The notes under the pieces: model-generated
What the model saw: only the letters and a program-made list of their open reading frames with translations
The model's database searches: none
Told to the model about the DNA's origin: nothing
Part shown: piece by piece, positions 1 through 64,000 of the stretch
Position numbering within the stretch: position 1 is the stretch's first letter
Layout of the letters: each line of letters opens with the position of its first letter
Made by a program: the position numbers and the translations under genes
Assembly (NCBI RefSeq): GCF_000423485.1
Contig: NZ_AUIB01000004.1
Coordinates: 83,492 to 147,491 of the forward strand
Direction: 5' to 3'
DNA from: Propionimicrobium lymphophilum DSM 4903
Lineage (GTDB): Bacteria > Actinomycetota > Actinomycetes > Propionibacteriales > Propionibacteriaceae
DNA: 64,000 nt

Positions 1-1
1 G

Positions 2-901
2 CTTTCCCCTAAGGGCGGCGAGGCCGTTCAGACGACTCTGAATATGTCGATCCAGACTAAGCTCGAGGCCGCGCTGGCGAAGTCTTCGGGCAAGATCGCC
101 GTCGCCGTCTTGGACAAGGATGGCGGAATCCTCGCCGCCGGCACGTCACCGGATGTTGGGAGCCAACCGCTAGCCACCGTCGGGCAGTTCCCGCCGGGTT
201 CGACGATGAAGGTCGCTAGTTCTCTGGCCTTGCTGCGTCGCGGCGAGAAACCGACGTCGAAGGTGGACTGTTCCGAAAAGGCCGAAGCCGGAGGCCGCGA
301 ATTCACCAATTATCCGGGTTACCCCAAGGTGTTTATCGGAAAGATCTCGCTGGCCAATGCACTCGCCCAGAGCTGCAACACCGCATTCGTCAACGCGAAG
401 ATCACCAGCAAGGAGCTCAGCTCGGCGGCAGCCAGCCTGGGCATGGGCGTGGATTACGACGCTGGCTTCGACTCGTTCTACGGTTCCGTGCCCGCCACCG
501 AGGACCCGGTGGTGGCCGCAGCCAATTCCTTCGGCCAGGGTCACGTGCTTGTCTCACCGATGGCGTTGGCCGCGATGTCCGGGTCCGTGAACTCCGGCAA
601 ATCGCTGGTCGCCCACCTGCGCACGGACGTCGTCCCCACCCTGGATGCCAGCCCGATCACCGAGGACGAAGCAGCCCAGCTCAAAGAGATGATGGAGGGA
701 GTGCTCAAGGGCACTGGCTCCAGTTACGCTAAGTGGTTAAGCGGCGCCAAGACCGGCACCGCGGAGTTCGAAGAGGGGTCCGAAACCAAGACCCACATCT
801 GGGTGACAGGTTTCTCTGGCGACATGTCAGTAGCGATAATCGATTATGACGCTAAGGATGGCAAGAATTTCGAGCCGATCCTAACCGCTATTTTCAAGTA
901 G
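2..901 (+). CDS. Penicillin-binding protein, transpeptidase domain (5' end outside window)
   Basis: Cell-wall D,D-transpeptidase that cross-links peptidoglycan outside the membrane. The reading frame is open from base 2, so the N-terminus lies upstream of the window. The visible part is the transpeptidase domain. Counting from the ATG at 44, the active-site SxxK is S53-T-M-K56, the SxN motif is S110-C-N112 and the KTG triad is K236-T-G-T. The residues encoded before position 44 (EAVQTTLNMSIQ) match the usual run into this domain, so 44 is an internal Met and not the start. Whether it is class A or class B cannot be told without the N-terminus. A MscS-like gene follows after 12 nt, probably in the same transcript. 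Confidence 0.9.
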   Translation, partial: LSPKGGEAVQTTLNMSIQTKLEAALAKSSGKIAVAVLDKDGGILAAGTSPDVGSQPLATVGQFPPGSTMKVASSLALLRRGEKPTSKVDCSEKAEAGGREFTNYPGYPKVFIGKISLANALAQSCNTAFVNAKITSKELSSAAASLGMGVDYDAGFDSFYGSVPATEDPVVAAANSFGQGHVLVSPMALAAMSGSVNSGKSLVAHLRTDVVPTLDASPITEDEAAQLKEMMEGVLKGTGSSYAKWLSGAKTGTAEFEEGSETKTHIWVTGFSGDMSVAIIDYDAKDGKNFEPILTAIFK

Positions 902-913
902 TTAAGGATATTG

Positions 914-1840
914 ATGATTCCCGCACAGATTAAGTTCGTTTGGCCCCAAACCCTGATCGAGATTTTGATCATCCTGGCGATAATCATCGTCGCTCGCTGG
1001 GCACTGCGAAAGGCTGTGAAGGCGCTGGTCCATACAGCCGAAGCCAACCCAGCTAAGACGTTCAAGCGTCTGGGTGCCAAGGCAACCAAGACCATGAAGG
1101 GTTCCAAGGACCCGACGGAAATGTTCATGAGCGTGGATCCCAAGGAGGACGAACGACGTCACGCGCGCATGAAGACGCTGGCGTCCATCCTCAACTCGGT
1201 GATCACGGTTAGCGTCGTCATCATCGGTTCCTTTTGGCTGCTGCGCGCGGTGAACATTGACATCACGCCGGTGCTGGCCTCCGCCGGTCTGGGTGGTTTG
1301 GCGATCGGCTTCGGCGCGCAAAGCCTGATTAAGGACGTCATCAGCGGCACCTTCCTGATCCTCGAAGATCAGCTCGGTGTCGGCGACATCATCACCATCG
1401 GCGACGTCACCGGCACAGTTATTGCAATGCAACTGCGCGTCACCCAGGTTCAGGACATGAATGGCGAGATGTGGTACATCCGCAACGGCGAAATCACCAC
1501 CCTGGGCAATATCTCGCAGGGCTGGTCGAACTCCGTCATCAGCATCCCGGTCAATATTGACGAGGATCCTTTCAAGATCATCAATCTGCTCAAGCAGGCA
1601 GTCAAGGAGCTCGAGGGCGATCAGGAGATAGAGAAGGTGCTGCTGGATGAACCCGCAGTGCTTGGCCTGAGCAATTTCGATTCTTACATTGCCAACTACG
1701 GCATATTGGTCAAGTGCCGCGGCAACCAGCAGTGGGGCGTCGAGCGCGCGATCCGAGCTGCCTCCCTGAAGGTGTTCCAGGAAAATGGCGTAGACACCCC
1801 CGCAACTCCGGTTCGCACTGTGGACGAAAAGTCGAACTAG
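914..1840 (+). CDS. MscS-family mechanosensitive ion channel
   Basis: Small-conductance mechanosensitive channel that opens under membrane tension to release solutes during osmotic downshock. A first membrane helix lies near residues 10-30. A central region near 95-150 holds a second helix and a pore-like helix rich in Gly and Ala (GLGGLAIGFGAQSLIKD), the MscS signature, followed by the beta domain (VGDIITIGDVTGTV). The C-terminal alpha/beta domain reaches about residue 300. ATG 914 is preferred over the TTG three bases upstream because AAGGA at 904-908 then sits 5 nt away. Length of 308 residues is normal for the family. It lies directly behind the PBP gene. Confidence 0.9.
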   Translation: MIPAQIKFVWPQTLIEILIILAIIIVARWALRKAVKALVHTAEANPAKTFKRLGAKATKTMKGSKDPTEMFMSVDPKEDERRHARMKTLASILNSVITVSVVIIGSFWLLRAVNIDITPVLASAGLGGLAIGFGAQSLIKDVISGTFLILEDQLGVGDIITIGDVTGTVIAMQLRVTQVQDMNGEMWYIRNGEITTLGNISQGWSNSVISIPVNIDEDPFKIINLLKQAVKELEGDQEIEKVLLDEPAVLGLSNFDSYIANYGILVKCRGNQQWGVERAIRAASLKVFQENGVDTPATPVRTVDEKSN

Positions 1841-1843
1841 AAG

Positions 1844-2161
1844 TTGAGCAATAAGCAGATTTGGGGGTCTGCCTTAGTCGCGATCTCGTCGATAGTTTCC
1901 ATGAACTTTGGTGCGTATTGGGCGAAGACTTTGATGCTCGAGGCCGGTGCCGACGGCGCTGCCGTTTAACCTCGAGCTGATCGTGCTGTCGAAAATCCCG
2001 TCTCCGGCTCTTCGCCATTCTGCAGGCCAGCGCACCCGGCGATCGCATCTTTGATGGCTTGGCTGGTCATCGGTGAAACACTTTCGACGCTGTCATGGCT
2101 GGCCATCGCAACCGTCATCGGGGCGGCGCTCGGGGCCACAGTGTCGACTTCTCGCAACTAG
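1844..2161 (+). pseudogene. Decayed EamA-family (RhtA-like) transporter
   Basis: No intact gene fills this gap, but pieces of one transporter can be read in all three frames. Frame of 1844: an N-terminal segment (QIWGSALVAISSI, then NFGAYWAKTLM) resembling the first helix of RhtA-type EamA exporters, ending at TAA 1967. Next frame from about 1968: LELIVLSKIPSPAL. Then ILQASAP in the third frame. Finally, back in the first frame, AIASLMAWLVIGETL and WLAIATVIGAALGATVS to TAG 2159-2161, matching the last two helices. About 105 codons remain where roughly 280-300 are expected, so most of the middle is deleted and at least two frameshifts are present. The family call comes from motif resemblance only. 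Confidence 0.7.
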
Positions 2162-2212
2162 CGGACGCCTCGAAACTTTATCTGTCGGTGGTTGAAGCTA
2201 GAATCAGCGCTT

Positions 2213-3700
2213 ATGGCCATGAAGAAAGCTCTCGCTGCTCTGTTGCCCGCGTCCGATGTTGTAAATAAGATCGGTGCGGCTTTCGGCGACGCCGGACACG
2301 AGATTTACCTGGTTGGCGGTTCAGTCCGCGACGCGCTGCTTGGCACGCTCGGACACGACCTAGACTTCACCACCTCCGCGCTCCCGGACGACACCGAGAA
2401 GCTGCTTCGTTCTTTGACCAGGCAGACTTGGGACACCGGCCGCGAGTTCGGCACCATCTCGGCGAACATTGCCGCCGAGGGACACGTTTGGCAGGTTGAG
2501 GTGACGACGTTCAGGGCTGATTCTTACCGGTCGGATTCTCGCAAACCCGAGGTGGCTTTCGGCGAGAACATCGAAGAGGACCTGATCCGCCGAGACTTCA
2601 CTGTGAACGCTATGGCGCTGAACGTCACCGGCGGCAAAACCGACGAGTGGCGATTCGTCGATCCGCTGGCCGGCATGGAAGACCTGGCTGATCAGCTGCT
2701 TCGCACGCCCGCCAGCCCGCAGGTCAGTTTCGGCGACGACCCGCTGCGCATGATGCGCGCCGCCCGTTTCTCCTCCCAGCTCGGTTTTTTGGTCGAGGAA
2801 GAAACCCGCAAGGCGATGGGTGAGATGGCCGAGCGCATCGACATCATCAGTGCCGAGCGCGTCCGTGAGGAGCTGAGCAAGCTGCTGCTCACCGATCGTC
2901 CCCGCGCCGGCCTGGATCTGCTGGTGAGCAGCAAGATCGCGGACCGAGTGCTGCCGGAACTGCCCGCAATGAAGCTAGAGCGTGATGAGCACATGCGTCA
3001 CAAGGATGTCTACGAGCATTCGCTGACCGTTTTGGATCAGGCGATCGAGCTCGAGAAATCTCGCGACCTGATGGACGGCAAACCCAACCCCAACCACGAG
3101 CCAGACCTGACGCTGCGCCTGGCCGCGCTGCTGCACGACATCGGCAAACCCGTCACCAGGGCATTCGAGAACGGCAAGGTCACGTTCCACCACCACGACG
3201 TGGTCGGCGCCCGAATCGCCAGAAAGAGGCTGCGCGCCCTGCGCTACTCCAAAGAGACCGTCTCGGATGTCAGCAAACTGATCGCGCTTCACCAGCGTTT
3301 CCACGGCTACGTCGAGGGCTCGTCTGGCGGCGCAACCTGCGGATGGAGCGATTCCGCGGTCCGTCGCTACGTCCGTGACGCCGGCGATCAGCTCGAACGC
3401 CTGCACATCCTGACCCGCTCGGACTGCACAACTCGAAACCGTCGCAAGGCAGATCGGCTGCGCAGGGCTTACGACGAGCTTGAGTTCCGCATCGACGAGC
3501 TGGCCGCCCAGGAGGAGCTGGAGTCGATTCGCCCCGAGCTCGACGGCAACCAGATCATGAAGCTGCTAGATATCGCGCCCGGCCCGATGGTCGGCAAGGC
3601 ATACAACTACCTGTTGAGCCTGCGCCTGGATCAAGGGCCGATGGGCGACGAGCGCGCGGAGGAAGAACTTAAGAAGTGGTGGGCCCAGCAACAGGGCTAG
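2213..3700 (+). CDS. cca: CCA tRNA nucleotidyltransferase with HD domain
   Basis: Adds or repairs the 3' CCA of tRNA in the cytoplasm. The nucleotidyltransferase head has VGGSVRD at about residues 34-40 and the metal-binding D-L-D at about 49-51, followed by the RNA- and nucleotide-binding region (RRDFTVNAMA). A C-terminal HD phosphohydrolase domain contains LLHDIGKP near residue 305, as in many actinobacterial homologues. ATG 2213 is chosen over a TTG at 2192 because the conserved part begins soon after; ATG 2219 is a further possibility. Length about 495 residues is usual. It sits at the start of the conserved actinobacterial cluster that leads to trxBA and parAB. Confidence 0.93.
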   Translation: MAMKKALAALLPASDVVNKIGAAFGDAGHEIYLVGGSVRDALLGTLGHDLDFTTSALPDDTEKLLRSLTRQTWDTGREFGTISANIAAEGHVWQVEVTTFRADSYRSDSRKPEVAFGENIEEDLIRRDFTVNAMALNVTGGKTDEWRFVDPLAGMEDLADQLLRTPASPQVSFGDDPLRMMRAARFSSQLGFLVEEETRKAMGEMAERIDIISAERVREELSKLLLTDRPRAGLDLLVSSKIADRVLPELPAMKLERDEHMRHKDVYEHSLTVLDQAIELEKSRDLMDGKPNPNHEPDLTLRLAALLHDIGKPVTRAFENGKVTFHHHDVVGARIARKRLRALRYSKETVSDVSKLIALHQRFHGYVEGSSGGATCGWSDSAVRRYVRDAGDQLERLHILTRSDCTTRNRRKADRLRRAYDELEFRIDELAAQEELESIRPELDGNQIMKLLDIAPGPMVGKAYNYLLSLRLDQGPMGDERAEEELKKWWAQQQG

Positions 3701-3800
3701 CCAGCACGGCTATTTTCCATTTACTAGCTATTGGCAGCTCTTTCCGATAGAGTTTTCCGGCTGTTTACTCAGCATCTTTCGCGTCTTGGCCGACGCACTA

Positions 3801-3840
3801 GCCACATCGATGTCGTTTCTAGGGACGCCTGTGGCTTTTT
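3801..3840 (+). terminator. Terminator-like hairpin ahead of the MFS gene
   Basis: GCCACA at 3801 pairs with TGTGGC ending at 3835, with an inner GTC/GAC stem, followed by T5 at 3836-3840. The stem is short and interrupted. It stands only 14 nt before the MFS start, so it could end transcripts from the CCA gene or act as an attenuator of the MFS gene. Confidence 0.4.
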
Positions 3841-3854
3841 GGTTAGGAGAATTC

Positions 3855-5309
3855 ATGGATGACGACATTATTCGCGTAGAGGGCGTGGATAGGGTTTTCT
3901 CTAGGAAGAAGATCCTGATCATTTTGCTCTTTGGCCTGGCGTTGGCCATGATGTCGATTAGCTCTGTTAACGTCGCGCTGCCGTCGATTCAAAAGTCGAT
4001 TGGCGCCTCGGATACCGATCTTCAGTGGCTGCTTTCCGGCTACGCTTTGACGTTCGGCATCGTGCTCGTCGCAGCCGGACGAATCGGCGATCTGCTCGGG
4101 CGCGGCATCACCTTCATAATCGGTATCTTTCTTTTTTCGACTTCTGCTCTGATCTGCGGTTTGATTCACGATCCGGGCCTGCTGAACATTACACGCCTGG
4201 TGCAGGGCATCGGCGCGGGGTTTTATTCGCCGCAGACCAACGGCATGATCGTGCAGTACTTCCGCGGCCAGGCGCGAGCAACAGCTAACGCGCTGTTCGG
4301 CCTGGTGGTTTCCGTGGCTGTTGCGATCGCCCCGCTGCTCACCGGCTTCCTGATCCAGTGGTTCGGCCCCGACTGGGGGTGGCGGGCGTCCTTCCTGTGG
4401 AGCTTCCCGGTTGGTGTCGTGACGATGATTCTGGCCATAATGTGGCTCCCGTTTGAGTCTGAACGACGTCTGTGGAATCACCGCAAGCTCGGCATGGCCC
4501 GCGCTGCTCGCTTGGACCTCGACCCGGTCGGCATGATCCTGATGGCGCTGAGCGTGATGTGTGTCATGTTGCCTTTCATGATTAAGACTGCGCTTTCGTT
4601 CGCGCTTCTGCCGCTGGGTGGCCTGCTGCTTTACATCTGGTACCGCTGGGAGAAGGCGTACAAGAAACGCGGCAATCAGCCGATGGTTGATCTGCACCTT
4701 TTCAAAGTCCGTTCGTTCACGAACGCGACGATGGTTTCCGGCATGCAGTTCTTGGGCGGCACCTCGGTGTTCGTCATCATCGCGCTTTACCTGCAGAACG
4801 GCCTGGGTGCCAGCGCGCTCGTCTCCGGTTCTATCGGCCTGCCGAACGCTATTGGTTCTGCGGTTGCCGCGATGATCGCCGGACGTAACGTGCTGCGCCG
4901 CGGACGCACGATGACGATGCATTCGCTCGGTATCTACATCGTCGGCCTGCTGATGCTGATCACTTTGATCCAGTTCGTGCCCGCTATCAGCTACTGGTGG
5001 CTGTCGATTCCGCTGGTGTTCACCGGCGTCGGCGTCGGCGCGTTCAACTCCGCTAACCAGACCCTGTCGATGCTCGAGTTGACCCCTGACATGGGTGGCA
5101 CAGCTGGCGGTGTCAAGCAGACGATCGAGCGCACCACAACCGCGATCGGCAACGCGATGCTCACTGCGATCTGTTTCATGTTCGTTGCGCAGGGCTGGCG
5201 GATCGCGGCAACAATGGCCTATAGCGTCATCACTTTGATCATCGTGCTTTCCTTGTTGCTAGCCTGGTACGACAAACGCAAGTTGGGAGACCCGGAGCCT
5301 CTCGCATAG
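3855..5309 (+). CDS. MFS transporter, DHA2 (14-TM, EmrB/QacA-like) family
   Basis: Proton-driven efflux pump in the cytoplasmic membrane; substrates of this family are usually drugs or other amphiphiles, and the substrate here is unknown. ATG 3855 follows TAGGAGA at 3844-3850. After about 20 hydrophilic residues come many hydrophobic segments. The first loop shows the DHA motif SSVNVALPSIQKS, and motif A is near RIGDLLGRG. Length of 484 residues and the number of hydrophobic stretches fit 14 helices. The next gene starts 8 nt downstream, so the two are likely co-transcribed. This gene is not part of the usual cca-to-murJ gene order and may be a local insertion. Confidence 0.9.
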   Translation: MDDDIIRVEGVDRVFSRKKILIILLFGLALAMMSISSVNVALPSIQKSIGASDTDLQWLLSGYALTFGIVLVAAGRIGDLLGRGITFIIGIFLFSTSALICGLIHDPGLLNITRLVQGIGAGFYSPQTNGMIVQYFRGQARATANALFGLVVSVAVAIAPLLTGFLIQWFGPDWGWRASFLWSFPVGVVTMILAIMWLPFESERRLWNHRKLGMARAARLDLDPVGMILMALSVMCVMLPFMIKTALSFALLPLGGLLLYIWYRWEKAYKKRGNQPMVDLHLFKVRSFTNATMVSGMQFLGGTSVFVIIALYLQNGLGASALVSGSIGLPNAIGSAVAAMIAGRNVLRRGRTMTMHSLGIYIVGLLMLITLIQFVPAISYWWLSIPLVFTGVGVGAFNSANQTLSMLELTPDMGGTAGGVKQTIERTTTAIGNAMLTAICFMFVAQGWRIAATMAYSVITLIIVLSLLLAWYDKRKLGDPEPLA

Positions 5310-5316
5310 GAGCCGA

Positions 5317-7140
5317 ATGGGACGCAGGATCAGCCTTTTCCTGGTCGTCTTGATGACGATCTTGTGTGCTGGTGCACCCTCTTTCGCCGATGAGCAGGCT
5401 CCTCGGCTCGACGTCGTTGTGACGCAGATGAGTCCGCAGTACGTGACGACCACGGGCGAAATATCCATCATCGGCACGGTGAAGAATCCTGGCACTAGCG
5501 CGTTGAACAACGTCTCGGTGGGGCTTTGGCGAGACGCCACCCCGCTCACCACTCCGTCGCAATTGAAGACTGCCCTCGATCAGCCCGGTGGTGGAGCGGT
5601 AAGCAACGCCTCTGGTGCCAGCATGAACTTGGGCTCTGTAGAGCCAGGCGCGACCAAGAATTTCAAGGTTTCTGCGAGCCTAGACCCGGGAAACGCCAGC
5701 GAACCTCTTTGGCTAAGCCAGCAGGATGCCGCATATCGGATCGGCGTAGAGGCCCGCTCGGATGGCCTGCTGGTTGGCGCAGCGCGAACCGCCATCGTCA
5801 ACCCAGGCAGTTCCGCAACCACCGCCCAGCTAGTCGTGTTGAACTCGAAACCCGCGCTGAATCCGCTGACCCACACGCCCGACTCCGAGCCGGCGACCGC
5901 TGACCTGCTGGACGCTGACGCGTTGAGCGCAGACCTGAGTCAGCGACTGGAGCCGCTGCTGAGAGCAGCAGACAGTTCCGATGTTCTGGTGGACCCCGCG
6001 CTTATCGATCAGCTCACAGCGCTCGGCACCCCGCAGGCGACGGAGTTCCTAACCCGCTTAAAGGCTAGGATCTCGAAGTCGGGTGCCTATCGGGGCCTCT
6101 ACAATTCTCCGGATGTCGCAACTGTTCGCGCCTCTGGTACGGATAAGTGGCTAGATGCCGCCAACCGCGTAGACGCCGAAGGGGTCGTCGAGAGGCTGCC
6201 GTTGATTGTCTCCGCTGGTGAAGTTAGCGGCCAGGATGTCGAGGCGTTGGCAGCTGCCAAGCCCGTTGCGGTGCTCGCTAGGAATTTGGTTACTGGTCCT
6301 GCAGTTCTGGATGGCGTCCGTTTGGTGGCGGCGGATTCCGTGCCGTCGAATAGTTTCTCTGCGGCTGGTATGCGTGCCCGGCAGCTGATTTTCGGCAAGG
6401 AAAATCCGCTCGTCACGCTCGTAGCCAGTCCGCAGGCCATCGTTGATTCCCGATCGGGTTGGCTCGAAACGGTCTCGATCGACGGCCTGCTCAGCTGCCA
6501 GCCGGAATCGGAGATCAACCTGTCCTCGACGTCTCAACCCTCCAAGATGCCCGATACCGAGGTCCTCAGCCGCTGGGTGACTTTCACGGGTAACTCGAAG
6601 AACTACCAGAAGATTCTCGATTCCGTCGCTAACGCTTATGCCTCTAGCGCGTTCACTGGCTCGCAGCGCGATGCCTGGCTTGCCAAAGTGTTAGAGCCTG
6701 CGCGTGCGCTGGACAACCCCAACGCCGTCCAATTGCTTGCCACGGACACGGTCACCACGTCTGAAAAGGACAACGCTTTGCCGGTGACTATCGTCAATTC
6801 GACGGGCTCTCCTGCGCTGCTTCGGGTCAGGTTCGACTCGGATAACGACCAGCGTGTGTGGATTAATGACACTTCTTTGGTCGAGTTGGATGCCGGTGAG
6901 CAGTTGACCCTGCGCGTGAACCCCCACTCGAAGGCCAACGGGCCGGTGGAGGTGAGGGCCCAGCTGGTTCTGGAGGACGGCCAGCCCATCGGTGAGCCGG
7001 TCTCGTTTCTGGTGACGGCCACGAAGGTCGGGAACGTCGCCTGGGTGTTAATCATCGCCTCCGGCGCGGTGCTGTTGACTGTCACCGCATGGCGGGTTCA
7101 TCAGGTAAGACGCAAAGGTGCCACGCACGTCGAGGACTAA
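5317..7140 (+). CDS. DUF6049-like secreted, membrane-anchored protein
   Basis: Function unknown. Residues 1-24 form a signal peptide (basic MGRR, a hydrophobic core, then SFADEQ). A long extracytoplasmic region follows, starting with a beta-rich, Ig-like part (residues about 30-140), and one C-terminal helix (VAWVLIIASGAVLLTVTAW) ends in a short basic tail. This topology, the length of 607 residues and the position between the CCA enzyme and the pseudokinase match the actinobacterial DUF6049 family, which normally sits beside murJ and is thought to act in envelope assembly. Assignment rests on context and architecture more than on a sharp motif. TAGGAG precedes the ATG. Confidence 0.7.
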   Translation: MGRRISLFLVVLMTILCAGAPSFADEQAPRLDVVVTQMSPQYVTTTGEISIIGTVKNPGTSALNNVSVGLWRDATPLTTPSQLKTALDQPGGGAVSNASGASMNLGSVEPGATKNFKVSASLDPGNASEPLWLSQQDAAYRIGVEARSDGLLVGAARTAIVNPGSSATTAQLVVLNSKPALNPLTHTPDSEPATADLLDADALSADLSQRLEPLLRAADSSDVLVDPALIDQLTALGTPQATEFLTRLKARISKSGAYRGLYNSPDVATVRASGTDKWLDAANRVDAEGVVERLPLIVSAGEVSGQDVEALAAAKPVAVLARNLVTGPAVLDGVRLVAADSVPSNSFSAAGMRARQLIFGKENPLVTLVASPQAIVDSRSGWLETVSIDGLLSCQPESEINLSSTSQPSKMPDTEVLSRWVTFTGNSKNYQKILDSVANAYASSAFTGSQRDAWLAKVLEPARALDNPNAVQLLATDTVTTSEKDNALPVTIVNSTGSPALLRVRFDSDNDQRVWINDTSLVELDAGEQLTLRVNPHSKANGPVEVRAQLVLEDGQPIGEPVSFLVTATKVGNVAWVLIIASGAVLLTVTAWRVHQVRRKGATHVED

Positions 7141-7185
7141 TAATGTGCCGTTTCCCGCTAACATGGTTAGCTGTGGGAGGAAATG

Positions 7186-8043
7186 ATGGCAAAAACTAAG
7201 AAACTTGGGGTCACTGCGACCTTGCTGGCGCTGCTGCTGGCTTGTTCTCTGATTGTTCTGATCGCCAGCCTCGCTATGGTCTTCTACAGCCAGGCCTCTC
7301 TCGTTATCACGGTTTTGACGATAGTTTTGGGCGGTTCTTTGCTGGCCTGGCACATCCGCGTGCTGATTGGCGGGTCTGGACGCACGAAGTCCACCATCAC
7401 CACCAACTTCTCGATCGCCCTGATTGTTATTGGTTGTTTCGCGATGATCACCGGCTTCGGTCTTTTCGATGTGCTGGGTGGCAGGGTCGAGCCGACCCGT
7501 ATCGTGCTTGCAATCGCTGGTTTTATCGGTCTGGTCTGCGCGCTGATTGCCTTCATTCGTGACACTGGCCAGGAGCATGAGGCCCGCGAGTCTGAGGAGA
7601 AGAAGGAAGAGCTGGCTGAATCCGAGTCCGATGATTCTGCTCTTGAGTCGGGTGATGATGTGCTCGAGTCCTCGGACGATGGTTCGCTCGAGTCCTCGGA
7701 CGATGGTTCGCTCGAGTCCTCGGACGATGAGCTGGGGGCTACCCCATCCGAGCCCACCGCCGTCGAGGAAGCCGAATCGGCTGCGGAGGTCGAGGAAAGC
7801 GACGTCGAAGACTCCGACGAGTCGCTCGATAGCACCGTCGCTCTTTATGAAACTCCGGGCCCCGAAACTGAATCGGATGTGGACGATTTCTCCGCTGCCG
7901 AGATGACCATGATTGTTCCGCCGCCGAGCCCGCGTGCCCGTCGTGCGGCCGCCAGCATGGACGATTTGACCTGGCTCTACGACTCTCCCGAGGCCGCCAA
8001 GGCCGAGGAGGAAGAGCCGCGCCGAGCCCGTCGCGGAATCTAG
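7186..8043 (+). CDS. Membrane protein with long acidic Ser/Glu/Asp tail
   Basis: Not recognised. Four hydrophobic helices occupy roughly residues 8-130, followed by a hydrophilic C-terminal half extremely rich in Glu, Asp and Ser. Inside the tail an 8-residue unit (LESSDDGS) is repeated almost three times because of a 24-bp tandem DNA repeat. The last 30 residues turn basic (RRARRGI). The second of two adjacent ATGs (7186) is chosen because GGAGG at 7176-7180 is then 5 nt away. It lies where murJ is expected in related genomes but has only four helices and no MurJ-like features. The tail is probably cytoplasmic and disordered. Confidence 0.75.
   Translation: MAKTKKLGVTATLLALLLACSLIVLIASLAMVFYSQASLVITVLTIVLGGSLLAWHIRVLIGGSGRTKSTITTNFSIALIVIGCFAMITGFGLFDVLGGRVEPTRIVLAIAGFIGLVCALIAFIRDTGQEHEARESEEKKEELAESESDDSALESGDDVLESSDDGSLESSDDGSLESSDDELGATPSEPTAVEEAESAAEVEESDVEDSDESLDSTVALYETPGPETESDVDDFSAAEMTMIVPPPSPRARRAAASMDDLTWLYDSPEAAKAEEEEPRRARRGI
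7663..7729 (+). repeat. 24-bp in-frame tandem repeat, about 2.8 copies
   Basis: The unit begins CTCGAGTCCTCGGACGATGG and is 24 bp long. Copies at 7663-7686 and 7687-7710 are identical, and a partial third starts at 7711. As 24 is a multiple of three, copy-number changes keep the reading frame of the acidic tail and would lengthen or shorten it by 8 residues per unit. Confidence 0.9.
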
Positions 8044-8104
8044 TAAAACCGCCTTTTAGCCTGCTGGAATCGACGCCGTTTTAGGGGTATCGTCGCTTCT
8101 CGCT

Positions 8105-9874
8105 ATGACTTCTTCCGCCTTCGAGCGAATTTCTCCTGCCTTCCCCCGGCGAGCTCCGTGGGGCACGTCTGCGTCCCTGCGCGCGTGGCAGGCAGAGGCG
8201 CTGGAAAAGTACATGGCTGAGCAGCCCCAGGACTTCCTCGCTGTGGCTACCCCGGGCGCGGGCAAGACGACGTTCGCGCTTAGGATCGCCTCCCAGCTGA
8301 TATCGCAGCGCATCGTTCATCGGGTGATCGTCGTGGTGCCGACAGAGCACCTAAAGACGCAGTGGGCTGATGCTGCCAGCCGCGTCGGTTTGCAGATCGA
8401 TCCAACCGGGCGCGGTGGTCGGGCTGGACGCAGCCGTGAGTACGTCGGGGTGGCCACCACTTACGCAGCCGTCTCGGTTCGGCCGTGGCACTACGAGGCG
8501 CTGTGCGCAAACAACAAGACTTTGGTGATCTTTGACGAGATTCACCATGCTGGTGATTCCCGCAGCTGGGGCGAGGCTGTGCACGATTCTTTCCAGTACG
8601 CCACCCGTCGCCTCGCGCTGACCGGCACCCCGTTCCGCAGCGACGACAACCCGATTCCGTTCGTCGAGTACGAGATGCGCGACGATGGTTCCCAGATCAG
8701 CCGCGCAGACTACGTCTACGGATACGCGGATGCGCTGCGGGATCACGTGGTTAGGCCCGTGATTTTCATGGCCTATGGCGGCCCGATGCGCTGGATCACC
8801 AACACTGGCGACGAGATCGCGGCAAACCTGGGCGAGCCGATGACGAAGGCGTTGACCTCCCAGGCTTGGAGGACCGCGCTGGATCCGAAGGGCCAGTGGA
8901 TATCTTCGGTCTTGCAGGCCGCGGACAAGCGCCTTACGCAGGTGCGTCGTCACCTGCCGGACGCCGGCGGTTTGGTGATTGCATCGAATCAGTCCACGGC
9001 TAGGGCGTATGCCCGGCTGCTCGATCAGATTAGCGGCGAAGAAACCACTGTGGTGCTCTCAGACGATGCCAAGTCGAGCGCAAAGATCGAGGAGTTTTCG
9101 GGCTCCGAGACCCGCTGGATGGTGGCCGTGCGGATGGTCTCCGAGGGCGTCGACGTGCCTCGCCTGGCTGTCGGTGTCTACGCCACCAGCACCTCTACCC
9201 CGCTTTTCTTCGCCCAGGCCGTCGGTCGTTTCGTGCGTGCCCGCAAGCGCGGCGAGACTGCAACGGTATTCCTGCCCACGGTTGCGACCATCCTCGATCA
9301 CGCGGCAAGCCTGGAACTGCAGCGCGACCACGTCCTCGGCGGCCGCAAACCCGACGAAGGCATCTGGGACGAATCCGAGGCCTTGTTGGAGCAGGCCAAT
9401 GCCCGTGAGGCCGCCAGCGACGAGCTCAACAACGAGTTCAAGATGCTGGACTCGGACGCCACCTTCGATCATGTCCTCTACGACTCCCACACCTACGGCA
9501 TGTACGCCGATCCGTCTAGCCGTGACGAGGAGGAATACCTGACGCTGCCCGGCCTTGCCGATTCGGATCTGATGGGCACCATGCTCGCCGATCGCCAGCG
9601 CAGGCAGCTCGCCAGGCACAAGCGCGAAATCAACAAGCAGGTGCGGCGGAAAGAAGTTCCCCCAGACGAGCCGTTGCACCGTGCATTGGCCAATCGCCGC
9701 AAGGAACTAAATACCTTAGTTAGCCGTTTCGCCAGGGTGCGGGGCGTGCCGCACTCACACATTCACGCCCAACTGCGACGCGAATGCGGCGGCCCGAAAC
9801 TCGCCCAGGCAAACACTGGACAGGTCGAGGCGCGAATCAGGCTCGTCCAACGCTGGCTTAACCGCAACAGGTAG
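8105..9874 (+). CDS. DEAD/DEAH-box (SF2) helicase
   Basis: ATP-dependent nucleic-acid translocase of superfamily 2, cytoplasmic. Motif I is ATPGAGKTT (Lys54), motif II is DEIHH (Asp144), motif III is LTGTPFR, and motif VI is QAVGRFVRAR. Both RecA-like domains are therefore complete. A C-terminal extension of about 170 residues is helical and basic (RRQLARHKREINKQVRRK) and looks nucleic-acid binding. Homologues of this size and layout are widespread in actinobacteria without an assigned job. The next gene, a tyrosine phosphatase, starts 10 nt downstream. No nuclease or methylase neighbour suggests restriction. Confidence 0.88.
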   Translation: MTSSAFERISPAFPRRAPWGTSASLRAWQAEALEKYMAEQPQDFLAVATPGAGKTTFALRIASQLISQRIVHRVIVVVPTEHLKTQWADAASRVGLQIDPTGRGGRAGRSREYVGVATTYAAVSVRPWHYEALCANNKTLVIFDEIHHAGDSRSWGEAVHDSFQYATRRLALTGTPFRSDDNPIPFVEYEMRDDGSQISRADYVYGYADALRDHVVRPVIFMAYGGPMRWITNTGDEIAANLGEPMTKALTSQAWRTALDPKGQWISSVLQAADKRLTQVRRHLPDAGGLVIASNQSTARAYARLLDQISGEETTVVLSDDAKSSAKIEEFSGSETRWMVAVRMVSEGVDVPRLAVGVYATSTSTPLFFAQAVGRFVRARKRGETATVFLPTVATILDHAASLELQRDHVLGGRKPDEGIWDESEALLEQANAREAASDELNNEFKMLDSDATFDHVLYDSHTYGMYADPSSRDEEEYLTLPGLADSDLMGTMLADRQRRQLARHKREINKQVRRKEVPPDEPLHRALANRRKELNTLVSRFARVRGVPHSHIHAQLRRECGGPKLAQANTGQVEARIRLVQRWLNRNR

Positions 9875-9884
9875 CCTAAAAGAC

Positions 9885-10334
9885 ATGCAGAAAATACTCT
9901 TTGTTTGCACCGGAAACATCTGCCGCTCGGCGATGGCCGAACAGATCGCCAACTACCTGAGCGGGCAGCGCGGCCTAGACCTAGAGTTCGACTCCGCCGG
10001 CGTCAGTGACGAAGAGCACGGCAACCCGATGGACTCCCGTGCGGTTCGTGTCATGAAGCAGCACGGCTACCCCGTCAGCCCACATCAGGCCAAGCAGGTC
10101 AGCCGTCGAATGTTCGACGAAGCCGACCTGGCCATCGGGTTCACCAACGCGCACGTTTCCCGCATGAAACGAATCGCCCCCGACGCCAACATTCGTCTTA
10201 TGACTGACTTCGACCCCGAAGCCGTGCCTGGCGCCGACATCAGCGACCCCTGGTACGGCGGCCCGGAAGACTTCGAGATCGCCATCTGCGAAATCGAGTC
10301 GGCACTCAAGGGGATGCTCGAAGAAATCGTCTAA
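9885..10334 (+). CDS. Low-molecular-weight protein-tyrosine phosphatase
   Basis: Cytoplasmic phosphatase acting on phosphotyrosine or arsenate-like substrates. The P-loop CTGNICRS begins at Cys8 with Arg14, and the general acid Asp lies in the DPWYGG motif about 30 residues before the C-terminus. At 149 residues it has the usual length. It is close behind the helicase and 77 nt ahead of the pseudokinase gene. Whether it acts on phosphoproteins connected with the neighbouring pseudokinase cannot be told from the sequence. Confidence 0.93.
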   Translation: MQKILFVCTGNICRSAMAEQIANYLSGQRGLDLEFDSAGVSDEEHGNPMDSRAVRVMKQHGYPVSPHQAKQVSRRMFDEADLAIGFTNAHVSRMKRIAPDANIRLMTDFDPEAVPGADISDPWYGGPEDFEIAICEIESALKGMLEEIV

Positions 10335-10411
10335 ACTCGCCCTTTACGGCGGGGACTTCCCGGCCCTCGGGTGAGGTGCTGGCAAACTGGTGGTGCAAGA
10401 AAGGAACCCAC

Positions 10412-12175
10412 GTGCAATCTGATGAGCTCTTCTGGCGCCCGCAAGCGGGCCAGATGGTTGGTGGCCGTTATCGGTTGAACCATGAGCTCTTCGTTTCCGG
10501 CCCTGAGGTCGACGGCTACCGTGCAGCCACGTGGCAGGCCACCGACAACGCCCTTTCGCGTTCGGTCCAGATGCAGATTCTGGGCCCTAGGGACCCGCGC
10601 GTCCCCCGCTTCTTGATGGCTGCCAGGCAGACGGCCGCCACCGACGATTGCCGCTTCTTGAGGGTTCTCGACGCGATGGAGGCCGAGGGGCAAGAGCTGC
10701 TCTCTTTCGTCGTGTGGGAGCATCCCGAGGGCAAGAAGCTGAGCGACGTTCTTTCTTCCACCAGACTGAGCAACGCTGAGGCGGCATACGTCGTTCGCGA
10801 GGTCGCGGCGGCTCTGGCAGCCCCGCACGCTGCAGGAAAGTTCCACGGCAGGCTCGGCTTGCGAAACATCCTGGTGACGCTCGAGGGTGACATCAGGGTG
10901 TGCGGTTTTCTGACCGACGGCGTCATTTTCGGCGACGAGCACGAGCAAAACTGGTCTAGGCGCGAGCAACAGGATCTTCGCGATTTGGGTATGCTGCTCT
11001 ATACCTGCCTGACTGGTTGCGCACCTGTTTGCGATGAGGCTTCGCGCGACGGGCTGCCCGCGGCTCCCAGGCGTGGGGCCGGTGAAAAGCAGCACTGGGT
11101 CACCCCGAAGGAACTGCGCACATCCACAAATTCTGGCCTGGACAAGGTGGCGATGATGCTGCTCGGCGAGGCCAAAATGCGCTTCGGCACAGCTGATGAG
11201 CTTGCCACCACGCTCACCAGAATCTTGGCCAGCACCGAGCCGAAGGCCGAACTGCAGTCGAAGATGCGTGCCATGCGTTTTGCCAATTTGCCGCCCGAAA
11301 TGCCGATGGCTAGCCAGGACGACAAAGCCACCGAGATCGTTTCCAATAAAGCCGCTGTGACTAGGCGAGATGGCGCTTTTCAGGGGTCGGAAGCGCCAAC
11401 CCAAGAGTTTCGCGAAGTGGTGCCCGACGAGGCCCCGACGCAGATTGCCCCTGCCGTCGATGTGTCTGCCTACGAACCCCAATACGACGACCCCCCGACT
11501 GCTCTGCAGCCCGCTTACGTCGATGAGGTCTCTGACGTAGCGGAACCGGAGAAGTCCATCCCCATTTCTGCCAGGCAGCGTCCGGTGGCTCCTGCGAAAT
11601 TCGCCCAGCGTAGGATTATCGCGCTCGTGGCGATCTTGGTGGTGCTCTGCTTGGTGCTGGTGATGGTCGTTCGTGGTTGCTCAGGTGCAGGCGAGCCCGC
11701 AGCAGCCACCGAGATCGTAAACGTTTTCAGCTTTGACCCTGTCGCAGACGGCGGCGGCGAAGACGAACGCTCCGAGACGGACCAGCTCGCCCACGACGGC
11801 GACCCGAACACTGCCTGGACCACCTGGACCTACTACGGCAGCGAGAAATTCGGCAATCTGAAGACCGGCGCCGGAATGGTTCTCGACCTCGGAAAGCCCC
11901 AGCCGCTCGGCGGGGTGCACCTATTGCTGGATAGCTCCCCCGTAGATGTTCAGCTGATGATTCCAGCTGCAGATCCTGGTGCAGATCAGCCTCCGATGGA
12001 CACCGTAAACAGCTGGCAGACCGTCACGCAGGCGTCGCAGGCGGGTTCCGATATAGTTTTGCGCCCAGACCAACCGGTCACCACCAGGTGGGTGCTGGTC
12101 TACTTCACCACGCTGCCGGCCATCGCCGAGGGGCAATTCCGCACAGGTATTTCCGAGGTGAATCTCGTCGAGTAG
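10412..12175 (+). CDS. Membrane-spanning pseudokinase with extracellular discoidin-like domain (MviN C-terminal type)
   Basis: An N-terminal Ser/Thr-kinase fold (about residues 10-270) lacks the catalytic residues. The HRD-loop region reads HGRLGLRN with no catalytic Asp, the DFG region reads CGFL, and no clear VAIK lysine is visible. A Pro/Ala/Glu-rich linker leads to one membrane helix (ALVAILVVLCLVLVMVV) and an extracellular domain with the DGDPNTAWTTWTYYG pattern. This is the layout of the C-terminal half of mycobacterial MviN, where the pseudokinase recruits FhaA to control the lipid II flippase. Here it is a separate gene and the flippase is not next to it. GTG 10412 is preferred because AAGGA at 10401-10405 lies 6 nt before it. 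Confidence 0.85.
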   Translation: MQSDELFWRPQAGQMVGGRYRLNHELFVSGPEVDGYRAATWQATDNALSRSVQMQILGPRDPRVPRFLMAARQTAATDDCRFLRVLDAMEAEGQELLSFVVWEHPEGKKLSDVLSSTRLSNAEAAYVVREVAAALAAPHAAGKFHGRLGLRNILVTLEGDIRVCGFLTDGVIFGDEHEQNWSRREQQDLRDLGMLLYTCLTGCAPVCDEASRDGLPAAPRRGAGEKQHWVTPKELRTSTNSGLDKVAMMLLGEAKMRFGTADELATTLTRILASTEPKAELQSKMRAMRFANLPPEMPMASQDDKATEIVSNKAAVTRRDGAFQGSEAPTQEFREVVPDEAPTQIAPAVDVSAYEPQYDDPPTALQPAYVDEVSDVAEPEKSIPISARQRPVAPAKFAQRRIIALVAILVVLCLVLVMVVRGCSGAGEPAAATEIVNVFSFDPVADGGGEDERSETDQLAHDGDPNTAWTTWTYYGSEKFGNLKTGAGMVLDLGKPQPLGGVHLLLDSSPVDVQLMIPAADPGADQPPMDTVNSWQTVTQASQAGSDIVLRPDQPVTTRWVLVYFTTLPAIAEGQFRTGISEVNLVE

Positions 12176-12247
12176 AAACTCTTTGTCGTGCCAGGACATA
12201 AAACGGGCGATTCTTGCGTTGCATAGGGAAAGTTCTTAAGGAGAGAT

Positions 12248-13243
12248 ATGCAGTCAGTTCAGCTGAACACCGGCATCACGCTTCCGGACGCCTCCACACA
12301 GGCGGTTGACGTTTCTCAGGAGATCCGCGATGTCATCATTATCGGCAGCGGCCCGGCCGGTTACACCGCGGCTATTTACGCTGCGCGCGCCCAGCTCAAG
12401 CCCTTGGTGTTCGAAGGTCAGCTCGATGCAGGTGGCGCCCTGATGACCACCACCGAGGTCGAGAACTTCCCCGGTTTTTCGAAGGGCATTCAGGGCCCAG
12501 ACCTGATGGCCGAGATGAGGGCCCAGGTAGAGCGTTTTGGCGCTGAACTGGTAGCCGAGGACGTCGAGAGCGTTGATTTGAGCAGCGACATCAAGCTGGT
12601 GACTGATTCTCGCGGCACACAGCATCGTGCCCGCACGGTGATTCTCGCCATGGGTTCCGCCTATCGCAAGCTGGGAATTCCCGATGAGGAAACCTACTCT
12701 GGCCGAGGCGTCAGCTGGTGTGCAACCTGTGACGGTTTCTTCTACCAGGGCAAGGACATCGCCGTGGTCGGTGGAGGCGATTCCGCGGTCGAGGAGGCCA
12801 CTTTCTTGACCCGATTCGCTAATTCGGTGACGCTCATTCACCGTCGAAACGAGCTTCGTGCCTCCGCGATCATGGCTGAGCGTGCCAAGAACGATCCCAA
12901 GATTAAGTTCGCCTGGAATAGCCAGGTCGTCGGCATGGGTGGAGACGGTAAACTCGCTGAGGTAACTCTGCGCGATACGGTCACCGGTGAAGAGCGCAAA
13001 CTCGCTGTCGAGGGACTGTTCGAGGCCATCGGTCACGACCCCCGCTCTGCTCTCGTCAAAGATCAGGTCTCTTGTGATGATTCTGGTTACGTTTTGGTTG
13101 AGGGCCAGAGCTCTGCAACTAACGTTCCTGGCGTTTTCGCCTGCGGTGATCTCGTAGACCACACTTATCGTCAGGCAATTACGGCTGCCGGCTCCGGAGC
13201 TAAGGCCGCGCTGGACGCAGAACGCTTTCTACTCGATAACTAA
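12248..13243 (+). CDS. trxB: Thioredoxin reductase
   Basis: FAD- and NADPH-dependent enzyme that reduces thioredoxin in the cytoplasm. The FAD-binding GSGPAG is at residues 33-38, the redox-active pair is C158-A-T-C161, and the NADPH site is [10 protein letters not shown]. The C-terminal FAD motif (VFACGDL) is also present. The first 25 residues or so extend beyond the usual N-terminus; the ATG has a strong AAGGAGAG site. trxA follows after 15 nt, forming the standard trxB-trxA operon. Confidence 0.97.
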
Positions 13244-13258
13244 TAAGGAGAAATATCT

Positions 13259-13576
13259 ATGGCAGTAAAAGAGGTAACGGACGCTGACTTCGACTCCGTT
13301 GTGAAGGGCAGCTCAAATCTGGTCATTGTGGATTACTGGGCAGACTGGTGCGGCCCCTGCCGTCAGCTCGCTCCTATTCTCGACGAGCTCTCGGGTGAAT
13401 ACTCCAACGTAGATTTTTTGAAGTTGGACACCAATGCTAACCCCAAGATTCCGATGCGCGAAGGCGTCATGGCTCTTCCGACGCTGCAGTTCTGGAAGAA
13501 CGGCGAGATCGTCAAGGTTGTGCAGGGCGGCAAACCGCGTAATACGCTTAAGAGCATTATCGATGAGTTGGCTTAA
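13259..13576 (+). CDS. trxA: Thioredoxin
   Basis: Cytoplasmic protein-disulfide reductant and partner of the reductase encoded 15 nt upstream. The active site is W30-C-G-P-C34, and a cis-Pro is present in LPTLQFW. Length 105 residues is standard. AAGGAG precedes the ATG. The operon ends with the strong hairpin at 13597-13630, and the - strand parB gene converges from the other side. Confidence 0.97.
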   Translation: MAVKEVTDADFDSVVKGSSNLVIVDYWADWCGPCRQLAPILDELSGEYSNVDFLKLDTNANPKIPMREGVMALPTLQFWKNGEIVKVVQGGKPRNTLKSIIDELA

Positions 13577-13596
13577 CCATAAAGTTATATACCTAT

Positions 13597-13630
13597 AAAG
13601 CGCTATGTCGAAATGTCGACATAGCGCTTT
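13597..13630. terminator. Perfect 15-bp stem hairpin after trxA
   Basis: Arms at 13597-13611 and 13616-13630 are exact reverse complements around a 4-nt loop (AATG). On the + strand it is followed by ATTTATGTCTTTT, a broken T tract. It most likely ends the trxBA transcript and may also stop read-through from parB. The right arm contains ATGTCGACAT, a 10-mer also found at the centre of the rsmG palindrome. Confidence 0.75.
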
Positions 13631-13771
13631 ATTTATGTCTTTTGACGTGCTCGTTCGTTTCTATGCCCATCCAGGCCATTTGTTTTTTGAAACGTTGCCG
13701 GTCGCCTTGCGGCTCTTGTTTTTGAGAGGCCGCTGGGCTTTGCAAACATCCTTCGACGTCTCGAGTAGTTG

Positions 13772-13787
13772 TGTTTCACGTGAAACA
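13772..13787. promoter_or_regulatory. parS site 1
   Basis: TGTTTCACGTGAAACA, a perfect 16-bp match to the universal parS consensus bound by ParB. It lies in the gene-free stretch between trxA and parB. Confidence 0.97.
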
Positions 13788-13806
13788 TTTTCTCTTTAAT
13801 TACTTA

Positions 13807-13820
13807 GTGTCACGCGAAAC
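13807..13820. promoter_or_regulatory. Degenerate parS-like site
   Basis: GTGTCACGCGAAAC differs from the parS core at two of 14 positions and lies 20 bp from parS site 1. It may be a decayed or weak ParB site. Confidence 0.5.
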
Positions 13821-13889
13821 GGTCTCTTGAACTAGGTTGGTGGGGGATTCGATTGTTGCGTAAAGGCTAGAGTTTGGGCTGGCTGCTCT

Positions 13890-13905
13890 TGTTTCACGTG
13901 AAACA
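13890..13905. promoter_or_regulatory. parS site 2
   Basis: TGTTTCACGTGAAACA, a perfect 16-bp parS, 118 bp from site 1. The 13577-13999 stretch has no gene that I can support; apparent short reading frames through it are translations of the parS palindromes. Confidence 0.97.
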
Positions 13906-13985
13906 CTTTCAGTCGTTCTCCCTTAAATTCTGGCATTTGTCGGGAAAGCGAAAAAAGGGTCTAGGTGTTAAACCTAGAGTCTTCA

Positions 13986-14001
13986 TGTTTCACGTGAAAC
14001 T
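13986..14001. promoter_or_regulatory. parS site 3
   Basis: TGTTTCACGTGAAACT, 15 of 16 bases of the consensus. It overlaps the stop codon of parB. Confidence 0.95.
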
Positions 14002-14890
14002 ATTCAAGTATTTGCAGTATTCTCTTCAGATCGCCTTCGTCCGCGAATTCAATGGTGACTTTGCCCTTCTTGGCACCCATTGTTAGCTTTACCCGAGTGT
14101 CGAGGAGGTCGGCAAGCCTGTCTGCAACGCTGGCAAGCTCGGGCGATACTTCTCTTTTTGCGGGTGTAGGTTTTTTCTGCTCCCCTCCTGGCTTATACAT
14201 GGCGACGAGCTCTTCTGCTGCTCGCACCGAAAGACCTTCTGCAACGATTCGTTGCGCCAACTGTTCTTGAGCTAGAGGATCGGTTAAAGCAAGGAGTGCT
14301 CTAGCGTGACCCGCGCTCAAAACTTCCGCTGCCACCCTGCGCTGAACTGAAGCCGGAAGCTTCAAGAGGCGAAGTGTGTTTGAAATGTGTGGACGAGACT
14401 TCTTGATGCGGGTGGCCAGTTCCTCTTGTGAGCAGTCGAAATCGTCCAAAAGCTGCTGATAAGCAGCGGCTTCTTCGAGCGGGTTGAGTTGAACCCTGTG
14501 TAGGTTCTCCAAGAGAGCGTCGCGAAGTAGGTCTTGGTCGTCAGTGGCTCGAACAATTGCAGGAATTGCCTTTAGGCCAGCTAGTTTGTGTGCGCGCCAG
14601 CGTCGCTCACCCATGATTAACTCGAAGCCGTCTCCTTTTTCACGTACCACAATCGGTTGCAGCAGCCCGACTTCTTTTACAGAAGCTGCGAGCTCCTCAA
14701 GGTCTTCTTCGTCGAATACCTGACGTGGCTGCGCTGGGTTTGGATGAATCTTCGAAACGGCGATTTCTTTGAAATACGAGCCGTCTGGCATCTTATCCGA
14801 AGCTTGCTGAGGGTTAGCCTCTGAAATTCCATCTGTCCGCGTGAAAAGTTCGCCCAGTCCCCTGCCAAGTCCGCCTTTGCCAGCGCTCAT
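14000..14890 (-). CDS. parB: Chromosome-partitioning protein ParB
   Basis: CTP-dependent DNA clamp that loads at parS and works with ParA in origin segregation and SMC loading. The N-terminus (GLGRGLGELF) is typical. The CTP-binding region has PRQVFDEEDLEELAASV and GERRWRA, and the helix-turn-helix follows (QEELATRIKKSRPHISNTLRLL). The C-terminal dimer domain ends in KVTIEFADEGDLKRIL. Length 296 residues. It lies downstream of parA but is separated from it by an intrinsic terminator, so it may have its own promoter or rely on read-through. Confidence 0.97.
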   Translation of the reverse strand: MSAGKGGLGRGLGELFTRTDGISEANPQQASDKMPDGSYFKEIAVSKIHPNPAQPRQVFDEEDLEELAASVKEVGLLQPIVVREKGDGFELIMGERRWRAHKLAGLKAIPAIVRATDDQDLLRDALLENLHRVQLNPLEEAAAYQQLLDDFDCSQEELATRIKKSRPHISNTLRLLKLPASVQRRVAAEVLSAGHARALLALTDPLAQEQLAQRIVAEGLSVRAAEELVAMYKPGGEQKKPTPAKREVSPELASVADRLADLLDTRVKLTMGAKKGKVTIEFADEGDLKRILQILE

Positions 14891-14903
14891 TCAAGCTCCT
14901 AAT

Positions 14904-14936
14904 AAAAAAAGTCTGCCGAACGTTTCGGCAGACTTT
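14904..14936 (-). terminator. Intrinsic terminator between parA and parB
   Basis: Arms at 14908-14920 and 14924-14936 are exact 13-nt complements with a 3-nt loop (CGT). On the - strand the stem is followed directly by seven T (A run at 14904-14910). It is oriented to stop transcripts leaving parA before they enter parB, whose ATG is only 14 nt past the T run. Confidence 0.85.
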
Positions 14937-14942
14937 AGATTA

Positions 14943-15758
14943 TCATCGCGTGGAAAGCTCGTAGGCAACTTTTCTGTAGGCCTTCGCACCAACTGATTTA
15001 GGGTCGTACTCCAAAATCGTTTGACCGTAGCTTGGTGCCTCGCTGATTCGTACTGATCTCGAGATGACGGTCTTAATGATTTGGTCTGGGAAGTGTTTAG
15101 CGATTTCCGCTGCGACCTGGCTTGAAAGCTTCGTGCGAGCGTCGTACATCGTCAGCAAAATTCCGGTCACACGCAGATTCGGGTTCAAATTCTGTCGAAT
15201 CATCGATATGGTGTGCATCAACTGGGTCAGACCCTCGAGTGCGTAATACTCAGTCTGAATAGGTATCAAAAGCTCACTAGCAGCGACCATTGCGTTAACG
15301 GTCAATAAGCTGAGTGACGGAGGGCAGTCGAAAAAAACCCAATCGACGTCGTTTGATTCTTCGTAATCTTTTAACGCCTGAGCAATGCGCTGTTCACGTG
15401 CAATCATCGACACTAGCTCAATCTCTGATGCTGAAAGATCGACAGTTGCTGGCAAAACCTTCAGGTTTTCAGATTCCGGAGAACTCTGAGCAAGATCTGC
15501 GATGCTCTCGTGGCCGATCAGCACCTCATACGTGCCTTTAGTGCCAGGAGAATGCTCGATGCCAAGAGCCGTAGACGCATTTCCCTGTGGGTCCATGTCT
15601 ATCAACAGAACCTTGTGACCCTCGCGAGCTAATGCGGAAGCTACGTTGACTGCAGTTGTTGTCTTCCCCACTCCCCCTTTTTGGTTTGCCACAACCACTC
15701 TGCGGGTTTGTTCAGGAACAGGAATGGTGAAATCCGTTTCACGTGAAACATTCGCCAT
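14943..15758 (-). CDS. parA: Chromosome-partitioning ATPase ParA
   Basis: Deviant Walker ATPase (Soj/MinD family) that moves ParB-parS complexes. The deviant Walker A is KGGVGKTTT near residue 27, Walker A' is LLIDMDPQGNAST, and Walker B is VFFDCPPSL. Length 271 residues. The first codons (MANVSRETDF) contain parS site 4. Its ATG overlaps the rsmG stop codon by one base, with AAGGAGA as ribosome binding site, so it is translationally coupled to rsmG. Confidence 0.97.
   Translation of the reverse strand: MANVSRETDFTIPVPEQTRRVVVANQKGGVGKTTTAVNVASALAREGHKVLLIDMDPQGNASTALGIEHSPGTKGTYEVLIGHESIADLAQSSPESENLKVLPATVDLSASEIELVSMIAREQRIAQALKDYEESNDVDWVFFDCPPSLSLLTVNAMVAASELLIPIQTEYYALEGLTQLMHTISMIRQNLNPNLRVTGILLTMYDARTKLSSQVAAEIAKHFPDQIIKTVISRSVRISEAPSYGQTILEYDPKSVGAKAYRKVAYELSTR
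15735..15750. promoter_or_regulatory. parS site 4, inside the parA coding sequence
   Basis: CGTTTCACGTGAAACA, 15 of 16 bases of the consensus, embedded in codons 3-8 of parA and encoding VSRET. ParB bound here could repress or spread over the parA start. Confidence 0.95.
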
Positions 15759-16381
15759 TACTTCTCCTTAGATGTGACTCGAACGATCCATGTCGGTTCT
15801 GAATTGGCTAAAGCGTGAGCCTCGATAATCTCTGCGCTGGCCCTAAGCTTCTTAAGTTTAGCTCTACTCTTCTCCACTTCAACGGAAGCGTTTTTGCCTT
15901 TGAGGGCAATCAGTTGTCCCTTTGGCAAGAAGAGATCGCAAGTGAATCCTAAAAGCTTTGGTAAAGCCGCAACTGCCCTAGCCGTAACGACGTCAAACTT
16001 CTCTTGGACGTCTTCTGAGCGGCCTCGAATTACTCTGACTCGATCGGCTAGCCCAAGTTCGTCAATTGCTAGCTCAAGAAAGTTTGCCCGTCGTTCAAGC
16101 GACTCAATGAGCGTGACGTCGATGTCATCCCTAGCTATCGCTATTACCAAGCCTGGCAGGCCGGCTCCGCTGCCGACGTCAGCGACTTTCGCATTTGCAG
16201 GAATGAAATCAACAAGAACTGCGCAGTTGAGGATGTGTCGACTCCAAATGCGCTCGTTCTCGCTTGGGCCAAGGAGACCCCATTCGTTTCCACGATTAGT
16301 CAATATGTCGACATATTGACTAATCATCTTTTCGTCTTTGAATAAATTGAGGGTGCCCTCCGGCATCTTCTCTGTCGCCAC
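15758..16381 (-). CDS. rsmG: 16S rRNA (guanine-527-N7) methyltransferase
   Basis: SAM-dependent methylation of G527 in 16S rRNA, cytoplasmic. The SAM-binding motif is VADVGSGAGLPGLVIAIA, preceded by the family pattern RIWSRHILNCAVL. GTG 16381 is chosen because GGGAGG lies 7 nt before it; a TTG at 16396 and an internal ATG at 16327 are alternatives. Length 207 residues fits. Residues 19-29 are encoded by a perfect 32-bp palindrome. It is flanked by jag upstream and parA downstream in the standard order. Confidence 0.95.
   Translation of the reverse strand: MATEKMPEGTLNLFKDEKMISQYVDILTNRGNEWGLLGPSENERIWSRHILNCAVLVDFIPANAKVADVGSGAGLPGLVIAIARDDIDVTLIESLERRANFLELAIDELGLADRVRVIRGRSEDVQEKFDVVTARAVAALPKLLGFTCDLFLPKGQLIALKGKNASVEVEKSRAKLKKLRASAEIIEAHALANSEPTWIVRVTSKEK
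16294..16325. repeat. Perfect 32-bp palindrome within rsmG
   Basis: Bases 16294-16309 are the exact reverse complement of 16310-16325, with no spacer; the centre is GTCGAC. The arms are AT-rich (GATTAGTCAATATGTC). It begins right after the internal ATG at 16327-16325. A uniform-base estimate gives about 1.5e-5 such 16-bp perfect arms expected in 64 kb, so chance is unlikely. Possible roles are a protein-binding site or a cruciform; the sequence does not say which. Confidence 0.9.
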
Positions 16382-16400
16382 CAGGGCACCTCCCAACTAA

Positions 16401-16907
16401 CTAGCTCTGCTCGGACATTACGATGACGCAACGGTTGGGCGCTTTGCCCTCGGACTCGCTGTAGAGGCCAGCCTCCGCTACGGCGTCGTGAACAATCTTG
16501 CGCTCGAACGGATTCATCGGCTCGAGCTTTACAGATTCTCCGGAGTCCTTAACTTCATGAATCACCTGCGCGGCAAGCTCCTTTAATTCCTGTTTGCGCT
16601 TATCGCGGTAGCCAGCGATGTCCACCATCAGCTTGCTGCGGTTGCCGGTCTCGGTGAGCACGGCAAGACGAGTCAGCTCCTGAAGAGCCTCGAGCACTTC
16701 CCCATTCTTGCCGACGAGCTTATCGTCATCGGTGATGATGGAAACGTGAGCGCGATCGCCCTCGGTATAAATATCGATGTCGCCGTCCAGGTCCGCGATC
16801 TCAAGTAAATCCTCGAGATAGTCGGCAGCGATATCGCCCTCGGTGTCGAGAATCGCGAGTTTCTCGTCTAGTTCTTCGTCGTGCGGTTCAACATTTTCGT
16901 CAGTCAT
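16401..16907 (-). CDS. jag: Jag/KhpB-type RNA-binding protein (KH and R3H domains)
   Basis: Cytoplasmic RNA-binding protein of the SpoIIIJ-associated family. An acidic N-terminus of about 40 residues is followed by a KH domain with GKNGEVLEALQELTRLAV and a C-terminal R3H domain (NPFERKIVHDAVAEAGLYSESEGKAPNR, shown as two joined segments in the protein). Length 168 residues is typical for actinobacteria. It lies between yidC and rsmG; yidC ends 14 nt before its start. Confidence 0.93.
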   Translation of the reverse strand: MTDENVEPHDEELDEKLAILDTEGDIAADYLEDLLEIADLDGDIDIYTEGDRAHVSIITDDDKLVGKNGEVLEALQELTRLAVLTETGNRSKLMVDIAGYRDKRKQELKELAAQVIHEVKDSGESVKLEPMNPFERKIVHDAVAEAGLYSESEGKAPNRCVIVMSEQS

Positions 16908-16921
16908 GGATTACTCCTGAA

Positions 16922-17995
16922 CTATTTCTTTTTCTTACGGGCTGAACGAGGCTGGCGCTGAATCTGCTGCCGTTGAACTGTACGTTTCGGAGCCTCGGAG
17001 TTCTTTTTGGTGGTCTTACGGTTGGTGCCCTGTCGAGTCACGCGAGTGGTGTCGGTGACGGTCCTGGAATCGGCTTTGCGAGGTGCCTTGCGGGCCTTGT
17101 CGGCGCGACGACGCTCGATCTCTTTCGGGTCCTTGCCCTTGGCCTTCATGCGGTCTTCCCAGTCAAGGTACGCGGGAGTGCCGGGCGTCGGGTAGGTGCG
17201 GATGATGATCATTTGCTGGCCGACGGTCCAGATATTGCTGAAGAACCAGTAGATCAGAACGCCGATCGGGATGATCGGGCCGGAAATGAAGTACATGAAC
17301 GGCAGTATGTACAGCATCATCTTCGACTGCTGCCCCATCGGGCCCTCGAGCGCACTCGGCGGCATGTTGCGGCGCATCATGTGGATCTGCTGCCAGAACA
17401 GCAGACCGGTCATGCAAAGAATAAGAATGATCGCGAGGATCTGGGTAGCGCCGAAGCCGTTGTCGAGCGGAAGGAGCGTGCCGGATAGTTGAGCGCCGAA
17501 AATGTTGGCGTCGGACAGCGACTTGACCAGTTCAGGGTCTTTTTCGAACCAGTAGCCGACCGGATTGTTGCGCGCTGCGCCGTTAAGTACGCGGAATAGC
17601 GCCCAGAAGATCGGCAGCTGCAGCAGAAGCGGCAGGCAGCTGGCCATCGGGTTGACGCCCTCTTCCTGATAGAGCTTCATCGTCTCTTGACCGATGCGCT
17701 CGCGATCGGCGCCGTATTTCTCCTGCAGCGCCTTCATCTTGGGCTGCAACGTCTGCATTGCCCTAGACGAGTTCAACTGCTTGATGTACAGGGGAAGAAG
17801 CAGCGTGCGGACGAAGATGGTCAGCATCGCGATGGCGCAGATCCAGGTGACGCCAGAGTAGTAGCCGAATAGCGGCGTGATGATGTCGTGGAAGAGCTTG
17901 AGTAATCCCGAGATCGCCCAGTAGAGCGGGCTCATGATGGCTCGGCCGATGTCGCCAAGCCCGAGCGGGATTAATGCGTTCAGGGAAATTAGCAC
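16922..17995 (-). CDS. yidC: Membrane protein insertase YidC/Oxa1
   Basis: Inserts and folds proteins in the cytoplasmic membrane, alone or with Sec. Five hydrophobic segments fit the Gram-positive form: near residues 20-50, 50-70, 125-145, 185-205 and 230-260. The cytoplasmic loop LNSSRAMQTLQPKMKALQ and the LPLLLQLPIFWALFRVL segment are family signatures. The C-terminal 80 residues are very basic (RKAPRKADSR, RSARKKKK), as is common for ribosome contact. Length 357 residues. Followed by jag. Confidence 0.96.
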   Translation of the reverse strand: MLISLNALIPLGLGDIGRAIMSPLYWAISGLLKLFHDIITPLFGYYSGVTWICAIAMLTIFVRTLLLPLYIKQLNSSRAMQTLQPKMKALQEKYGADRERIGQETMKLYQEEGVNPMASCLPLLLQLPIFWALFRVLNGAARNNPVGYWFEKDPELVKSLSDANIFGAQLSGTLLPLDNGFGATQILAIILILCMTGLLFWQQIHMMRRNMPPSALEGPMGQQSKMMLYILPFMYFISGPIIPIGVLIYWFFSNIWTVGQQMIIIRTYPTPGTPAYLDWEDRMKAKGKDPKEIERRRADKARKAPRKADSRTVTDTTRVTRQGTNRKTTKKNSEAPKRTVQRQQIQRQPRSARKKKK

Positions 17996-18013
17996 TGTTG
18001 CTTCACCTTTGTT

Positions 18014-18265
18014 CTATTCGGCTGGTGCGAAGTTTTTGTAGTCGTCTAGCTCGGTGTCAGGCACCAAGTCGAAGCCGCCCGCCGACCACGGGTGACAACG
18101 AAGTATGCGTCGAATCGTCAGTGCCCCACCGCGAAGCGCACCGTGATTTGTCACAGCTACCAGGCCGTATAGAGAGCAGTTGGGATAGTACCTGCACACG
18201 TCTCCGTAGAGCGGCGAAACGAATCGCCGCCAGGCCTTGATGAACCAAATCATTAGGTGCTTCAT
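18014..18265 (-). CDS. yidD: Membrane protein insertion efficiency factor YidD
   Basis: Small membrane-associated protein that helps YidC-dependent insertion. The conserved core PLYGDVCRYYPNCSLYGLVAV and the CHPWSAGGFDLVP motif (each under 22 residues; core at residues 18-38 and 59-71) are present. Length 83 residues. Its ATG overlaps the rnpA stop by 4 nt, indicating coupling. Confidence 0.94.
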   Translation of the reverse strand: MKHLMIWFIKAWRRFVSPLYGDVCRYYPNCSLYGLVAVTNHGALRGGALTIRRILRCHPWSAGGFDLVPDTELDDYKNFAPAE

Positions 18266-18684
18266 CGGTTTTGTCGGGCCACCAATTTCTTCTCTGCCCT
18301 AGACCAGGTTTTCGCTAGATCGTCCTCGACTAGCTCCGGTAGCTTCGCCGCGTCTGGAAGCGCGCGTACGACAATCTGACGCAATCCGGCCTGCGAGGCG
18401 GGAGTGGCGAACGAGGCGTCCTCATCGGCCAAAAGTTTGCGGCACATATGTCGAAGCCTGCGCTTGACGCGGTTTCGGGTGACGGCGTTTCCAACCCGCT
18501 TAGACACGACGAAACCCACCTGCGTGTTTGCAGGTGGGCGCGTTATGCCTTCGGCGCTAGATGCCGAAGTAGTATCCGCTAGTCGCGCGTGTACCACCAC
18601 GGTGGATCCGCCCGCCCGGACGCCTCTCTTTACAGTCGAGGCGAAGTCGGCAGACGAGCGTAGCCTGGCCTGGGCGGCTAGCAC
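18262..18684 (-). CDS. rnpA: Ribonuclease P protein component
   Basis: Protein subunit of RNase P, which matures tRNA 5' ends. The RNR signature GNAVTRNRVKRRLRHMCR is clear, and the N-terminus LAAQARLRSSADF matches the family start. GTG 18684 is chosen because the family begins here and the codon lies one base after the rpmH stop. A longer in-frame reading to 18774 would overlap rpmH almost entirely and is rejected. Length 140 residues includes a loop of about 20 residues (near 40-60) not usual in short homologues. Confidence 0.93.
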   Translation of the reverse strand: MLAAQARLRSSADFASTVKRGVRAGGSTVVVHARLADTTSASSAEGITRPPANTQVGFVVSKRVGNAVTRNRVKRRLRHMCRKLLADEDASFATPASQAGLRQIVVRALPDAAKLPELVEDDLAKTWSRAEKKLVARQNR

Positions 18685-18685
18685 G

Positions 18686-18823
18686 CTAGGCCGACAGGAC
18701 TGCGCGACCCTTGCGGCGGCGTGCGGAAAGAACTGCACGTCCTGCGCGGGTACGCATCCTCGCGCGGAAACCATGCTTGCGCGAACGGCGACGATTGCTC
18801 GGCTGGTAAGTGCGCTTGCTCAC
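18686..18823 (-). CDS. rpmH: 50S ribosomal protein L34
   Basis: A 45-codon gene read on the - strand from GTG 18823 to TAG 18686. The product begins [18 protein letters not shown] and ends [11 protein letters not shown], an unmistakable L34. GGAG lies 7 nt before the GTG. It heads the rpmH-rnpA-yidD-yidC-jag-rsmG-parA block and is divergent from dnaA, the standard bacterial arrangement. Confidence 0.98.
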
Positions 18824-19147
18824 GATTTATCTCCGTTAGTTGTTGGGGGGCCGCCTTGCGAGCATGATGCTTGCGAGGCGGTATTTTTCGGTCTTGGTTG
18901 CCGCGTCGTGAACGTGCCCGTCCCCTGTCTTGGCGCAGGGCTACCCAGGCAGCAACTAAAGCGGCTATCCAATGTTAGGCCCTCGAGGCCTTAATAACAA
19001 AAGAGTTGGCAAAGTGTTGAGTTATCTGCAATCGCTCTCATCTTTGATTTTAGGGCTAGGCTAGCTTTTACCACTTTTAAAGGGGGCCGATTAAAGTTAT
19101 GGCCCTGAGGCAGAAATTTTGAAATCTTCACCGATTGGAGGGGCGGC
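18824..19147. other. rpmH-dnaA divergent intergenic region
   Basis: A 324-bp gene-free stretch that must hold the rpmH and dnaA promoters. I see one strong hairpin (18851-18881) and no match to the DnaA-box consensus TTATCCACA on either strand; the nearest resemblance is TTATCTGCA near 19022. It is moderately AT-rich close to dnaA (19000-19100). Confidence 0.7.
18851..18888 (+). terminator. Hairpin with T tract, fully paired only in + strand RNA
   Basis: Arms 18851-18864 and 18868-18881 pair over 14 positions around a TGA loop. Two of the pairs are G-U in the + strand RNA but would be A-C mismatches in the - strand RNA. It is followed by TATTTTT. This favours a + strand terminator, although no + strand gene ends here; alternatively it belongs to the rpmH leader. 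Confidence 0.5.
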
Positions 19148-20584
19148 GTGAGCGAATTAGGTTCCGAACTTGGAGCTTTCCCTGATCGCGTCGAAACCCC
19201 ATCCGCCCAGGATGCCTGGCAGAAAGTCCTGGACGCGGCCGATGCCACCGCCCGTGCCTGGCTGCGCAGTTCGAAGTCGCTGACCGTCCACGAGTCGACG
19301 CTGATGGTTGCGGTGCCGAACGAATTTACCCGCGAGCGCATCGAGAGCAGGCAGCGGGTGCAGATCGAAGAGGTGCTCTCGGACCTCTTCCATAAGCCAA
19401 TGCGGCTGGCCATCACCATCGAACCTGATCTGGAACTGGCGCTCGAGCCGCCGGTGCGCGACGAAGAGGACGAGGAACCCGTAGAGGTGGCTAAGTTCGT
19501 CCCCAAGCAGAACGTGCCCGAGCTGATCGCCTCGGATACACAGCCCGCCGACGACGGCGACAGGCTGAACCCGAAGTACACCTTCGACAACTTCGTCATT
19601 GGTAGCTCAAACCGCTTCGCGCACGCGGCTGCCGTCGCTGTCGCAGAGGCCCCGGGCAAGGCGTACAACCCGCTGATGATTTACGGTCAGTCCGGGCTGG
19701 GCAAGACGCACCTGCTGCACGCGCTCGGACATTACGTCCGAAACTACTACCAGGACGTGCGGGTCAAATACGTCTCCACCGAGGAGATGACCAACCACTT
19801 CATTAACGCCATTTCGGAGAACCGCACCAACGAGTTCCGCCGCTCTTACCGCGAGGTGGACGTGCTCTTGATCGACGACATTCAGTTCTTGGAGTCGAAG
19901 ATTCAGACGCAGGAGGAGTTCTTCCACACCTTCAACACGCTGCACAACGCGCAGAAGCAGATTGTGATGACCTCCGACCGCCCACCGAAGGCGCTCGAGG
20001 CCCTCGAAACCAGGTTACGCAGCCGGTTCGAGTGGGGGCTGATTACGGATATTCAACCGCCGGACCTCGAAACCAGAATGGCCATTTTGCAGCGCAAGGC
20101 AATCAGCGAGCGTCTGAAGGTGCCCGTCGATGCGCTGGAATTTATGGCCTCGAACATCACCACGAACATTCGTGAGTTGGAGGGTGCGCTGATCAGGGTG
20201 ACGGCGTTCGCGTCGCTCAATGGCCAGGCCGTCGACCTCAAGCTGACCGAGGACGTCTTGCAGGACCTCATCCCTGCAGGCTCGGAGCGCGAGGTAAATG
20301 CGCAGACCATCATCGAGGAGACCGCCAACTACTTTGGCATCACCCCCGAGGAGGTTTGCTCCACCTTGAGGACGCAGACTTTGGTGCGCGCTCGTCAGGT
20401 GGCCATGTATCTGTGCCGCGAGCTAACCGAGCTTTCGCTGCCGAAGATCGGCACCGAGTTCGGCGGCAAAGACCACACGACGGTCATGCACGCGGTGAAG
20501 AAGATTCGCCAGCTGATGGCCGAGCGCAGGAGCGTCTACAACCAGGTCACCGAGTTGACGAACCTAATCAAGAACGGCGGTTAG
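19148..20584 (+). CDS. dnaA: Chromosomal replication initiator DnaA
   Basis: AAA+ ATPase that melts oriC and starts replication. Domain I spans about residues 20-95, followed by a short acidic linker. Walker A is GQSGLGKT (Lys186), Walker B is [10 protein letters not shown], and the DnaA signature in the C-terminal DNA-binding domain is [15 protein letters not shown]. Length 478 residues. GTG 19148 is preceded by GGAGGGG. It is divergent from rpmH as usual, but the next gene is a convergent lipid kinase, and dnaN is not downstream. Confidence 0.98.
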
Positions 20585-20585
20585 T

Positions 20586-20604
20586 CGAGCGGCTAAACCG
20601 CTCG
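20586..20604. terminator. Hairpin between convergent dnaA and lipid-kinase genes
   Basis: CGAGCGG at 20586-20592 pairs with CCGCTCG at 20598-20604 around CTAAA. It has no T run on either side. Its place right after the dnaA stop and before the convergent gene suggests a shared terminator. Confidence 0.5.
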
Positions 20605-20613
20605 GTGGGTGAG

Positions 20614-21531
20614 CTAGCTGAGCGCTTCTTTCGGGTTCCAAATCACCTTGAGCGCGTTGGGCACGATTTCGTAGACGAAGTCTTGTCCCTCGCCCATGGT
20701 GTCGCCGTCGATTTCGTACGGTGTTGGCTCTTCCATTTGAATGTGCAGGCGCTGCCCGGAAACCATCGAGATCGCCTCTCGCTTGAACAGCAGCTTGCCG
20801 AGCAGTTTCGCCCAACCGCCCAGGCCCTTCGGCGAGGCCATCATAAGGTCTAGGACCCCGTCGTTCGGCTTGGCCTGGGGGATTAGCTCGAAGCCGGCCT
20901 GCAACTTGGCAACGTTGGCAACGAGCACGAGCGCGGCCTTTCGGGTGTCCTTCTTGTATCGCCTGCCGTGATCGTCGTCCATGCGGTATTTGAGTCGACG
21001 CAGGGGAGCGTCGAAGTTCTTGATGAAGCTGGCGGCGTACGCGCCTGCCCCGACTACGGACTTCAATTTTTCGTCGGTGTTCTCCATCAGCTGGGCGTCG
21101 AAACCTATGCCGCCCATCACCATCAGGTGCTCGGCCTCGTCCTTGTTGCCGTCGACGGTCAGCTTGATCGCGTCTAGCGCGTTGGCTTCGCCGCTAAAAG
21201 CGTGTTTAGCTGCGTCGGCCATATCGAGTGGAATGTTCAGATTTCGGGCAAGCAGGTTTCCTGTGCCGCCGGGCAGCAGGGCGACAGGAATGTCTGAACC
21301 CACCAGTTCTGAAAGAACAACCCGCACTGTTCCGTCGCCGCCGCAGACCAACACCAGATCGCAGCCGGATTCGCGAGCCTGTTTTGCCATCTCGTAGCCC
21401 GGATCATCTTCGGAAGTTTCCAGGTATTCGGGCTTGTCGTAGCCGGCCTCTTGGGCCTGGGCATCAATAAGTTTCTTGAAATCCTGCTCGTTAACCTTGA
21501 CCGGATTGAAGATAACCACCGCTTTTGACAT
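20614..21531 (-). CDS. Diacylglycerol-kinase-like lipid kinase (DagK/YegS family)
   Basis: ATP-dependent lipid kinase, membrane-associated through its substrate. The catalytic motif CGGDGTVRVVLSEL and the following LLPGGTGNLLARNL are both intact, and the C-terminal beta-sandwich domain holds the GGIGFDAQLM segment. Length 305 residues is normal. Substrate may be diacylglycerol or an undecaprenol-like lipid; the sequence does not decide. It is transcribed toward dnaA and divergent from serS. Confidence 0.9.
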   Translation of the reverse strand: MSKAVVIFNPVKVNEQDFKKLIDAQAQEAGYDKPEYLETSEDDPGYEMAKQARESGCDLVLVCGGDGTVRVVLSELVGSDIPVALLPGGTGNLLARNLNIPLDMADAAKHAFSGEANALDAIKLTVDGNKDEAEHLMVMGGIGFDAQLMENTDEKLKSVVGAGAYAASFIKNFDAPLRRLKYRMDDDHGRRYKKDTRKAALVLVANVAKLQAGFELIPQAKPNDGVLDLMMASPKGLGGWAKLLGKLLFKREAISMVSGQRLHIQMEEPTPYEIDGDTMGEGQDFVYEIVPNALKVIWNPKEALS

Positions 21532-21581
21532 GTCATAACGCTAACAGGTGTTCGCCAGCGTGAACCGCAAATAGTAAGCTA

Positions 21582-22859
21582 ATGGACATGATTGACCCTA
21601 AGTTGATCCGTGAGGATCCTGATTTAATTCGTCGCTCGCAGGCTCGTCGTAACGCGCCGGTGGAATTGGTAGACCGGGCGGTCGCCGCAGACCAGAACCG
21701 TCGATCAACCATCGCAAAGTTCGAGTCAACCAGGGCCAGTCAGAAGAAGATCGGTAGCCAGATCGCCAAGGCATCGGATGAGGAGCGTAAGGAGCTGCTC
21801 GCCAAGACTAAGGAGCTGGCCGCTGAGGTTAAGTCTTTGCAGTCTCAGGCGGACGAAGCCGAGAAGGAATTCCACGACGTAGCCATGGCTCTCGGCAATA
21901 TCGTCATCGACGACGTACCGGAGGGCGGCGAGGACGACCTTTACGTCATCGACGAGTGGGGCACTCCCCGAGATTTCGAGGCCGAGGGCTTCGAGGCGGC
22001 AGACCACTTGGAGATCGGCGAGAAGATCGGTGCTCTGGACATGGAGCGCGGCGCCAAGGTTTCCGGTTCGCGCTTTTACTTCCTGACGGGTCCGGGCGCG
22101 ATGCTCGAGTTCGCCCTGATTCAGCACTCGCTGTCGAAGGCGCTTGAGTGGGGCTTCCAGCCGATGATCGCTCCGGCGCTTGTTAAACCGTCTGCTATGG
22201 ACGGCACCGGTTTCCTAGGTCAGGCAGCCGACGACGTCTACCACCTCGAGCGCGACGACATGTATTTGGTCGGCACCGCCGAGGTTTCGCTCGCCGGCTT
22301 CCACTCCGACGAGATCTTGCCGCAGGAGACCCTGCCCAGGCATTACGCGGGCTTCAGCTCGGCATTCCGTCGCGAGGCCGGCAGCTACGGCAAGGACACC
22401 CGAGGCATTTTCCGTGTGCACTGGTTCGACAAGTTCGAGATGTTCGTCTACTGCGCGCCCGAGGACGCCGAGGCCGAGCACCAGAAGCTGCTGGGCTACG
22501 AGAAGGACTTCCTGACTTCTCTCGAGATTCCGTTCCAGGTTCTCGACGTCGCCAGCGGCGATCTCGGCCTTTCCGCGGCCCGCAAGTACGACTGCTACGC
22601 CTGGTTCCCGGGCCAGCAGCGCTACCGCGAGGTGACTAGCACGTCGAACTGCACCACGTTCCAGGCCCGCCGTCTGAACATCAGGATGCGCGGCGAGGAC
22701 GGCGTCCAGCCGCTGGCCACCCTGAACGGCACACTGTGCGCCATGACGCGAATCATCGCGGCGATTCTGGAGAATTACCAGAACGAAGACGGTTCGGTGA
22801 CCATTCCGAAGGTTCTTCGCCCCTACTTAGGTGGCCGCGAACGTTTCGAGGTCCTGTAA
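21582..22859 (+). CDS. serS: Seryl-tRNA synthetase
   Basis: Class II aminoacyl-tRNA synthetase that charges tRNA-Ser; two tRNA-Ser genes occur later in this window. The N-terminal coiled-coil arm covers about residues 30-105. Motif 2 is [20 protein letters not shown] and motif 3 is [16 protein letters not shown]. The serine site [17 protein letters not shown] is present. Length 425 residues. ATG 21582 or 21588 could start the protein; no Shine-Dalgarno is visible, and TAAGCT just upstream could be a -10 box of a leaderless message. Confidence 0.97.
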
Positions 22860-22874
22860 ATAATTAAAAATTTG

Positions 22875-22905
22875 GCCCGCCGGATTTTTCCGGCGGGCTT
22901 TTTTT
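22875..22905 (+). terminator. Rho-independent terminator after serS
   Basis: GCCCGCCGG at 22875-22883 pairs with CCGGCGGGC at 22890-22898 around ATTTTT, followed by seven T. A textbook terminator that separates serS from the iron locus. Confidence 0.95.
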
Positions 22906-22958
22906 AATTGTTAAAAAGTTCTTTTTACTTAATTCGCAGGAGTATCTTTTCTTTTTGC

Positions 22959-22977
22959 TTAGGTGAGCCTTGCAAAA
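22959..22977. promoter_or_regulatory. DtxR/IdeR-like iron box 1
   Basis: TTAGGTGAGCCTTGCAAAA agrees with the DtxR/IdeR consensus TTAGGTWAGSCTWACCTWA at about 15 of 19 positions, the left half being nearly perfect. It lies about 155 bp before the FTR1 start. Confidence 0.65.
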
Positions 22978-23018
22978 AATGCGACTGAAACCATTTCGTT
23001 ATGAAACATTGCTTTCAG

Positions 23019-23037
23019 ATAGGGATACCTAACCTAA
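23019..23037. promoter_or_regulatory. DtxR/IdeR-like iron box 2
   Basis: ATAGGGATACCTAACCTAA has a perfect right half (CTAACCTAA) of the DtxR/IdeR consensus and a weak left half. It sits in the AT-rich promoter region 96 bp before the FTR1 start. Confidence 0.6.
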
Positions 23038-23132
23038 TTAATGCTATATATTGTTTGCGAGAAAGACCGGTAAAGGTTTTTCTGCTCAGAAGGGGAGCAG
23101 CCTTCTGAAGCTAACTTGACTTGAGAGTTGAC

Positions 23133-24788
23133 GTGAATAAAGAAAATATCGATTTAGCCATTCGGCCCAGTGCGGAGGAGGACGGCGCGTCGCGCGCGAG
23201 CCGTCCTAGCCGGATGAAGGCTTGGGCGCTGCCACTTCTTTTGGTGGCGGTGTGCATCGGCATGTTCAGTAATCTGTTCGCCCCGGTCGCTAAGGCGGAG
23301 CAGAACTACGACGAAGTCGTCGCTGCGATGTCCGAGAAGATCCAGCAGATCCCGGGGCAGTACGAGGCCGGCGATCTGGACGGTATTAAGACGTCTATCC
23401 GTCAGGCTTACTACGAGAACTACCAGACCAGCGGTCTTGAAGATCAGATCAAGCATCGTCTGGGTGATGAGCGCTCGGCCGAGTTCGTCAAGGCGCTGCT
23501 AGACCTGCGCACGCAGGCGAACTCCGGTGTGCCTGCTGCTGATCTCGAGAAATCCTCAATGGACGTGATAGGCAAGCTGGAGGCCAACGTCAAGGAGCTC
23601 GAAGACGCGCCGGAGTTAAACGACCAGTGGACGCGCGTTGCGGGCAACATCTCAGATCTGCTGACCTCTGCCAAGGACGAGTACGCGGCCGGCAACTTCG
23701 AGAAGGCGTACAAGGCTGCGACCGACGCCTACCTCGCCCAGTATGAGGCGAATGGCCTTGAGAAGGCCACGATCTCTTACATCGGCCAGGCCCGAGTGTC
23801 TCAGCTCGAGGGGCTATACGCCGACATGCGTCAAATGGCCAAAGACCAGTCGAAGAGCGCCGACGAGTACGCAGCTGTTGCCGACGAATTGATCTCTTAC
23901 GTCCAAGAGGACGCCAAGGAGCTCGACGAGCTGACCGCACCGGACGCCGAACTCGGCTGGCGTGGCTTCTTCGCGTCGTTCCTGATCCTGCTGCGTGAGG
24001 GCGCCGAGGCTTTGTTAGTTGTTGCGGCGGTCGTCACCTACGCTCTCAAGGGACAGCGTCGCGACCAACTGATGGGCATCCTCGTTGGCGTTCTCGCTGC
24101 GCTTGCCATCTCGGTTGGCCTGGCAATCGTGTTCGCCAATATCACCGCATCCGCGTCGAGCGGTTTCTCGCAGGAGTTCATCGAGGGCATCACAGGCTTG
24201 CTGGCCGTCGTGATGCTGATCTGGGCGTCGAACTGGATTCTCAACAAGGCCAGCGGAAACAAGTGGGAGCAGTACATCGAGCGCACCGCGGGCGAGAAGG
24301 CCGCGAAGGGCGGCGTGTTCGCGCTAGCCATGGTGGCGTTCCTGGCCGTGCTGCGAGAGGGCTCCGAGACGGTGCTGTTCTATCTGCCGATCATCGCGGG
24401 TGCAAAGAACGGTGCCGACCACGCGAAGATCTGGCTTGGCGTCGGCCTCGCCGTGCTGATCCTCGCGATCTTGTTCCTGCTGGTCTGGAAGTTTGGCGTC
24501 CGGCTGCCCATGAAGGCCTTCTTCAAGTGGACGTCGATTTTGCTTGGTCTGCTCGCCATAACCATCGCAGGTGGTGCGGTGAAGGAGTTCCAGGACGCGA
24601 CAATAATTTCGTCGCATCGGGTCGAAGGTATGCCCGAGATATCTCTGTTGGGTGTCTACCCGACTGTCGAATCGCTGGGGGCGCAGCTGCTGGTAATCGT
24701 CATTTTGGCGGTGCTCGGCTGGCTGCAATACCGGCAATCAAATAAATCCGGGGAAGCCACCGTCGTGGCCGAAGCCCCACAAAACTGA
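23133..24788 (+). CDS. FTR1-family iron permease with extracytoplasmic N-terminal domain
   Basis: Iron permease of the FTR1/EfeU/FetM type in the cytoplasmic membrane. A signal-like helix (about residues 28-48, ALPLLLVAVCIGMFSNLF) precedes an extracellular helical domain of about 230 residues that contains two similar halves. The permease part has the two iron-ligand motifs, LLREGAEALL and VLREGSETVL, in membrane helices, and seven helices in all. GTG 23133 is preferred over TTG 23121 because GAGAG lies just before it. It heads the iron locus, with P19 12 nt downstream. The Campylobacter cj1658-cj1659 pair is the known parallel. Confidence 0.9.
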   Translation: MNKENIDLAIRPSAEEDGASRASRPSRMKAWALPLLLVAVCIGMFSNLFAPVAKAEQNYDEVVAAMSEKIQQIPGQYEAGDLDGIKTSIRQAYYENYQTSGLEDQIKHRLGDERSAEFVKALLDLRTQANSGVPAADLEKSSMDVIGKLEANVKELEDAPELNDQWTRVAGNISDLLTSAKDEYAAGNFEKAYKAATDAYLAQYEANGLEKATISYIGQARVSQLEGLYADMRQMAKDQSKSADEYAAVADELISYVQEDAKELDELTAPDAELGWRGFFASFLILLREGAEALLVVAAVVTYALKGQRRDQLMGILVGVLAALAISVGLAIVFANITASASSGFSQEFIEGITGLLAVVMLIWASNWILNKASGNKWEQYIERTAGEKAAKGGVFALAMVAFLAVLREGSETVLFYLPIIAGAKNGADHAKIWLGVGLAVLILAILFLLVWKFGVRLPMKAFFKWTSILLGLLAITIAGGAVKEFQDATIISSHRVEGMPEISLLGVYPTVESLGAQLLVIVILAVLGWLQYRQSNKSGEATVVAEAPQN

Positions 24789-24800
24789 AAGGAGTAATCA

Positions 24801-25439
24801 GTGAAGAAACTTATTGCGCTGATTGCCGCTTTGCTCATGGCTCTGGCCTTCACGGCTTGTGACAGCACCGACAAGAAGGCTGATAGCGATGCTAAGCCGG
24901 CCGAGTCCGCTGCCGCTACTGAGGCTGCCGAAGAGTCCACCGATCCTGACGTCATTGGTATCAACGAGATTCCGGTTGGCGATTCTGGCCCGCAGAAGAA
25001 TGGTCCCCTCGAGGTAGACCTGGTTTACTTCCAGGCTGTCGACATGGAGCACGGCTCGATGTCCATGCCTCCGGCCTCCGAGTCTGATATGCACTTCGAG
25101 ATCGATGTAAAGACCACCGACGAGGCCAAGGCTTGGGGTTACGACGCCGATCAGTTCCTGCCTTACCTCGACCCGAAGGTTGAGATCAAGGACGTCAACA
25201 CCGGTGAGGTAATCGATCCGGGCACCATGATGCCGATGATCGCTTCTGACGGCCCGCACTACGGCAACAACATCAAGCTGAAGCCGGGCAAGTATGACGT
25301 CACCGTCACCATCGCCTCGCCCGCCGACGAGTTCATGCTGCACACCGGCAAGGACTCCTCTGGCGTTAAGGGCCGCTTCTGGACCGAGCCGCTGAAGTTC
25401 GAGTTCAAGAACTGGAACTGGGACGGCCAGCTCGTCTAG
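24801..25439 (+). CDS. P19/Tp34-like iron-binding lipoprotein
   Basis: Extracytoplasmic metal-binding protein of the P19 (Tpd) family, which binds Fe and Cu and works with an FTR1 permease. A signal peptide ends in a lipobox-like AFTAC at Cys20. The linker is rich in Ala, Asp and Glu. Candidate ligands are the Met/His cluster near residues 75-95 (MEHGSMSM, DMHFEID) and the GPHYGNN His. Length 212 residues. A strong hairpin follows the stop codon, which may raise its expression relative to the downstream genes. Confidence 0.9.
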   Translation: MKKLIALIAALLMALAFTACDSTDKKADSDAKPAESAAATEAAEESTDPDVIGINEIPVGDSGPQKNGPLEVDLVYFQAVDMEHGSMSMPPASESDMHFEIDVKTTDEAKAWGYDADQFLPYLDPKVEIKDVNTGEVIDPGTMMPMIASDGPHYGNNIKLKPGKYDVTVTIASPADEFMLHTGKDSSGVKGRFWTEPLKFEFKNWNWDGQLV

Positions 25440-25455
25440 TTAGAGTTCTCGCGTG

Positions 25456-25485
25456 CACCCCGGAAGGTTTCTGCCTTCCGGGGTG
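25456..25485 (+). terminator. Hairpin between the P19 and DUF2318 genes
   Basis: CACCCCGGAAGG pairs exactly with CCTTCCGGGGTG (12 bp) around TTTCTG. No T run follows, so it could be a weak terminator, a processing site or an mRNA stabiliser for the FTR1-P19 message. Confidence 0.6.
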
Positions 25486-25565
25486 TCGCAGTAAAAGCGG
25501 TGAGTGGACGAATAACTCGTTTCTTGGAGCTCGTCGTATGATTGGAAAATCTGTTTGCTGAATAA

Positions 25566-25584
25566 TTAGCTGAGGCTTAACAAA
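25566..25584. promoter_or_regulatory. DtxR/IdeR-like iron box 3
   Basis: TTAGCTGAGGCTTAACAAA matches about 15 of 19 positions of the DtxR/IdeR consensus and ends on the first base of the DUF2318 start codon. A repressor bound here would block transcription or translation start of the second half of the locus. Confidence 0.55.
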
Positions 25585-26894
25585 TGCTTAAACTCTTCGT
25601 TGCCGCTGTACGGCTGTCGATGCCGCTGCTGCTGACGATCGCCATTTTGTTGGCGTCTCGCGCTCACGCACCGATGGAGCGTAGGACGGTTTCTCGAATT
25701 ACTTGGGCGGTGACCGTGCTTTCTCTCGCGGCGGGTGCCGTGTTGGCCCAGCTGCGAATAAACACCACGCTCATCAACATCCCGACGATGAATACTATCG
25801 TCGGCATTCCCGCGATTATCTCCGCGATCGTCTTCCTGGTTGCCGTCTGGATGTTCGGCAACCGAGATCTGCACGACATCGAGCAGACCGGCCGCCATCG
25901 CTTCTTGACGATCTCCGCCCTGGTGACCCTAGCGTTCAACTCGGTATTCCTGGGCTTCCCATACTTTTTCGGCACGGACGGCGTCGTCTTGATGGGCTCG
26001 AGTCTGTTCGAGTCCGAATCGCTGCTTCGCCTGGCCGGCTTCGTGCTGGGCACTCTGCTAGTGCTGGTCGCCTGCTGGTGTTACGTGAAATCCGCTCGCC
26101 GAGTTCCCTGGGTGGTCAGAACGGTCATCACCGTCGTCGTCTTTTTGGCCATCATCGGCCCGCGCGCGGTGCTGCTTTATCAGCAGCTTTCCACCAGGGG
26201 AATGCTGCCCAAGAGCAACCTGATCTTCGACATGGTGTTGTGGATTCAGTACAACGGCCCGATCACCCAGCTGGTGCTCGCGGTTCTGATCGGCGTCCCG
26301 AGCCTGATCGCGCTGTGGACGCATCCGCGTGGGCCCGTCGCAAATCCGGCACTGGGCAGGATCCGCAAGGCCGACATGATTTCACGACGCAAGTTTTTCG
26401 CGCTTTCGCTGGTGCTCAGCATCCTGTTCGGCGTGACGCTGACCCTCGGCCATGCGAAGGCCGAGGCCAAACCGGAACTTTCGCCGATCGAGCCATCGGT
26501 GATCCAGGACGACAAGGTGCTCGTCGACCGCGCCACCGTTTCCGACGGTCACCTGCACCGCTTCGCCATCACGACCCGTGCCGGCAAGGAATACCCTGGC
26601 AAGGCCGGCGGCATCTACAAGACCCAGGGCGGGGTAGAGGTGCGTTTCATCGTCATCATGAAGAACGAGACGGCGTTCGGCACTGGCCTGGATGCCTGCG
26701 AGATCTGCGGCGATTCGGGCTATTACGAGTCCGACGGCAAGGTGATCTGCGAAAAGTGCAACGTAATGATGAACATCCAAACCATCGGATTCCCCGGTGG
26801 CTGCAACCCGATTCCGATTTCCTACGAGGTGGTTGGTGACAACCTGCAGTTCTCGCTGGACGAGCTGGAATCTCAAGAGAACGTTTTTAGGTAA
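25584..26894 (+). CDS. DUF2318 membrane protein with two CxxC pairs
   Basis: Membrane protein of the iron-uptake locus, corresponding by domain and position to Campylobacter Cj1660. About seven membrane helices fill residues 5-290. The C-terminal extracellular DUF2318 domain has C372-E-I-C375 and C389-E-K-C392, then GFPGGCNP, residues suited to binding iron or an Fe-S/redox centre. The exact chemistry is not established. An iron box overlaps its start codon. The first ABC permease begins 2 nt after its stop. Confidence 0.88.
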   Translation: MLKLFVAAVRLSMPLLLTIAILLASRAHAPMERRTVSRITWAVTVLSLAAGAVLAQLRINTTLINIPTMNTIVGIPAIISAIVFLVAVWMFGNRDLHDIEQTGRHRFLTISALVTLAFNSVFLGFPYFFGTDGVVLMGSSLFESESLLRLAGFVLGTLLVLVACWCYVKSARRVPWVVRTVITVVVFLAIIGPRAVLLYQQLSTRGMLPKSNLIFDMVLWIQYNGPITQLVLAVLIGVPSLIALWTHPRGPVANPALGRIRKADMISRRKFFALSLVLSILFGVTLTLGHAKAEAKPELSPIEPSVIQDDKVLVDRATVSDGHLHRFAITTRAGKEYPGKAGGIYKTQGGVEVRFIVIMKNETAFGTGLDACEICGDSGYYESDGKVICEKCNVMMNIQTIGFPGGCNPIPISYEVVGDNLQFSLDELESQENVFR

Positions 26895-26896
26895 AC

Positions 26897-28165
26897 ATGT
26901 TTTTCTGGCGAATGATTTTCCGCGCGCTGCGCAGGCAGATGTCCAAGCGTCTGCTGGTTGCGGTGACTATCTTTTTGGGTGCGAGCCTGACCACGTCGAT
27001 GTTTGCCGTAATGCTGGACGTTGGCGACAAGATCAAGCAGGAGCTCGGCAGCTACGGCGCCAATATTCAGGTGCTGCCTAAGGGCGCCGCGGTGATCTCC
27101 GACATGTACGACGTCGACACCGACCAGGCCCAGGGTGCGCTCCGCGAGGACGAACTGCCCAAGTTGAAGACGATCTTCTGGGCGTACAACATCGAAGATT
27201 TTGCACCTTTTTTGGAGACCCACGCGAACGTCGGTGGTGAGGATATGAAGGTGCAGGGAACTTGGTTCCACAACACCATCGATCTGCCGACGGGCGAGGA
27301 CGTCACCACTGGTCTGCAGGGTATGCGTGACTGGTGGCAGGTCGAGGGCCAGTGGGCCTCTGACTCTGGCGAAGCCATGGTGGGTAGCTCTGTGGCTAAG
27401 AAGAATGGTTGGTCGGTTGGCGATCAGATAGAAATTTCTTCAGATAAGGGAACTTCGTCCCTGAAGGTTGCGGGCATATACACCGCAGGTTCTGATGAAG
27501 ACCGCACGATGTACATTCCGTTATCCGAGGCGCAAAAGCTGAGTGATCGTCCGGGCCAGGTCGGAAAGATCGAGGTTCGCGCGCTGACCACGCCGGATAA
27601 CGAGTTGTCCAGCCGTGCGGCCCGCGATCCGAGCACGCTTTCGCTTGAGGAATGGGAGACCTGGTACTGCACGGCCTATGTTTCTTCGATCTCGTATCAG
27701 ATCGAGGAGGTCATGACTAACGCCGACGCTAAGGCCGTCCGTCAGATCGCCGACACCGAAGGCGTGATCCTCGACAAGACGCAGATGATCATGACGATGG
27801 TCGCCGGCTTCGCGATGATCGCGGCAGCGCTGGGCATCGCCAACTTGGTTACCGCGTCGGTGATGGAGCGAAGCAAGGAGATCGGCCTGATGAAGGCGTT
27901 GGGCGCCAGGAACGGTTCGATCATCGGGCTGATCCTGACGGAGACGCTGGTTGTCGGCCTGATCGGTGGCGTCCTCGGGTTCTTCGCTGGCGTCGGGCTG
28001 GCGCAGCTGGTCGGGCACCTGGTGTTCGGATCGGCAATCACGATCCGGCCTGTGGTTGCCCCGCTGATGGCATTGATCATCTTGTTGACTGTCGTCATCG
28101 GCTGCATCCCCTCGATTCATTCGATGCTCAAGCTGACACCTACCCAGGTTTTGCACGGACGGTGA
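26897..28165 (+). CDS. FtsX/MacB-type ABC transporter permease 1
   Basis: Permease of a type VII (MacB/LolCDE-like) ABC machine, corresponding to Cj1661/Cj1662. One N-terminal helix (residues 20-40), a large extracytoplasmic domain (about 45-300), and three C-terminal helices. The FtsX signature around MERSKEIGLMKALGARNGSI is present. Length 422 residues. Adjacent to a second, related permease, so the transporter is probably a heterodimer. Such machines transmit force across the membrane rather than import solutes, so a mechanical role in iron release or transfer is an inference. Confidence 0.9.
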   Translation: MFFWRMIFRALRRQMSKRLLVAVTIFLGASLTTSMFAVMLDVGDKIKQELGSYGANIQVLPKGAAVISDMYDVDTDQAQGALREDELPKLKTIFWAYNIEDFAPFLETHANVGGEDMKVQGTWFHNTIDLPTGEDVTTGLQGMRDWWQVEGQWASDSGEAMVGSSVAKKNGWSVGDQIEISSDKGTSSLKVAGIYTAGSDEDRTMYIPLSEAQKLSDRPGQVGKIEVRALTTPDNELSSRAARDPSTLSLEEWETWYCTAYVSSISYQIEEVMTNADAKAVRQIADTEGVILDKTQMIMTMVAGFAMIAAALGIANLVTASVMERSKEIGLMKALGARNGSIIGLILTETLVVGLIGGVLGFFAGVGLAQLVGHLVFGSAITIRPVVAPLMALIILLTVVIGCIPSIHSMLKLTPTQVLHGR

Positions 28166-28169
28166 TTTG

Positions 28170-29300
28170 ATGAACAGCAAGCAAAGGCGCATGTATCTGC
28201 GCATGATCACGAAGTCGCTGTGGCGACGGATGTCTCGAGTGTTGATTGCGTCGCTTTCTATCGCGGTTGGCGCGGCAACGCTTTCCGGGCTCGGCCTGGT
28301 GGCGTACACCGTCCCCAAGCAGCTGACAGCCGAGCTGCGCAGCTACGGCGCAAACATGGTGGTGCTGCCGCAGGGAGCCGACGCGATCAGTCCCGACAAA
28401 GTCGAGGACGTCGACAAACTGGCCGGCGACAAGACTCTCGGCAGGGCCGGCTATCAATACTCGAACCTGCTGTATAACCAGCAGTCTATTCAGGTGGTTG
28501 CAACCAACATGGACGACGTCGCAAAGGTTCGTCCTTATTGGGAGATCGACGGCGAAAGGCCAACCGGGCCCGACCAGATTTTGGTGGGGGAATCGGTGGC
28601 GGAGCTTTACCGCTTCGAGATCGGTAAGAACGTCGGACTGACAGAACCGACCACCGAGAAGGGCACGGCCAAACAGCTCAAGGTCTCCGGAATTCTGCGC
28701 ACGGGCGGGCCAGAGGACGACTCCATCGTCATGACGCCCGAGGGCCTAGCGCAGTTCAACGTGCAGCCCGGCTACAACCTAGTGGAGTATTCCATCGACG
28801 GTGATACGGCGACAATCAACCAGCTAGCCGGCGAGATAACCGAGTCTAACGAGGGCGTCGAGGCCGAGGTGGTTCGTCGCACCAGCGAGAACGAATCCGG
28901 CATTGCGCAGACCATGCAGACCCTGATCTGGATGGTGAGCGCTATCATCGTCGTGCTGACCGTCATCTCGGTTTCGGCGACATTGAACGCCATCGTCACC
29001 GAGCGCGCCAAGGAATTCGGCCTGAAGAAGGCGCTGGGCGCGCTGAGTAATGACATCATGGGCGAGCTGCTGGGCGAATCCGTGCTGCTCGGCCTGTTCG
29101 GTGGCGCAATCGGTGTGGCCGTCGGCATCTGGATCGCCGACGTCATCTCGGTGCGCGCTTTCGCCATCGACCTAAACATCAACTGGTGGGTTGTGCCAAT
29201 CACACTGCTAATTTCCACCGCGATCAGCCTGGCAGGCACGCTGCTGCCCGCCCGCAGGATCTCGCAGATCAAACCAAGTAACGTTTTGAGCGGAGAATAA
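28170..29300 (+). CDS. FtsX/MacB-type ABC transporter permease 2
   Basis: Partner of the preceding permease with the same plan: helix at about 20-42, extracytoplasmic domain, and three C-terminal helices with TERAKEFGLKKALGALSND. Both share the segment ELRSYGAN or ELGSYGAN early in the extracytoplasmic domain, so they are paralogues. ATG 28170 is chosen over the TTG at 28167. The ATPase starts 3 nt after its stop. Confidence 0.9.
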   Translation: MNSKQRRMYLRMITKSLWRRMSRVLIASLSIAVGAATLSGLGLVAYTVPKQLTAELRSYGANMVVLPQGADAISPDKVEDVDKLAGDKTLGRAGYQYSNLLYNQQSIQVVATNMDDVAKVRPYWEIDGERPTGPDQILVGESVAELYRFEIGKNVGLTEPTTEKGTAKQLKVSGILRTGGPEDDSIVMTPEGLAQFNVQPGYNLVEYSIDGDTATINQLAGEITESNEGVEAEVVRRTSENESGIAQTMQTLIWMVSAIIVVLTVISVSATLNAIVTERAKEFGLKKALGALSNDIMGELLGESVLLGLFGGAIGVAVGIWIADVISVRAFAIDLNINWWVVPITLLISTAISLAGTLLPARRISQIKPSNVLSGE

Positions 29301-29303
29301 GAA

Positions 29304-30043
<740 letters not shown>

Positions 30044-30044
<1 letters not shown>

Positions 30045-30490
30045 TGCGCAAGAGTGATGCCACCGTTCTGCTGGCCGTCGCGGTCGGCTCGATGCTGTTC
30101 ACCGGCTGCTCGGCCAGCTCGACCCCGATCTCGGAGCTGCCAGATGGCCAGTACACCGGCCAGTCGGAGCCCGAGACCGATGGCTCGTATGGCATCGTCG
30201 ATTTCACGATTTCTGGCGGCAAGGTTGCCGATGTTTCCTTCATTATCAAAGACAAGGACGGCACCCCGCACGACGAAAACTACGGCCTAGGATCCGACGG
30301 AACACCTGCTGACAAGACGTTCTACCAGCGTGCCCAGAACGCGATCGAGGCCGAAAAGTCGTACATGAGCCAGTTGAAGGAAACAAATAATCAAAATGAG
30401 GTCGAATCTATCGCTGGCGCCTCGGTTAGCTATAGGGTTTTCTTAGGTGCTATCCGCGACGCCGTCGAGTCGGCTAACGAAGCTGGTTAA
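30044..30490 (+). CDS. FMN-binding lipoprotein
   Basis: Small extracytoplasmic FMN_bind-domain protein. The N-terminus has a lipobox-like LFTGC at Cys22. The FMN_bind domain (about residues 35-148) contains DGSYGIVDFTISGGKVADV and ends with E121-S-I-A-G-A-S127, which lines up with the flavinylation motif D-g-x-t-g-A-T, with Ser in the place of the acceptor Thr. The ApbE-type FMN transferase encoded next would attach FMN. This suggests an electron-transfer step outside the membrane, possibly reducing Fe(III). It occupies the place that thioredoxin-like genes hold in the Campylobacter locus. Confidence 0.85.
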
Positions 30491-30534
30491 CGTCTTGCGG
30501 TTGTGTCTTGGTTCGAAAGGGGAAAATTTACCGA

Positions 30535-31476
30535 ATGGATGATTCGGTAGGTTCAAGAACTGTAAAGACCACTTTTCGCACGATGGGCACCCTGGCCAGC
30601 GTGTCGTGTAGCTACGACACTGCTCCTCCTGGCGTCGATACGGGGATCACGCTCAAAGCGCGGCTCCAGGAGGAATGCCGCCGGCTCGAGCTGTTGCTCA
30701 GCCGGTTCATCCCCGATTCCGACGTTTCTCGCATCTGCGCTAACCGCGGTGATTGGGTTTCGATTAGCCCGGAAACTTTCGAAGTTCTCTTTGCAGCGCT
30801 TCGGCTGAGCAAACGGCTGGACGTCTTCAACATCTTCATGGGTGTCCAGGCATCTTCCTGGCAGCAGTTGGGGGAGAGCGGGTTCCCTCGTGCGTCTGCT
30901 GCAGCCGGCAGACTGGAACTTCGCGACGGTCAAGCCCGTCTGGATGCCCCTGCGGGCACGATCATCGATCTCGGGGCGATTGCGAAAGGTTATGCTGCCG
31001 ATCGGCTAGCTCAGATCGCGCTCGATGCTGGCGCTACCAGCGTCGTTTCTAGTCTTGGGACGTCGTCCATTCGGGTGAGTGGGCGTCCCGTGAAAATCGG
31101 CGTCCAAAGCCCGTGGGAGGGTTGGGAAACATTCGGAACGTTGACCATCTCGGACAGGTCGCTTTCTGTTTCCGCGGATATGGGCAGCAAAATCACCCGT
31201 GGGCGTCAGGGCAGCCACGTCCTGCATCCACAGACGGGGGCGCCAGCACTGACCGACCTGGTGGCAGTGCTCGTCGTCGGGCCTGACGGCATGACCTGCG
31301 AGGCCTATTCCACCGCGTTTCTTGCGATGGGTCTCGACGACGCGATCGTGTTAGATCAGCAAACCCCGCAGATCGACTGCTTATTCATGACACTCGACGG
31401 GCGTTTTTTGGCCAGCCCGAACCTGGATCTCACCGCGATGCCGGGCCTCCAGACCTGGTTGCGGAGCCAAGTCTGA
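30535..31476 (+). CDS. apbE: FAD:protein FMN transferase
   Basis: Transfers FMN from FAD to Thr/Ser of target proteins. The MGT motif (FRTMGTLASV) stands near residue 16, the core LGAIAKGYAADRLA at about 155-168, and the C-terminal HVLHPQTGAPA motif is present. No signal peptide or lipobox is visible, so export is unclear. Length 313 residues. ATG 30535 is chosen as the first Met before MGT, although the AAAGGGG upstream is 12 nt away. The obvious substrate is the FMN-binding lipoprotein encoded directly upstream. Confidence 0.92.
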   Translation: MDDSVGSRTVKTTFRTMGTLASVSCSYDTAPPGVDTGITLKARLQEECRRLELLLSRFIPDSDVSRICANRGDWVSISPETFEVLFAALRLSKRLDVFNIFMGVQASSWQQLGESGFPRASAAAGRLELRDGQARLDAPAGTIIDLGAIAKGYAADRLAQIALDAGATSVVSSLGTSSIRVSGRPVKIGVQSPWEGWETFGTLTISDRSLSVSADMGSKITRGRQGSHVLHPQTGAPALTDLVAVLVVGPDGMTCEAYSTAFLAMGLDDAIVLDQQTPQIDCLFMTLDGRFLASPNLDLTAMPGLQTWLRSQV

Positions 31477-31479
31477 AAG

Positions 31480-31590
31480 ATGGTCGCTATAGAAGATGCG
31501 CAAGGCAACTGGCGTGTTTTTCACGCGATGACACCACCAACCAAGTCGTTTATGCGTGAATTAGGTATTGAATCAAGAAAGATGAGGTGA
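31480..31590 (+). pseudogene. 36-codon ORF, possible remnant of a toxin gene
   Basis: An ATG at 31480, three bases after the apbE stop, opens a 36-residue frame (VAIEDAQGNWRVFHAMTP, then KSFMRELGI) ending at TGA 31590, five bases before the RHH gene. The position and the beta-hairpin-like WRVFHA pattern recall the C-terminal part of small toxins (BrnT/DUF4258-like) that precede RHH antitoxins, but it is too short to be complete. The family link is a weak resemblance. It may also be a genuine microprotein. Confidence 0.35.
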
Positions 31591-31594
31591 GATT

Positions 31595-31876
31595 GTGAAT
31601 AGCTTTACTGCGATAAATGGTCAGGTGGTTTCCGACGAAATGCTCGAGAAACTCGAGAGCACTTATGCCTCGGGTGAGTTTCCTGATGGAGAAAGCGCGG
31701 CTAGCGATGTGATTCAGGGGTCGCCTCGAGCGCTTAGCCCGGAGGGCACTGCTGTTTTGTCGGTTAAGGTTCCTGTCGCGATGAAACGGGCCATTCAAGA
31801 GAAGGCGGAAAAGGGAAACATGACCCCGAGCGAACTGGTTCGATCTATGATCGCCCGCGAGCTCATCGAAGCCTAG
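31595..31876 (+). CDS. Ribbon-helix-helix protein, antitoxin-like
   Basis: A 93-residue protein whose C-terminal 40 residues (AVLSVKVPVAMKRAIQ, then SELVRSMIAREL) form a ribbon-helix-helix DNA-binding motif. The N-terminal half is acidic and of unknown fold, as in antitoxins that wrap a toxin. The GTG start is supported by GAGG 7 nt upstream. It follows a 36-codon frame that may be a truncated toxin, so the gene may be an orphan antitoxin or a simple regulator. It converges on the Sir2 gene. Confidence 0.75.
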   Translation: MNSFTAINGQVVSDEMLEKLESTYASGEFPDGESAASDVIQGSPRALSPEGTAVLSVKVPVAMKRAIQEKAEKGNMTPSELVRSMIARELIEA

Positions 31877-31905
31877 CTTTGCCACGGGACGAAACCTGAC
31901 GTGCC

Positions 31906-32655
31906 CTATTCCTCCATGGCGGCCACGGCCGCGGTCATGACGTCGTCGATGGAATCTCGAATAACCAGGTCCGCCTGGTTGTCGGCCGGGGTGGCGTCCC
32001 TATTAATGAGCACTAGGTGGCTGCCCCGGTAGTAATTGATCATGCCTGCTGCGGGGTAGACGTTGAGCGAGGTGCCGCCGATGATGAGCAGGTCTGCGCT
32101 CTCGATCGCCCTGACGGCCTCGCTGATGACCTCGGGGTTGAGGCCTTCCTCGTACAGCACGATGTCTGGGCGAACCTGCTTGCCGTCGACGGGGCAGTGC
32201 GGCACCCCGGTGGACTCCTTCATCCAGACCTTGTCGTAGACGTGGACGTCTGGGCAGTAGTTGCGGTCGACGCTGCCGTGTAGCTCCCAGACCGTTTTCG
32301 AGCCGGCTTCTTGGTGTAGGCCGTCGCAGTTTTGCGTCACGATTGCCTTGATGTGGCCGAGCTCCTCGAGTTTGGCGAGCGCGGTGTGTGCCCCGTTGGG
32401 CTTGGCTTCGGGGAAGATCATGTGCGCGCGGTGGAAGTCGTAGAACGCTTCGGGGTCTTGCAGGTAGCAGCTGTGGCTGAGCATGTATTCGGGCGGCATG
32501 TTGCCTTTGGCCGTGGTGTACAGGCCGGTGGCTGAGCGGAAATCGGGGATGCCGGAGGCGGTGGATACCCCGGCGCCGCCAAAGAAGACGCCTCGTTTTG
32601 CCTTAGATAGCCACTGCGCTAGCTGCTGGATTTCTTCCTTATTTAACTCGCTCAT
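31906..32655 (-). CDS. Sir2-family NAD-dependent protein deacylase
   Basis: Cytoplasmic NAD+-dependent deacylase. The NAD-binding motif GGAGVSTASGIPDFRSATGLY (residues about 27-47) and the catalytic TQNCDGLHQEAG are intact, as is GGTSLNVYPAAGMI. The zinc-binding Cys pairs are not obvious: only one Cys is visible in the NYCPDVHVYDK region and one in PHCPVDG, so this looks like the macro/class with altered zinc site. ATG 32655 follows GAGG; an upstream in-frame Met at 32685 has no such site. Length 249 residues. Confidence 0.92.
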   Translation of the reverse strand: MSELNKEEIQQLAQWLSKAKRGVFFGGAGVSTASGIPDFRSATGLYTTAKGNMPPEYMLSHSCYLQDPEAFYDFHRAHMIFPEAKPNGAHTALAKLEELGHIKAIVTQNCDGLHQEAGSKTVWELHGSVDRNYCPDVHVYDKVWMKESTGVPHCPVDGKQVRPDIVLYEEGLNPEVISEAVRAIESADLLIIGGTSLNVYPAAGMINYYRGSHLVLINRDATPADNQADLVIRDSIDDVMTAAVAAMEE

Positions 32656-32772
32656 GACCTCAAGTCTACGAGTGTGCAGTCTCAAGTGAGGGTTTAGGCA
32701 TTTAACGGCCTTTATTTAACGTATCGGCGTCTTGCTGGTTAGCGTGCGTGTCAAGACAAGAGGGGAAGATCT

Positions 32773-34770
32773 ATGTCCAAACTTTCTAAACTGCTTGCAG
32801 CCCCACTGGCTGCTGTGCTGCTGGTTGGTGGTTACGCCGCAACGTCGTCGGCTTCGTCCGCCAAGGACGCGGAGCTGGGTGTTTCGCTGGGCGGCACTGA
32901 TACTTCCGTCGTCGGAGAGGCGACCGTCTCGCTGAGCCAGGACGAGGTCATGGCCACTAGCCAGGCGGAGCTGAAGAAGCTGCGCGGTGCAATGTTCGAC
33001 AAGAACGTTAAGTTCGACGGCAAAGCGCTGCAGAGCGTTGTCGCTGAGAATGGCATGAACAAGCAGCAGTACCTTGACGCCGTGGTCTGGGACTCGGCTC
33101 TCGAGAAGGTTGCTGTTCAGCGTGTGTTCGAGCAGACCATCGCTAAGGGCCACACCCGTCCGGATGGTTCCAAGTCGAAGACCGCAACTCTCGAGGGCCG
33201 CGATGCCGGTTTCGAGATTTTGGCGTCCGGCACGAGCATGGACGTCAAGGCTGCGATTGATCTTTGGGCGTCCGAGGAGAAGGACCTGGCCGCAGCCGAG
33301 GGCAAGTGGACCAGCGATACCGCCCATCTGCACAACCTTTTGAATCCGAAGAGCCGCGCGCAGGCATTCGCTCTGGTTGCCGGAGCCGACCGCAGTTTCG
33401 TTGCTGGCCAGTTTTATTTCGACGGCAACGCTGACGCTAAGCCTGCCGGCCTGAATGGCGATTACAAGCTGTCTTCGGTCGTCAACGTGAACGCCAACGA
33501 GGTCACTTCGGTAGCTAACTCCAATCTGGCCGTTGGCGAGTCCACCAAGATGGTGGTTAGCGCCGGCAACCTCACCCTTAGGGTGAAGGAGTTCGCTTCC
33601 AGCGCGCCCGAGGTTGCGAAGGTCGACTCCGCCACAGGTGAGGTGACCGGCGTTGCTGCCGGCGAGGCCACCATCACCGCCACTCTGGCCGACGGCACCA
33701 CCACCGAGTCCACCTTCACCATCGGTGGCACAAAGTCCGGTGATAAGGACCTCGGGAAGGCCACTTTGACCACCACCGCAGGTGAGGGTCTGAAGGCCGA
33801 CGACGAGGTTGGTTTCAGCGTTAAGCTGGACGACCAGTCCATCACCCCGACTCTTAAGTGCGAGTACGCTGCCGACGGCACCACCTTCGAGGCCGTCGAG
33901 TGCGACGCCAAGCTGAAGATTGCCGCCGATGGCTCGAAGCTGCGCGTCACTGTTGCGGCTGACGGGTACCAGCCCAAGCAGCTGGGACACACTTTCGCTT
34001 TCATCGAGAAGGTTGATGCCAGCGGCACAAAGACTAAGGAGCCGACGGCTGATGCGGTTCCGGAAGCGGGCGCCACCGAGTCCGCTGCCCCGAACGCTTC
34101 CGTCAAGCCTTCCGCAGCGCAGACCAGCGCTACTCAGCCTGTTGCTTCCGAGTCGGCGACCAAGTCGCCTGTCGAGACTTCTGCTGCAGAGGCGAGCGAG
34201 ACCTCGGCCGAGAAAACTCCGTCTGCTGCCTTGAGTGAGTCTCCTGCTGCCTCGCCCACAGAAACCGAGACCAGCACTGGGAAAACCGAAAAGGTGACTG
34301 AGGAGAACACCGAGTCGGCGAAGCCTTCCCCAACCGAAACCTCTAAGACCCCTGAGGCTAAGGTCGTCCTGGATAAGTCCGAGATCTTCCCTGGCGAATC
34401 AGTGATGGCCAATGGTTCCGGTTTCGTGCCTGGCGAGAAGATCGAGGTTGAGTTCCACTCGACTCCGGTTCGCCTCGGCACTGTGACCGCTGAGGAGGAC
34501 GGCACTTTTATCGCCGAGGTGAAGACCCCGAAAGCAGCCCAGGCTGGCGAGCACAACATCGTTTTCAAGGCAAAGGAGACCACTCTAGAGCTGCCGATCA
34601 CCGTGAATGCAGTGACCAAGGCTTCCCCGACTGCAACTCCTGTTGCCGCACCAAAGGGCCTGCCGAGGACGGGTGGCCCGGTTGGCGTGGGAATCCTGGC
34701 GGTTGCAGTGCTGGGTGGCTGCGCGATTGCCTTCGGTGCGCGCAACGCAGCCCGCAGGGGAGACCTATAA
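32773..34770 (+). CDS. LPXTG-anchored surface protein with CAP-like and Big2 domains
   Basis: Cell-wall surface protein. A signal peptide covers residues 1-33. A helical CAP/SCP-like domain follows at about 45-205 (KALQSVVAENGMNKQQYLDA, WASEEKDLAAAEGKW). A Big2-type beta domain is at about 250-320 (VTGVAAGEATITATL), then a Ser/Thr/Ala/Glu-rich stalk of about 120 residues, and an Ig-like domain near 535-615. The sorting signal is LPRTG at about 630-634, a hydrophobic stretch and a basic tail. GGGGAAGA precedes the ATG. Ligand unknown. No sortase is encoded in the window. Confidence 0.88.
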   Translation: MSKLSKLLAAPLAAVLLVGGYAATSSASSAKDAELGVSLGGTDTSVVGEATVSLSQDEVMATSQAELKKLRGAMFDKNVKFDGKALQSVVAENGMNKQQYLDAVVWDSALEKVAVQRVFEQTIAKGHTRPDGSKSKTATLEGRDAGFEILASGTSMDVKAAIDLWASEEKDLAAAEGKWTSDTAHLHNLLNPKSRAQAFALVAGADRSFVAGQFYFDGNADAKPAGLNGDYKLSSVVNVNANEVTSVANSNLAVGESTKMVVSAGNLTLRVKEFASSAPEVAKVDSATGEVTGVAAGEATITATLADGTTTESTFTIGGTKSGDKDLGKATLTTTAGEGLKADDEVGFSVKLDDQSITPTLKCEYAADGTTFEAVECDAKLKIAADGSKLRVTVAADGYQPKQLGHTFAFIEKVDASGTKTKEPTADAVPEAGATESAAPNASVKPSAAQTSATQPVASESATKSPVETSAAEASETSAEKTPSAALSESPAASPTETETSTGKTEKVTEENTESAKPSPTETSKTPEAKVVLDKSEIFPGESVMANGSGFVPGEKIEVEFHSTPVRLGTVTAEEDGTFIAEVKTPKAAQAGEHNIVFKAKETTLELPITVNAVTKASPTATPVAAPKGLPRTGGPVGVGILAVAVLGGCAIAFGARNAARRGDL

Positions 34771-34838
34771 ATACCCCCTATATATAAAGGTGTAAAAAAC
34801 AATTTAATAACTGCTTTTTTAGAAGCAATCTAAATAGC

Positions 34839-34868
34839 GTTTTGCCGCGGCACTCGCCGCGGCAAAAC
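34839..34868. terminator. Hairpin after the CAP/Big2 surface gene
   Basis: GTTTTGCCGCGG pairs exactly with CCGCGGCAAAAC (12 bp) around CACTCG. The AAAAC/GTTTT ends can give short U tracts in either direction. Placed 69 nt after the preceding stop codon. Confidence 0.75.
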
Positions 34869-35098
34869 TGCGTATAGGAGGGGTAGCGAGGTGTGAAATA
34901 ACAGGTGTAATAAGTGCGGTATGACGGAGAAATCTCTGTCTATGAAACCTATCTTGCGCAGGTGGAGGCTTGGGGATATTCTTTTGTTCAAGTTTAGGTG
35001 TCTTTGTGCATCTAACTGAAGAAATAGCTCGGGGGAGCTCTTAAAAGCTGGCTATCTTTATTGATTGCGCGTTTTTCTTGCGTTCTCCTGTGCTTTCA

Positions 35099-35107
35099 CC
35101 CCCCCCC
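35099..35107 (+). repeat. C9 homopolymer upstream of the adhesin start
   Basis: Nine C in a row, ending 5 bases before the GGAGAAG ribosome binding site and 14 bases before the ATG at 35122. Runs of this kind are prone to slipped-strand length changes. Confidence 0.9.
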
Positions 35108-35121
35108 TACATGGAGAAGCA

Positions 35122-38100
35122 ATGACTAAAAACATCGAGCCTACAAAGGCCGAAAAGTCGCGTAGTTTCCGGAAGAAGTTGCTGGCAGGCCTGTCTGCAG
35201 TAGCAATGGTGACGACATTCGTCCCCTCGCTAGCTGCTGGCACTGCTCACGCGGCTCCCGGAGATGCTGCTGTTGCGGCAGCGGGTAGTTGCCCCACTTA
35301 CATTGGCGACACTGCTATTGAGGGCAAGCCAGGAGAAGCCACTGAAGGAAACAAGCCTGAGATTGCTCTCAAGGCTGACAACATCATCGAGGCAGACGCC
35401 TTTAAATCCGGTTATATCAATAGTTCAACCGACGCTACGAACGCATATGCGACTCTTAGTGGTCGAGCGTTCTATGCAGGCATTGGTACCCCTGCTACCA
35501 CTTCGAATGGTGCCACTCCTGTTCCGGACGGAACAAAGGTTTATTTGCAGTGGCGTGATACCGATGGTGCTGCATCCCCCATCTTCGTAACAACTGTCAA
35601 GTCTTTGGACCAGTCTGACGGCAGCCAGATTGGTCCTGGAGCTTACGCTTTTGACCTCCGCACTCCAATTATCCGTGATGGCAAAAAGCTGACGGACGAT
35701 AAAAATAACCCCGTATACGGCTGGGAAGACAACGCCGGCAAGGTTCACCTGTTCCAGGCTAATGGTGGCCAACAGTACCGACTGTGGATTAACAGCTTTA
35801 ATAACGAAGCTGGCAACACCGTAAGTATGGTTCGCCAGGCTGGGGGTTACTTCCCTGGCTCGTTCGTCTCGTCTTCTACGGGTAACAACATTGGCCAGTT
35901 CCCGCTGCTTGGTACTAACATGCAGCGCACTGCGGTCTTCATGTACACAATTCCTGGCGACTACATGACTCGCCCTAAGGCCGAGTGGATCCACGACGAT
36001 AAGGGTGCTCTCGAAAATGCTGCAGTTACCACCGAGGTTACCGATACCGTATCCGGCCTGATCTGGCTCGAGTCGGGCGCTGGTGACCGTGCCAACTCGG
36101 CTACCGGACCTAACTACAATTCCAGCAAAGATGGAGTTGCCAAGGGTTACACGGTTGTTCTTTCTAAGCTAACTAGTGAGGGTAAGGCAGCACTAAGCGA
36201 AGCTAAGCAAGCTGCTCAGACTCTAAACGGTGAAGAAAAGGCTGTAAAGGATGTTTTGACCGAGCACCCTGAATACATTGCCTACACGTACACTGCGACC
36301 ACTAATAACGAAGGACGCTACACTATTCGTCTTCCGAAGGATGCCATGACGGTTGCAGACGACATGTACATGTTCGTCCAAGACCCCACAGGCAGGGTGG
36401 TTCCGAACTATTCTTCTTTCATGCGCCCGATGTACAACGGTGCAGATTCCAACAAGTCCTGGACTCCCCAGACTGTTCCGGCTAAGAACCCAGGTTGGCG
36501 TAACTGGTACAACGTTAACTTTGCAGTAATCAACAGCGTTGATGTTGAACTGGACATCACTAACTTTGATGCTCAGGACAACTTTGCTCAGCCTGGCCAG
36601 ACTGCTGAGTTGAAGCTGACCGGTAAAGAGTTGTCTCCCCTTCCGAATAAGATTGTTTGGAAGGATTCCAATGGCAAGATCGTTCAGGTTACTGAAGGCT
36701 TGACGAAACTGAGCGATGCCAGCAAGGCGAACTTCCAGGTGCCTGAGAACGCTAAAGACGGAGAGGTTTACACCGCTACGCTGATGGCTGCGGATAACGA
36801 ACTCTCTGCTGACTCTTTCATCGTTCGTACGCTCAATGCGAAGTACGATGCAATCGAGGTTAAGAAGGGCAGCACTAAGGCAACCGAAAAGCCTTACGCA
36901 ACCAGGGGAGCCAAGGGTCTTAACAAGATCTCTGATGGCAAATTTGGTTTCCCCGCGGATGCAACTTTCAAGCTAGGTAAAGGCGCTAAGGACTGGGCAT
37001 CTATTGGTGCCGATGGTGTAGTGACCGTAAAGCCCGGTGCAGATGTTAACCCCTGTGCTTACCGCATTCCGGTTGAGGTCAGTATGACCGATCCGCTAAA
37101 CGATAAGCAGAAGCTCACTGTTAAGACTTGGGTTCCGGTTAAGGTTCTGCCTTCTGACGCCGACACCTACGAGCCGGCTTACGTCCAGGACTCCAAGGTT
37201 GAGGCTGGCAAGGAAATCGTCATTGCCAAGCCGACCTTCGATAACACCTCCACTCCTGATAAGGAGACTGCTGAGGCTCCTGAGGGCACCAAGTTCGAAC
37301 TCGGTGGCAAAGCACCGTTCCAGACCGTAGAGGTTTGCGCCGAAGATGGTTCCATCAAGGTAGCTCCGACCGCCAAAACCAAGCCCGGTAAGTACGAGAT
37401 CCCCGTAAAGATCACCTACCCTGAGGGCTCTTCTGAGGTCGTTAACGTTCCGGTTGAGGTTCTCACTAACGACAACGACGGCGACAACGTCCCGAACGGC
37501 GAGGACAAGTGCCCCGACCTTGCTGGTCCGGCCTCCAACAATGGCTGCCCGGCATGGGGCAACGGAAAGGGTACTCCTGGTTCTGACGTCAAACTGGACA
37601 AGAACCCGGCTAACGGCGAGCTTCCTGGCACCGTAAAGTGCGAAGCTTCCGCTGGCACCTGCACTATTAACCCTGACGGCACTATTACCGTCAAGGTCCC
37701 CGCGGATGCTCAGCCTGGCACCAAGATCACCGTTACCGTCAAGGACGGCGACAAGACTCTCGACACCTCCGATGTCGAAGTTGTTGAGACTGACAACAAG
37801 GACGACGATGGCGACGGCGTTCATAACGACAAGGACCGCTGTCAGAACATCGCTGGCCCAGCTTCCAACAATGGTTGCCCGGCTTGGAATGACGGAACAG
37901 GTACCCCTGGTAAGGACGTCACTCTGACCAAGGATCCGGCTAACGGCAAGCTCCCTGAAACTGTTAAGTGCACCACCGATCACGGTGACATCTGCAGCTT
38001 TGACGGCGAGGGCAACCTTGTAGTTAAGGTTCCTGCCGATGCGAACGATGGCGAAAAGATCATCGTTAGGGTAACCGATGGTGATGAGCTTCTGGATGTC

Positions 38101-39504
38101 TCTAAGGTCACCGTGTCTGATCCAGACGATGACAACGACGGCGTTCCGAACTCCAAGGACGAATGTGAAAACACTCCTGCTAACACTACGGTTGATGAAA
38201 AGGGCTGCCCGATCTATCAACCCGGTTACGGAGATCCCGTTGTAGTTGCTCCTGGCGAGTCTAAGACTGCCACCCCGGTTTACGCTGGCGGCCAGAAGGC
38301 TCCGGAAGGCACCAAGTACCTGATCAAGGACGGCTGGAAGGCCCCCGAAGGCTGGACTGTGACTGTCGATCCTGAGACCGGTGTTGTCACCGCTAAGGCT
38401 CCTGAGAAGGGCGACCTGAACGCTGACACCGCTGAGGAAATCAAGGTTCCTGTTGTAGTCACCTACCCCGACGGCGCAACTGCCAACGAGGCTGAGGCTA
38501 TCTTCCAGCTCGATTCCGACAACGACGGCACCCCCGACGTTAAGGATGATGACGACGACAACGACGGCGTCAAGGACGAGGATGAGAAGAAGGACGGCAC
38601 CAACCCGAAGAATCCCGACACCGACAATGACGGAGTCAACGACGGTGACGAGAAGAAGGACGGCACTGATCCTAAGAACCCTGACACCGACAATGACGGC
38701 GTCTCTGATGGTCGTGAGAAGGACCTTGGTACCGATCCTAAGAATGACGACACTGATGGTGATGGTCTGAAGGACGGTGAAGAGGCTGGTACCGATATTG
38801 ATGACAAAGGGAATGCCGACAAGAATGATGACGGCAGTCCGAAGGTCAATAAGGACAACGCCACCAATACCGATCCTAAGAAGGCTGACACTGATGGTGA
38901 CGGCATCTCCGACGGTCGCGAAAAGAACATCGGCACCGACCCCAACAAGGGTGACACCGATGGCGACGGTCTGAATGATGGCCAGGAGGCTGGCACCGAC
39001 GTCGACGAGAACGGTAATGCCGTTAAGGACGACAAGGGTAACCCGAAGGTCAACAAGGACGGCGCTACCGGCACCGACCCGCTGAAGGCCGATACCGACA
39101 AAGACGGCATCAACGATGGCGACGAGGTCAACGGCACCAAGAACCCGTTCAAGAACGACAAGTTCGATCCGAACGGCAAGCCCGGCAATACCGATCCGCT
39201 GAATCCGGACACTGACGGCGACGGCCTGACTGACGGTGACGAGGTCACTGGCGCCAAGAATGGCGGCAAGCCTACCAACCCGAACGTGGCTGACACCGAT
39301 GGTGACGGAATCAACGACGGTGACGAGATTGCCAATGGCACCGACCCGCTTGATCCGAACGACCCGGGCAAGAAGGTTAAGAAGTCCAAGAAGAAGGCAA
39401 AGGCTGGTCTGCCGACCACCGGCGCCGACGCACTGCCTATCGCAGCGCTTGGTCTGATTGCCGCTGGTGCTGGCGCTTACGCGATCCGTCGTCGCAAGCA
39501 CTAA
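35122..39504 (+). CDS. Large LPXTG surface protein with Rib-type and thrombospondin type 3-like repeats
   Basis: A 1460-residue wall-anchored surface protein, probably an adhesin. A long signal peptide (about residues 1-46) has a Ser-Phe-Arg-Lys-Lys start. An N-terminal region of about 430 residues with Ig/SpaA-like character follows. Rib/alpha-like domains with TYPEGSSEVVNVPVEV and a TYPDGAT motif come next. Cys-paired TSP3-like units occur twice (NDNDGDNVPNGEDKCPD type). About 300 residues of D-x-D-x-D-G calcium-binding repeats lead to LPTTG near 1430, a hydrophobic stretch and RRRKH. ATG 35122 is supported by GGAGAAG. Ca2+ likely stiffens the stalk (known for TSP3 repeats). Confidence 0.9.
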   Translation: MTKNIEPTKAEKSRSFRKKLLAGLSAVAMVTTFVPSLAAGTAHAAPGDAAVAAAGSCPTYIGDTAIEGKPGEATEGNKPEIALKADNIIEADAFKSGYINSSTDATNAYATLSGRAFYAGIGTPATTSNGATPVPDGTKVYLQWRDTDGAASPIFVTTVKSLDQSDGSQIGPGAYAFDLRTPIIRDGKKLTDDKNNPVYGWEDNAGKVHLFQANGGQQYRLWINSFNNEAGNTVSMVRQAGGYFPGSFVSSSTGNNIGQFPLLGTNMQRTAVFMYTIPGDYMTRPKAEWIHDDKGALENAAVTTEVTDTVSGLIWLESGAGDRANSATGPNYNSSKDGVAKGYTVVLSKLTSEGKAALSEAKQAAQTLNGEEKAVKDVLTEHPEYIAYTYTATTNNEGRYTIRLPKDAMTVADDMYMFVQDPTGRVVPNYSSFMRPMYNGADSNKSWTPQTVPAKNPGWRNWYNVNFAVINSVDVELDITNFDAQDNFAQPGQTAELKLTGKELSPLPNKIVWKDSNGKIVQVTEGLTKLSDASKANFQVPENAKDGEVYTATLMAADNELSADSFIVRTLNAKYDAIEVKKGSTKATEKPYATRGAKGLNKISDGKFGFPADATFKLGKGAKDWASIGADGVVTVKPGADVNPCAYRIPVEVSMTDPLNDKQKLTVKTWVPVKVLPSDADTYEPAYVQDSKVEAGKEIVIAKPTFDNTSTPDKETAEAPEGTKFELGGKAPFQTVEVCAEDGSIKVAPTAKTKPGKYEIPVKITYPEGSSEVVNVPVEVLTNDNDGDNVPNGEDKCPDLAGPASNNGCPAWGNGKGTPGSDVKLDKNPANGELPGTVKCEASAGTCTINPDGTITVKVPADAQPGTKITVTVKDGDKTLDTSDVEVVETDNKDDDGDGVHNDKDRCQNIAGPASNNGCPAWNDGTGTPGKDVTLTKDPANGKLPETVKCTTDHGDICSFDGEGNLVVKVPADANDGEKIIVRVTDGDELLDVSKVTVSDPDDDNDGVPNSKDECENTPANTTVDEKGCPIYQPGYGDPVVVAPGESKTATPVYAGGQKAPEGTKYLIKDGWKAPEGWTVTVDPETGVVTAKAPEKGDLNADTAEEIKVPVVVTYPDGATANEAEAIFQLDSDNDGTPDVKDDDDDNDGVKDEDEKKDGTNPKNPDTDNDGVNDGDEKKDGTDPKNPDTDNDGVSDGREKDLGTDPKNDDTDGDGLKDGEEAGTDIDDKGNADKNDDGSPKVNKDNATNTDPKKADTDGDGISDGREKNIGTDPNKGDTDGDGLNDGQEAGTDVDENGNAVKDDKGNPKVNKDGATGTDPLKADTDKDGINDGDEVNGTKNPFKNDKFDPNGKPGNTDPLNPDTDGDGLTDGDEVTGAKNGGKPTNPNVADTDGDGINDGDEIANGTDPLDPNDPGKKVKKSKKKAKAGLPTTGADALPIAALGLIAAGAGAYAIRRRKH

Positions 39505-39521
39505 TAGCTGCTAGCTAAATA

Positions 39522-39563
39522 AAGAAGTTTGGGCCGTCCCACTTGGGGCGGCCCAAACTTCTT
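39522..39563. terminator. Strong hairpin after the adhesin gene
   Basis: A 19-bp stem (39522-39540 with 39545-39563, one T-G pair) around ACTT, with AAGAAG/CTTCTT ends. It follows the adhesin stop by about 17 nt and isolates it from the cobalamin riboswitch. Confidence 0.85.
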
Positions 39564-39637
39564 GTTTGGAAACAACTGGCCGTAATAAGGCGTGATTCAT
39601 TGCTAAAACTGTTAAGTAGTGTAAGAATATCTATTTG

Positions 39638-39780
39638 TTAGGCAATCCAGACTTGCCTAATAGCCGGTACAGGGAATTTGGTGAGAACCCAAAACTGACG
39701 CGCAACGGTAAGACGTAAGTCGAGTCCGACCTCTAACCGGCAGGTATCATTAGCCGCGCGAACCGGTCCGACCGAAAGTA
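39638..39780 (+). promoter_or_regulatory. Cobalamin riboswitch 1
   Basis: The conserved cobalamin-aptamer core is visible: GGTACAGGGAATTTGGTGAG, then AACCCAAAACTGACGCGCAACGG (here given as two parts of the aptamer), and GAGTCCGACC near 39722. AGCCGGT at 39662 pairs with ACCGGC at 39736. A 7-bp stem precedes it (TTAGGCA at 39638 with TGCCTAA at 39654). The gene start is only 45 nt past the core, and the region up to the ATG can fold (CCGGTCCGACCGG-like), so translational control is likely. It governs a FecCD-type ABC operon, which supports cobalamin uptake. Confidence 0.92.
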
Positions 39781-39785
39781 ACCGA

Positions 39786-40850
39786 ATGCAGGAAAGTGCT
39801 ACCGCCAAGGGGAGCACAATCCTGAGGCGGAGAAAAAATAAACGCAAGCGCAATGTGCGTCTTGTAATTCTGCTGCTCTTGATGGTCCTCACCCCGCTTC
39901 TTTCCATAGTTTTCGGGTCAGCAAACGTGAGCATCCCAGACATCGTTGGTGTCACACTCGATCATCTTGGTTTCAACGTCGATAAAACCTGGACGCCAGC
40001 CATCGACGCGATCATCTGGCAGAATCGTGTCCCAAGAATCATTGCTGGGCTGGCTGTCGGCGCGATTCTGGGCGTTGCGGGTGTCGTTCTGCAGGCGTTG
40101 GTGCGTAACCCGCTGGCGGAGCCTTACGTGCTCGGCGTTTCTAGCGGTGCATCGACTGGCGCGGCGCTCTCGATTATCGTGCTCGGTGCGTCCAACTACA
40201 TGGTCACGGGCAGCATGGCTTTCGCGGGAGCACTCATAGCTACGCTGATGGTGATGGCAGTCGCCGGTCAAGGCTCGACGCCACTGCAGCTTATACTCGC
40301 AGGCCTTGCAGCTGGCTTCGGTTTTCAGGCAGTAACGAACCTGCTCATATTTTCTTCTGGCAGCCCCGAAACATCGCAGGCCGTTATGTTCTGGATGCTT
40401 GGGTCGTTGGCTCGCGCACAGTGGCCGCAACTCCCGCTGTTAGTGATCGTTGCCGTGGTTTTCACGGCTGTGATGTTCTTCTGCGGCCCGATCCTCGACG
40501 CTCTGGCGAGCGGAGACAGAACGGCCGAGTCGGTGGGAGTGAATGCATCGAGGATGCGGGTCGTCATGCTGATTATCGTTTCGGCTTCAGTGGCAATAGC
40601 AGTGGCGGCGGCAGGCGGAATTGGCTTTGTTGGGCTGATCGTGCCGCACGTCATTCGATCATTCATCGGATATTCACATCGCTTCCTAGTGCTCGGATCA
40701 GCACTCGCTTCATCGCTGTTCCTGGTTTGGATGGATGCAATCGCCCGCGTCGCATTTGCTCCTGCAGAGCTACCGATCGGGGTAATCACAGGTTTAATTG
40801 GTGCGCCTTGTTTAGTAGTCCTCATTAAGAGGCAACGGCGTGCAAGTTAA
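39786..40850 (+). CDS. btuC: BtuC-like ABC transporter permease (FecCD family)
   Basis: Membrane permease for cobalamin, inferred from the riboswitch directly upstream; the FecCD family also moves siderophores and heme. Length 354 residues, about ten helices, with a basic N-terminus (LRRRKNKRKRN). Family signatures are RVPRIIAGLAVGAILGVAG and NPLAEPYVLGVSSGAS, and GGIGFVGLIVPHVIRSFIG contacts the ATPase. The binding protein gene starts 13 nt after its stop. A paralogue lies at 57008-58060. Confidence 0.88.
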   Translation: MQESATAKGSTILRRRKNKRKRNVRLVILLLLMVLTPLLSIVFGSANVSIPDIVGVTLDHLGFNVDKTWTPAIDAIIWQNRVPRIIAGLAVGAILGVAGVVLQALVRNPLAEPYVLGVSSGASTGAALSIIVLGASNYMVTGSMAFAGALIATLMVMAVAGQGSTPLQLILAGLAAGFGFQAVTNLLIFSSGSPETSQAVMFWMLGSLARAQWPQLPLLVIVAVVFTAVMFFCGPILDALASGDRTAESVGVNASRMRVVMLIIVSASVAIAVAAAGGIGFVGLIVPHVIRSFIGYSHRFLVLGSALASSLFLVWMDAIARVAFAPAELPIGVITGLIGAPCLVVLIKRQRRAS

Positions 40851-40863
40851 GAAAGGAAAAAGA

Positions 40864-41859
40864 ATGAGGAAACAACTCATCGTCGGAGCGCTAGCGCTCG
40901 GTCTTGCTCTCACCGGATGTTCCGGTAACAATGCTGAAAGCGAGTCTTCAGCTCCGGCATCGTCCGCCGCGCAGGCAGGATTCCCTGCCAAGATTCAAAG
41001 CTGCAACGAGACTTTGGAATTCGAGAAGGCTCCGGAGCGCATTCTGTTGCTCTCTGAAACCGACTTCTCAATCCTCTACGACCTAGGCCTGGCCGACAAA
41101 GTAGTCGCCAAGTCCGGTAACCGCCGCATCGACGAGAGCTACCCCGAAATGAACAAGGCTCTCGACGCCATCCCGCAACTTGAGGCCGGCGACACCGGCA
41201 CCGGCGGCGCAAAAGTGTCCACCGAGGCCGCGCTGTCTGTAAACCCCGACGTCGTCTTCGGTTATGACGAGGGCGCCGACCGCGAAAAGCTGAAGGCCTC
41301 CGGTGTTCCGCTATACTCGCCCGACGCGATGTGCCCGAACTGGACCACCGACCACGCTTCCTACGACCTCGTCTACAACGAGATCGACAAGATCGCCACC
41401 ATGTTCGGCGTTCAGGACAAGGCCAAAGAAGTTAAGGACAAGGTTGCCAAGCGCCTCGAGGATGTCAAGAAGGCAGCTCCTTCCGGCAGCAAGGCCAATG
41501 CCGCAGCGCTGTTCGTGATGCCGGGATCCACCGAGTTCTACACCTACGGAACCAGCTCCATGGTTCAGCCGATCTTCGAAGCCAATGGCCTGAAGAACGT
41601 CTACGACGACTCCAAGGAGCGCGTATTCGACGCATCCATGGAATCCCTTCTCGAGAAGGACCCCGAGTGGATCGTGCTGATGGCCGACTCCTCCACGCCG
41701 GAGGAAGCCAAGGCGATCCTCAAGGGTTACGCCGGTGCTGACGGCCTGCAGGCTGTGAAGAATGACAAGATCGTCTACCTGCCGTTCGTCCTCACCGACC
41801 CGCCGACAACCCTGTCTGTTGACGGCGCCGTCAAGCTCGGAGAGCTGCTGAAGAAGTAA
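40864..41859 (+). CDS. btuF: Cobalamin-type ABC substrate-binding lipoprotein (BtuF-like)
   Basis: Lipid-anchored extracellular binding protein. The lipobox is LALTGC at Cys18. Two globular lobes joined by a long helix are expected from the pattern KAPERILLLSETDFSILYDLG (N lobe) and the ATMFGVQDKAKEV helix. ATG 40864 follows GAAAGGAAAAAG. Length 331 residues. It is similar along its length to the protein at 55992-56975 (both share SPDxxCPN and TDPPxTLSVDGAV), so the two are paralogues. Confidence 0.87.
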   Translation: MRKQLIVGALALGLALTGCSGNNAESESSAPASSAAQAGFPAKIQSCNETLEFEKAPERILLLSETDFSILYDLGLADKVVAKSGNRRIDESYPEMNKALDAIPQLEAGDTGTGGAKVSTEAALSVNPDVVFGYDEGADREKLKASGVPLYSPDAMCPNWTTDHASYDLVYNEIDKIATMFGVQDKAKEVKDKVAKRLEDVKKAAPSGSKANAAALFVMPGSTEFYTYGTSSMVQPIFEANGLKNVYDDSKERVFDASMESLLEKDPEWIVLMADSSTPEEAKAILKGYAGADGLQAVKNDKIVYLPFVLTDPPTTLSVDGAVKLGELLKK

Positions 41860-42617
41860 TGATTACTGTCAACCGCCTCTCCGTCAGCCGTGGAAAACGT
41901 CGGATTATCTCCGACGTTAGCTTTAGCGTGTCTGACGGCGAGGTGGTTGGCGTAGTCGGCGTCAACGGGTGCGGAAAATCTACCCTTCTGATGGCGCTAC
42001 ACAATGCTCTGAAGCCAGACACTGGTGAAGTGCTGGTGGACGGCAAAAACATTGCCGAGCTGAGTAGGCGAGAAATCGCCAAACAAATAGCCGTGGTGGC
42101 TCAGGAACGCGATGCGGTTTTGCCGCTGACAGTTCGCGACGCCGTCGGCCTCGGCAGGCTGGCTAGCCGGCATCTGATTGGATACGGCGACGACGCCGAC
42201 CAGAGCCTCGTCGACGAAGCGATGGCTCGTGTCGAACTTACAGACCTAGCCGATCGGCTAGTCACAAATCTTTCCGGCGGTGAGCGTCAGCGGGTGATGA
42301 TCGCCCGCGCGATCGCCCAGCAGTCCTCGCACCTGCTGATGGACGAACCGACCAACCACCTAGATCTGCGGCATCAATTCGCGCTCCTAGACCTGATCTC
42401 GGAGCTCGGGCGGACTACGGTAATTGTGCTTCACGATCTAAACCTGGCGGCTCGGTGCTGCGGCCAGATAATCCTCCTCGATGGCGGTAAGGTTGCTGCC
42501 AGAGGAACTCCCACTCAAGTTTTCACCCCCCAAATTTTGGAGCCTATTTATGGGCTCAAGGTTCGCACGGTTGAATCCGGCAGCCGTGTGAACCTGCTAT
42601 TTGATAACCGCCCATAA
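41859..42617 (+). CDS. btuD: ABC transporter ATPase (BtuD-like)
   Basis: Cytoplasmic ATPase of the cobalamin importer. Walker A GVNGCGKST, signature LSGGERQRVMIARAI, Walker B HLLMDEPTNHLD, and the switch His in IVLHDLNLAARC. ATG overlaps the stop of the binding protein gene by one base (TAATG). Length 252 residues. Lactate dehydrogenase starts 14 nt downstream. Confidence 0.92.
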   Translation: MITVNRLSVSRGKRRIISDVSFSVSDGEVVGVVGVNGCGKSTLLMALHNALKPDTGEVLVDGKNIAELSRREIAKQIAVVAQERDAVLPLTVRDAVGLGRLASRHLIGYGDDADQSLVDEAMARVELTDLADRLVTNLSGGERQRVMIARAIAQQSSHLLMDEPTNHLDLRHQFALLDLISELGRTTVIVLHDLNLAARCCGQIILLDGGKVAARGTPTQVFTPQILEPIYGLKVRTVESGSRVNLLFDNRP

Positions 42618-42631
42618 GAGTGAGGAAAACG

Positions 42632-43600
42632 ATGATTTCAAACATTGACAGCCGTCGAGAAGGTTCAAAACTCTCTATTGTCGGTGCCGGTGCGGTCGGT
42701 TCGTCGCTGGCATACGCGGCGATGATCGAAGGCGTCGCCAGGCACATCGTTCTCGAGGACATCAACGGGCCTAAGGTTCACGCAGAAGCGCTCGACCTTA
42801 TCCACGGTGGCCAGTTCGTGCCCGAGGCGCTCATCGAAGGCTCCGATGACGTCGATTCAACCGCAGATTCGGACGTCGTCGTAATCACCGCTGGCGCAAA
42901 GCAGCAGCCTGGCCAGTCACGCCTAGACCTGGCGGGTTCGACGGTCAAGCTGATGCAGAACATCCTTCCCCCGCTGGTCGAGCGCTCCCCAGACGCCATC
43001 TTTCTGATGGTGACCAACCCCGTGGACGTCACCACCCAGGCCGCTTTGAAGATCTCTGGGCTGCCGCCGTCGAGGTTGTTCGGTTCAGGCACAGTGTTGG
43101 ACTCTTCCAGGCTTCGTCAGCTGATCGCCGAGACTTGTGCCGTCGCCACCGGCAACGTGCACGCATACATGTGTGGCGAGCACGGCGACTCCGAGACCCC
43201 GATGTGGAGCACCGCTAGTATCGGCGGCGTGCCCATCCTCGACTGGAAATTCGGCAACGGAAAGTGCTTCACCGGGGAGAAGCTCGACGAGATGTCGCAG
43301 CGGGTCGTGAACGCCGCCTACGAGGTCATTGAGGGCAAGGGCGCGACGAACTTCGCGATTGGTGTCAGCGCCTGCCGAATCATCAAGGCGATTCTTCGAG
43401 ACGAGCGTGCCGTCCTGCCCGTCTCCAGGATGCTAACCAACTGGCACGGCATTGGCGGTGTCTGCATGTCCGTCCCGACGATCGTTGGCGCCCGTGGCGC
43501 GGTCCGTCAACTGGAGCTTGAGGTCAGTGAATCCGAGCTTTCGCAGCTGAGGGCAAGCGCGGATCAGATTCGCGAGACCGCCACCAGCCTGGGCTACTAG
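42632..43600 (+). CDS. ldh: L-lactate dehydrogenase
   Basis: NAD-dependent interconversion of pyruvate and lactate. The NAD site is GAGAVG (18-23). The substrate-specificity residue is Gln91 with catalytic Arg97 in AGAKQQPGQSRLDL, the pattern for lactate and not malate dehydrogenase. The catalytic His184 lies in CGEHGDSE. Length 322 residues. GAGGA lies 5 nt before ATG 42632. It is close enough to the ABC ATPase gene to share its riboswitch-controlled transcript, and a bidirectional terminator follows. Confidence 0.94.
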   Translation: MISNIDSRREGSKLSIVGAGAVGSSLAYAAMIEGVARHIVLEDINGPKVHAEALDLIHGGQFVPEALIEGSDDVDSTADSDVVVITAGAKQQPGQSRLDLAGSTVKLMQNILPPLVERSPDAIFLMVTNPVDVTTQAALKISGLPPSRLFGSGTVLDSSRLRQLIAETCAVATGNVHAYMCGEHGDSETPMWSTASIGGVPILDWKFGNGKCFTGEKLDEMSQRVVNAAYEVIEGKGATNFAIGVSACRIIKAILRDERAVLPVSRMLTNWHGIGGVCMSVPTIVGARGAVRQLELEVSESELSQLRASADQIRETATSLGY

Positions 43601-43609
43601 CCACATGGG

Positions 43610-43657
43610 TCCTGGCGTAAAAATCGAACCGACTACGGATTATTTTTTACGCCAGGA
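43610..43657. terminator. Bidirectional terminator between convergent genes
   Basis: A 14-bp stem, TCCTGGCGTAAAAA at 43610-43623 with TTTTTACGCCAGGA ending at 43657, with a loop of about 20 nt. A and T tracts at the stem base suit either direction. The right arm overlaps the 3' end of the MprF-like gene. Confidence 0.85.
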
Positions 43658-46123
43658 GCAGCCTTCTTGTTGCCGTGGATTAGCTCGCCCTCTCAGCCGC
43701 ATACCCTCGCGCAGTTTGACGCTAGGAAGGTAGGCGTGGCCGATAGCCAGTCCAACAGCAGGCAAATTTGAAAATGCCGGAATCGTCAAGAAAATCTGTT
43801 CATAGCGAGGCTGGAATTTCGACTTGAAAGCCAGTAGCGAACGGAACCCGTAAACCGGCTCCAAAATTTTACCCAGCCACTCGAGCCAGCCATCGGTCTG
43901 CGACTCGATATTAGCCAGCGGCGTCCCCGAAAGGCTGATGAAACTCAACCCCTCAGCTTTTGCGTCCAATGCGGCTTGGGCAATCAAAAGCTCCATTACC
44001 TGAGAAAAACCGTGTGAGCGTCGACGCATAAAATCTAGGGTTAAGCCAACAAGCTGACCTTGCCGATAGACCGGTAGCCAGCTAGTGATGCCATGAACAG
44101 TATGTTCCTCATCAAGCGCAATTAGTAGCCGGACATTAGGGTCTTTCAGCTCGTCAATAGAGCCAAGGGTGTAGCCCATCTCAGGCAGCTTCTTAGCCTT
44201 CATCCACTCCTCAGAGACCGTCAAAATCTGTGCGACGACGGCTGGGCTAGCATCCGCAAAAGATGTCCAAAGTGTTGAAATATTCTGTTTTTTCGCTTTG
44301 TTGATGGCAGTGCGGACGTCCTGGAATTTTTTACCCTTAAACTCCAGGTCTGGCAGGTCTAAAATGGTTTCTTCCGCAACCTGCAGACGGGACCAGCCCA
44401 GCCGGCTGGTCGCGGCCTGGCAGGGGGCATGAACCGAATAAAACGCCGGGATCAGTCCAGCATCGGTAGCAAAAGCGGAAAATTCGGCAACTACCTTGTC
44501 GAGGTCTTGCGGTGCACACACCGGATCGGCGGTTACCAAAGCCACCCCACCCCAGGGACGGTAGGCCAAACCAGCAGCCGAATCCTTGCTGAACCAGTAC
44601 GAGTTACCTTGCCAGGTGGCCCACCAGCCAAAAGATGAACCGCCATTTTTCACCAGCAAATCGCGCAGCCGATCACGCTCAGCCACAGTTTCTACCGCTC
44701 CGGTGTACAAAAAGATTCGCAGCAAACCGATCAGCAGCGTCAACCAAGGCAGCATCGGAACCCAAGTCAACACCAACTGGGTGAAGAAAGTCATTGGAAC
44801 TATCGGCGTAACCAGCAGCCCCATTGACCACATCGGTGACGAATGAACAAAAAATTGGCCAATCAATGCCCAGACAGTGGCCTGCGGATAGAACTCGTCG
44901 GCTGAAGCCGCGCCAACGAAAACACAGACCAGCAAAGAAACGACGAAAACAGCCGCAACCGTCAATAACAGCCGCCGCATGGGTGCCTTCGGGGTGACGA
45001 CCTTAAACCACCTGCGGGTTGCCACCAGCAAAACCAGAATCGCCAATGGCAAAGCAACCGGGATAATTAGCCGGACAGCATTGACCGCCTCAAACAGCGC
45101 CAGCTGACCCAACATGTTCAGGGTCGCGATCGCCGCGATGAGCAGGTTCACGACACACGCTAACGCCCAAGCCAGCCTTCGTCCCCGACGCAGCCCTTCG
45201 GCCAGGACCAAACAGGTGAATTGGGGCAGCAGCATGGTTAGCGCTGCACCCAGAGAATAATTGGCCGCTCGCGAAAGCGTGTAACGACACAGCCGGTCTT
45301 GGGTAGGGTCGTCACAGATATGAGCCAGCGCATCTGCGTCAAAATCAGGGCCGTGGATCATTGCGCTGATCTGAGCTAGCGGGCCAACAGCATGCGGGGC
45401 AAAAACAGTCAGAATAGTCGCTGCGCTAACTGAAGCCAGCACTAACGAAACCAGCACCCGGCCTTCGTGAGTCGTGCCGATCAGCGAGCGGCTAGGAGAA
45501 TTTTTCTGCCAGGCCAACCTGCCAATCGCCAGACCAAAAAGTGCGGCGAATAGCCGCTCAAAATCCTGCAAATGACCAGAAAAGGCAAGCAAGGTGAAAA
45601 GCACGACGAAAGAGCTCGTGCGCACGCGCCGTCGCCAAAGTGTGTCAAGCTTTCCGGTGGCGGCCAGTAAAACCGCCATCAACCAGGGAGTGCAGCCGAC
45701 GTCGAACGCGTTATACAGGCTGCGTTCAGTGGCGCTGAATAGACCCAAAAATTTGACGCTTACCGCCGTGGCTAAAGCACCGATAGCCTGCCCAGCAATT
45801 CCGATGACGAAAAAACGAATACTGCCTAGCTTGGCTTCGACGCGGGACGAGATGGCAACTAGCAGAATCGTGCAGCCAACCGCCGCACCGACGTGGCTGG
45901 CGAAGAAAGCCGAAGTCAGTGCCGGCCACCATTTACCGTCAAATAGTCCAGCCGGGCCAACCCCGAAGTGGTTCAGCAGTCGGCTAGGGATTCTTACTCC
46001 AGTGGTCACCAGCACGGCCCACATAAAAATCAATAGGGTAAGCGTTACGGGCGCCTTTGTTACGCCATATTTTGCTAGCCGCCCCACGCGGGTGATTAAG
46101 TGTTTAAACGGTCGCATAGCCAA
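43640..46123 (-). CDS. MprF/LysX-like protein: rhomboid-like membrane part fused to DUF2156 transferase domain
   Basis: An 827-residue membrane enzyme. The N-terminal half has about 12 hydrophobic segments; the first six resemble a rhomboid-type fold (FDGKWWPALTSAFFASHVGAA) but no Gly-x-Ser-x-Gly/His protease pair is apparent. The C-terminal half (about residues 490-810) is a DUF2156 domain (LPG synthase C-terminal; SFGWWATWQGNSYWF, LTLDFMRRRSHGF, ISLSGTPLA) that in MprF transfers lysine from tRNA to phosphatidylglycerol. Substrate here is inferred. The start overlaps the esterase gene by 28 bp. Confidence 0.85.
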   Translation of the reverse strand: MAMRPFKHLITRVGRLAKYGVTKAPVTLTLLIFMWAVLVTTGVRIPSRLLNHFGVGPAGLFDGKWWPALTSAFFASHVGAAVGCTILLVAISSRVEAKLGSIRFFVIGIAGQAIGALATAVSVKFLGLFSATERSLYNAFDVGCTPWLMAVLLAATGKLDTLWRRRVRTSSFVVLFTLLAFSGHLQDFERLFAALFGLAIGRLAWQKNSPSRSLIGTTHEGRVLVSLVLASVSAATILTVFAPHAVGPLAQISAMIHGPDFDADALAHICDDPTQDRLCRYTLSRAANYSLGAALTMLLPQFTCLVLAEGLRRGRRLAWALACVVNLLIAAIATLNMLGQLALFEAVNAVRLIIPVALPLAILVLLVATRRWFKVVTPKAPMRRLLLTVAAVFVVSLLVCVFVGAASADEFYPQATVWALIGQFFVHSSPMWSMGLLVTPIVPMTFFTQLVLTWVPMLPWLTLLIGLLRIFLYTGAVETVAERDRLRDLLVKNGGSSFGWWATWQGNSYWFSKDSAAGLAYRPWGGVALVTADPVCAPQDLDKVVAEFSAFATDAGLIPAFYSVHAPCQAATSRLGWSRLQVAEETILDLPDLEFKGKKFQDVRTAINKAKKQNISTLWTSFADASPAVVAQILTVSEEWMKAKKLPEMGYTLGSIDELKDPNVRLLIALDEEHTVHGITSWLPVYRQGQLVGLTLDFMRRRSHGFSQVMELLIAQAALDAKAEGLSFISLSGTPLANIESQTDGWLEWLGKILEPVYGFRSLLAFKSKFQPRYEQIFLTIPAFSNLPAVGLAIGHAYLPSVKLREGMRLRGRANPRQQEGCSWRKK

Positions 46124-47343
46124 TCAATCTGGTCGCTTAAAGCATGATTCCAAAGTGCCCAGGAATGTCCGCCGGGATAGTTGCGCAATTCAACATTCAT
46201 CCTCGCATTCCGGGCGGCCTGAGCCAACTGGGCGGTCGGCGGGCCGTATTTTTCGTCGTCGTCGCCGGCGGTAAAAATTCCGGCAATCTGTGGATAGCTA
46301 TTTTTCGCCAATAAATCTTTCGGGTTGTTTTGCTGAAATTTAGCCAGATCGCCGAAACCTTCATTTATGGTACGTTCGCGATCGCCTAGGCTTGGTTCCG
46401 GCTCGCCCGAAAAACTCAAGAAAGTGTGGAACAGGTCAGGTCTGCGGGTGACGACCTGTAGTGCACAAGTTGCTCCATTGGACGCACCTCCGATAGCTCG
46501 ATGTGCAGGATCTTTCGAGACATTTAAATTAGCATTCACCCAGTTAATTACGTCTTGCTGCAGATAGGTTGCCGCATTGCCCAGCAGCGCATCCGAGCAA
46601 AGCGGGTTAGCTACGGGGCTGCCCAATTGATCGGCCACCACTACGACGGGCATCTTGCCCCGGTGCTTGGCTGCGTAGCCATCCATAGTTTCAACCAAGC
46701 CACCACCGGAAACCCAATCTTGTGGGTTGCCTGGTTGGCCTGCCAGCAACACCAGCAGTGGGGCCGGTGAATCGTCATCGGAATAGCCGGGTGGCAGATA
46801 GACCAGCGCGTTACGGGCCTTAAACCCCGATTTAGTTCCCGGAATTTGTGTCTCGGCCAGGGCGCCTTTCGAAGCATCCACTTGTGCTTTAGCTTGAGCT
46901 AGCGGTTGAGCTTTCGCATCTAAACTGAACAGCCGATTCAAGTTTTGGTAGGCCCCGAATTTAGCGTTGATTGCAACCAACGCTGCGGTCATAACCAGTA
47001 ACAGCGCGATCAGATCGCGAAGCATTTTGGCCGCCCTAGAAAACAGGGTTCCTTGCCGGGCACCTTTTGGCCGTGCGAGCGTCAGCGTCGCACCGAATAC
47101 CACGCAAGATGCCATCACCCAAACGAATCGGCCAACTGGGTCTGCGAATGGACGCCAGGTTTGGTCTATGAGTATCCAGCCGGATAAACCGACTAGCGCT
47201 GCTGGCAAAAACGTCAGCAGGCGCCCTTTCGTAGACAACGGACGCCAACGACACCAGACAAGCAGCAACAACGCAAGTCCGCCGAGAACGCCAAATGCCG
47301 CGATGGTGACTTTGTTTAGCAATGGAAAAGTGAGAATTCTCAC
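46096..47343 (-). CDS. Membrane-anchored alpha/beta-hydrolase (esterase/antigen 85-like)
   Basis: Four N-terminal hydrophobic helices (about residues 10-135) are followed by an extracellular alpha/beta-hydrolase domain. The nucleophile motif is GGASNGAT, the Asp lies near FTAGDDDEKYG, and the His in NYPGGHSWALW. The esterase-D/mycolyltransferase pattern (NALVYLPPGYSDDDSPAPLL) places it in the antigen 85/FrsA-like group, but mycolates are not implied. GTG 47343 lacks a clear ribosome binding site, so the start is uncertain. It is coupled by overlap to the downstream MprF-like gene. Confidence 0.83.
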   Translation of the reverse strand: MRILTFPLLNKVTIAAFGVLGGLALLLLVWCRWRPLSTKGRLLTFLPAALVGLSGWILIDQTWRPFADPVGRFVWVMASCVVFGATLTLARPKGARQGTLFSRAAKMLRDLIALLLVMTAALVAINAKFGAYQNLNRLFSLDAKAQPLAQAKAQVDASKGALAETQIPGTKSGFKARNALVYLPPGYSDDDSPAPLLVLLAGQPGNPQDWVSGGGLVETMDGYAAKHRGKMPVVVVADQLGSPVANPLCSDALLGNAATYLQQDVINWVNANLNVSKDPAHRAIGGASNGATCALQVVTRRPDLFHTFLSFSGEPEPSLGDRERTINEGFGDLAKFQQNNPKDLLAKNSYPQIAGIFTAGDDDEKYGPPTAQLAQAARNARMNVELRNYPGGHSWALWNHALSDQIDWLCDRLNT

Positions 47344-47694
47344 GCTTAGCGGCTTTCAATCGAACACGTGGTAGTTAACAAGATCATGCTTCTTTCAAGA
47401 CTCCCGGCCAAGGCCAGGACAGCGGCTTCGTCTTGCCCGGACAGGCCAAAATGCTTTGGTCAAGATTCGGGCAAGAGCTAATTTAGCCGCACTAAGCCCG
47501 CTTGCTGCATGTTACCTGGCAGATCCTTAAGAACCTCACAGTTCACTAATAGGTGGACGTGCGTCCGCCAATAAAATGTCGGGTGCATGAAACTGAGCAG
47601 ACGCCAGGTTTATGCACCCGATGTTTATAACGGTTATGTGCGACGACTAGGGCTTGCGCTGCCCTAGCTGGGGAACCTAGTTTTACAATGAGGT
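47344..47694 (+). other. Gene-free stretch upstream of GNAT gene
   Basis: 351 bp between divergent genes, with no supported coding sequence. It contains two successive hairpins, at 47552-47569 (7 bp, one T-G pair) and at 47575-47625. Confidence 0.6.
47575..47625 (+). repeat. Imperfect 21-bp inverted repeat
   Basis: Arms 47575-47595 and 47605-47625 pair over 21 positions with a single mismatch when read as + strand RNA (three G-U pairs); as - strand RNA four positions fail. The loop is AGCAGACGC. The strand bias suggests it acts as RNA in + strand transcripts, perhaps in the GNAT leader. Confidence 0.6.
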
Positions 47695-48183
47695 ATGCGA
47701 ATCAGGCAGACCGCCATGGATGACTTCGACGCGATCGTCGCGATCTATGATCAAGCGCGCGCCTACATGGCCGACGAAGGCAACTACACCCAGTGGGGGT
47801 TTGGCTATCCTGACAGCGACATCGTGCGAAGCGACGTTGAAAGTTCGAACAGCTACGTGATCGTCGCGGACGACGAAATCGTTGGCACCTTCTACTTCTC
47901 GGTCGAGGACGACCCAACCTATCGCGTAATCGAGGGCGGCGTCTGGGGTGGCGATTCGCCCTACGGAGTAATTCACCGGCTGGCATCCAGCGGCAAAGCC
48001 CGAGGCATCGGCCGCGCCTGCTTCGAGTTCTGTGCCGAAAAGATCGGCTACCTGCGCATCGACACCCACCGCAACAACCAAAGCATGCGCAAGGCGCTCA
48101 CCGACTTCGGGTTCGTCGAGCGCGGAATCATCTACACCCACGACGGAACCCCACGTCTGGCCTTCGATTACTCGGCCAAGTGA
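47695..48183 (+). CDS. GNAT-family N-acetyltransferase
   Basis: Acetyl-CoA-dependent acetyltransferase, substrate unknown. The GNAT fold is read from VIVADDEIVGTFYFSVED, the acetyl-CoA loop with GKARGIGRACFEF, and the C-terminal YLRIDTHRNNQSMRKALTDFGFVERG segment. Length 162 residues. The ATG at 47695 has only a weak AGG close by. It lies beside the AlbA_2 module, with repeat copy A starting 51 nt after its stop. Confidence 0.9.
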   Translation: MRIRQTAMDDFDAIVAIYDQARAYMADEGNYTQWGFGYPDSDIVRSDVESSNSYVIVADDEIVGTFYFSVEDDPTYRVIEGGVWGGDSPYGVIHRLASSGKARGIGRACFEFCAEKIGYLRIDTHRNNQSMRKALTDFGFVERGIIYTHDGTPRLAFDYSAK

Positions 48184-48234
48184 CTCCAACCACTAAACGA
48201 TGCTGGCTATTCCGACAAAAACACCCCAAATTTC

Positions 48235-48323
48235 AAAAAATTGTTAGATTGGCGCCCCTCTAATCTGTCATTAAATTGATATTTGGATGATTCGTGACAG
48301 ATTACGGGGTGTCTAATCTAACA
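48235..48323. repeat. 89-bp direct repeat, copy A
   Basis: Matches copy B (50120-50208) at 85 of 89 positions. All four differences fall in the left third; the right 55 bases or so are identical. It contains nested inverted repeats, an outer TTGTTAGATT/AATCTAACA and an inner TAATCTGTCA/TGACAGATTA, giving a stem of about 28 bp in + strand RNA. It lies downstream of the AlbA_2 gene. Confidence 0.95.
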
Positions 48324-48339
48324 TTCCTGGTCTTCTGTC

Positions 48340-50061
48340 TTAAGAAACTGGATGGTTTCGCACAAATCTAGTCGCTCTACCTTTTCCGGTTTGGGCTAGC
48401 AAACCTGTATTGCTCAATTCATCAAGCATTCTTCTTGCTGTTCCTCGCGAGATGTCACATAGCTGCATTAAATCGCCGGTAGTGATGGACGGAAAAACCT
48501 CTAACCACTCACTTACGACAGATTCAATTTGCCTTATGTCCGTAGATAGATAGTTGAGAATCGGGAAAGGGGCGTTCGAAGCTGCCACTAGGCTCCTGGC
48601 AGAAGCAGACAACAGCCAAACCTGCTTGTGCCTACTTATCAGCGGTTGCCCTGAAACGGTTGTCTGTTCCGCGGCTCGAAGCGCATTAAGCGCGGCCTCT
48701 CGCGTCGACTGCAAGGCTGCGGCGAGTGCGCCCTCCGTCACAAAGGCATGTCTAAAAAGGTGGTAAAGCAAAACAGAAATTCTGTAGTCGCGTTGTCTTT
48801 CCCGCGGCGAAATCGAACTAACTAGTTTTAGAACGGGGTAAACCGGTTCACCGCCCTGTAATCTGCATTCGACATACGGGCCGGATACCTCAATAATCTC
48901 GGGCGGTCTATGACCCAGCGTAATCATGGACTGGTACATGCGGTCGACGCCAACACCTTGCTTTTCGACTAGTCCGAGAGCCCGGAAAAGATCGGCCAAA
49001 GCCGGATATCTAGCTGCCCGGTTGGAGAGAACATTGGACGATGATATGCCTGTTGGGAACCCTCCGGGGCTGCGTACCTCTAACATTGAATCCGTGCTGA
49101 ACCAGCGAACTTCCGTAGGTTGTTGCCTGTTCCAATCGCGATGAATTAGTCCATTCAATAGCGCCTCACGAACAGCTTGCTCCGGAACTTGTCGAAAACT
49201 CTGGTGAGCTATTCCAGCTGGGATTATCTGCTCTTGGTTAAAGGCAGATAGGGCCTGCTCGACGAAATTCAGCTGTTCCAACAATGAAGTGTCTGCGGGG
49301 GTGCGCGGACGGTTAATTATTTTCCCACCAGGAACGTCGAATACTGTCAGCTCAATGTTGCAACGGTTGCTGTTGGTGAAAGCTAGTTCGGCTGCTTGGG
49401 TGAGGTGGTTGTCAGAGCGAAGGGCACCTATCCTGAGCAAAAAATCTTCCGTGGTGCTCGGGTCGGTTTCGCCGACCCATCTTTGTGCTAGATGGAGAGC
49501 TGCTGGGGAAATGTCATTAACGGTCAGCCGAGACTTTTGAGCCATTGGGTCGAACTGGTTGCGAGCGGCCATATTTTCCCACCACTCGGCACGATCTACG
49601 GGCTTGCAGCTATCTCCAACCCGCCATCTATATGAATCTGAAGTATTGGCAATCGGTTCCATGGCCTCGGCTACGTAAATCACAAGAACGCGAAGACCGC
49701 AGACTTCTTGTGAGACGATATCCGGAGCCACGTTTACTGCAGAATCGATTCGCTGGCGCAGCCAATCGACATCTAGTTCGGTGCCAATTATTTCGCCGCT
49801 ATCTGCGACTCCAACTATTAATGCGCCGCCACCAGGTGTGTTGGCCATACAGGCCACTTCGTCGGCTAGTTTTGTTGCTGCCTCATTGTTGGTTTTGTCG
49901 CCTGGTTCAATGATGCCGCCGTGACCTCGTCTCCCGGCCTCTTCTTTGAAGTAGATGGCTTGTGTCTCTTTAGATGTTAAAAAGCCGTCACTAGCTGTTG
50001 CGAGGATTTCTCCAACGGCGCTCTGTAACTCGTGCCTGCGTTCGATGCCAACAGCTCGCAT
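48340..50061 (-). CDS. AlbA_2/Schlafen-type ATP-binding protein with C-terminal HTH
   Basis: A 573-residue protein of the AlbA_2-HATPase_c_4 group, often annotated as a putative DNA-binding or transcriptional regulator. The AlbA_2 domain spans about residues 35-165 (NNEAATKLADEVACMANTPGGG, GRxxxYRWRVGDSCKPV-like). The GHKL-like ATP part has AVREALLNGLIHRDW and EKQGVGVDRMYQSM, and the C-terminus has a winged helix (TTGDLMQLCDISRGTARRML). The ATG at 50061 has GGAGG just before it. It is flanked by 89-bp repeats. Family members are linked to phage defence and to stress regulation, which is an inference here. Confidence 0.87.
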   Translation of the reverse strand: MRAVGIERRHELQSAVGEILATASDGFLTSKETQAIYFKEEAGRRGHGGIIEPGDKTNNEAATKLADEVACMANTPGGGALIVGVADSGEIIGTELDVDWLRQRIDSAVNVAPDIVSQEVCGLRVLVIYVAEAMEPIANTSDSYRWRVGDSCKPVDRAEWWENMAARNQFDPMAQKSRLTVNDISPAALHLAQRWVGETDPSTTEDFLLRIGALRSDNHLTQAAELAFTNSNRCNIELTVFDVPGGKIINRPRTPADTSLLEQLNFVEQALSAFNQEQIIPAGIAHQSFRQVPEQAVREALLNGLIHRDWNRQQPTEVRWFSTDSMLEVRSPGGFPTGISSSNVLSNRAARYPALADLFRALGLVEKQGVGVDRMYQSMITLGHRPPEIIEVSGPYVECRLQGGEPVYPVLKLVSSISPRERQRDYRISVLLYHLFRHAFVTEGALAAALQSTREAALNALRAAEQTTVSGQPLISRHKQVWLLSASARSLVAASNAPFPILNYLSTDIRQIESVVSEWLEVFPSITTGDLMQLCDISRGTARRMLDELSNTGLLAQTGKGRATRFVRNHPVS

Positions 50062-50092
50062 AGTGCCTCCAAATGTCACATTCGAGTGTCCT

Positions 50093-50102
50093 TAATCTGG
50101 CA
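50093..50102. promoter_or_regulatory. Operator-like decamer upstream of the AlbA_2 gene
   Basis: TAATCTGGCA, a further relative of the TAATCTRNCA decamers in the 89-bp repeats, lies in the 40 bp before the start codon. CTAACAAAAAATTGTTAG at 50115-50132 is an adjacent 18-bp inverted repeat. Confidence 0.5.
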
Positions 50103-50119
50103 TTAGTTGGCATTCTAAC

Positions 50120-50208
50120 AAAAAATTGTTAGATTAGCTCTCCTCTAAGCTGTCATTAAATTGATATTTGGATGATTCGTGACAGATTACGGGGTGTCTA
50201 ATCTAACA
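50120..50208. repeat. 89-bp direct repeat, copy B
   Basis: Second copy of the repeat at 48235-48323 in the same orientation. It covers the promoter region of the AlbA_2 gene and ends 20 bp before the dhaM stop codon. Decamers TGTTAGATTA, TGACAGATTA and TAATCTAACA are present. Confidence 0.95.
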
Positions 50209-50228
50209 ATTGTTCTTGTGGGTTCGGT

Positions 50229-52613
50229 CTAGGCCTGTAACGCAATTTTGGCGGCCGCCCTGGCAAGATCCGGAGCCGACGTCGCCAGTGCTAGCTGAGC
50301 GGCCTTCCGGCAAGACTCAAGGGAATACTTGGCTAGAGCCGTGCTCACCCTGGCGATCGCCTGAGGCGCCATCGATAGCGAGGTGACGCCCAACCCAACC
50401 AGCACGCCCGCCAGAAGCGGATCCGAGGCGGCCTCTCCGCATACACCCACGGACTTGCCTGTTCGTGAGCCAGCCTTGCCGATCATCGCGATTAGCTTCA
50501 ACACTGCGGGCTGCCAAGGCGTGCCCAGATGAGCCAGCTCGCCGGAGTGTCGGTCGGCGGCCATGGTGTACTGCGTCAGGTCGTTGGTGCCGATTGAGAC
50601 GAAATCCACCACCTCGAACAGCTCGTCGGCGCACAGCGCGGCAGCCGGCGTTTCGACCATCACGCCGACCGTCTTCAAGCCGTATGAACGAGCGAGCTTG
50701 GCGAATTCGTCAGCCTCCTCGACGGTCGCGATCATCGGCGCCATCACCCACGGTGAGTTGCCCGTCTGGGCGGCCGCGTTTGCGATCGCCCTCAACTGAT
50801 CTTCAAGAATCTGCGGCGAACGCCAACATGTGCGGTAGCCGCGCACGCCCAAAGCCGGGTTCTCCTCGCCAGGAATCGTGACGAAGGGCAGCGGCTTGTC
50901 GGAGCCCGCGTCAAGCGTACGAATGACCACCTTCTTGCCCTCGAAACCGCGAAGAACCTGCGCGTATTGGGCCTCCTGCTCGGAGACGCTAGGGGCGTCC
51001 GAGCGGTTTAGGAAACAAAATTCCGTCCTGAACAGTCCGGAGCCCTCAGCGTTGTTAGCCAACGCCACCGGCACGTCCTGCGGCCAGCCGATGTTTGCGG
51101 CAAGAGTGATAGGGATGCCGTCCGCGGTGGCGCCGGGGCCGGAAAAATCTACAGAAGCGGACGTCTCGGGCGCTGTGCGGGCGCCTTCGGCTTGTTCATC
51201 GGTTGGCTCAACCACCAGATCGCCCGTCGAGCCGTCGATGAGGACACGCTGGCCGTCGTGTAGCTCGGCGTAGCCACTGTTCATCACCGCGGGGATTGCG
51301 AGTGCGCGAGCCAGAATGGCGGTGTGCGATGTGGGCCCGCACTCGCCGAGAATAAGCCCTAGGCAGGTTTTCGGGTCGATCTGAGCGGCATCGGCGGGAG
51401 CCAAATCGCGTGCCACAAGGATGAACGGCTTGTCGCTTGTCGGAATTCCGGCTAGCTCCCGTCCCTCCAAACGGGAGACTACGCGCGCCCGGATATCGCG
51501 GACGTCACAGGCCCGCTCTGCGAGCTTGCCGCCAGCAGAATCGAAGCGAATGACGACCTCACTGAACGCGTCCCAGACCGCTTGCTCGGCGGTCGCGCCG
51601 GAATCGTTGATCAGTTGGGACACGCGAGATCGGACGGCACCGTCACAGACCAACTGGGCGGTTGCCTGCAGGATGTCCTTAGCGGTGGGGTCGGCGGTTT
51701 TCGCCTGCTGATTCAGCTGCTCGGCGGTCTGTTCGAGCGAGTCCAACGCCCTCTGCAGCTCGTCCTCGCGTTGGGCTTCGGGAACTTTTTCCCCTTGTGT
51801 CGGCGGCTTGTTGGTGTCGGCCATGGTTGCGACTGGGCCGACAACCCTTCCTGCGCTGATGCCGGCAGTCTGGGGAGCGTTGGTTTCACTTTCGTACGCA
51901 GGCTCGGCGACCTCGCCGAAACCGGATGCTAAAAGTTCGCGCACCCGCTCGACGTCTACGGCAGCGTCCTCGCCGAAGCCCTCGATGGAGATCTCGTCGC
52001 CGCCCACTGTGCCGAGCCCGGCAACGGATAGCGGGCTATCCGCGTCGGCGCTGCGTCCCGTGGCGGTGGAGATTTTGATGCAGGAACCCAGATCGTTGAC
52101 GAGCCTAGCCAGAGCGGCGGCGGGCCGCGCGTGCAGACCCATCGGATTTATTAGCTTCACGCAAGCGCGTGCGTCGGCCTCCGCTGTATTCTCCGCCGGT
52201 TTTTGTTCCGCAGGTTCATCGGCCAACTGCTCGATCTTGCCGTTGAGCGCGGAGCGGGCGGCGGAGGCAACCTCGTCCAGACCCTTGCCACCCGAAGCAG
52301 CCACCGCTGCGGCCAGCAGGCCCTCGACGAACGGTGCAGCCACCACCCGAACCTCGACGTCGAAGACGAACTCGCACGCCATTTCGGCGGAGAGCACCGC
52401 CGAACCAAGATCGGAAATTATCACCACGCCCTCGCCGGAATCGGCGGCCCCGATGGATTCGGCGACGGCCATGGCGTCCGTGCCGAACTCGCCGGAGGCA
52501 GTGCCGGCTGCCAACTGAATATTCGGCGGGTTCTGGCCCGTCATCTGCAAAGCCAGTTCCTTGGCTGCCTCGGCCAGCTTCGGCGAATGCGAAACGGCGA
52601 CAATTCCGATCAT
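50229..52613 (-). CDS. dhaM: DhaM phosphotransferase fused to HPr and complete enzyme I
   Basis: PTS-dependent phosphoryl donor of dihydroxyacetone kinase. Residues 1-130 are an EIIA-mannose-like DhaM domain with His9. An Ala/Glu linker leads to an HPr domain with active His161 (MGLHARPA). The rest, about 245-794, is a full enzyme I: phospho-His430 in GPTSHTAI, the PEP-binding Arg/Glu region (FRTEFCFLNR), GTNDLTQYTMAADRHS and the active Cys in VGVCGEAASDP. Enterobacterial DhaM has only a partial enzyme I, so this one may take phosphate from PEP by itself. DhaL ends 10 nt upstream. Confidence 0.93.
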   Translation of the reverse strand: MIGIVAVSHSPKLAEAAKELALQMTGQNPPNIQLAAGTASGEFGTDAMAVAESIGAADSGEGVVIISDLGSAVLSAEMACEFVFDVEVRVVAAPFVEGLLAAAVAASGGKGLDEVASAARSALNGKIEQLADEPAEQKPAENTAEADARACVKLINPMGLHARPAAALARLVNDLGSCIKISTATGRSADADSPLSVAGLGTVGGDEISIEGFGEDAAVDVERVRELLASGFGEVAEPAYESETNAPQTAGISAGRVVGPVATMADTNKPPTQGEKVPEAQREDELQRALDSLEQTAEQLNQQAKTADPTAKDILQATAQLVCDGAVRSRVSQLINDSGATAEQAVWDAFSEVVIRFDSAGGKLAERACDVRDIRARVVSRLEGRELAGIPTSDKPFILVARDLAPADAAQIDPKTCLGLILGECGPTSHTAILARALAIPAVMNSGYAELHDGQRVLIDGSTGDLVVEPTDEQAEGARTAPETSASVDFSGPGATADGIPITLAANIGWPQDVPVALANNAEGSGLFRTEFCFLNRSDAPSVSEQEAQYAQVLRGFEGKKVVIRTLDAGSDKPLPFVTIPGEENPALGVRGYRTCWRSPQILEDQLRAIANAAAQTGNSPWVMAPMIATVEEADEFAKLARSYGLKTVGVMVETPAAALCADELFEVVDFVSIGTNDLTQYTMAADRHSGELAHLGTPWQPAVLKLIAMIGKAGSRTGKSVGVCGEAASDPLLAGVLVGLGVTSLSMAPQAIARVSTALAKYSLESCRKAAQLALATSAPDLARAAAKIALQA

Positions 52614-52623
52614 GGTTCCTCGC

Positions 52624-53235
52624 TTATGCGGAAGCTAGGGCCGAGACGAGCATCGTGGCGGACGCCGAGCCCGGGTCGATAGTTCCTGCGGAACGCTCGC
52701 CCAGGTACGACGCGCGACCCTTGTGCGCAACCATCGGCTCGGTGGCGTCGCGGCCGGCTTGCGCGGCCTCCTTTGCCTTCTTCAGCGCAGAATCTAGGTC
52801 GCTTCCGGCATCTAGCGCGTCGGCCGCGGGGAACAAGGCGTCGAGCATGGTCTTGTCGCCCGCCTGCGCCTTACCTCTGGCCACCACGCCCTCGACGCCG
52901 GCACGGAATGCCTTAGCGAAACCTGCCAGGTCGAGTTCTTCGGCGTCGCCCCCGGCCGCACCGAAACGCAGGAAAAACGTTCCGTAAAGCGGTCCGGAAG
53001 CGCCACCCACGCTAGAGACCAGACCCATCCCAACCGTTTTGCCGAATTCCGCGTAGGTCTTCGGCTCGGCGGCCTCCAGTTTCTCGAGCGCTGCCTTAGT
53101 GCCCCTCGCCATGTTGGAGCCATGATCGCCGTCACCGATCTTTGCGTCCAGATCGGTCAAGTATTCGCGATTCTTTCCGATCTCCTCGGCGAAGGCCTTG
53201 AAAGCAGATACTAGATTTTCAACGCTAAATGCCAT
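52624..53235 (-). CDS. dhaL: Dihydroxyacetone kinase ADP-binding subunit DhaL
   Basis: Holds ADP/ATP as a bound cofactor and passes phosphate from DhaM to dihydroxyacetone on DhaK. The Mg-ADP binding motif DAKIGDGDHGSNMARG is complete (Asp ligands), followed by GGASGPLYGTFF, and the DAGSDLDSALKKAKEAAQAG segment near the C-terminus. Length 203 residues. It lies 10 nt from both dhaK and dhaM. Confidence 0.96.
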   Translation of the reverse strand: MAFSVENLVSAFKAFAEEIGKNREYLTDLDAKIGDGDHGSNMARGTKAALEKLEAAEPKTYAEFGKTVGMGLVSSVGGASGPLYGTFFLRFGAAGGDAEELDLAGFAKAFRAGVEGVVARGKAQAGDKTMLDALFPAADALDAGSDLDSALKKAKEAAQAGRDATEPMVAHKGRASYLGERSAGTIDPGSASATMLVSALASA

Positions 53236-53245
53236 CAGATTCTCC

Positions 53246-54232
53246 TTAACGAACCAGCCCCGGGGTTCTCACCGGTGCGTCCCAGTAGGCCAGCATGTCC
53301 TCGTCGGCCCTTAGCAAAGTCAGCGAGCAGCCGGCCATGTCCAGTGACGTGATGTAGTCGCCAACCAGGCTGCGCTCGATCTTCACGCTGCGGGCCTCGA
53401 GCGCCTGCTCCATCTCGCCGTAGAGCAAGTAAAGCTCCATCTGCGGGGTGGCGCCCATGCCGTTAACCATCGCTATGACCGGGCCAGAAGTGAAATCGAG
53501 ATCGTCGCAGATCGCGTCGACGACGGTCTTAGAGATCTCCTTGGCCGACGCCATCTTGACGCGCTCTCGGCCGGGCTCGCCGTGAATGCCCACGCCCATT
53601 TCGATCTCGTCCTCTGGCAGATCGAACATCGGGTGTCCGACGCTCGGCACGGTGCAGCTGGTCAGCGCGACACCGAACGAACGGCCGTTGGCGACGACGT
53701 CCTCGGCCAGCTTCTTAAGCTCCTCCAGTGACTTGCCCTCCTCAGCGGCGGCGCCCACGATCTTCTCCACCAGCACCGTTAGGCCGACGCCTCGGCGTCC
53801 TGCCGTGAACGACGAATCCTCAACCGCCACGTCATCGTTGATGACGACGGACTCCACATTGATGTCCTCCATCGCGGCCAACTCGCCGGCCATCTCGAAG
53901 TTCATGACGTCGCCGGTGTAGTTCTTGATGAGCAGCAGCACGCCCTCGCCGGAATCGACGTTCTTGATTGCCTCGGCAACCTGGTCGGGAGTGGGGGAGG
54001 TGAAAACTTCGCCGCAGACCGCAGCGTCCAACATGCCCTTGCCGACGAACCCCCCGTGCAGCGGCTCGTGGCCGGAACCGCCGCCTGAGACGATGGCAAC
54101 CTTGCCCTGCTTCTTCTCAGCTCGGTAAACGATGTGGTGTTCCAGGTCTATCTTCAGCTCGGGATGAGCCAGGGCCATCCCCTTCAGAGATTCAGTGACC
54201 ACGGCGTCCGGATCGTTGATAAATTTCTTCAT
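53246..54232 (-). CDS. dhaK: Dihydroxyacetone kinase substrate-binding subunit DhaK
   Basis: Binds dihydroxyacetone covalently as a hemiaminal to a His. The site is H217 in [13 protein letters not shown], and the glycine-rich [18 protein letters not shown] loop is intact. Length 328 residues. It is the first gene of the - strand dhaK-dhaL-dhaM operon. No transcription regulator gene (dhaR/dhaS/dhaQ) is adjacent. Confidence 0.97.
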
Positions 54233-54372
54233 TTTTCAACCCCTAACTCGGGCAACACTGCCCATGATTGATCGTATGACCTACGGTATCGGCAAACTCC
54301 GACAAAAATGGCCGATTAGGAGCCAAATACGACCGTGGTCTTGGAACTTTTTTTACAATTTTGCGCGGGCAC

Positions 54373-54414
54373 AAAAACCGCCCCCGAACTTGCAAAAAAA
54401 CAGCTCGGAGGCGG
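54373..54414 (-). terminator. Intrinsic terminator of the methyltransferase operon
   Basis: CCGCCCCCGA at 54378-54387 pairs with TCGGAGGCGG at 54405-54414 (10 bp, one G-U). On the - strand it is followed at once by five T (A run 54373-54377). It ends the riboswitch 2 operon. Confidence 0.85.
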
Positions 54415-54466
54415 CCTTGTCTAGCCACGATTGGCGAGGCGTGAAAACTGCAGCGGGCAGCAAAAA

Positions 54467-55222
54467 TTAGGCGCTGATGCGGCCAAAGATGATGCGGTCG
54501 TCAAACCACTGGTAGATCTGTGCGGTCTCCACAAAGCCAGCGGCTTGAAGCGCGCTTAGATGGAAATCCACATTAACCTTGATTGACGGCCTATCGTCGG
54601 CCCAGCGCTCGTGCCACAGCTTTGCCTCTTCTTGCCAGCCAGGCATTTCTAGGGCAGTCTTCCACCAGGCATCCCAGGTTAGTGCGCCTTCTGCAAGGAA
54701 TTCGTTTTGGAAACTATTGCGGATGTCTTCTGCAGTTTTGCGCAGATAAGGCTGAGTGAAGGCATCGTAAAACAGATGGTCGCCGTTCATGAATGCTGCA
54801 CCCGGGTTCATCATCCTCCCAAGGCGCAGATAGAGGGCTGCTAGCTGATCGGGATTCAGCCAGTGCAGTGCCGTAGCGCTGATCACGCCGTCAAAATCCG
54901 TGCCCACCGAGTCAGGCAGATTCGGGGAAGCAATATCTTCGTCGATGAACTGCATCTTGTCGAACTTATTGGTTTCGCGGCCCAACCGCAGCAGCACTGG
55001 GTCTCGGTCTACCGCGACGACACTCGAATCTGGAATCGCCTGCATGACAGCAGTGCCCAGGCTGCCTGGCCCGCAAGCCAAGTCCAGCACCTTGATAGGT
55101 GCGCCCTTTTCAGCACGAACGTTGCGCAGCACATCGATCATGGTGCGGGTGCGCAGGTCACGGAATTCGATGAATGCTTTCTGCTGGTCGTGCCAGGCTG
55201 CTAGTAGTTCTTCGGGGCTCAC
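54467..55222 (-). CDS. SAM-dependent methyltransferase (class I)
   Basis: Soluble class I methyltransferase. Motif I is VLDLACGPGSLGTAV (residues about 38-52), motif II VVAVDRDPVLLRLGR, and the post-I region GVISATALHWLN. The general look is of trans-aconitate or methylase-type small-molecule enzymes; substrate unknown. Length 251 residues. Its ATG lies 13 nt after the ABC ATPase gene in the riboswitch-led operon, so it may act on or with cobalamin-related metabolism, though that is only inference from context. Confidence 0.85.
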   Translation of the reverse strand: MSPEELLAAWHDQQKAFIEFRDLRTRTMIDVLRNVRAEKGAPIKVLDLACGPGSLGTAVMQAIPDSSVVAVDRDPVLLRLGRETNKFDKMQFIDEDIASPNLPDSVGTDFDGVISATALHWLNPDQLAALYLRLGRMMNPGAAFMNGDHLFYDAFTQPYLRKTAEDIRNSFQNEFLAEGALTWDAWWKTALEMPGWQEEAKLWHERWADDRPSIKVNVDFHLSALQAAGFVETAQIYQWFDDRIIFGRISA

Positions 55223-55235
55223 TTAATTTTGCCTT

Positions 55236-55991
55236 TTATTTTCGAGAAAAAATGAGGTGCGGTAGGCCATCGTGCGTTATTACGTCGACATCGATGCTGT
55301 AGACGGGTGTGATTATTTCTTTAGTCAAGACTTGACGTGGGGGTCCGCTTGCCACGATCTTCCCATCGCACAGCATCAAAATCTCGTCACAGCACTGCGC
55401 GGCCAGATTCAGGTCGTGCAACACGATGATCGTCGTGCAGTCCAGCGATTTCACTAGGTCGAGTAGCTCGAACTGGTAGTGCAAATCCAGGTGGTTGGTT
55501 GGCTCGTCTAAGAGAAGATAGTCGGATTTCTGAGCGATTGCTCGCGCAATGGCGACGCGTTGGCGCTCGCCTCCAGAAAGTTGAGTCACCATTCGCTGAC
55601 TCAACTCGGTGATCGAAACCCTAGAAAGCGCCCTGGCCACGATTTCTTGATCGGAGTTATTGCCGTAGCTCGGCAGCGACGAGCCAGCCAGTCGGCCAAG
55701 CATTACGTAGTCGTAAACCGAAAGCGCGAGCGTATCCTCGCGCTCTTGGGCCACCACCGAAATTTTTTCGGCGATCTGGCGACGCTTCATTTTCGCGATG
55801 TCGTCGCCGTCCACCTCGACGCGACCACCGGCAAGTTCCAGCGCACGAAACAGCGAAAACAACATGCTGGACTTGCCCGAGCCGTTTGGCCCGACAATGC
55901 CGAGCACCTTGCCTGCCGAGGCGCTCAGGTTGACGCCATCAACGACCACCCGATCGCCCCGACAGACACGGATATCAGTTGCTTTAAGCAT
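55236..55991 (-). CDS. btuD: ABC transporter ATPase of second cobalamin-type system
   Basis: Cytoplasmic ATPase, paralogue of the protein at 41859-42617 (same GPNGSGKSS/VNGCGKST, LSGGERQRVAIARAI, LLLDEPTNHLD, VLHDLNLAAQCC order). Length 251 residues. The ATG immediately follows the stop of the binding-protein gene (one gap base or less), so the genes are coupled. The bound substrate is inferred from the riboswitch upstream of this operon. Confidence 0.9.
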   Translation of the reverse strand: MLKATDIRVCRGDRVVVDGVNLSASAGKVLGIVGPNGSGKSSMLFSLFRALELAGGRVEVDGDDIAKMKRRQIAEKISVVAQEREDTLALSVYDYVMLGRLAGSSLPSYGNNSDQEIVARALSRVSITELSQRMVTQLSGGERQRVAIARAIAQKSDYLLLDEPTNHLDLHYQFELLDLVKSLDCTTIIVLHDLNLAAQCCDEILMLCDGKIVASGPPRQVLTKEIITPVYSIDVDVITHDGLPHLIFSRK

Positions 55992-56975
55992 TTATTTTTG
56001 CAGCCTGTTGGCCAGTTCGACGGCGCCGTCAACCGAAAGGGTGGATGGTGGATCGGTCAGAGCGAATGGCAGGAACACTACCTGACCTTCTTGACTTGCT
56101 TTCAGGTCTTCTGAACCCGGGAAACTGGCGAACGTGTTTAACGCTTCATTTTCGTCGGGATTCAGTGACAAGACGACAATGTAATCAGGATTTTTGGCAA
56201 GTAGATCCTCCATTGAAATTGGGAATACCCTCTTCGGGCCATCGGCGTAAGCGTTTTCGATGCCATTAGCTTCGAAGATCGGCTGCACCATCGAAGATGA
56301 ATTGAAAGCCGATAACTTATCTGACCCTGGCGTAACGAAGACAGCGACGGCCTTAGCCCCTTTAACTTCCGAGGAAGGTTTGATTTTTTGGATCTGGGCT
56401 TCAGAATTTTTCTTAACTTCCTCAGCCTTTTTCTCTACTTGGAATATCTTTCCCATCTTTTCGATTTCGTTATCTACAAGGCCAAAATCTGCGTGATCTA
56501 GCTTGTAATTGGGGCAGTAGGAATCTGGTGAATAGAGCGGGACACCTGCTTCTGCCAAGGCCTTTCTGTCGACAGCTTTGTCGTAGCCAATAACCAGATC
56601 GACGTTCATGTCCAGGACAGTTTCAGTTGCTACCGTAGAACCACCGGCACCGGTTTTTCCGGACTCAGCTGATTCGATCTTATCCAGCTTTTTCTTAAGC
56701 TCTGGGCGAACGTTTTTAATGCGGTCATCACCAGCGCGGAAAACTACTTTATCTAGCACGCCTAGCTCATCGAGGATCGATGAGTTGACGTCTGAGATCA
56801 TTAACACGCGCTCGGGAGCCTTGTCTAAGGTCAGGGTTTCGTCGCAGCTTTTAACCTGGATTTTTTCGGGTGCCGACGAACTTTCTGCAGCTTTCTTGTC
56901 TGCGGCTGACTGTCCGCAAGAAGCTAGCGGGACGGCTAAGGCCAATGCGGCCAGTGCACAAACGAACTTCTTCAT
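55992..56975 (-). CDS. btuF: Substrate-binding lipoprotein of second cobalamin-type system
   Basis: Extracellular lipid-anchored binding protein, lipobox PLASC at Cys20. Paralogue of the protein at 40864-41859: both share the pattern APERVLMISDVNSSILDELG / APERILLLSETDFSILYDLG, VPLYSPDSYCPN and LTDPPSTLSVDGAVELA. Length 327 residues. The permease gene ends 32 nt upstream, with GAGTAAACGAATG at the start. Confidence 0.88.
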   Translation of the reverse strand: MKKFVCALAALALAVPLASCGQSAADKKAAESSSAPEKIQVKSCDETLTLDKAPERVLMISDVNSSILDELGVLDKVVFRAGDDRIKNVRPELKKKLDKIESAESGKTGAGGSTVATETVLDMNVDLVIGYDKAVDRKALAEAGVPLYSPDSYCPNYKLDHADFGLVDNEIEKMGKIFQVEKKAEEVKKNSEAQIQKIKPSSEVKGAKAVAVFVTPGSDKLSAFNSSSMVQPIFEANGIENAYADGPKRVFPISMEDLLAKNPDYIVVLSLNPDENEALNTFASFPGSEDLKASQEGQVVFLPFALTDPPSTLSVDGAVELANRLQK

Positions 56976-57007
56976 TCGTTTACTCCTTTTCTTTTTGTTG
57001 TCGCTGG

Positions 57008-58060
57008 TTACTTCATTCGCCTAACCAGCAAGACGATGAATGGCACGCCAACCATGCCGGTGATTACCCCGATCGGCATTTCAATCGGGGCGAAAGCTAT
57101 GCGCGCGAACGTGTCGGCGATAACCAAGAAGAATGCTCCCGCAAGGGCGCAGCCAAGCGTCAAAACTCTGTGCGAAGAGCCGACGATCGAGCGCATCACG
57201 TGCGGAATAATTAGGCCGACGAAACCTATCGCGCCCGATGACGCCACAGCGATGCCGATTACCGCAGAGACGGGAATCAGGATCGCCAGCCTCGCCTTGG
57301 TTGGCTCGATGCCAACCGATTGGGCCGTGCGATCTCCGCTGGACAGGGCATCGAGAACTGGGCCGAAAAGCGCCACGACAACTGAGAAAATGAGGGCCGT
57401 AACAATCAGTGGAACCGCCTGCGACCAGTTAGCGCGGGCAAGCGAGCCAAGCATCCAGAACATGACGGCTTGAGTTGCCTCCGGCGTGCCCGAAGAGAAG
57501 ATGATGAAGTTGGTTAGAGCCTGGAAACCGAAGTTGGCCGCTAGGCCGGCGAGAATCAATCGCAGAGACGATCCGGAATTTCCCGTCACCAGAAGCAGAA
57601 ACAGCGTTGCCGCCAGCGCGCCCGCGAATGCGGCCAAGCCAACCGACCAAGAAGCGATAGACCCGAACAGAATTATCATTGCAGCAGCGCCCGTCGAGGC
57701 ACCCGAGCTGACGCCTAACACGTACGGTTCGGCCAGGGGGTTGCGCACCACAGCCTGCATCACGGCACCTGCAATGCCCAGGATCGCACCAATAGCCAAG
57801 CCCGAGATGATTCTAGGTAGACGGGTCTTCCAGACGATTGCATCCACGTTCTGGCTCCACGTGATGTCGACGTCCAGACCTGGGATGTGACTTTTGATGA
57901 CGCCGATGACGTCGCCGACGGACACGGCGGCCGGGCCAATAGCGATCGTAACCAATGGCAAAACGAGGACTGCAGCCAACAAAGCGAAGAGAATCAGCCG
58001 TTGGCGGCGCCTCGTCTTGCCGTAAATCTCGAGTGTCTTTGCGGTGGCCGCATCGCTCAC
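57008..58060 (-). CDS. btuC: FecCD-family permease of second cobalamin-type system
   Basis: Membrane permease, 350 residues, about ten helices, with a basic cytoplasmic start. Same signatures as the paralogue at 39786-40850: TRLPRIISGLAIGAILGIAG, NPLAEPYVLGVSSGAST and GAIGFVGLIIPHVMRSIVG. The start is GTG 58060, preceded by AAAGAAG. First gene of the operon, whose message starts with a cobalamin riboswitch about 50-150 nt upstream. Confidence 0.9.
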   Translation of the reverse strand: MSDAATAKTLEIYGKTRRRQRLILFALLAAVLVLPLVTIAIGPAAVSVGDVIGVIKSHIPGLDVDITWSQNVDAIVWKTRLPRIISGLAIGAILGIAGAVMQAVVRNPLAEPYVLGVSSGASTGAAAMIILFGSIASWSVGLAAFAGALAATLFLLLVTGNSGSSLRLILAGLAANFGFQALTNFIIFSSGTPEATQAVMFWMLGSLARANWSQAVPLIVTALIFSVVVALFGPVLDALSSGDRTAQSVGIEPTKARLAILIPVSAVIGIAVASSGAIGFVGLIIPHVMRSIVGSSHRVLTLGCALAGAFFLVIADTFARIAFAPIEMPIGVITGMVGVPFIVLLVRRMK

Positions 58061-58104
58061 GAATCTTCTTTCTGCTCAAGCCGTCTTGCGCGGCGTACAA
58101 AAAT

Positions 58105-58200
58105 ATTCGACAGCCCAGGTTTTCGGACTCGTTCGCTAAGCGACTTCACCGTTGCGCGACAGTTCTGGATACAAACCAGAATTCCCCTGTGGCTAACTAG
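58105..58200 (-). promoter_or_regulatory. Cobalamin riboswitch 2
   Basis: On the - strand the core reads AGCCACAGGGGAATTCTGG, then CCAGAACTGTCGCGCAACGG, then GAGTCCGA and CCTGGGCTGTCG, the cobalamin aptamer pattern. AGCCACAGG at the 5' side pairs with CCTGGGCT at the 3' side, and TTCTGG with CCAGAA form an inner stem. It precedes the permease gene by about 50 nt and lies 15 kb from riboswitch 1. Confidence 0.92.
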
Positions 58201-58251
58201 ATAGAACCTATCAGCAATATGTGAAAATGGATATCCGTATTAAAAATTGCA

Positions 58252-58284
58252 AAGAAAAGCCCGCAGGCATTAGGCGTCTGCGGG
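58252..58284 (-). terminator. Terminator of argG
   Basis: CCCGCAG at 58260-58266 pairs with CTGCGGG at 58278-58284. On the - strand the stem is followed by CTTTTCTTT. It lies 22 nt past the argG stop. Confidence 0.8.
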
Positions 58285-58305
58285 ATTTTCTTAGTTTATG
58301 TGCCG

Positions 58306-60049
<1,744 letters not shown>

Positions 60050-61030
60050 TTATCGAGGCTGGTCGACTGCCAGAACGATCTTGCCCATCAACCGGCCAGA
60101 GTCGAGCATCTCGTGAGCCTCAGCCGCATTTTCCATCGGGAAAACGGTGATATCAGGCAACGAGAGAGTCTCATCCTCGTAAAGCGGCCAAATCTTTTCG
60201 CGAACAGCCTGGGCGATTTCCGACTTCTGCTCAGTCGGACGGAACCGCAAGCTCGTCGCCGTGATGGTGCCGCGCTTGTTGAGCAGCTTGCCGATGTTCA
60301 GCTCACCCTTGACGCCCTTCTGCATGCCGATGATTACCATGCGCCCATCCTGAGCCAGGCAATCGACATTCGGCTGCAGATATTTAGCGCCAATGATGTC
60401 CAGGATCACGTCCACGCCCTTGCCGTCGGTCGCGTTCTTGACGCGCTCGGGCCAGTCCGTGTTGTAGTCGATGACGACGTCTGCGCCCAACTCGCGGCAG
60501 TAGTCCAGCTTCGGTTCGGACGCTGTCGTGATGACGCGCACGCCCATGTACTTTGCGTACTGGATTGCGAACGCGCCGATGCCGCCTGCGCCGCCGTGCA
60601 CCAGGAACGTCTCACCTTTGCGCAGGTGGACGCGCTCCAAGTTGCTCAGCACAGTGGCGGCAACCTCGATCAGGGCCGCAGACTCGACAAGCTCGACGTT
60701 GTCCGGCGGTGGAATCAGCTGGCCGGCCGGCGCAACGAAATATTCCGCGTAGGCGCCGCCCGAAAGCAGCGCGACAACAGGGTTACCCGGCGCAAAATTG
60801 TCGACGCCCTCACCGACGGACTCAACGACGCCGGAAGCCTCCAAACCCAGCACGTTCGTGACGCCCTTCGGCGGAGGATAGTAACCGCGGCGCTGCAGTG
60901 AATCGGCACGGTTGATGCCTGCAGCCACTGTCTTAACTAGCACCTCACCAGGGCCTGGTTTGGGGGTGGCCACCTCCGTCCACTGCAGAGTTTCAGGTCC
61001 ACCCTCTTGGGTCTGTGTAATTGCATGCAT
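60050..61030 (-). CDS. NAD(P)H:quinone oxidoreductase (PIG3/QOR-like, zinc-free MDR)
   Basis: Cytoplasmic medium-chain dehydrogenase/reductase that reduces quinones or related enones. The catalytic domain begins MHAITQTQEGGPETLQW and has NRADSLQRRGYYPPPKG, the PIG3 pattern. The nucleotide-binding motif is GGAGGIGAFAIQYAKYMG. Zinc-ligand residues of alcohol dehydrogenases are absent. ATG 61030 is used; longer frames upstream run through the tRNA-Ser gene and are not credible. Length 326 residues. Confidence 0.93.
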   Translation of the reverse strand: MHAITQTQEGGPETLQWTEVATPKPGPGEVLVKTVAAGINRADSLQRRGYYPPPKGVTNVLGLEASGVVESVGEGVDNFAPGNPVVALLSGGAYAEYFVAPAGQLIPPPDNVELVESAALIEVAATVLSNLERVHLRKGETFLVHGGAGGIGAFAIQYAKYMGVRVITTASEPKLDYCRELGADVVIDYNTDWPERVKNATDGKGVDVILDIIGAKYLQPNVDCLAQDGRMVIIGMQKGVKGELNIGKLLNKRGTITATSLRFRPTEQKSEIAQAVREKIWPLYEDETLSLPDITVFPMENAAEAHEMLDSGRLMGKIVLAVDQPR

Positions 61031-61103
61031 ACATCTAGCGTGCCATCCCTTGGAAACTTTGCGTGCGCTAACATAAGATTTACTCGCAACAATCTGTTGT
61101 GCT

Positions 61104-61186
61104 GGCGAGGTCGCATAGTGGACTAGTGCAGCCGCCTTGAAAGCGGCCGAGCGAAAGCTCCGTGGGTTCGAATCCCACCCTCGCCG
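61104..61186 (+). tRNA. tRNA-Ser (anticodon UGA)
   Basis: GGCGAGG at 61104 pairs with CCTCGCC at 61179-61185, discriminator G. The anticodon stem GCCGC/GCGGC encloses CTTGAAA with anticodon TGA. A long variable arm (CGAGCGAAAGCTC) and the T arm GTGGGTTCGAATCCCAC complete the class II tRNA-Ser fold. CCA is not encoded. Confidence 0.97.
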
Positions 61187-61217
61187 CGATTCATTCTCAG
61201 GCGGACTAGGAGCATTA

Positions 61218-61640
61218 ATGCCCGAAAAATCCACGAAATACGTGTTCGCCCAGCGGCTACCGATCTGGACGTACGCTCTTGCTGGCCTGCTCACCGTGGG
61301 TGGCATGTTGGCTCTGGTCCTTGGCGACTCCGCAGTGTGGACGGTGCTCGGCATCGTCGGAATTGCCCTCGCCGTTCTCCTGTTGTTTATCCTGATTCTC
61401 ATCGCCCGCAAGATCCGCCTCGAGGTGACGCTCGACGAACGCGGGTTCGTTGTCAATAACAGCGGCGATATTCGTAAAGGCGGTTGGGACGAGGTGACGA
61501 GCGTCTCGTCCACCCCAGATTTCAGCCGAATCGTGATTCGTTGCGGCGCCATCAAGCGCACCTACATCTCCGCTCCTCGCGGCGAATGGAAGACCCTCAT
61601 GACGGAGCTAGTCGAAGACCTCCGCGGCAGGCTCAATTAG
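61218..61640 (+). CDS. Small membrane protein with two N-terminal helices and a PH-like C-terminal domain
   Basis: Not recognised with certainty. Two hydrophobic helices (residues about 15-35 and 45-65) are followed by a beta-rich domain (VTLDERGFVVNNSGDIRKGGWDEVTSVSS) that resembles bacterial PH-like domains. ATG 61218 follows TAGGAGC; longer frames upstream overlap the tRNA. Length 140 residues. It is independent of the tRNA and convergent with the LytR_C gene. Confidence 0.75.
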   Translation: MPEKSTKYVFAQRLPIWTYALAGLLTVGGMLALVLGDSAVWTVLGIVGIALAVLLLFILILIARKIRLEVTLDERGFVVNNSGDIRKGGWDEVTSVSSTPDFSRIVIRCGAIKRTYISAPRGEWKTLMTELVEDLRGRLN

Positions 61641-61670
61641 CAGTTAGGTCTGGCGTTTTGCGCGGAATGC

Positions 61671-62258
61671 CTATCCGATCAGGTAAACAGCAATGTCGGT
61701 GTCCCCGATTAGGTAGTTGCCACCTTCGGCGTCCACAACAGCGTCGATTCCAGCAACTCGGGCGGCCTTTTTGGCTGCTTCCTCGAATTCTTTAGTGCGG
61801 TAAACCACCGTCGAGGTTTCCAGCCCTTCCGCGGTTGAATTGTTGGCGATCGGATTGACGAAACCTGCCCGCTGGAGCTTTTCCGCGGTCTCTTTTGCCC
61901 ATCCGTGACGGCTAGAAGCGTTCAAAACCCAAACTCGAATGTTCGATTTATCGAGAGAGCTATCGGCTGCTTCTTCAGGCGTCGCCGTGGCGGATTGGCT
62001 TGGCTTAGCGATTGTTGACGGGTTAGCGCTCGGCGTAGCAACAGTTTCGGACGGCGTCGGGGTCGGCGCGCTGGAAGGTGTTGTGTCAGGGCCTTTCGTG
62101 TAGCTAACCCAACCCCAGGCAAGTAGCGCGCCCAGCAGCGCGGAGATGAGAACTGCAAGCATCGTATGCCAGCGTTTGTGAGGACGTCGTTGCGTGCGAA
62201 CCAGCTGGATTTTTTCCATCTGGCTGGATTCTTCGGGTAGATATCCTCGTTTGCTCAT
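61671..62258 (-). CDS. LytR_C-domain membrane protein
   Basis: A 195-residue single-pass membrane protein: basic cytoplasmic N-terminus (about 35 residues), helix at about 33-55 (MLAVLISALLGALLAWGWV), a Pro/Ser/Thr/Ala linker, then a LytR C-terminal domain (VWVLNASSRHGWAKETAEKL and GFVNPIANNSTAEGL). In many actinobacteria this domain is fused to the C-terminus of an LCP protein. Here it is encoded separately and divergently from the LCP gene next to it, so it may bind the wall near it. Confidence 0.85.
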   Translation of the reverse strand: MSKRGYLPEESSQMEKIQLVRTQRRPHKRWHTMLAVLISALLGALLAWGWVSYTKGPDTTPSSAPTPTPSETVATPSANPSTIAKPSQSATATPEEAADSSLDKSNIRVWVLNASSRHGWAKETAEKLQRAGFVNPIANNSTAEGLETSTVVYRTKEFEEAAKKAARVAGIDAVVDAEGGNYLIGDTDIAVYLIG

Positions 62259-62385
62259 GCGCTAACAGTAGCCGCCCGTGCCAATACTTATTGCACCAGC
62301 CACGCCATTGCGCACCCATTTCGAGGTGAGTGAATGGTTGACGTTACATTTACATATTGTTGAATTACTATATAAAGTTTCACCC

Positions 62386-63699
62386 GTGGGGTTACCAAAA
62401 AGAGGGCTAGTAGACGATACAGCAAGCAGGCAGAGCGCTGACCGGCACCCGATACGCAGGTGGCTGCTCAGGATCTTGCTGTGCGTCGTTGCTTTCGTGC
62501 TCTCGTTCGCGGTTACCGCTGCTGCGCTGATTTACAGCGACCTTTCTGGACGGGTAAACAACTTCGAAGCCCCGGCGATGGCGGGGCGAACACCCCCAGA
62601 TTCGTATGACGGGCTACCCATCAATGTGCTCATCATTGGTTCGGATACCCGCGCTGGGCAACAGAACATTGAGGGATCGGTTGAAGGCGACACCTCGGCT
62701 CGTTCAGACACGACCATGGTTGCCCACATTTCAGCGGACCGTAAGAGCGTCAATGTGGTTTCCATTCCCCGCGATCTGATCGTGGACATTCCTTCTTGCG
62801 AGCGTAAGGACGGCAGTGTCTCTCAGCCTCAGCGCGCTCAGTTCAATTGGGCTTTCTCGATTGGCGGTGAAGGCGGCGATCTGTCGTCAGCGGTTTACTG
62901 CACCTGGAAGACGGTTGAAGAATTATCGGGAATTCGCATCGACGAATCCGTGGTCGTCGATTTCAATGGGTTTGCCGCGATGATTGACGCGTTGGGCGGC
63001 ATCAACATGTACGTTCCGTACGCGGTGCACGACTACGAGTATTCCAAACTTTTCCTTGACCCCGGCTGCCAGCATTTCGATGGTGAGAAGGCCCTCGCAT
63101 ATGCCCGAGTTCGTCACGGCGTTGAGGGTTCGGACGGCTCGGACCTTCGTCGTATTGAACGCCAGCAGGCCGTGATGAGTGTGATGTTGCACACTGCGTT
63201 GAATAAGAACATTCTCACCTCTGTCAGCGAGCTCTACAGGTTCGTTGGTAACGGGTTGTCATCCCTGACCATCTCGGAGGGGCTGTCTTCTGTTGCTCAG
63301 CTCGTTGGACTGGGATGGTCGCTTCAATCCATTAACCCAGAGAACCTTCGCTTCGTTACGCTGCCAGTTGCACCTGCACCAGAAGACATCAACCGTGTCG
63401 TGCTGGATGGCAATGGGGCCGACGATATTTGGGAATCGTTCAAGAACGACTCTCCGCTTCCCCCAGGCACTGAGGTGCGAGACGGCAACGGCAGTGTTTA
63501 CGAGATTCCGGACCCTTCAGTCCAGCCGATTCAGCCTAGCGATTCTCCGGCCGCAGAGAGCGCTGAGGGTGCTGAGCCCGCAGCTGAAGCGCCCGTCGAG
63601 CCTGCCCCTGCCGAAACCGCCCCAGGTCTTCAGAATGACGAATTGACGCCGGCGGAACTTGCTCGGTTGCAGCGAGAATGCGAGTTAAGCGGCAGGTAG
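62386..63699 (+). CDS. LytR-CpsA-Psr (LCP) family glycopolymer ligase
   Basis: Extracellular enzyme that attaches wall polymers to peptidoglycan. One N-terminal helix (LRILLCVVAFVLSFAVTAAAL), then the LCP domain: NVLIIGSDTRAGQ, RSDTTMVAHISADRKSVNVV (Arg/Asp of the active site) and VSIPRDLIVDIPS. The domain continues to about residue 340. The C-terminal 90 residues are Pro/Glu/Ala-rich and lack the LytR_C domain, which the divergent gene supplies. Start GTG 62386 is a choice: no ribosome binding site is visible, and TATAAA 15 nt upstream could be the -10 of a leaderless message. Confidence 0.9.
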   Translation: MGLPKRGLVDDTASRQSADRHPIRRWLLRILLCVVAFVLSFAVTAAALIYSDLSGRVNNFEAPAMAGRTPPDSYDGLPINVLIIGSDTRAGQQNIEGSVEGDTSARSDTTMVAHISADRKSVNVVSIPRDLIVDIPSCERKDGSVSQPQRAQFNWAFSIGGEGGDLSSAVYCTWKTVEELSGIRIDESVVVDFNGFAAMIDALGGINMYVPYAVHDYEYSKLFLDPGCQHFDGEKALAYARVRHGVEGSDGSDLRRIERQQAVMSVMLHTALNKNILTSVSELYRFVGNGLSSLTISEGLSSVAQLVGLGWSLQSINPENLRFVTLPVAPAPEDINRVVLDGNGADDIWESFKNDSPLPPGTEVRDGNGSVYEIPDPSVQPIQPSDSPAAESAEGAEPAAEAPVEPAPAETAPGLQNDELTPAELARLQRECELSGR

Positions 63700-63837
63700 C
63701 CTCAGATCTTTGGCAAAGGTTAGGCGCCAGATATTTCTGCCTGGTTTTGCTCTTGCTCTAAGTTGCCATTATTCTAGGTTGGACGTCGCTGACGTAGGGT
63801 TTCGGCTTTGAGCCTTATAGGTTCTGAATCGAAGCTT

Positions 63838-63927
63838 GGAGGTGTCGCCTAGTCGGCCTATGGCGCCCGCCTGCTAAGCGGGTTTGGGGCATAAACCCCA
63901 TCGCGGGTTCGAATCCCGCCACCTCCG
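63838..63927 (+). tRNA. tRNA-Ser (anticodon GCU)
   Basis: GGAGGTG at 63838 pairs with CACCTCC at 63920-63926. The anticodon stem CCCGC/GCGGG encloses CTGCTAA with anticodon GCT. The variable arm (TTGGGGCATAAACCCCA) is long, as in class II tRNA-Ser, and GCGGGTTCGAATCCCGC is the T arm. Discriminator G; CCA is not encoded. A short CCCGATTTGGGTTTTT hairpin-like terminator follows at about 63944. Confidence 0.97.
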
Positions 63928-64000
63928 CGGCCGTTGACGGAATCCCGATTTGGGTTTTTCGGCTAAACGGTATTAAAGTAATTTCTCGCATTGAGAGATG

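Follow-up and report, generated by a model that had tools for sequence, protein, structure and literature searches.

A DIP2311-type regulator gene of Propionimicrobium lymphophilum lies between direct repeats that resemble operators

Results

We analyzed a 64,000-nucleotide stretch of DNA from Propionimicrobium lymphophilum DSM 4903 (contig NZ_AUIB01000004.1; hereafter the window), in which one minus-strand gene (48340..50061), encoding an intact protein of 573 amino acids, lies between two direct repeats. A ribosome-binding site, GGAGG, was read in the sequence at 50066..50070 (minus strand), where it precedes the ATG at 50061; the GTG at 50079 is an alternative start. The protein combines SLFN_AlbA_2 (1e-11), HATPase_c_4 and DUF5635 domains with a winged-helix C-terminus and also matched DIP2311-like_C in Pfam, the scores of DUF5635 (113.1 bits, cut-off 25) and DIP2311-like_C (52 bits, cut-off 27) both lying above the Pfam cut-offs. 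Its closest solved structure is 3LMM, the DIP2311 protein of Corynebacterium diphtheriae, which it matches from end to end (phmmer E 8e-197), and an AlphaFold model of the regulator (pLDDT 89.5) was paired with 3LMM by Foldseek (TM 0.87/0.91, 55% identity, two complete chains). The next-best Foldseek matches were the N-domains of Schlafen proteins (SLFN11/12/13/14), which covered the AlbA_2 part with E values of 6e-5 to 3e-4. By its sequence and predicted structure, the protein is a member of the known DIP2311/DUF5635 family, to which the literature searched makes one passing reference. The P. lymphophilum genome carries a single copy of the gene (E<=1e-20).

Both neighbours lie outside the repeats. 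On the upstream flank and co-directional with the regulator gene is dhaM (50229..52613, minus strand), whose product is a long PTS protein in which EIIA-man, HPr and EI-type (PEP-utilising) domains are fused, and on the downstream flank, convergent with it, is a GNAT-like gene (47695..48183, plus strand) with no Pfam match at 1e-3. In the divergent intergenic stretch preceding the GNAT-like gene lies an inverted repeat of 22 nt (82%), its halves separated by 9 nt (AAATGTCGGGTGCATGAAACTG...CAGGTTTATGCACCCGATGTTT, 47574-47626), which looks like an unrelated operator. A dedicated role in regulating the dha operon was considered because one relative has a shorter homologue some 2 kb away from dhaK, with neighbours that, read from ORFs, resemble purA and a DUF488-type gene. 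We rejected this role, as in the four family relatives with an orthologous dhaKLM operon neither the regulator nor the GNAT gene was found within 1.5 kb of dhaM.

The two copies of the repeat, here termed R, are 90 nt long, 86/90 identical (96%) and in the same orientation, 1885 bp apart from start to start. The upstream copy, R_up (50119..50208, minus strand), lies about 58 bp 5' of the regulator start codon and about 20 bp past the dhaM stop codon, and the downstream copy, R_down (48234..48323, minus strand), lies 16 bp past the regulator stop codon. Each copy holds two 29-nt arms, 24 nt apart and mutually inverted (50127-50155 and 50180-50208 in R_up; 48242-48270 and 48295-48323 in R_down), and each arm is in itself a 10-9-10 dyad of the build TGNNAGATTA-N9-TAATCTNNCA, the arms of R_down being TGTTAGATTGGCGCCCCTCTAATCTGTCA and TGACAGATTACGGGGTGTCTAATCTAACA. 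Between R_up and the start codon, at 50090..50118 (minus strand), extra degenerate half-sites were read in the sequence (TTAATCTGGCATTAGTTGGCATTCTAACA on the plus strand). A preliminary description of the window had reported one gene bracketed by 89-bp direct repeats (85/89 identical) with nested inverted repeats and no visible transposase; all of this held, 48235-48323 being the 89-bp version of R_down and no transposase being present among the ORFs listed at 45.5-53.5 kb.

It had also proposed a genome search for further copies of the repeat, which returned the two copies only (E 5e-69 and 6e-36) and no third in 2.04 Mb on 26 contigs; R is thus no common dispersed element in its own genome. 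A looser dyad pattern gave just three half-matches elsewhere in this genome, all without the outer TG/CA bases. Single-stranded R folds well (z -4.3), and no Rfam family was found at 46-53 kb of the window.

We then compared the locus with 80 named loci fetched via the alignment of relatives and with 20 Corynebacterium loci, defining a close clade at about 49% protein identity or more. Repeats were counted in 35 non-redundant close-clade loci (Corynebacterium, Actinomyces, Mobiluncus, Tsukamurella and others) using fixed flanks and a direct-repeat threshold of E<1e-5, with neighbouring ORFs treated alike. Direct repeats flank the gene in 22 of the 35 loci as compared to 2 of 130 control ORFs, and because so few adjacent ORFs of the relatives show them, the repeats around the regulator are not due to chance. 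They measure about 30-130 bp, with one of 221 bp, and consist of the same kind of dyad, the sequence of which differs by lineage (Mobiluncus, TTGAACGATTA; Tsukamurella, TTGTCACTTTA; Actinomyces, TGTTGATTTA; Corynebacterium, TGTGAGATTA or TGTTAGATTA). Among the 35 downstream flanks, the one that best matched the upstream copy was that of the same locus in 20 of the 22 cases. As the copies of R are alike within a locus and divergent between loci, they would be either re-made at each gain or held similar by conversion. The stop codon of the gene falls inside R_down in several loci (L057, L060, L259, L260, L262 and others), and in about a third of the close-clade loci no downstream R was recognisable. 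Long repeats are rare around distant homologues, two of which (L009 and L034) have dyads on both sides and no long direct repeat.

Individual loci depart from this layout in various ways. In Corynebacterium lowii (L047/L274) R_down lies 606 bp past the stop codon and beyond a GNAT acetyltransferase gene, such that the repeat pair encloses two genes, and in Corynebacterium phocae (L051) about nine tandem dyads with a 55-bp period extend from roughly 70 to 550 bp upstream, with none recognised downstream. The direct repeat of Actinomyces dentalis (L064) is 129 bp long (3891-4019 and 5706-5834), and in Actinomyces bovis (L060) a control ORF (1579-2922) carries a 48-bp direct repeat, 98% identical, at both ends. 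In Rothia nasimurium (L058/L059) the regulator gene is positioned some 2.3 kb upstream of a gene for an HsdM-like type I restriction-modification protein.

The regulator gene was present in 20 of 151 Corynebacterium genomes (13%), and broken copies occur in three genomes (G783, zg-331 and G861), in which the gene is therefore dispensable. The gene tree mixes families and includes one Thermomicrobiota metagenome-assembled genome, whose contig could be misassigned. Across actinobacteria the unit of gene and repeats occupies many unrelated loci, mostly tail-to-tail gaps: when the best-scoring ORF on each side was taken as the neighbour (an ORF heuristic, not annotation), both sides could be called for 17 units, of which 13, the window included, lay in such gaps. 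Of the neighbours called, 15 of 19 on the left ran toward the unit and 15 of 18 on the right converged on it. In nine of these units the start of R_up overlaps the 3' end of the left gene or is no more than about 15 bp away from it. Apart from same or near-identical species pairs, both flanks were clearly common within the close clade only to four Corynebacterium loci, situated between an M20 peptidase gene and a CHY gene (the M20-CHY locus, to which the C. lowii unit belongs); the flanks of L052/L267 and L260 are partly in common.

The M20-CHY locus provides both occupied and empty sites. The full arrangement of R, gene and R was found there in C. mastitidis, in sp. zg-331 and in genome G783. 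Genome G784, which shares 91% nucleotide identity with its sister G783 in the CHY gene, lacks the regulator gene and has exactly one R between the M20 peptidase and CHY genes, and the more distant G818, G726 and G825 have neither gene nor R. In G784 the left flank of R_up and the kept R are followed by a filler of about 36-40 bp that matched nothing convincingly; the right flank then resumes at the base that directly follows R_down, which makes the site an imperfect product of recombination between the repeats. The simplest order of events is a gain in the clade followed by a loss in G784 by repeat recombination and a later small change. At a second locus, the resB-ccsA junction, the two genes are uninterrupted in 29 of 29 inspected relatives (gap -6 to 372 bp), and in genome G728 the unit lies a few bases past the resB stop codon, together with a 279-aa ORF outside the repeats.

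The preliminary description had regarded the locus either as a small unit inserted and excised by recombination between the repeats or as a self-regulating defence or stress gene with its operators. The first proposal gains from the single-R empty site at an equivalent Corynebacterium locus and from the unrelated loci in other taxa; the case that had been named against it, the same locus in all relatives with no empty site, does not hold in the relatives, as G784 demonstrates. As for the second, a dyad of the same build lies upstream of the gene in many relatives and its half-site diverges with the protein, in favor of self-regulation, whereas a role in anti-phage defence is not supported: PADLOC gave only partial, weak matches, the best of which (3e-10) aligned some 160 aa with a pAgo-associated model of 876 aa.

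Scoring as a dyad any site with at least 9 of 10 complementary arm positions within 170 bp upstream, we found one in 42 of 79 relatives as compared to 15 of 263 control ORFs; downstream dyads were present in 12 of 27 close-clade loci and 4 of 53 distant relatives. When half-sites were registered, their divergence tracked that of the protein (Mantel rho 0.25-0.47, reached by 0 of 1000 permutations), most strongly for AlbA_2 (0.47) and less so for the winged helix (0.28), and with unregistered half-sites the values were weak. Since shared ancestry affects all domains, this covariation does not tell which of them reads the DNA. Searching 151 Corynebacterium genomes with a strict dyad core, which would miss loci with other half-site variants, we found, among the matches listed, the full TGNN...NNCA dyad only in gene-bearing genomes and in G784. 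The candidate operator therefore appears private to its gene, with no wider regulon visible at that strictness. A solo full R lies 1.1 Mb from the gene's own copy in genome G773 (L222, G773:C1:1417160, about 1460-1530), adjoining short ORFs that resemble phage lysis genes, and is possibly a scar or a second target.

Taken together, the matching architecture of R in relatives and its covariation with the protein lead us to infer that R is the operator array of its own gene, to which the regulator would bind and thereby control its own expression.

Discussion

In the explanation that we consider reasonably probable, R is the operator array of the gene, and R, gene and R form a small unit that is gained and lost as a block. 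Block gain and loss is proposed because the layout recurs, its contexts vary, its distribution is patchy and one empty site holds a single R. R_up, about 58 bp before the start codon, would be the site at which the regulator controls its own expression, and R_down a second copy of this operator at the 3' end of the gene. The unit occupies gaps between the 3' ends of genes, where no gene is broken, and recombination between the two direct repeats, the presumptive excision route, would delete the gene and leave one R behind. The many unrelated sites also suggest that the unit may be actively mobile. A further-reaching version, which we regard as speculative, is that of a self-contained one-gene element bounded by the operators that its own product would bind, which enters convergent gaps, leaves by operator recombination without a recombinase of its own, and whose regulator specificity and ends co-evolve.

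A static autoregulator is possible, if on balance doubtful. Here R_down would be a functional second operator, acting in DNA looping, as a transcription block or as a bidirectional terminator, and would be kept identical by gene conversion, with the gene being inherited and occasionally transferred via homologous recombination in its flanks, so that gene and repeats would not be gained or lost as one unit. The position of R between convergent genes in most cases accords with such a role, as do the two-sided dyads of the distant homologues L009 and L034, which have no long direct repeat, the capacity of R to hold tandem dyads (the C. phocae array) and its good single-stranded fold. However, the single-R site of G784 favors a loss between repeats, and the flanking contexts rarely coincide, so that shared flanks can hardly have carried the gene.

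We consider it unlikely that the pair is the remnant of a tandem amplification, in which unequal crossing over at R would have doubled the gene together with R, one of the two genes disappearing afterwards. The upstream repeat of A. dentalis includes about 60-90 bp that resemble the gene's own 3' coding end, and shorter overlaps with the coding end, of 26 bp and 12 bp, occur in A. bovis and Tsukamurella, respectively, yet no locus that we read contains a tandem near-identical gene pair, and most, the window included, lack any trace of the gene in front of R_up. Duplication in tandem with subsequent loss may nevertheless be one way in which paired repeats arise, as fits A. dentalis.

It is quite improbable that a site-specific recombinase acting in trans moves the unit as a mobile cassette, with R as the attachment site, in the manner of integrases or Xer with their sites. 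The direct orientation and palindromic nature of R, the single gene, the one R at the empty site and the many unrelated sites are all as expected for such a cassette, and in L006 (510-1379)/L071 the ORF of a truncated tyrosine recombinase stops some 100 bp upstream of the gene. Nonetheless, no recombinase is consistently linked to the gene, the sequence of R varies with the regulator protein and not with a shared recombinase, and among the matches listed gene-free Corynebacterium genomes have no full-length solo R except for the G784 scar. Nor does a carrier offer itself: plasmid records yielded distant homologues only, one of them covering at least 80% of the query, no homologue was found in phage records and no relative of the protein in viral contigs, where the dyad matches are AT-rich, without the R layout and apparently in coding sequence. 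We accordingly rejected a plasmid or phage as the carrier. Finally, two unrelated MITE-like dispersed repeats inserted by chance on either side of the gene, as the inverted ends within each R might suggest, are scarcely credible given two copies only in the genome and the recurrence of the layout with different R sequences in 22 loci.

Under the favored reading, in which R is the gene's operator array and the unit is gained and lost as a block, a concrete hypothesis becomes available for the DIP2311 family, whose structure is solved: it would have a DNA target that can be predicted and belong to a genetic unit, one that spans actinobacteria including human commensals and pathogens. If truly mobile, the unit would be a very small element with ends that double as the operators of its regulator, and this would help explain the patchiness of the gene in Corynebacterium and its usual closeness to gene 3' ends.

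DIP2311 (3LMM) belongs to the same family over its full length; it was a structural-genomics target, and no account of repeats, of an operator or of mobility was found for it in the literature searched. Our literature search on the protein family, its domains, and Schlafen together with direct repeats likewise found no description of the layout. The Schlafen proteins (SLFN11/12/13/14) have the AlbA_2 fold of the regulator's N-terminus in common with it, in a partial alignment of about 16-20% identity, whereas the HATPase, DUF5635 and winged-helix parts have no counterpart in these matches. Unlike in an insertion sequence or transposon, the sole gene between the repeats is not a transposase and the unit is not multicopy.

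Three other systems were considered, and identity with each was ruled out on geometry or domain content. In pdif/Xer modules, too, direct palindromic sites bracket one or two genes. The pdif sites are 28 bp long with an 11-6-11 geometry, whereas the dyads of R are doubled, have a 10-(8 to 11)-10 build and vary between loci and genomes. A RAYT gene with its REP sequences likewise has palindromic repeats, specific to the gene product, at both gene ends, but the regulator has no Y1 (HUH) transposase domain in Pfam and R is present in two copies only in the genome. An integron cassette similarly comprises one gene with a palindromic repeat at its 3' end. The boxes of attC read RYYYAAC...GTTRRRY, whereas in R the order is inverted to GTTRRRY...RYYYAAC on both strands; R also differs in lying on the promoter side as well and in changing with the encoded protein, and neither an array nor an integrase was seen nearby. 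As the tested defining features of the integron cassette and of RAYT-REP fail, we regard the layout as a variant, undescribed in the literature searched, of genes bracketed by repeats.
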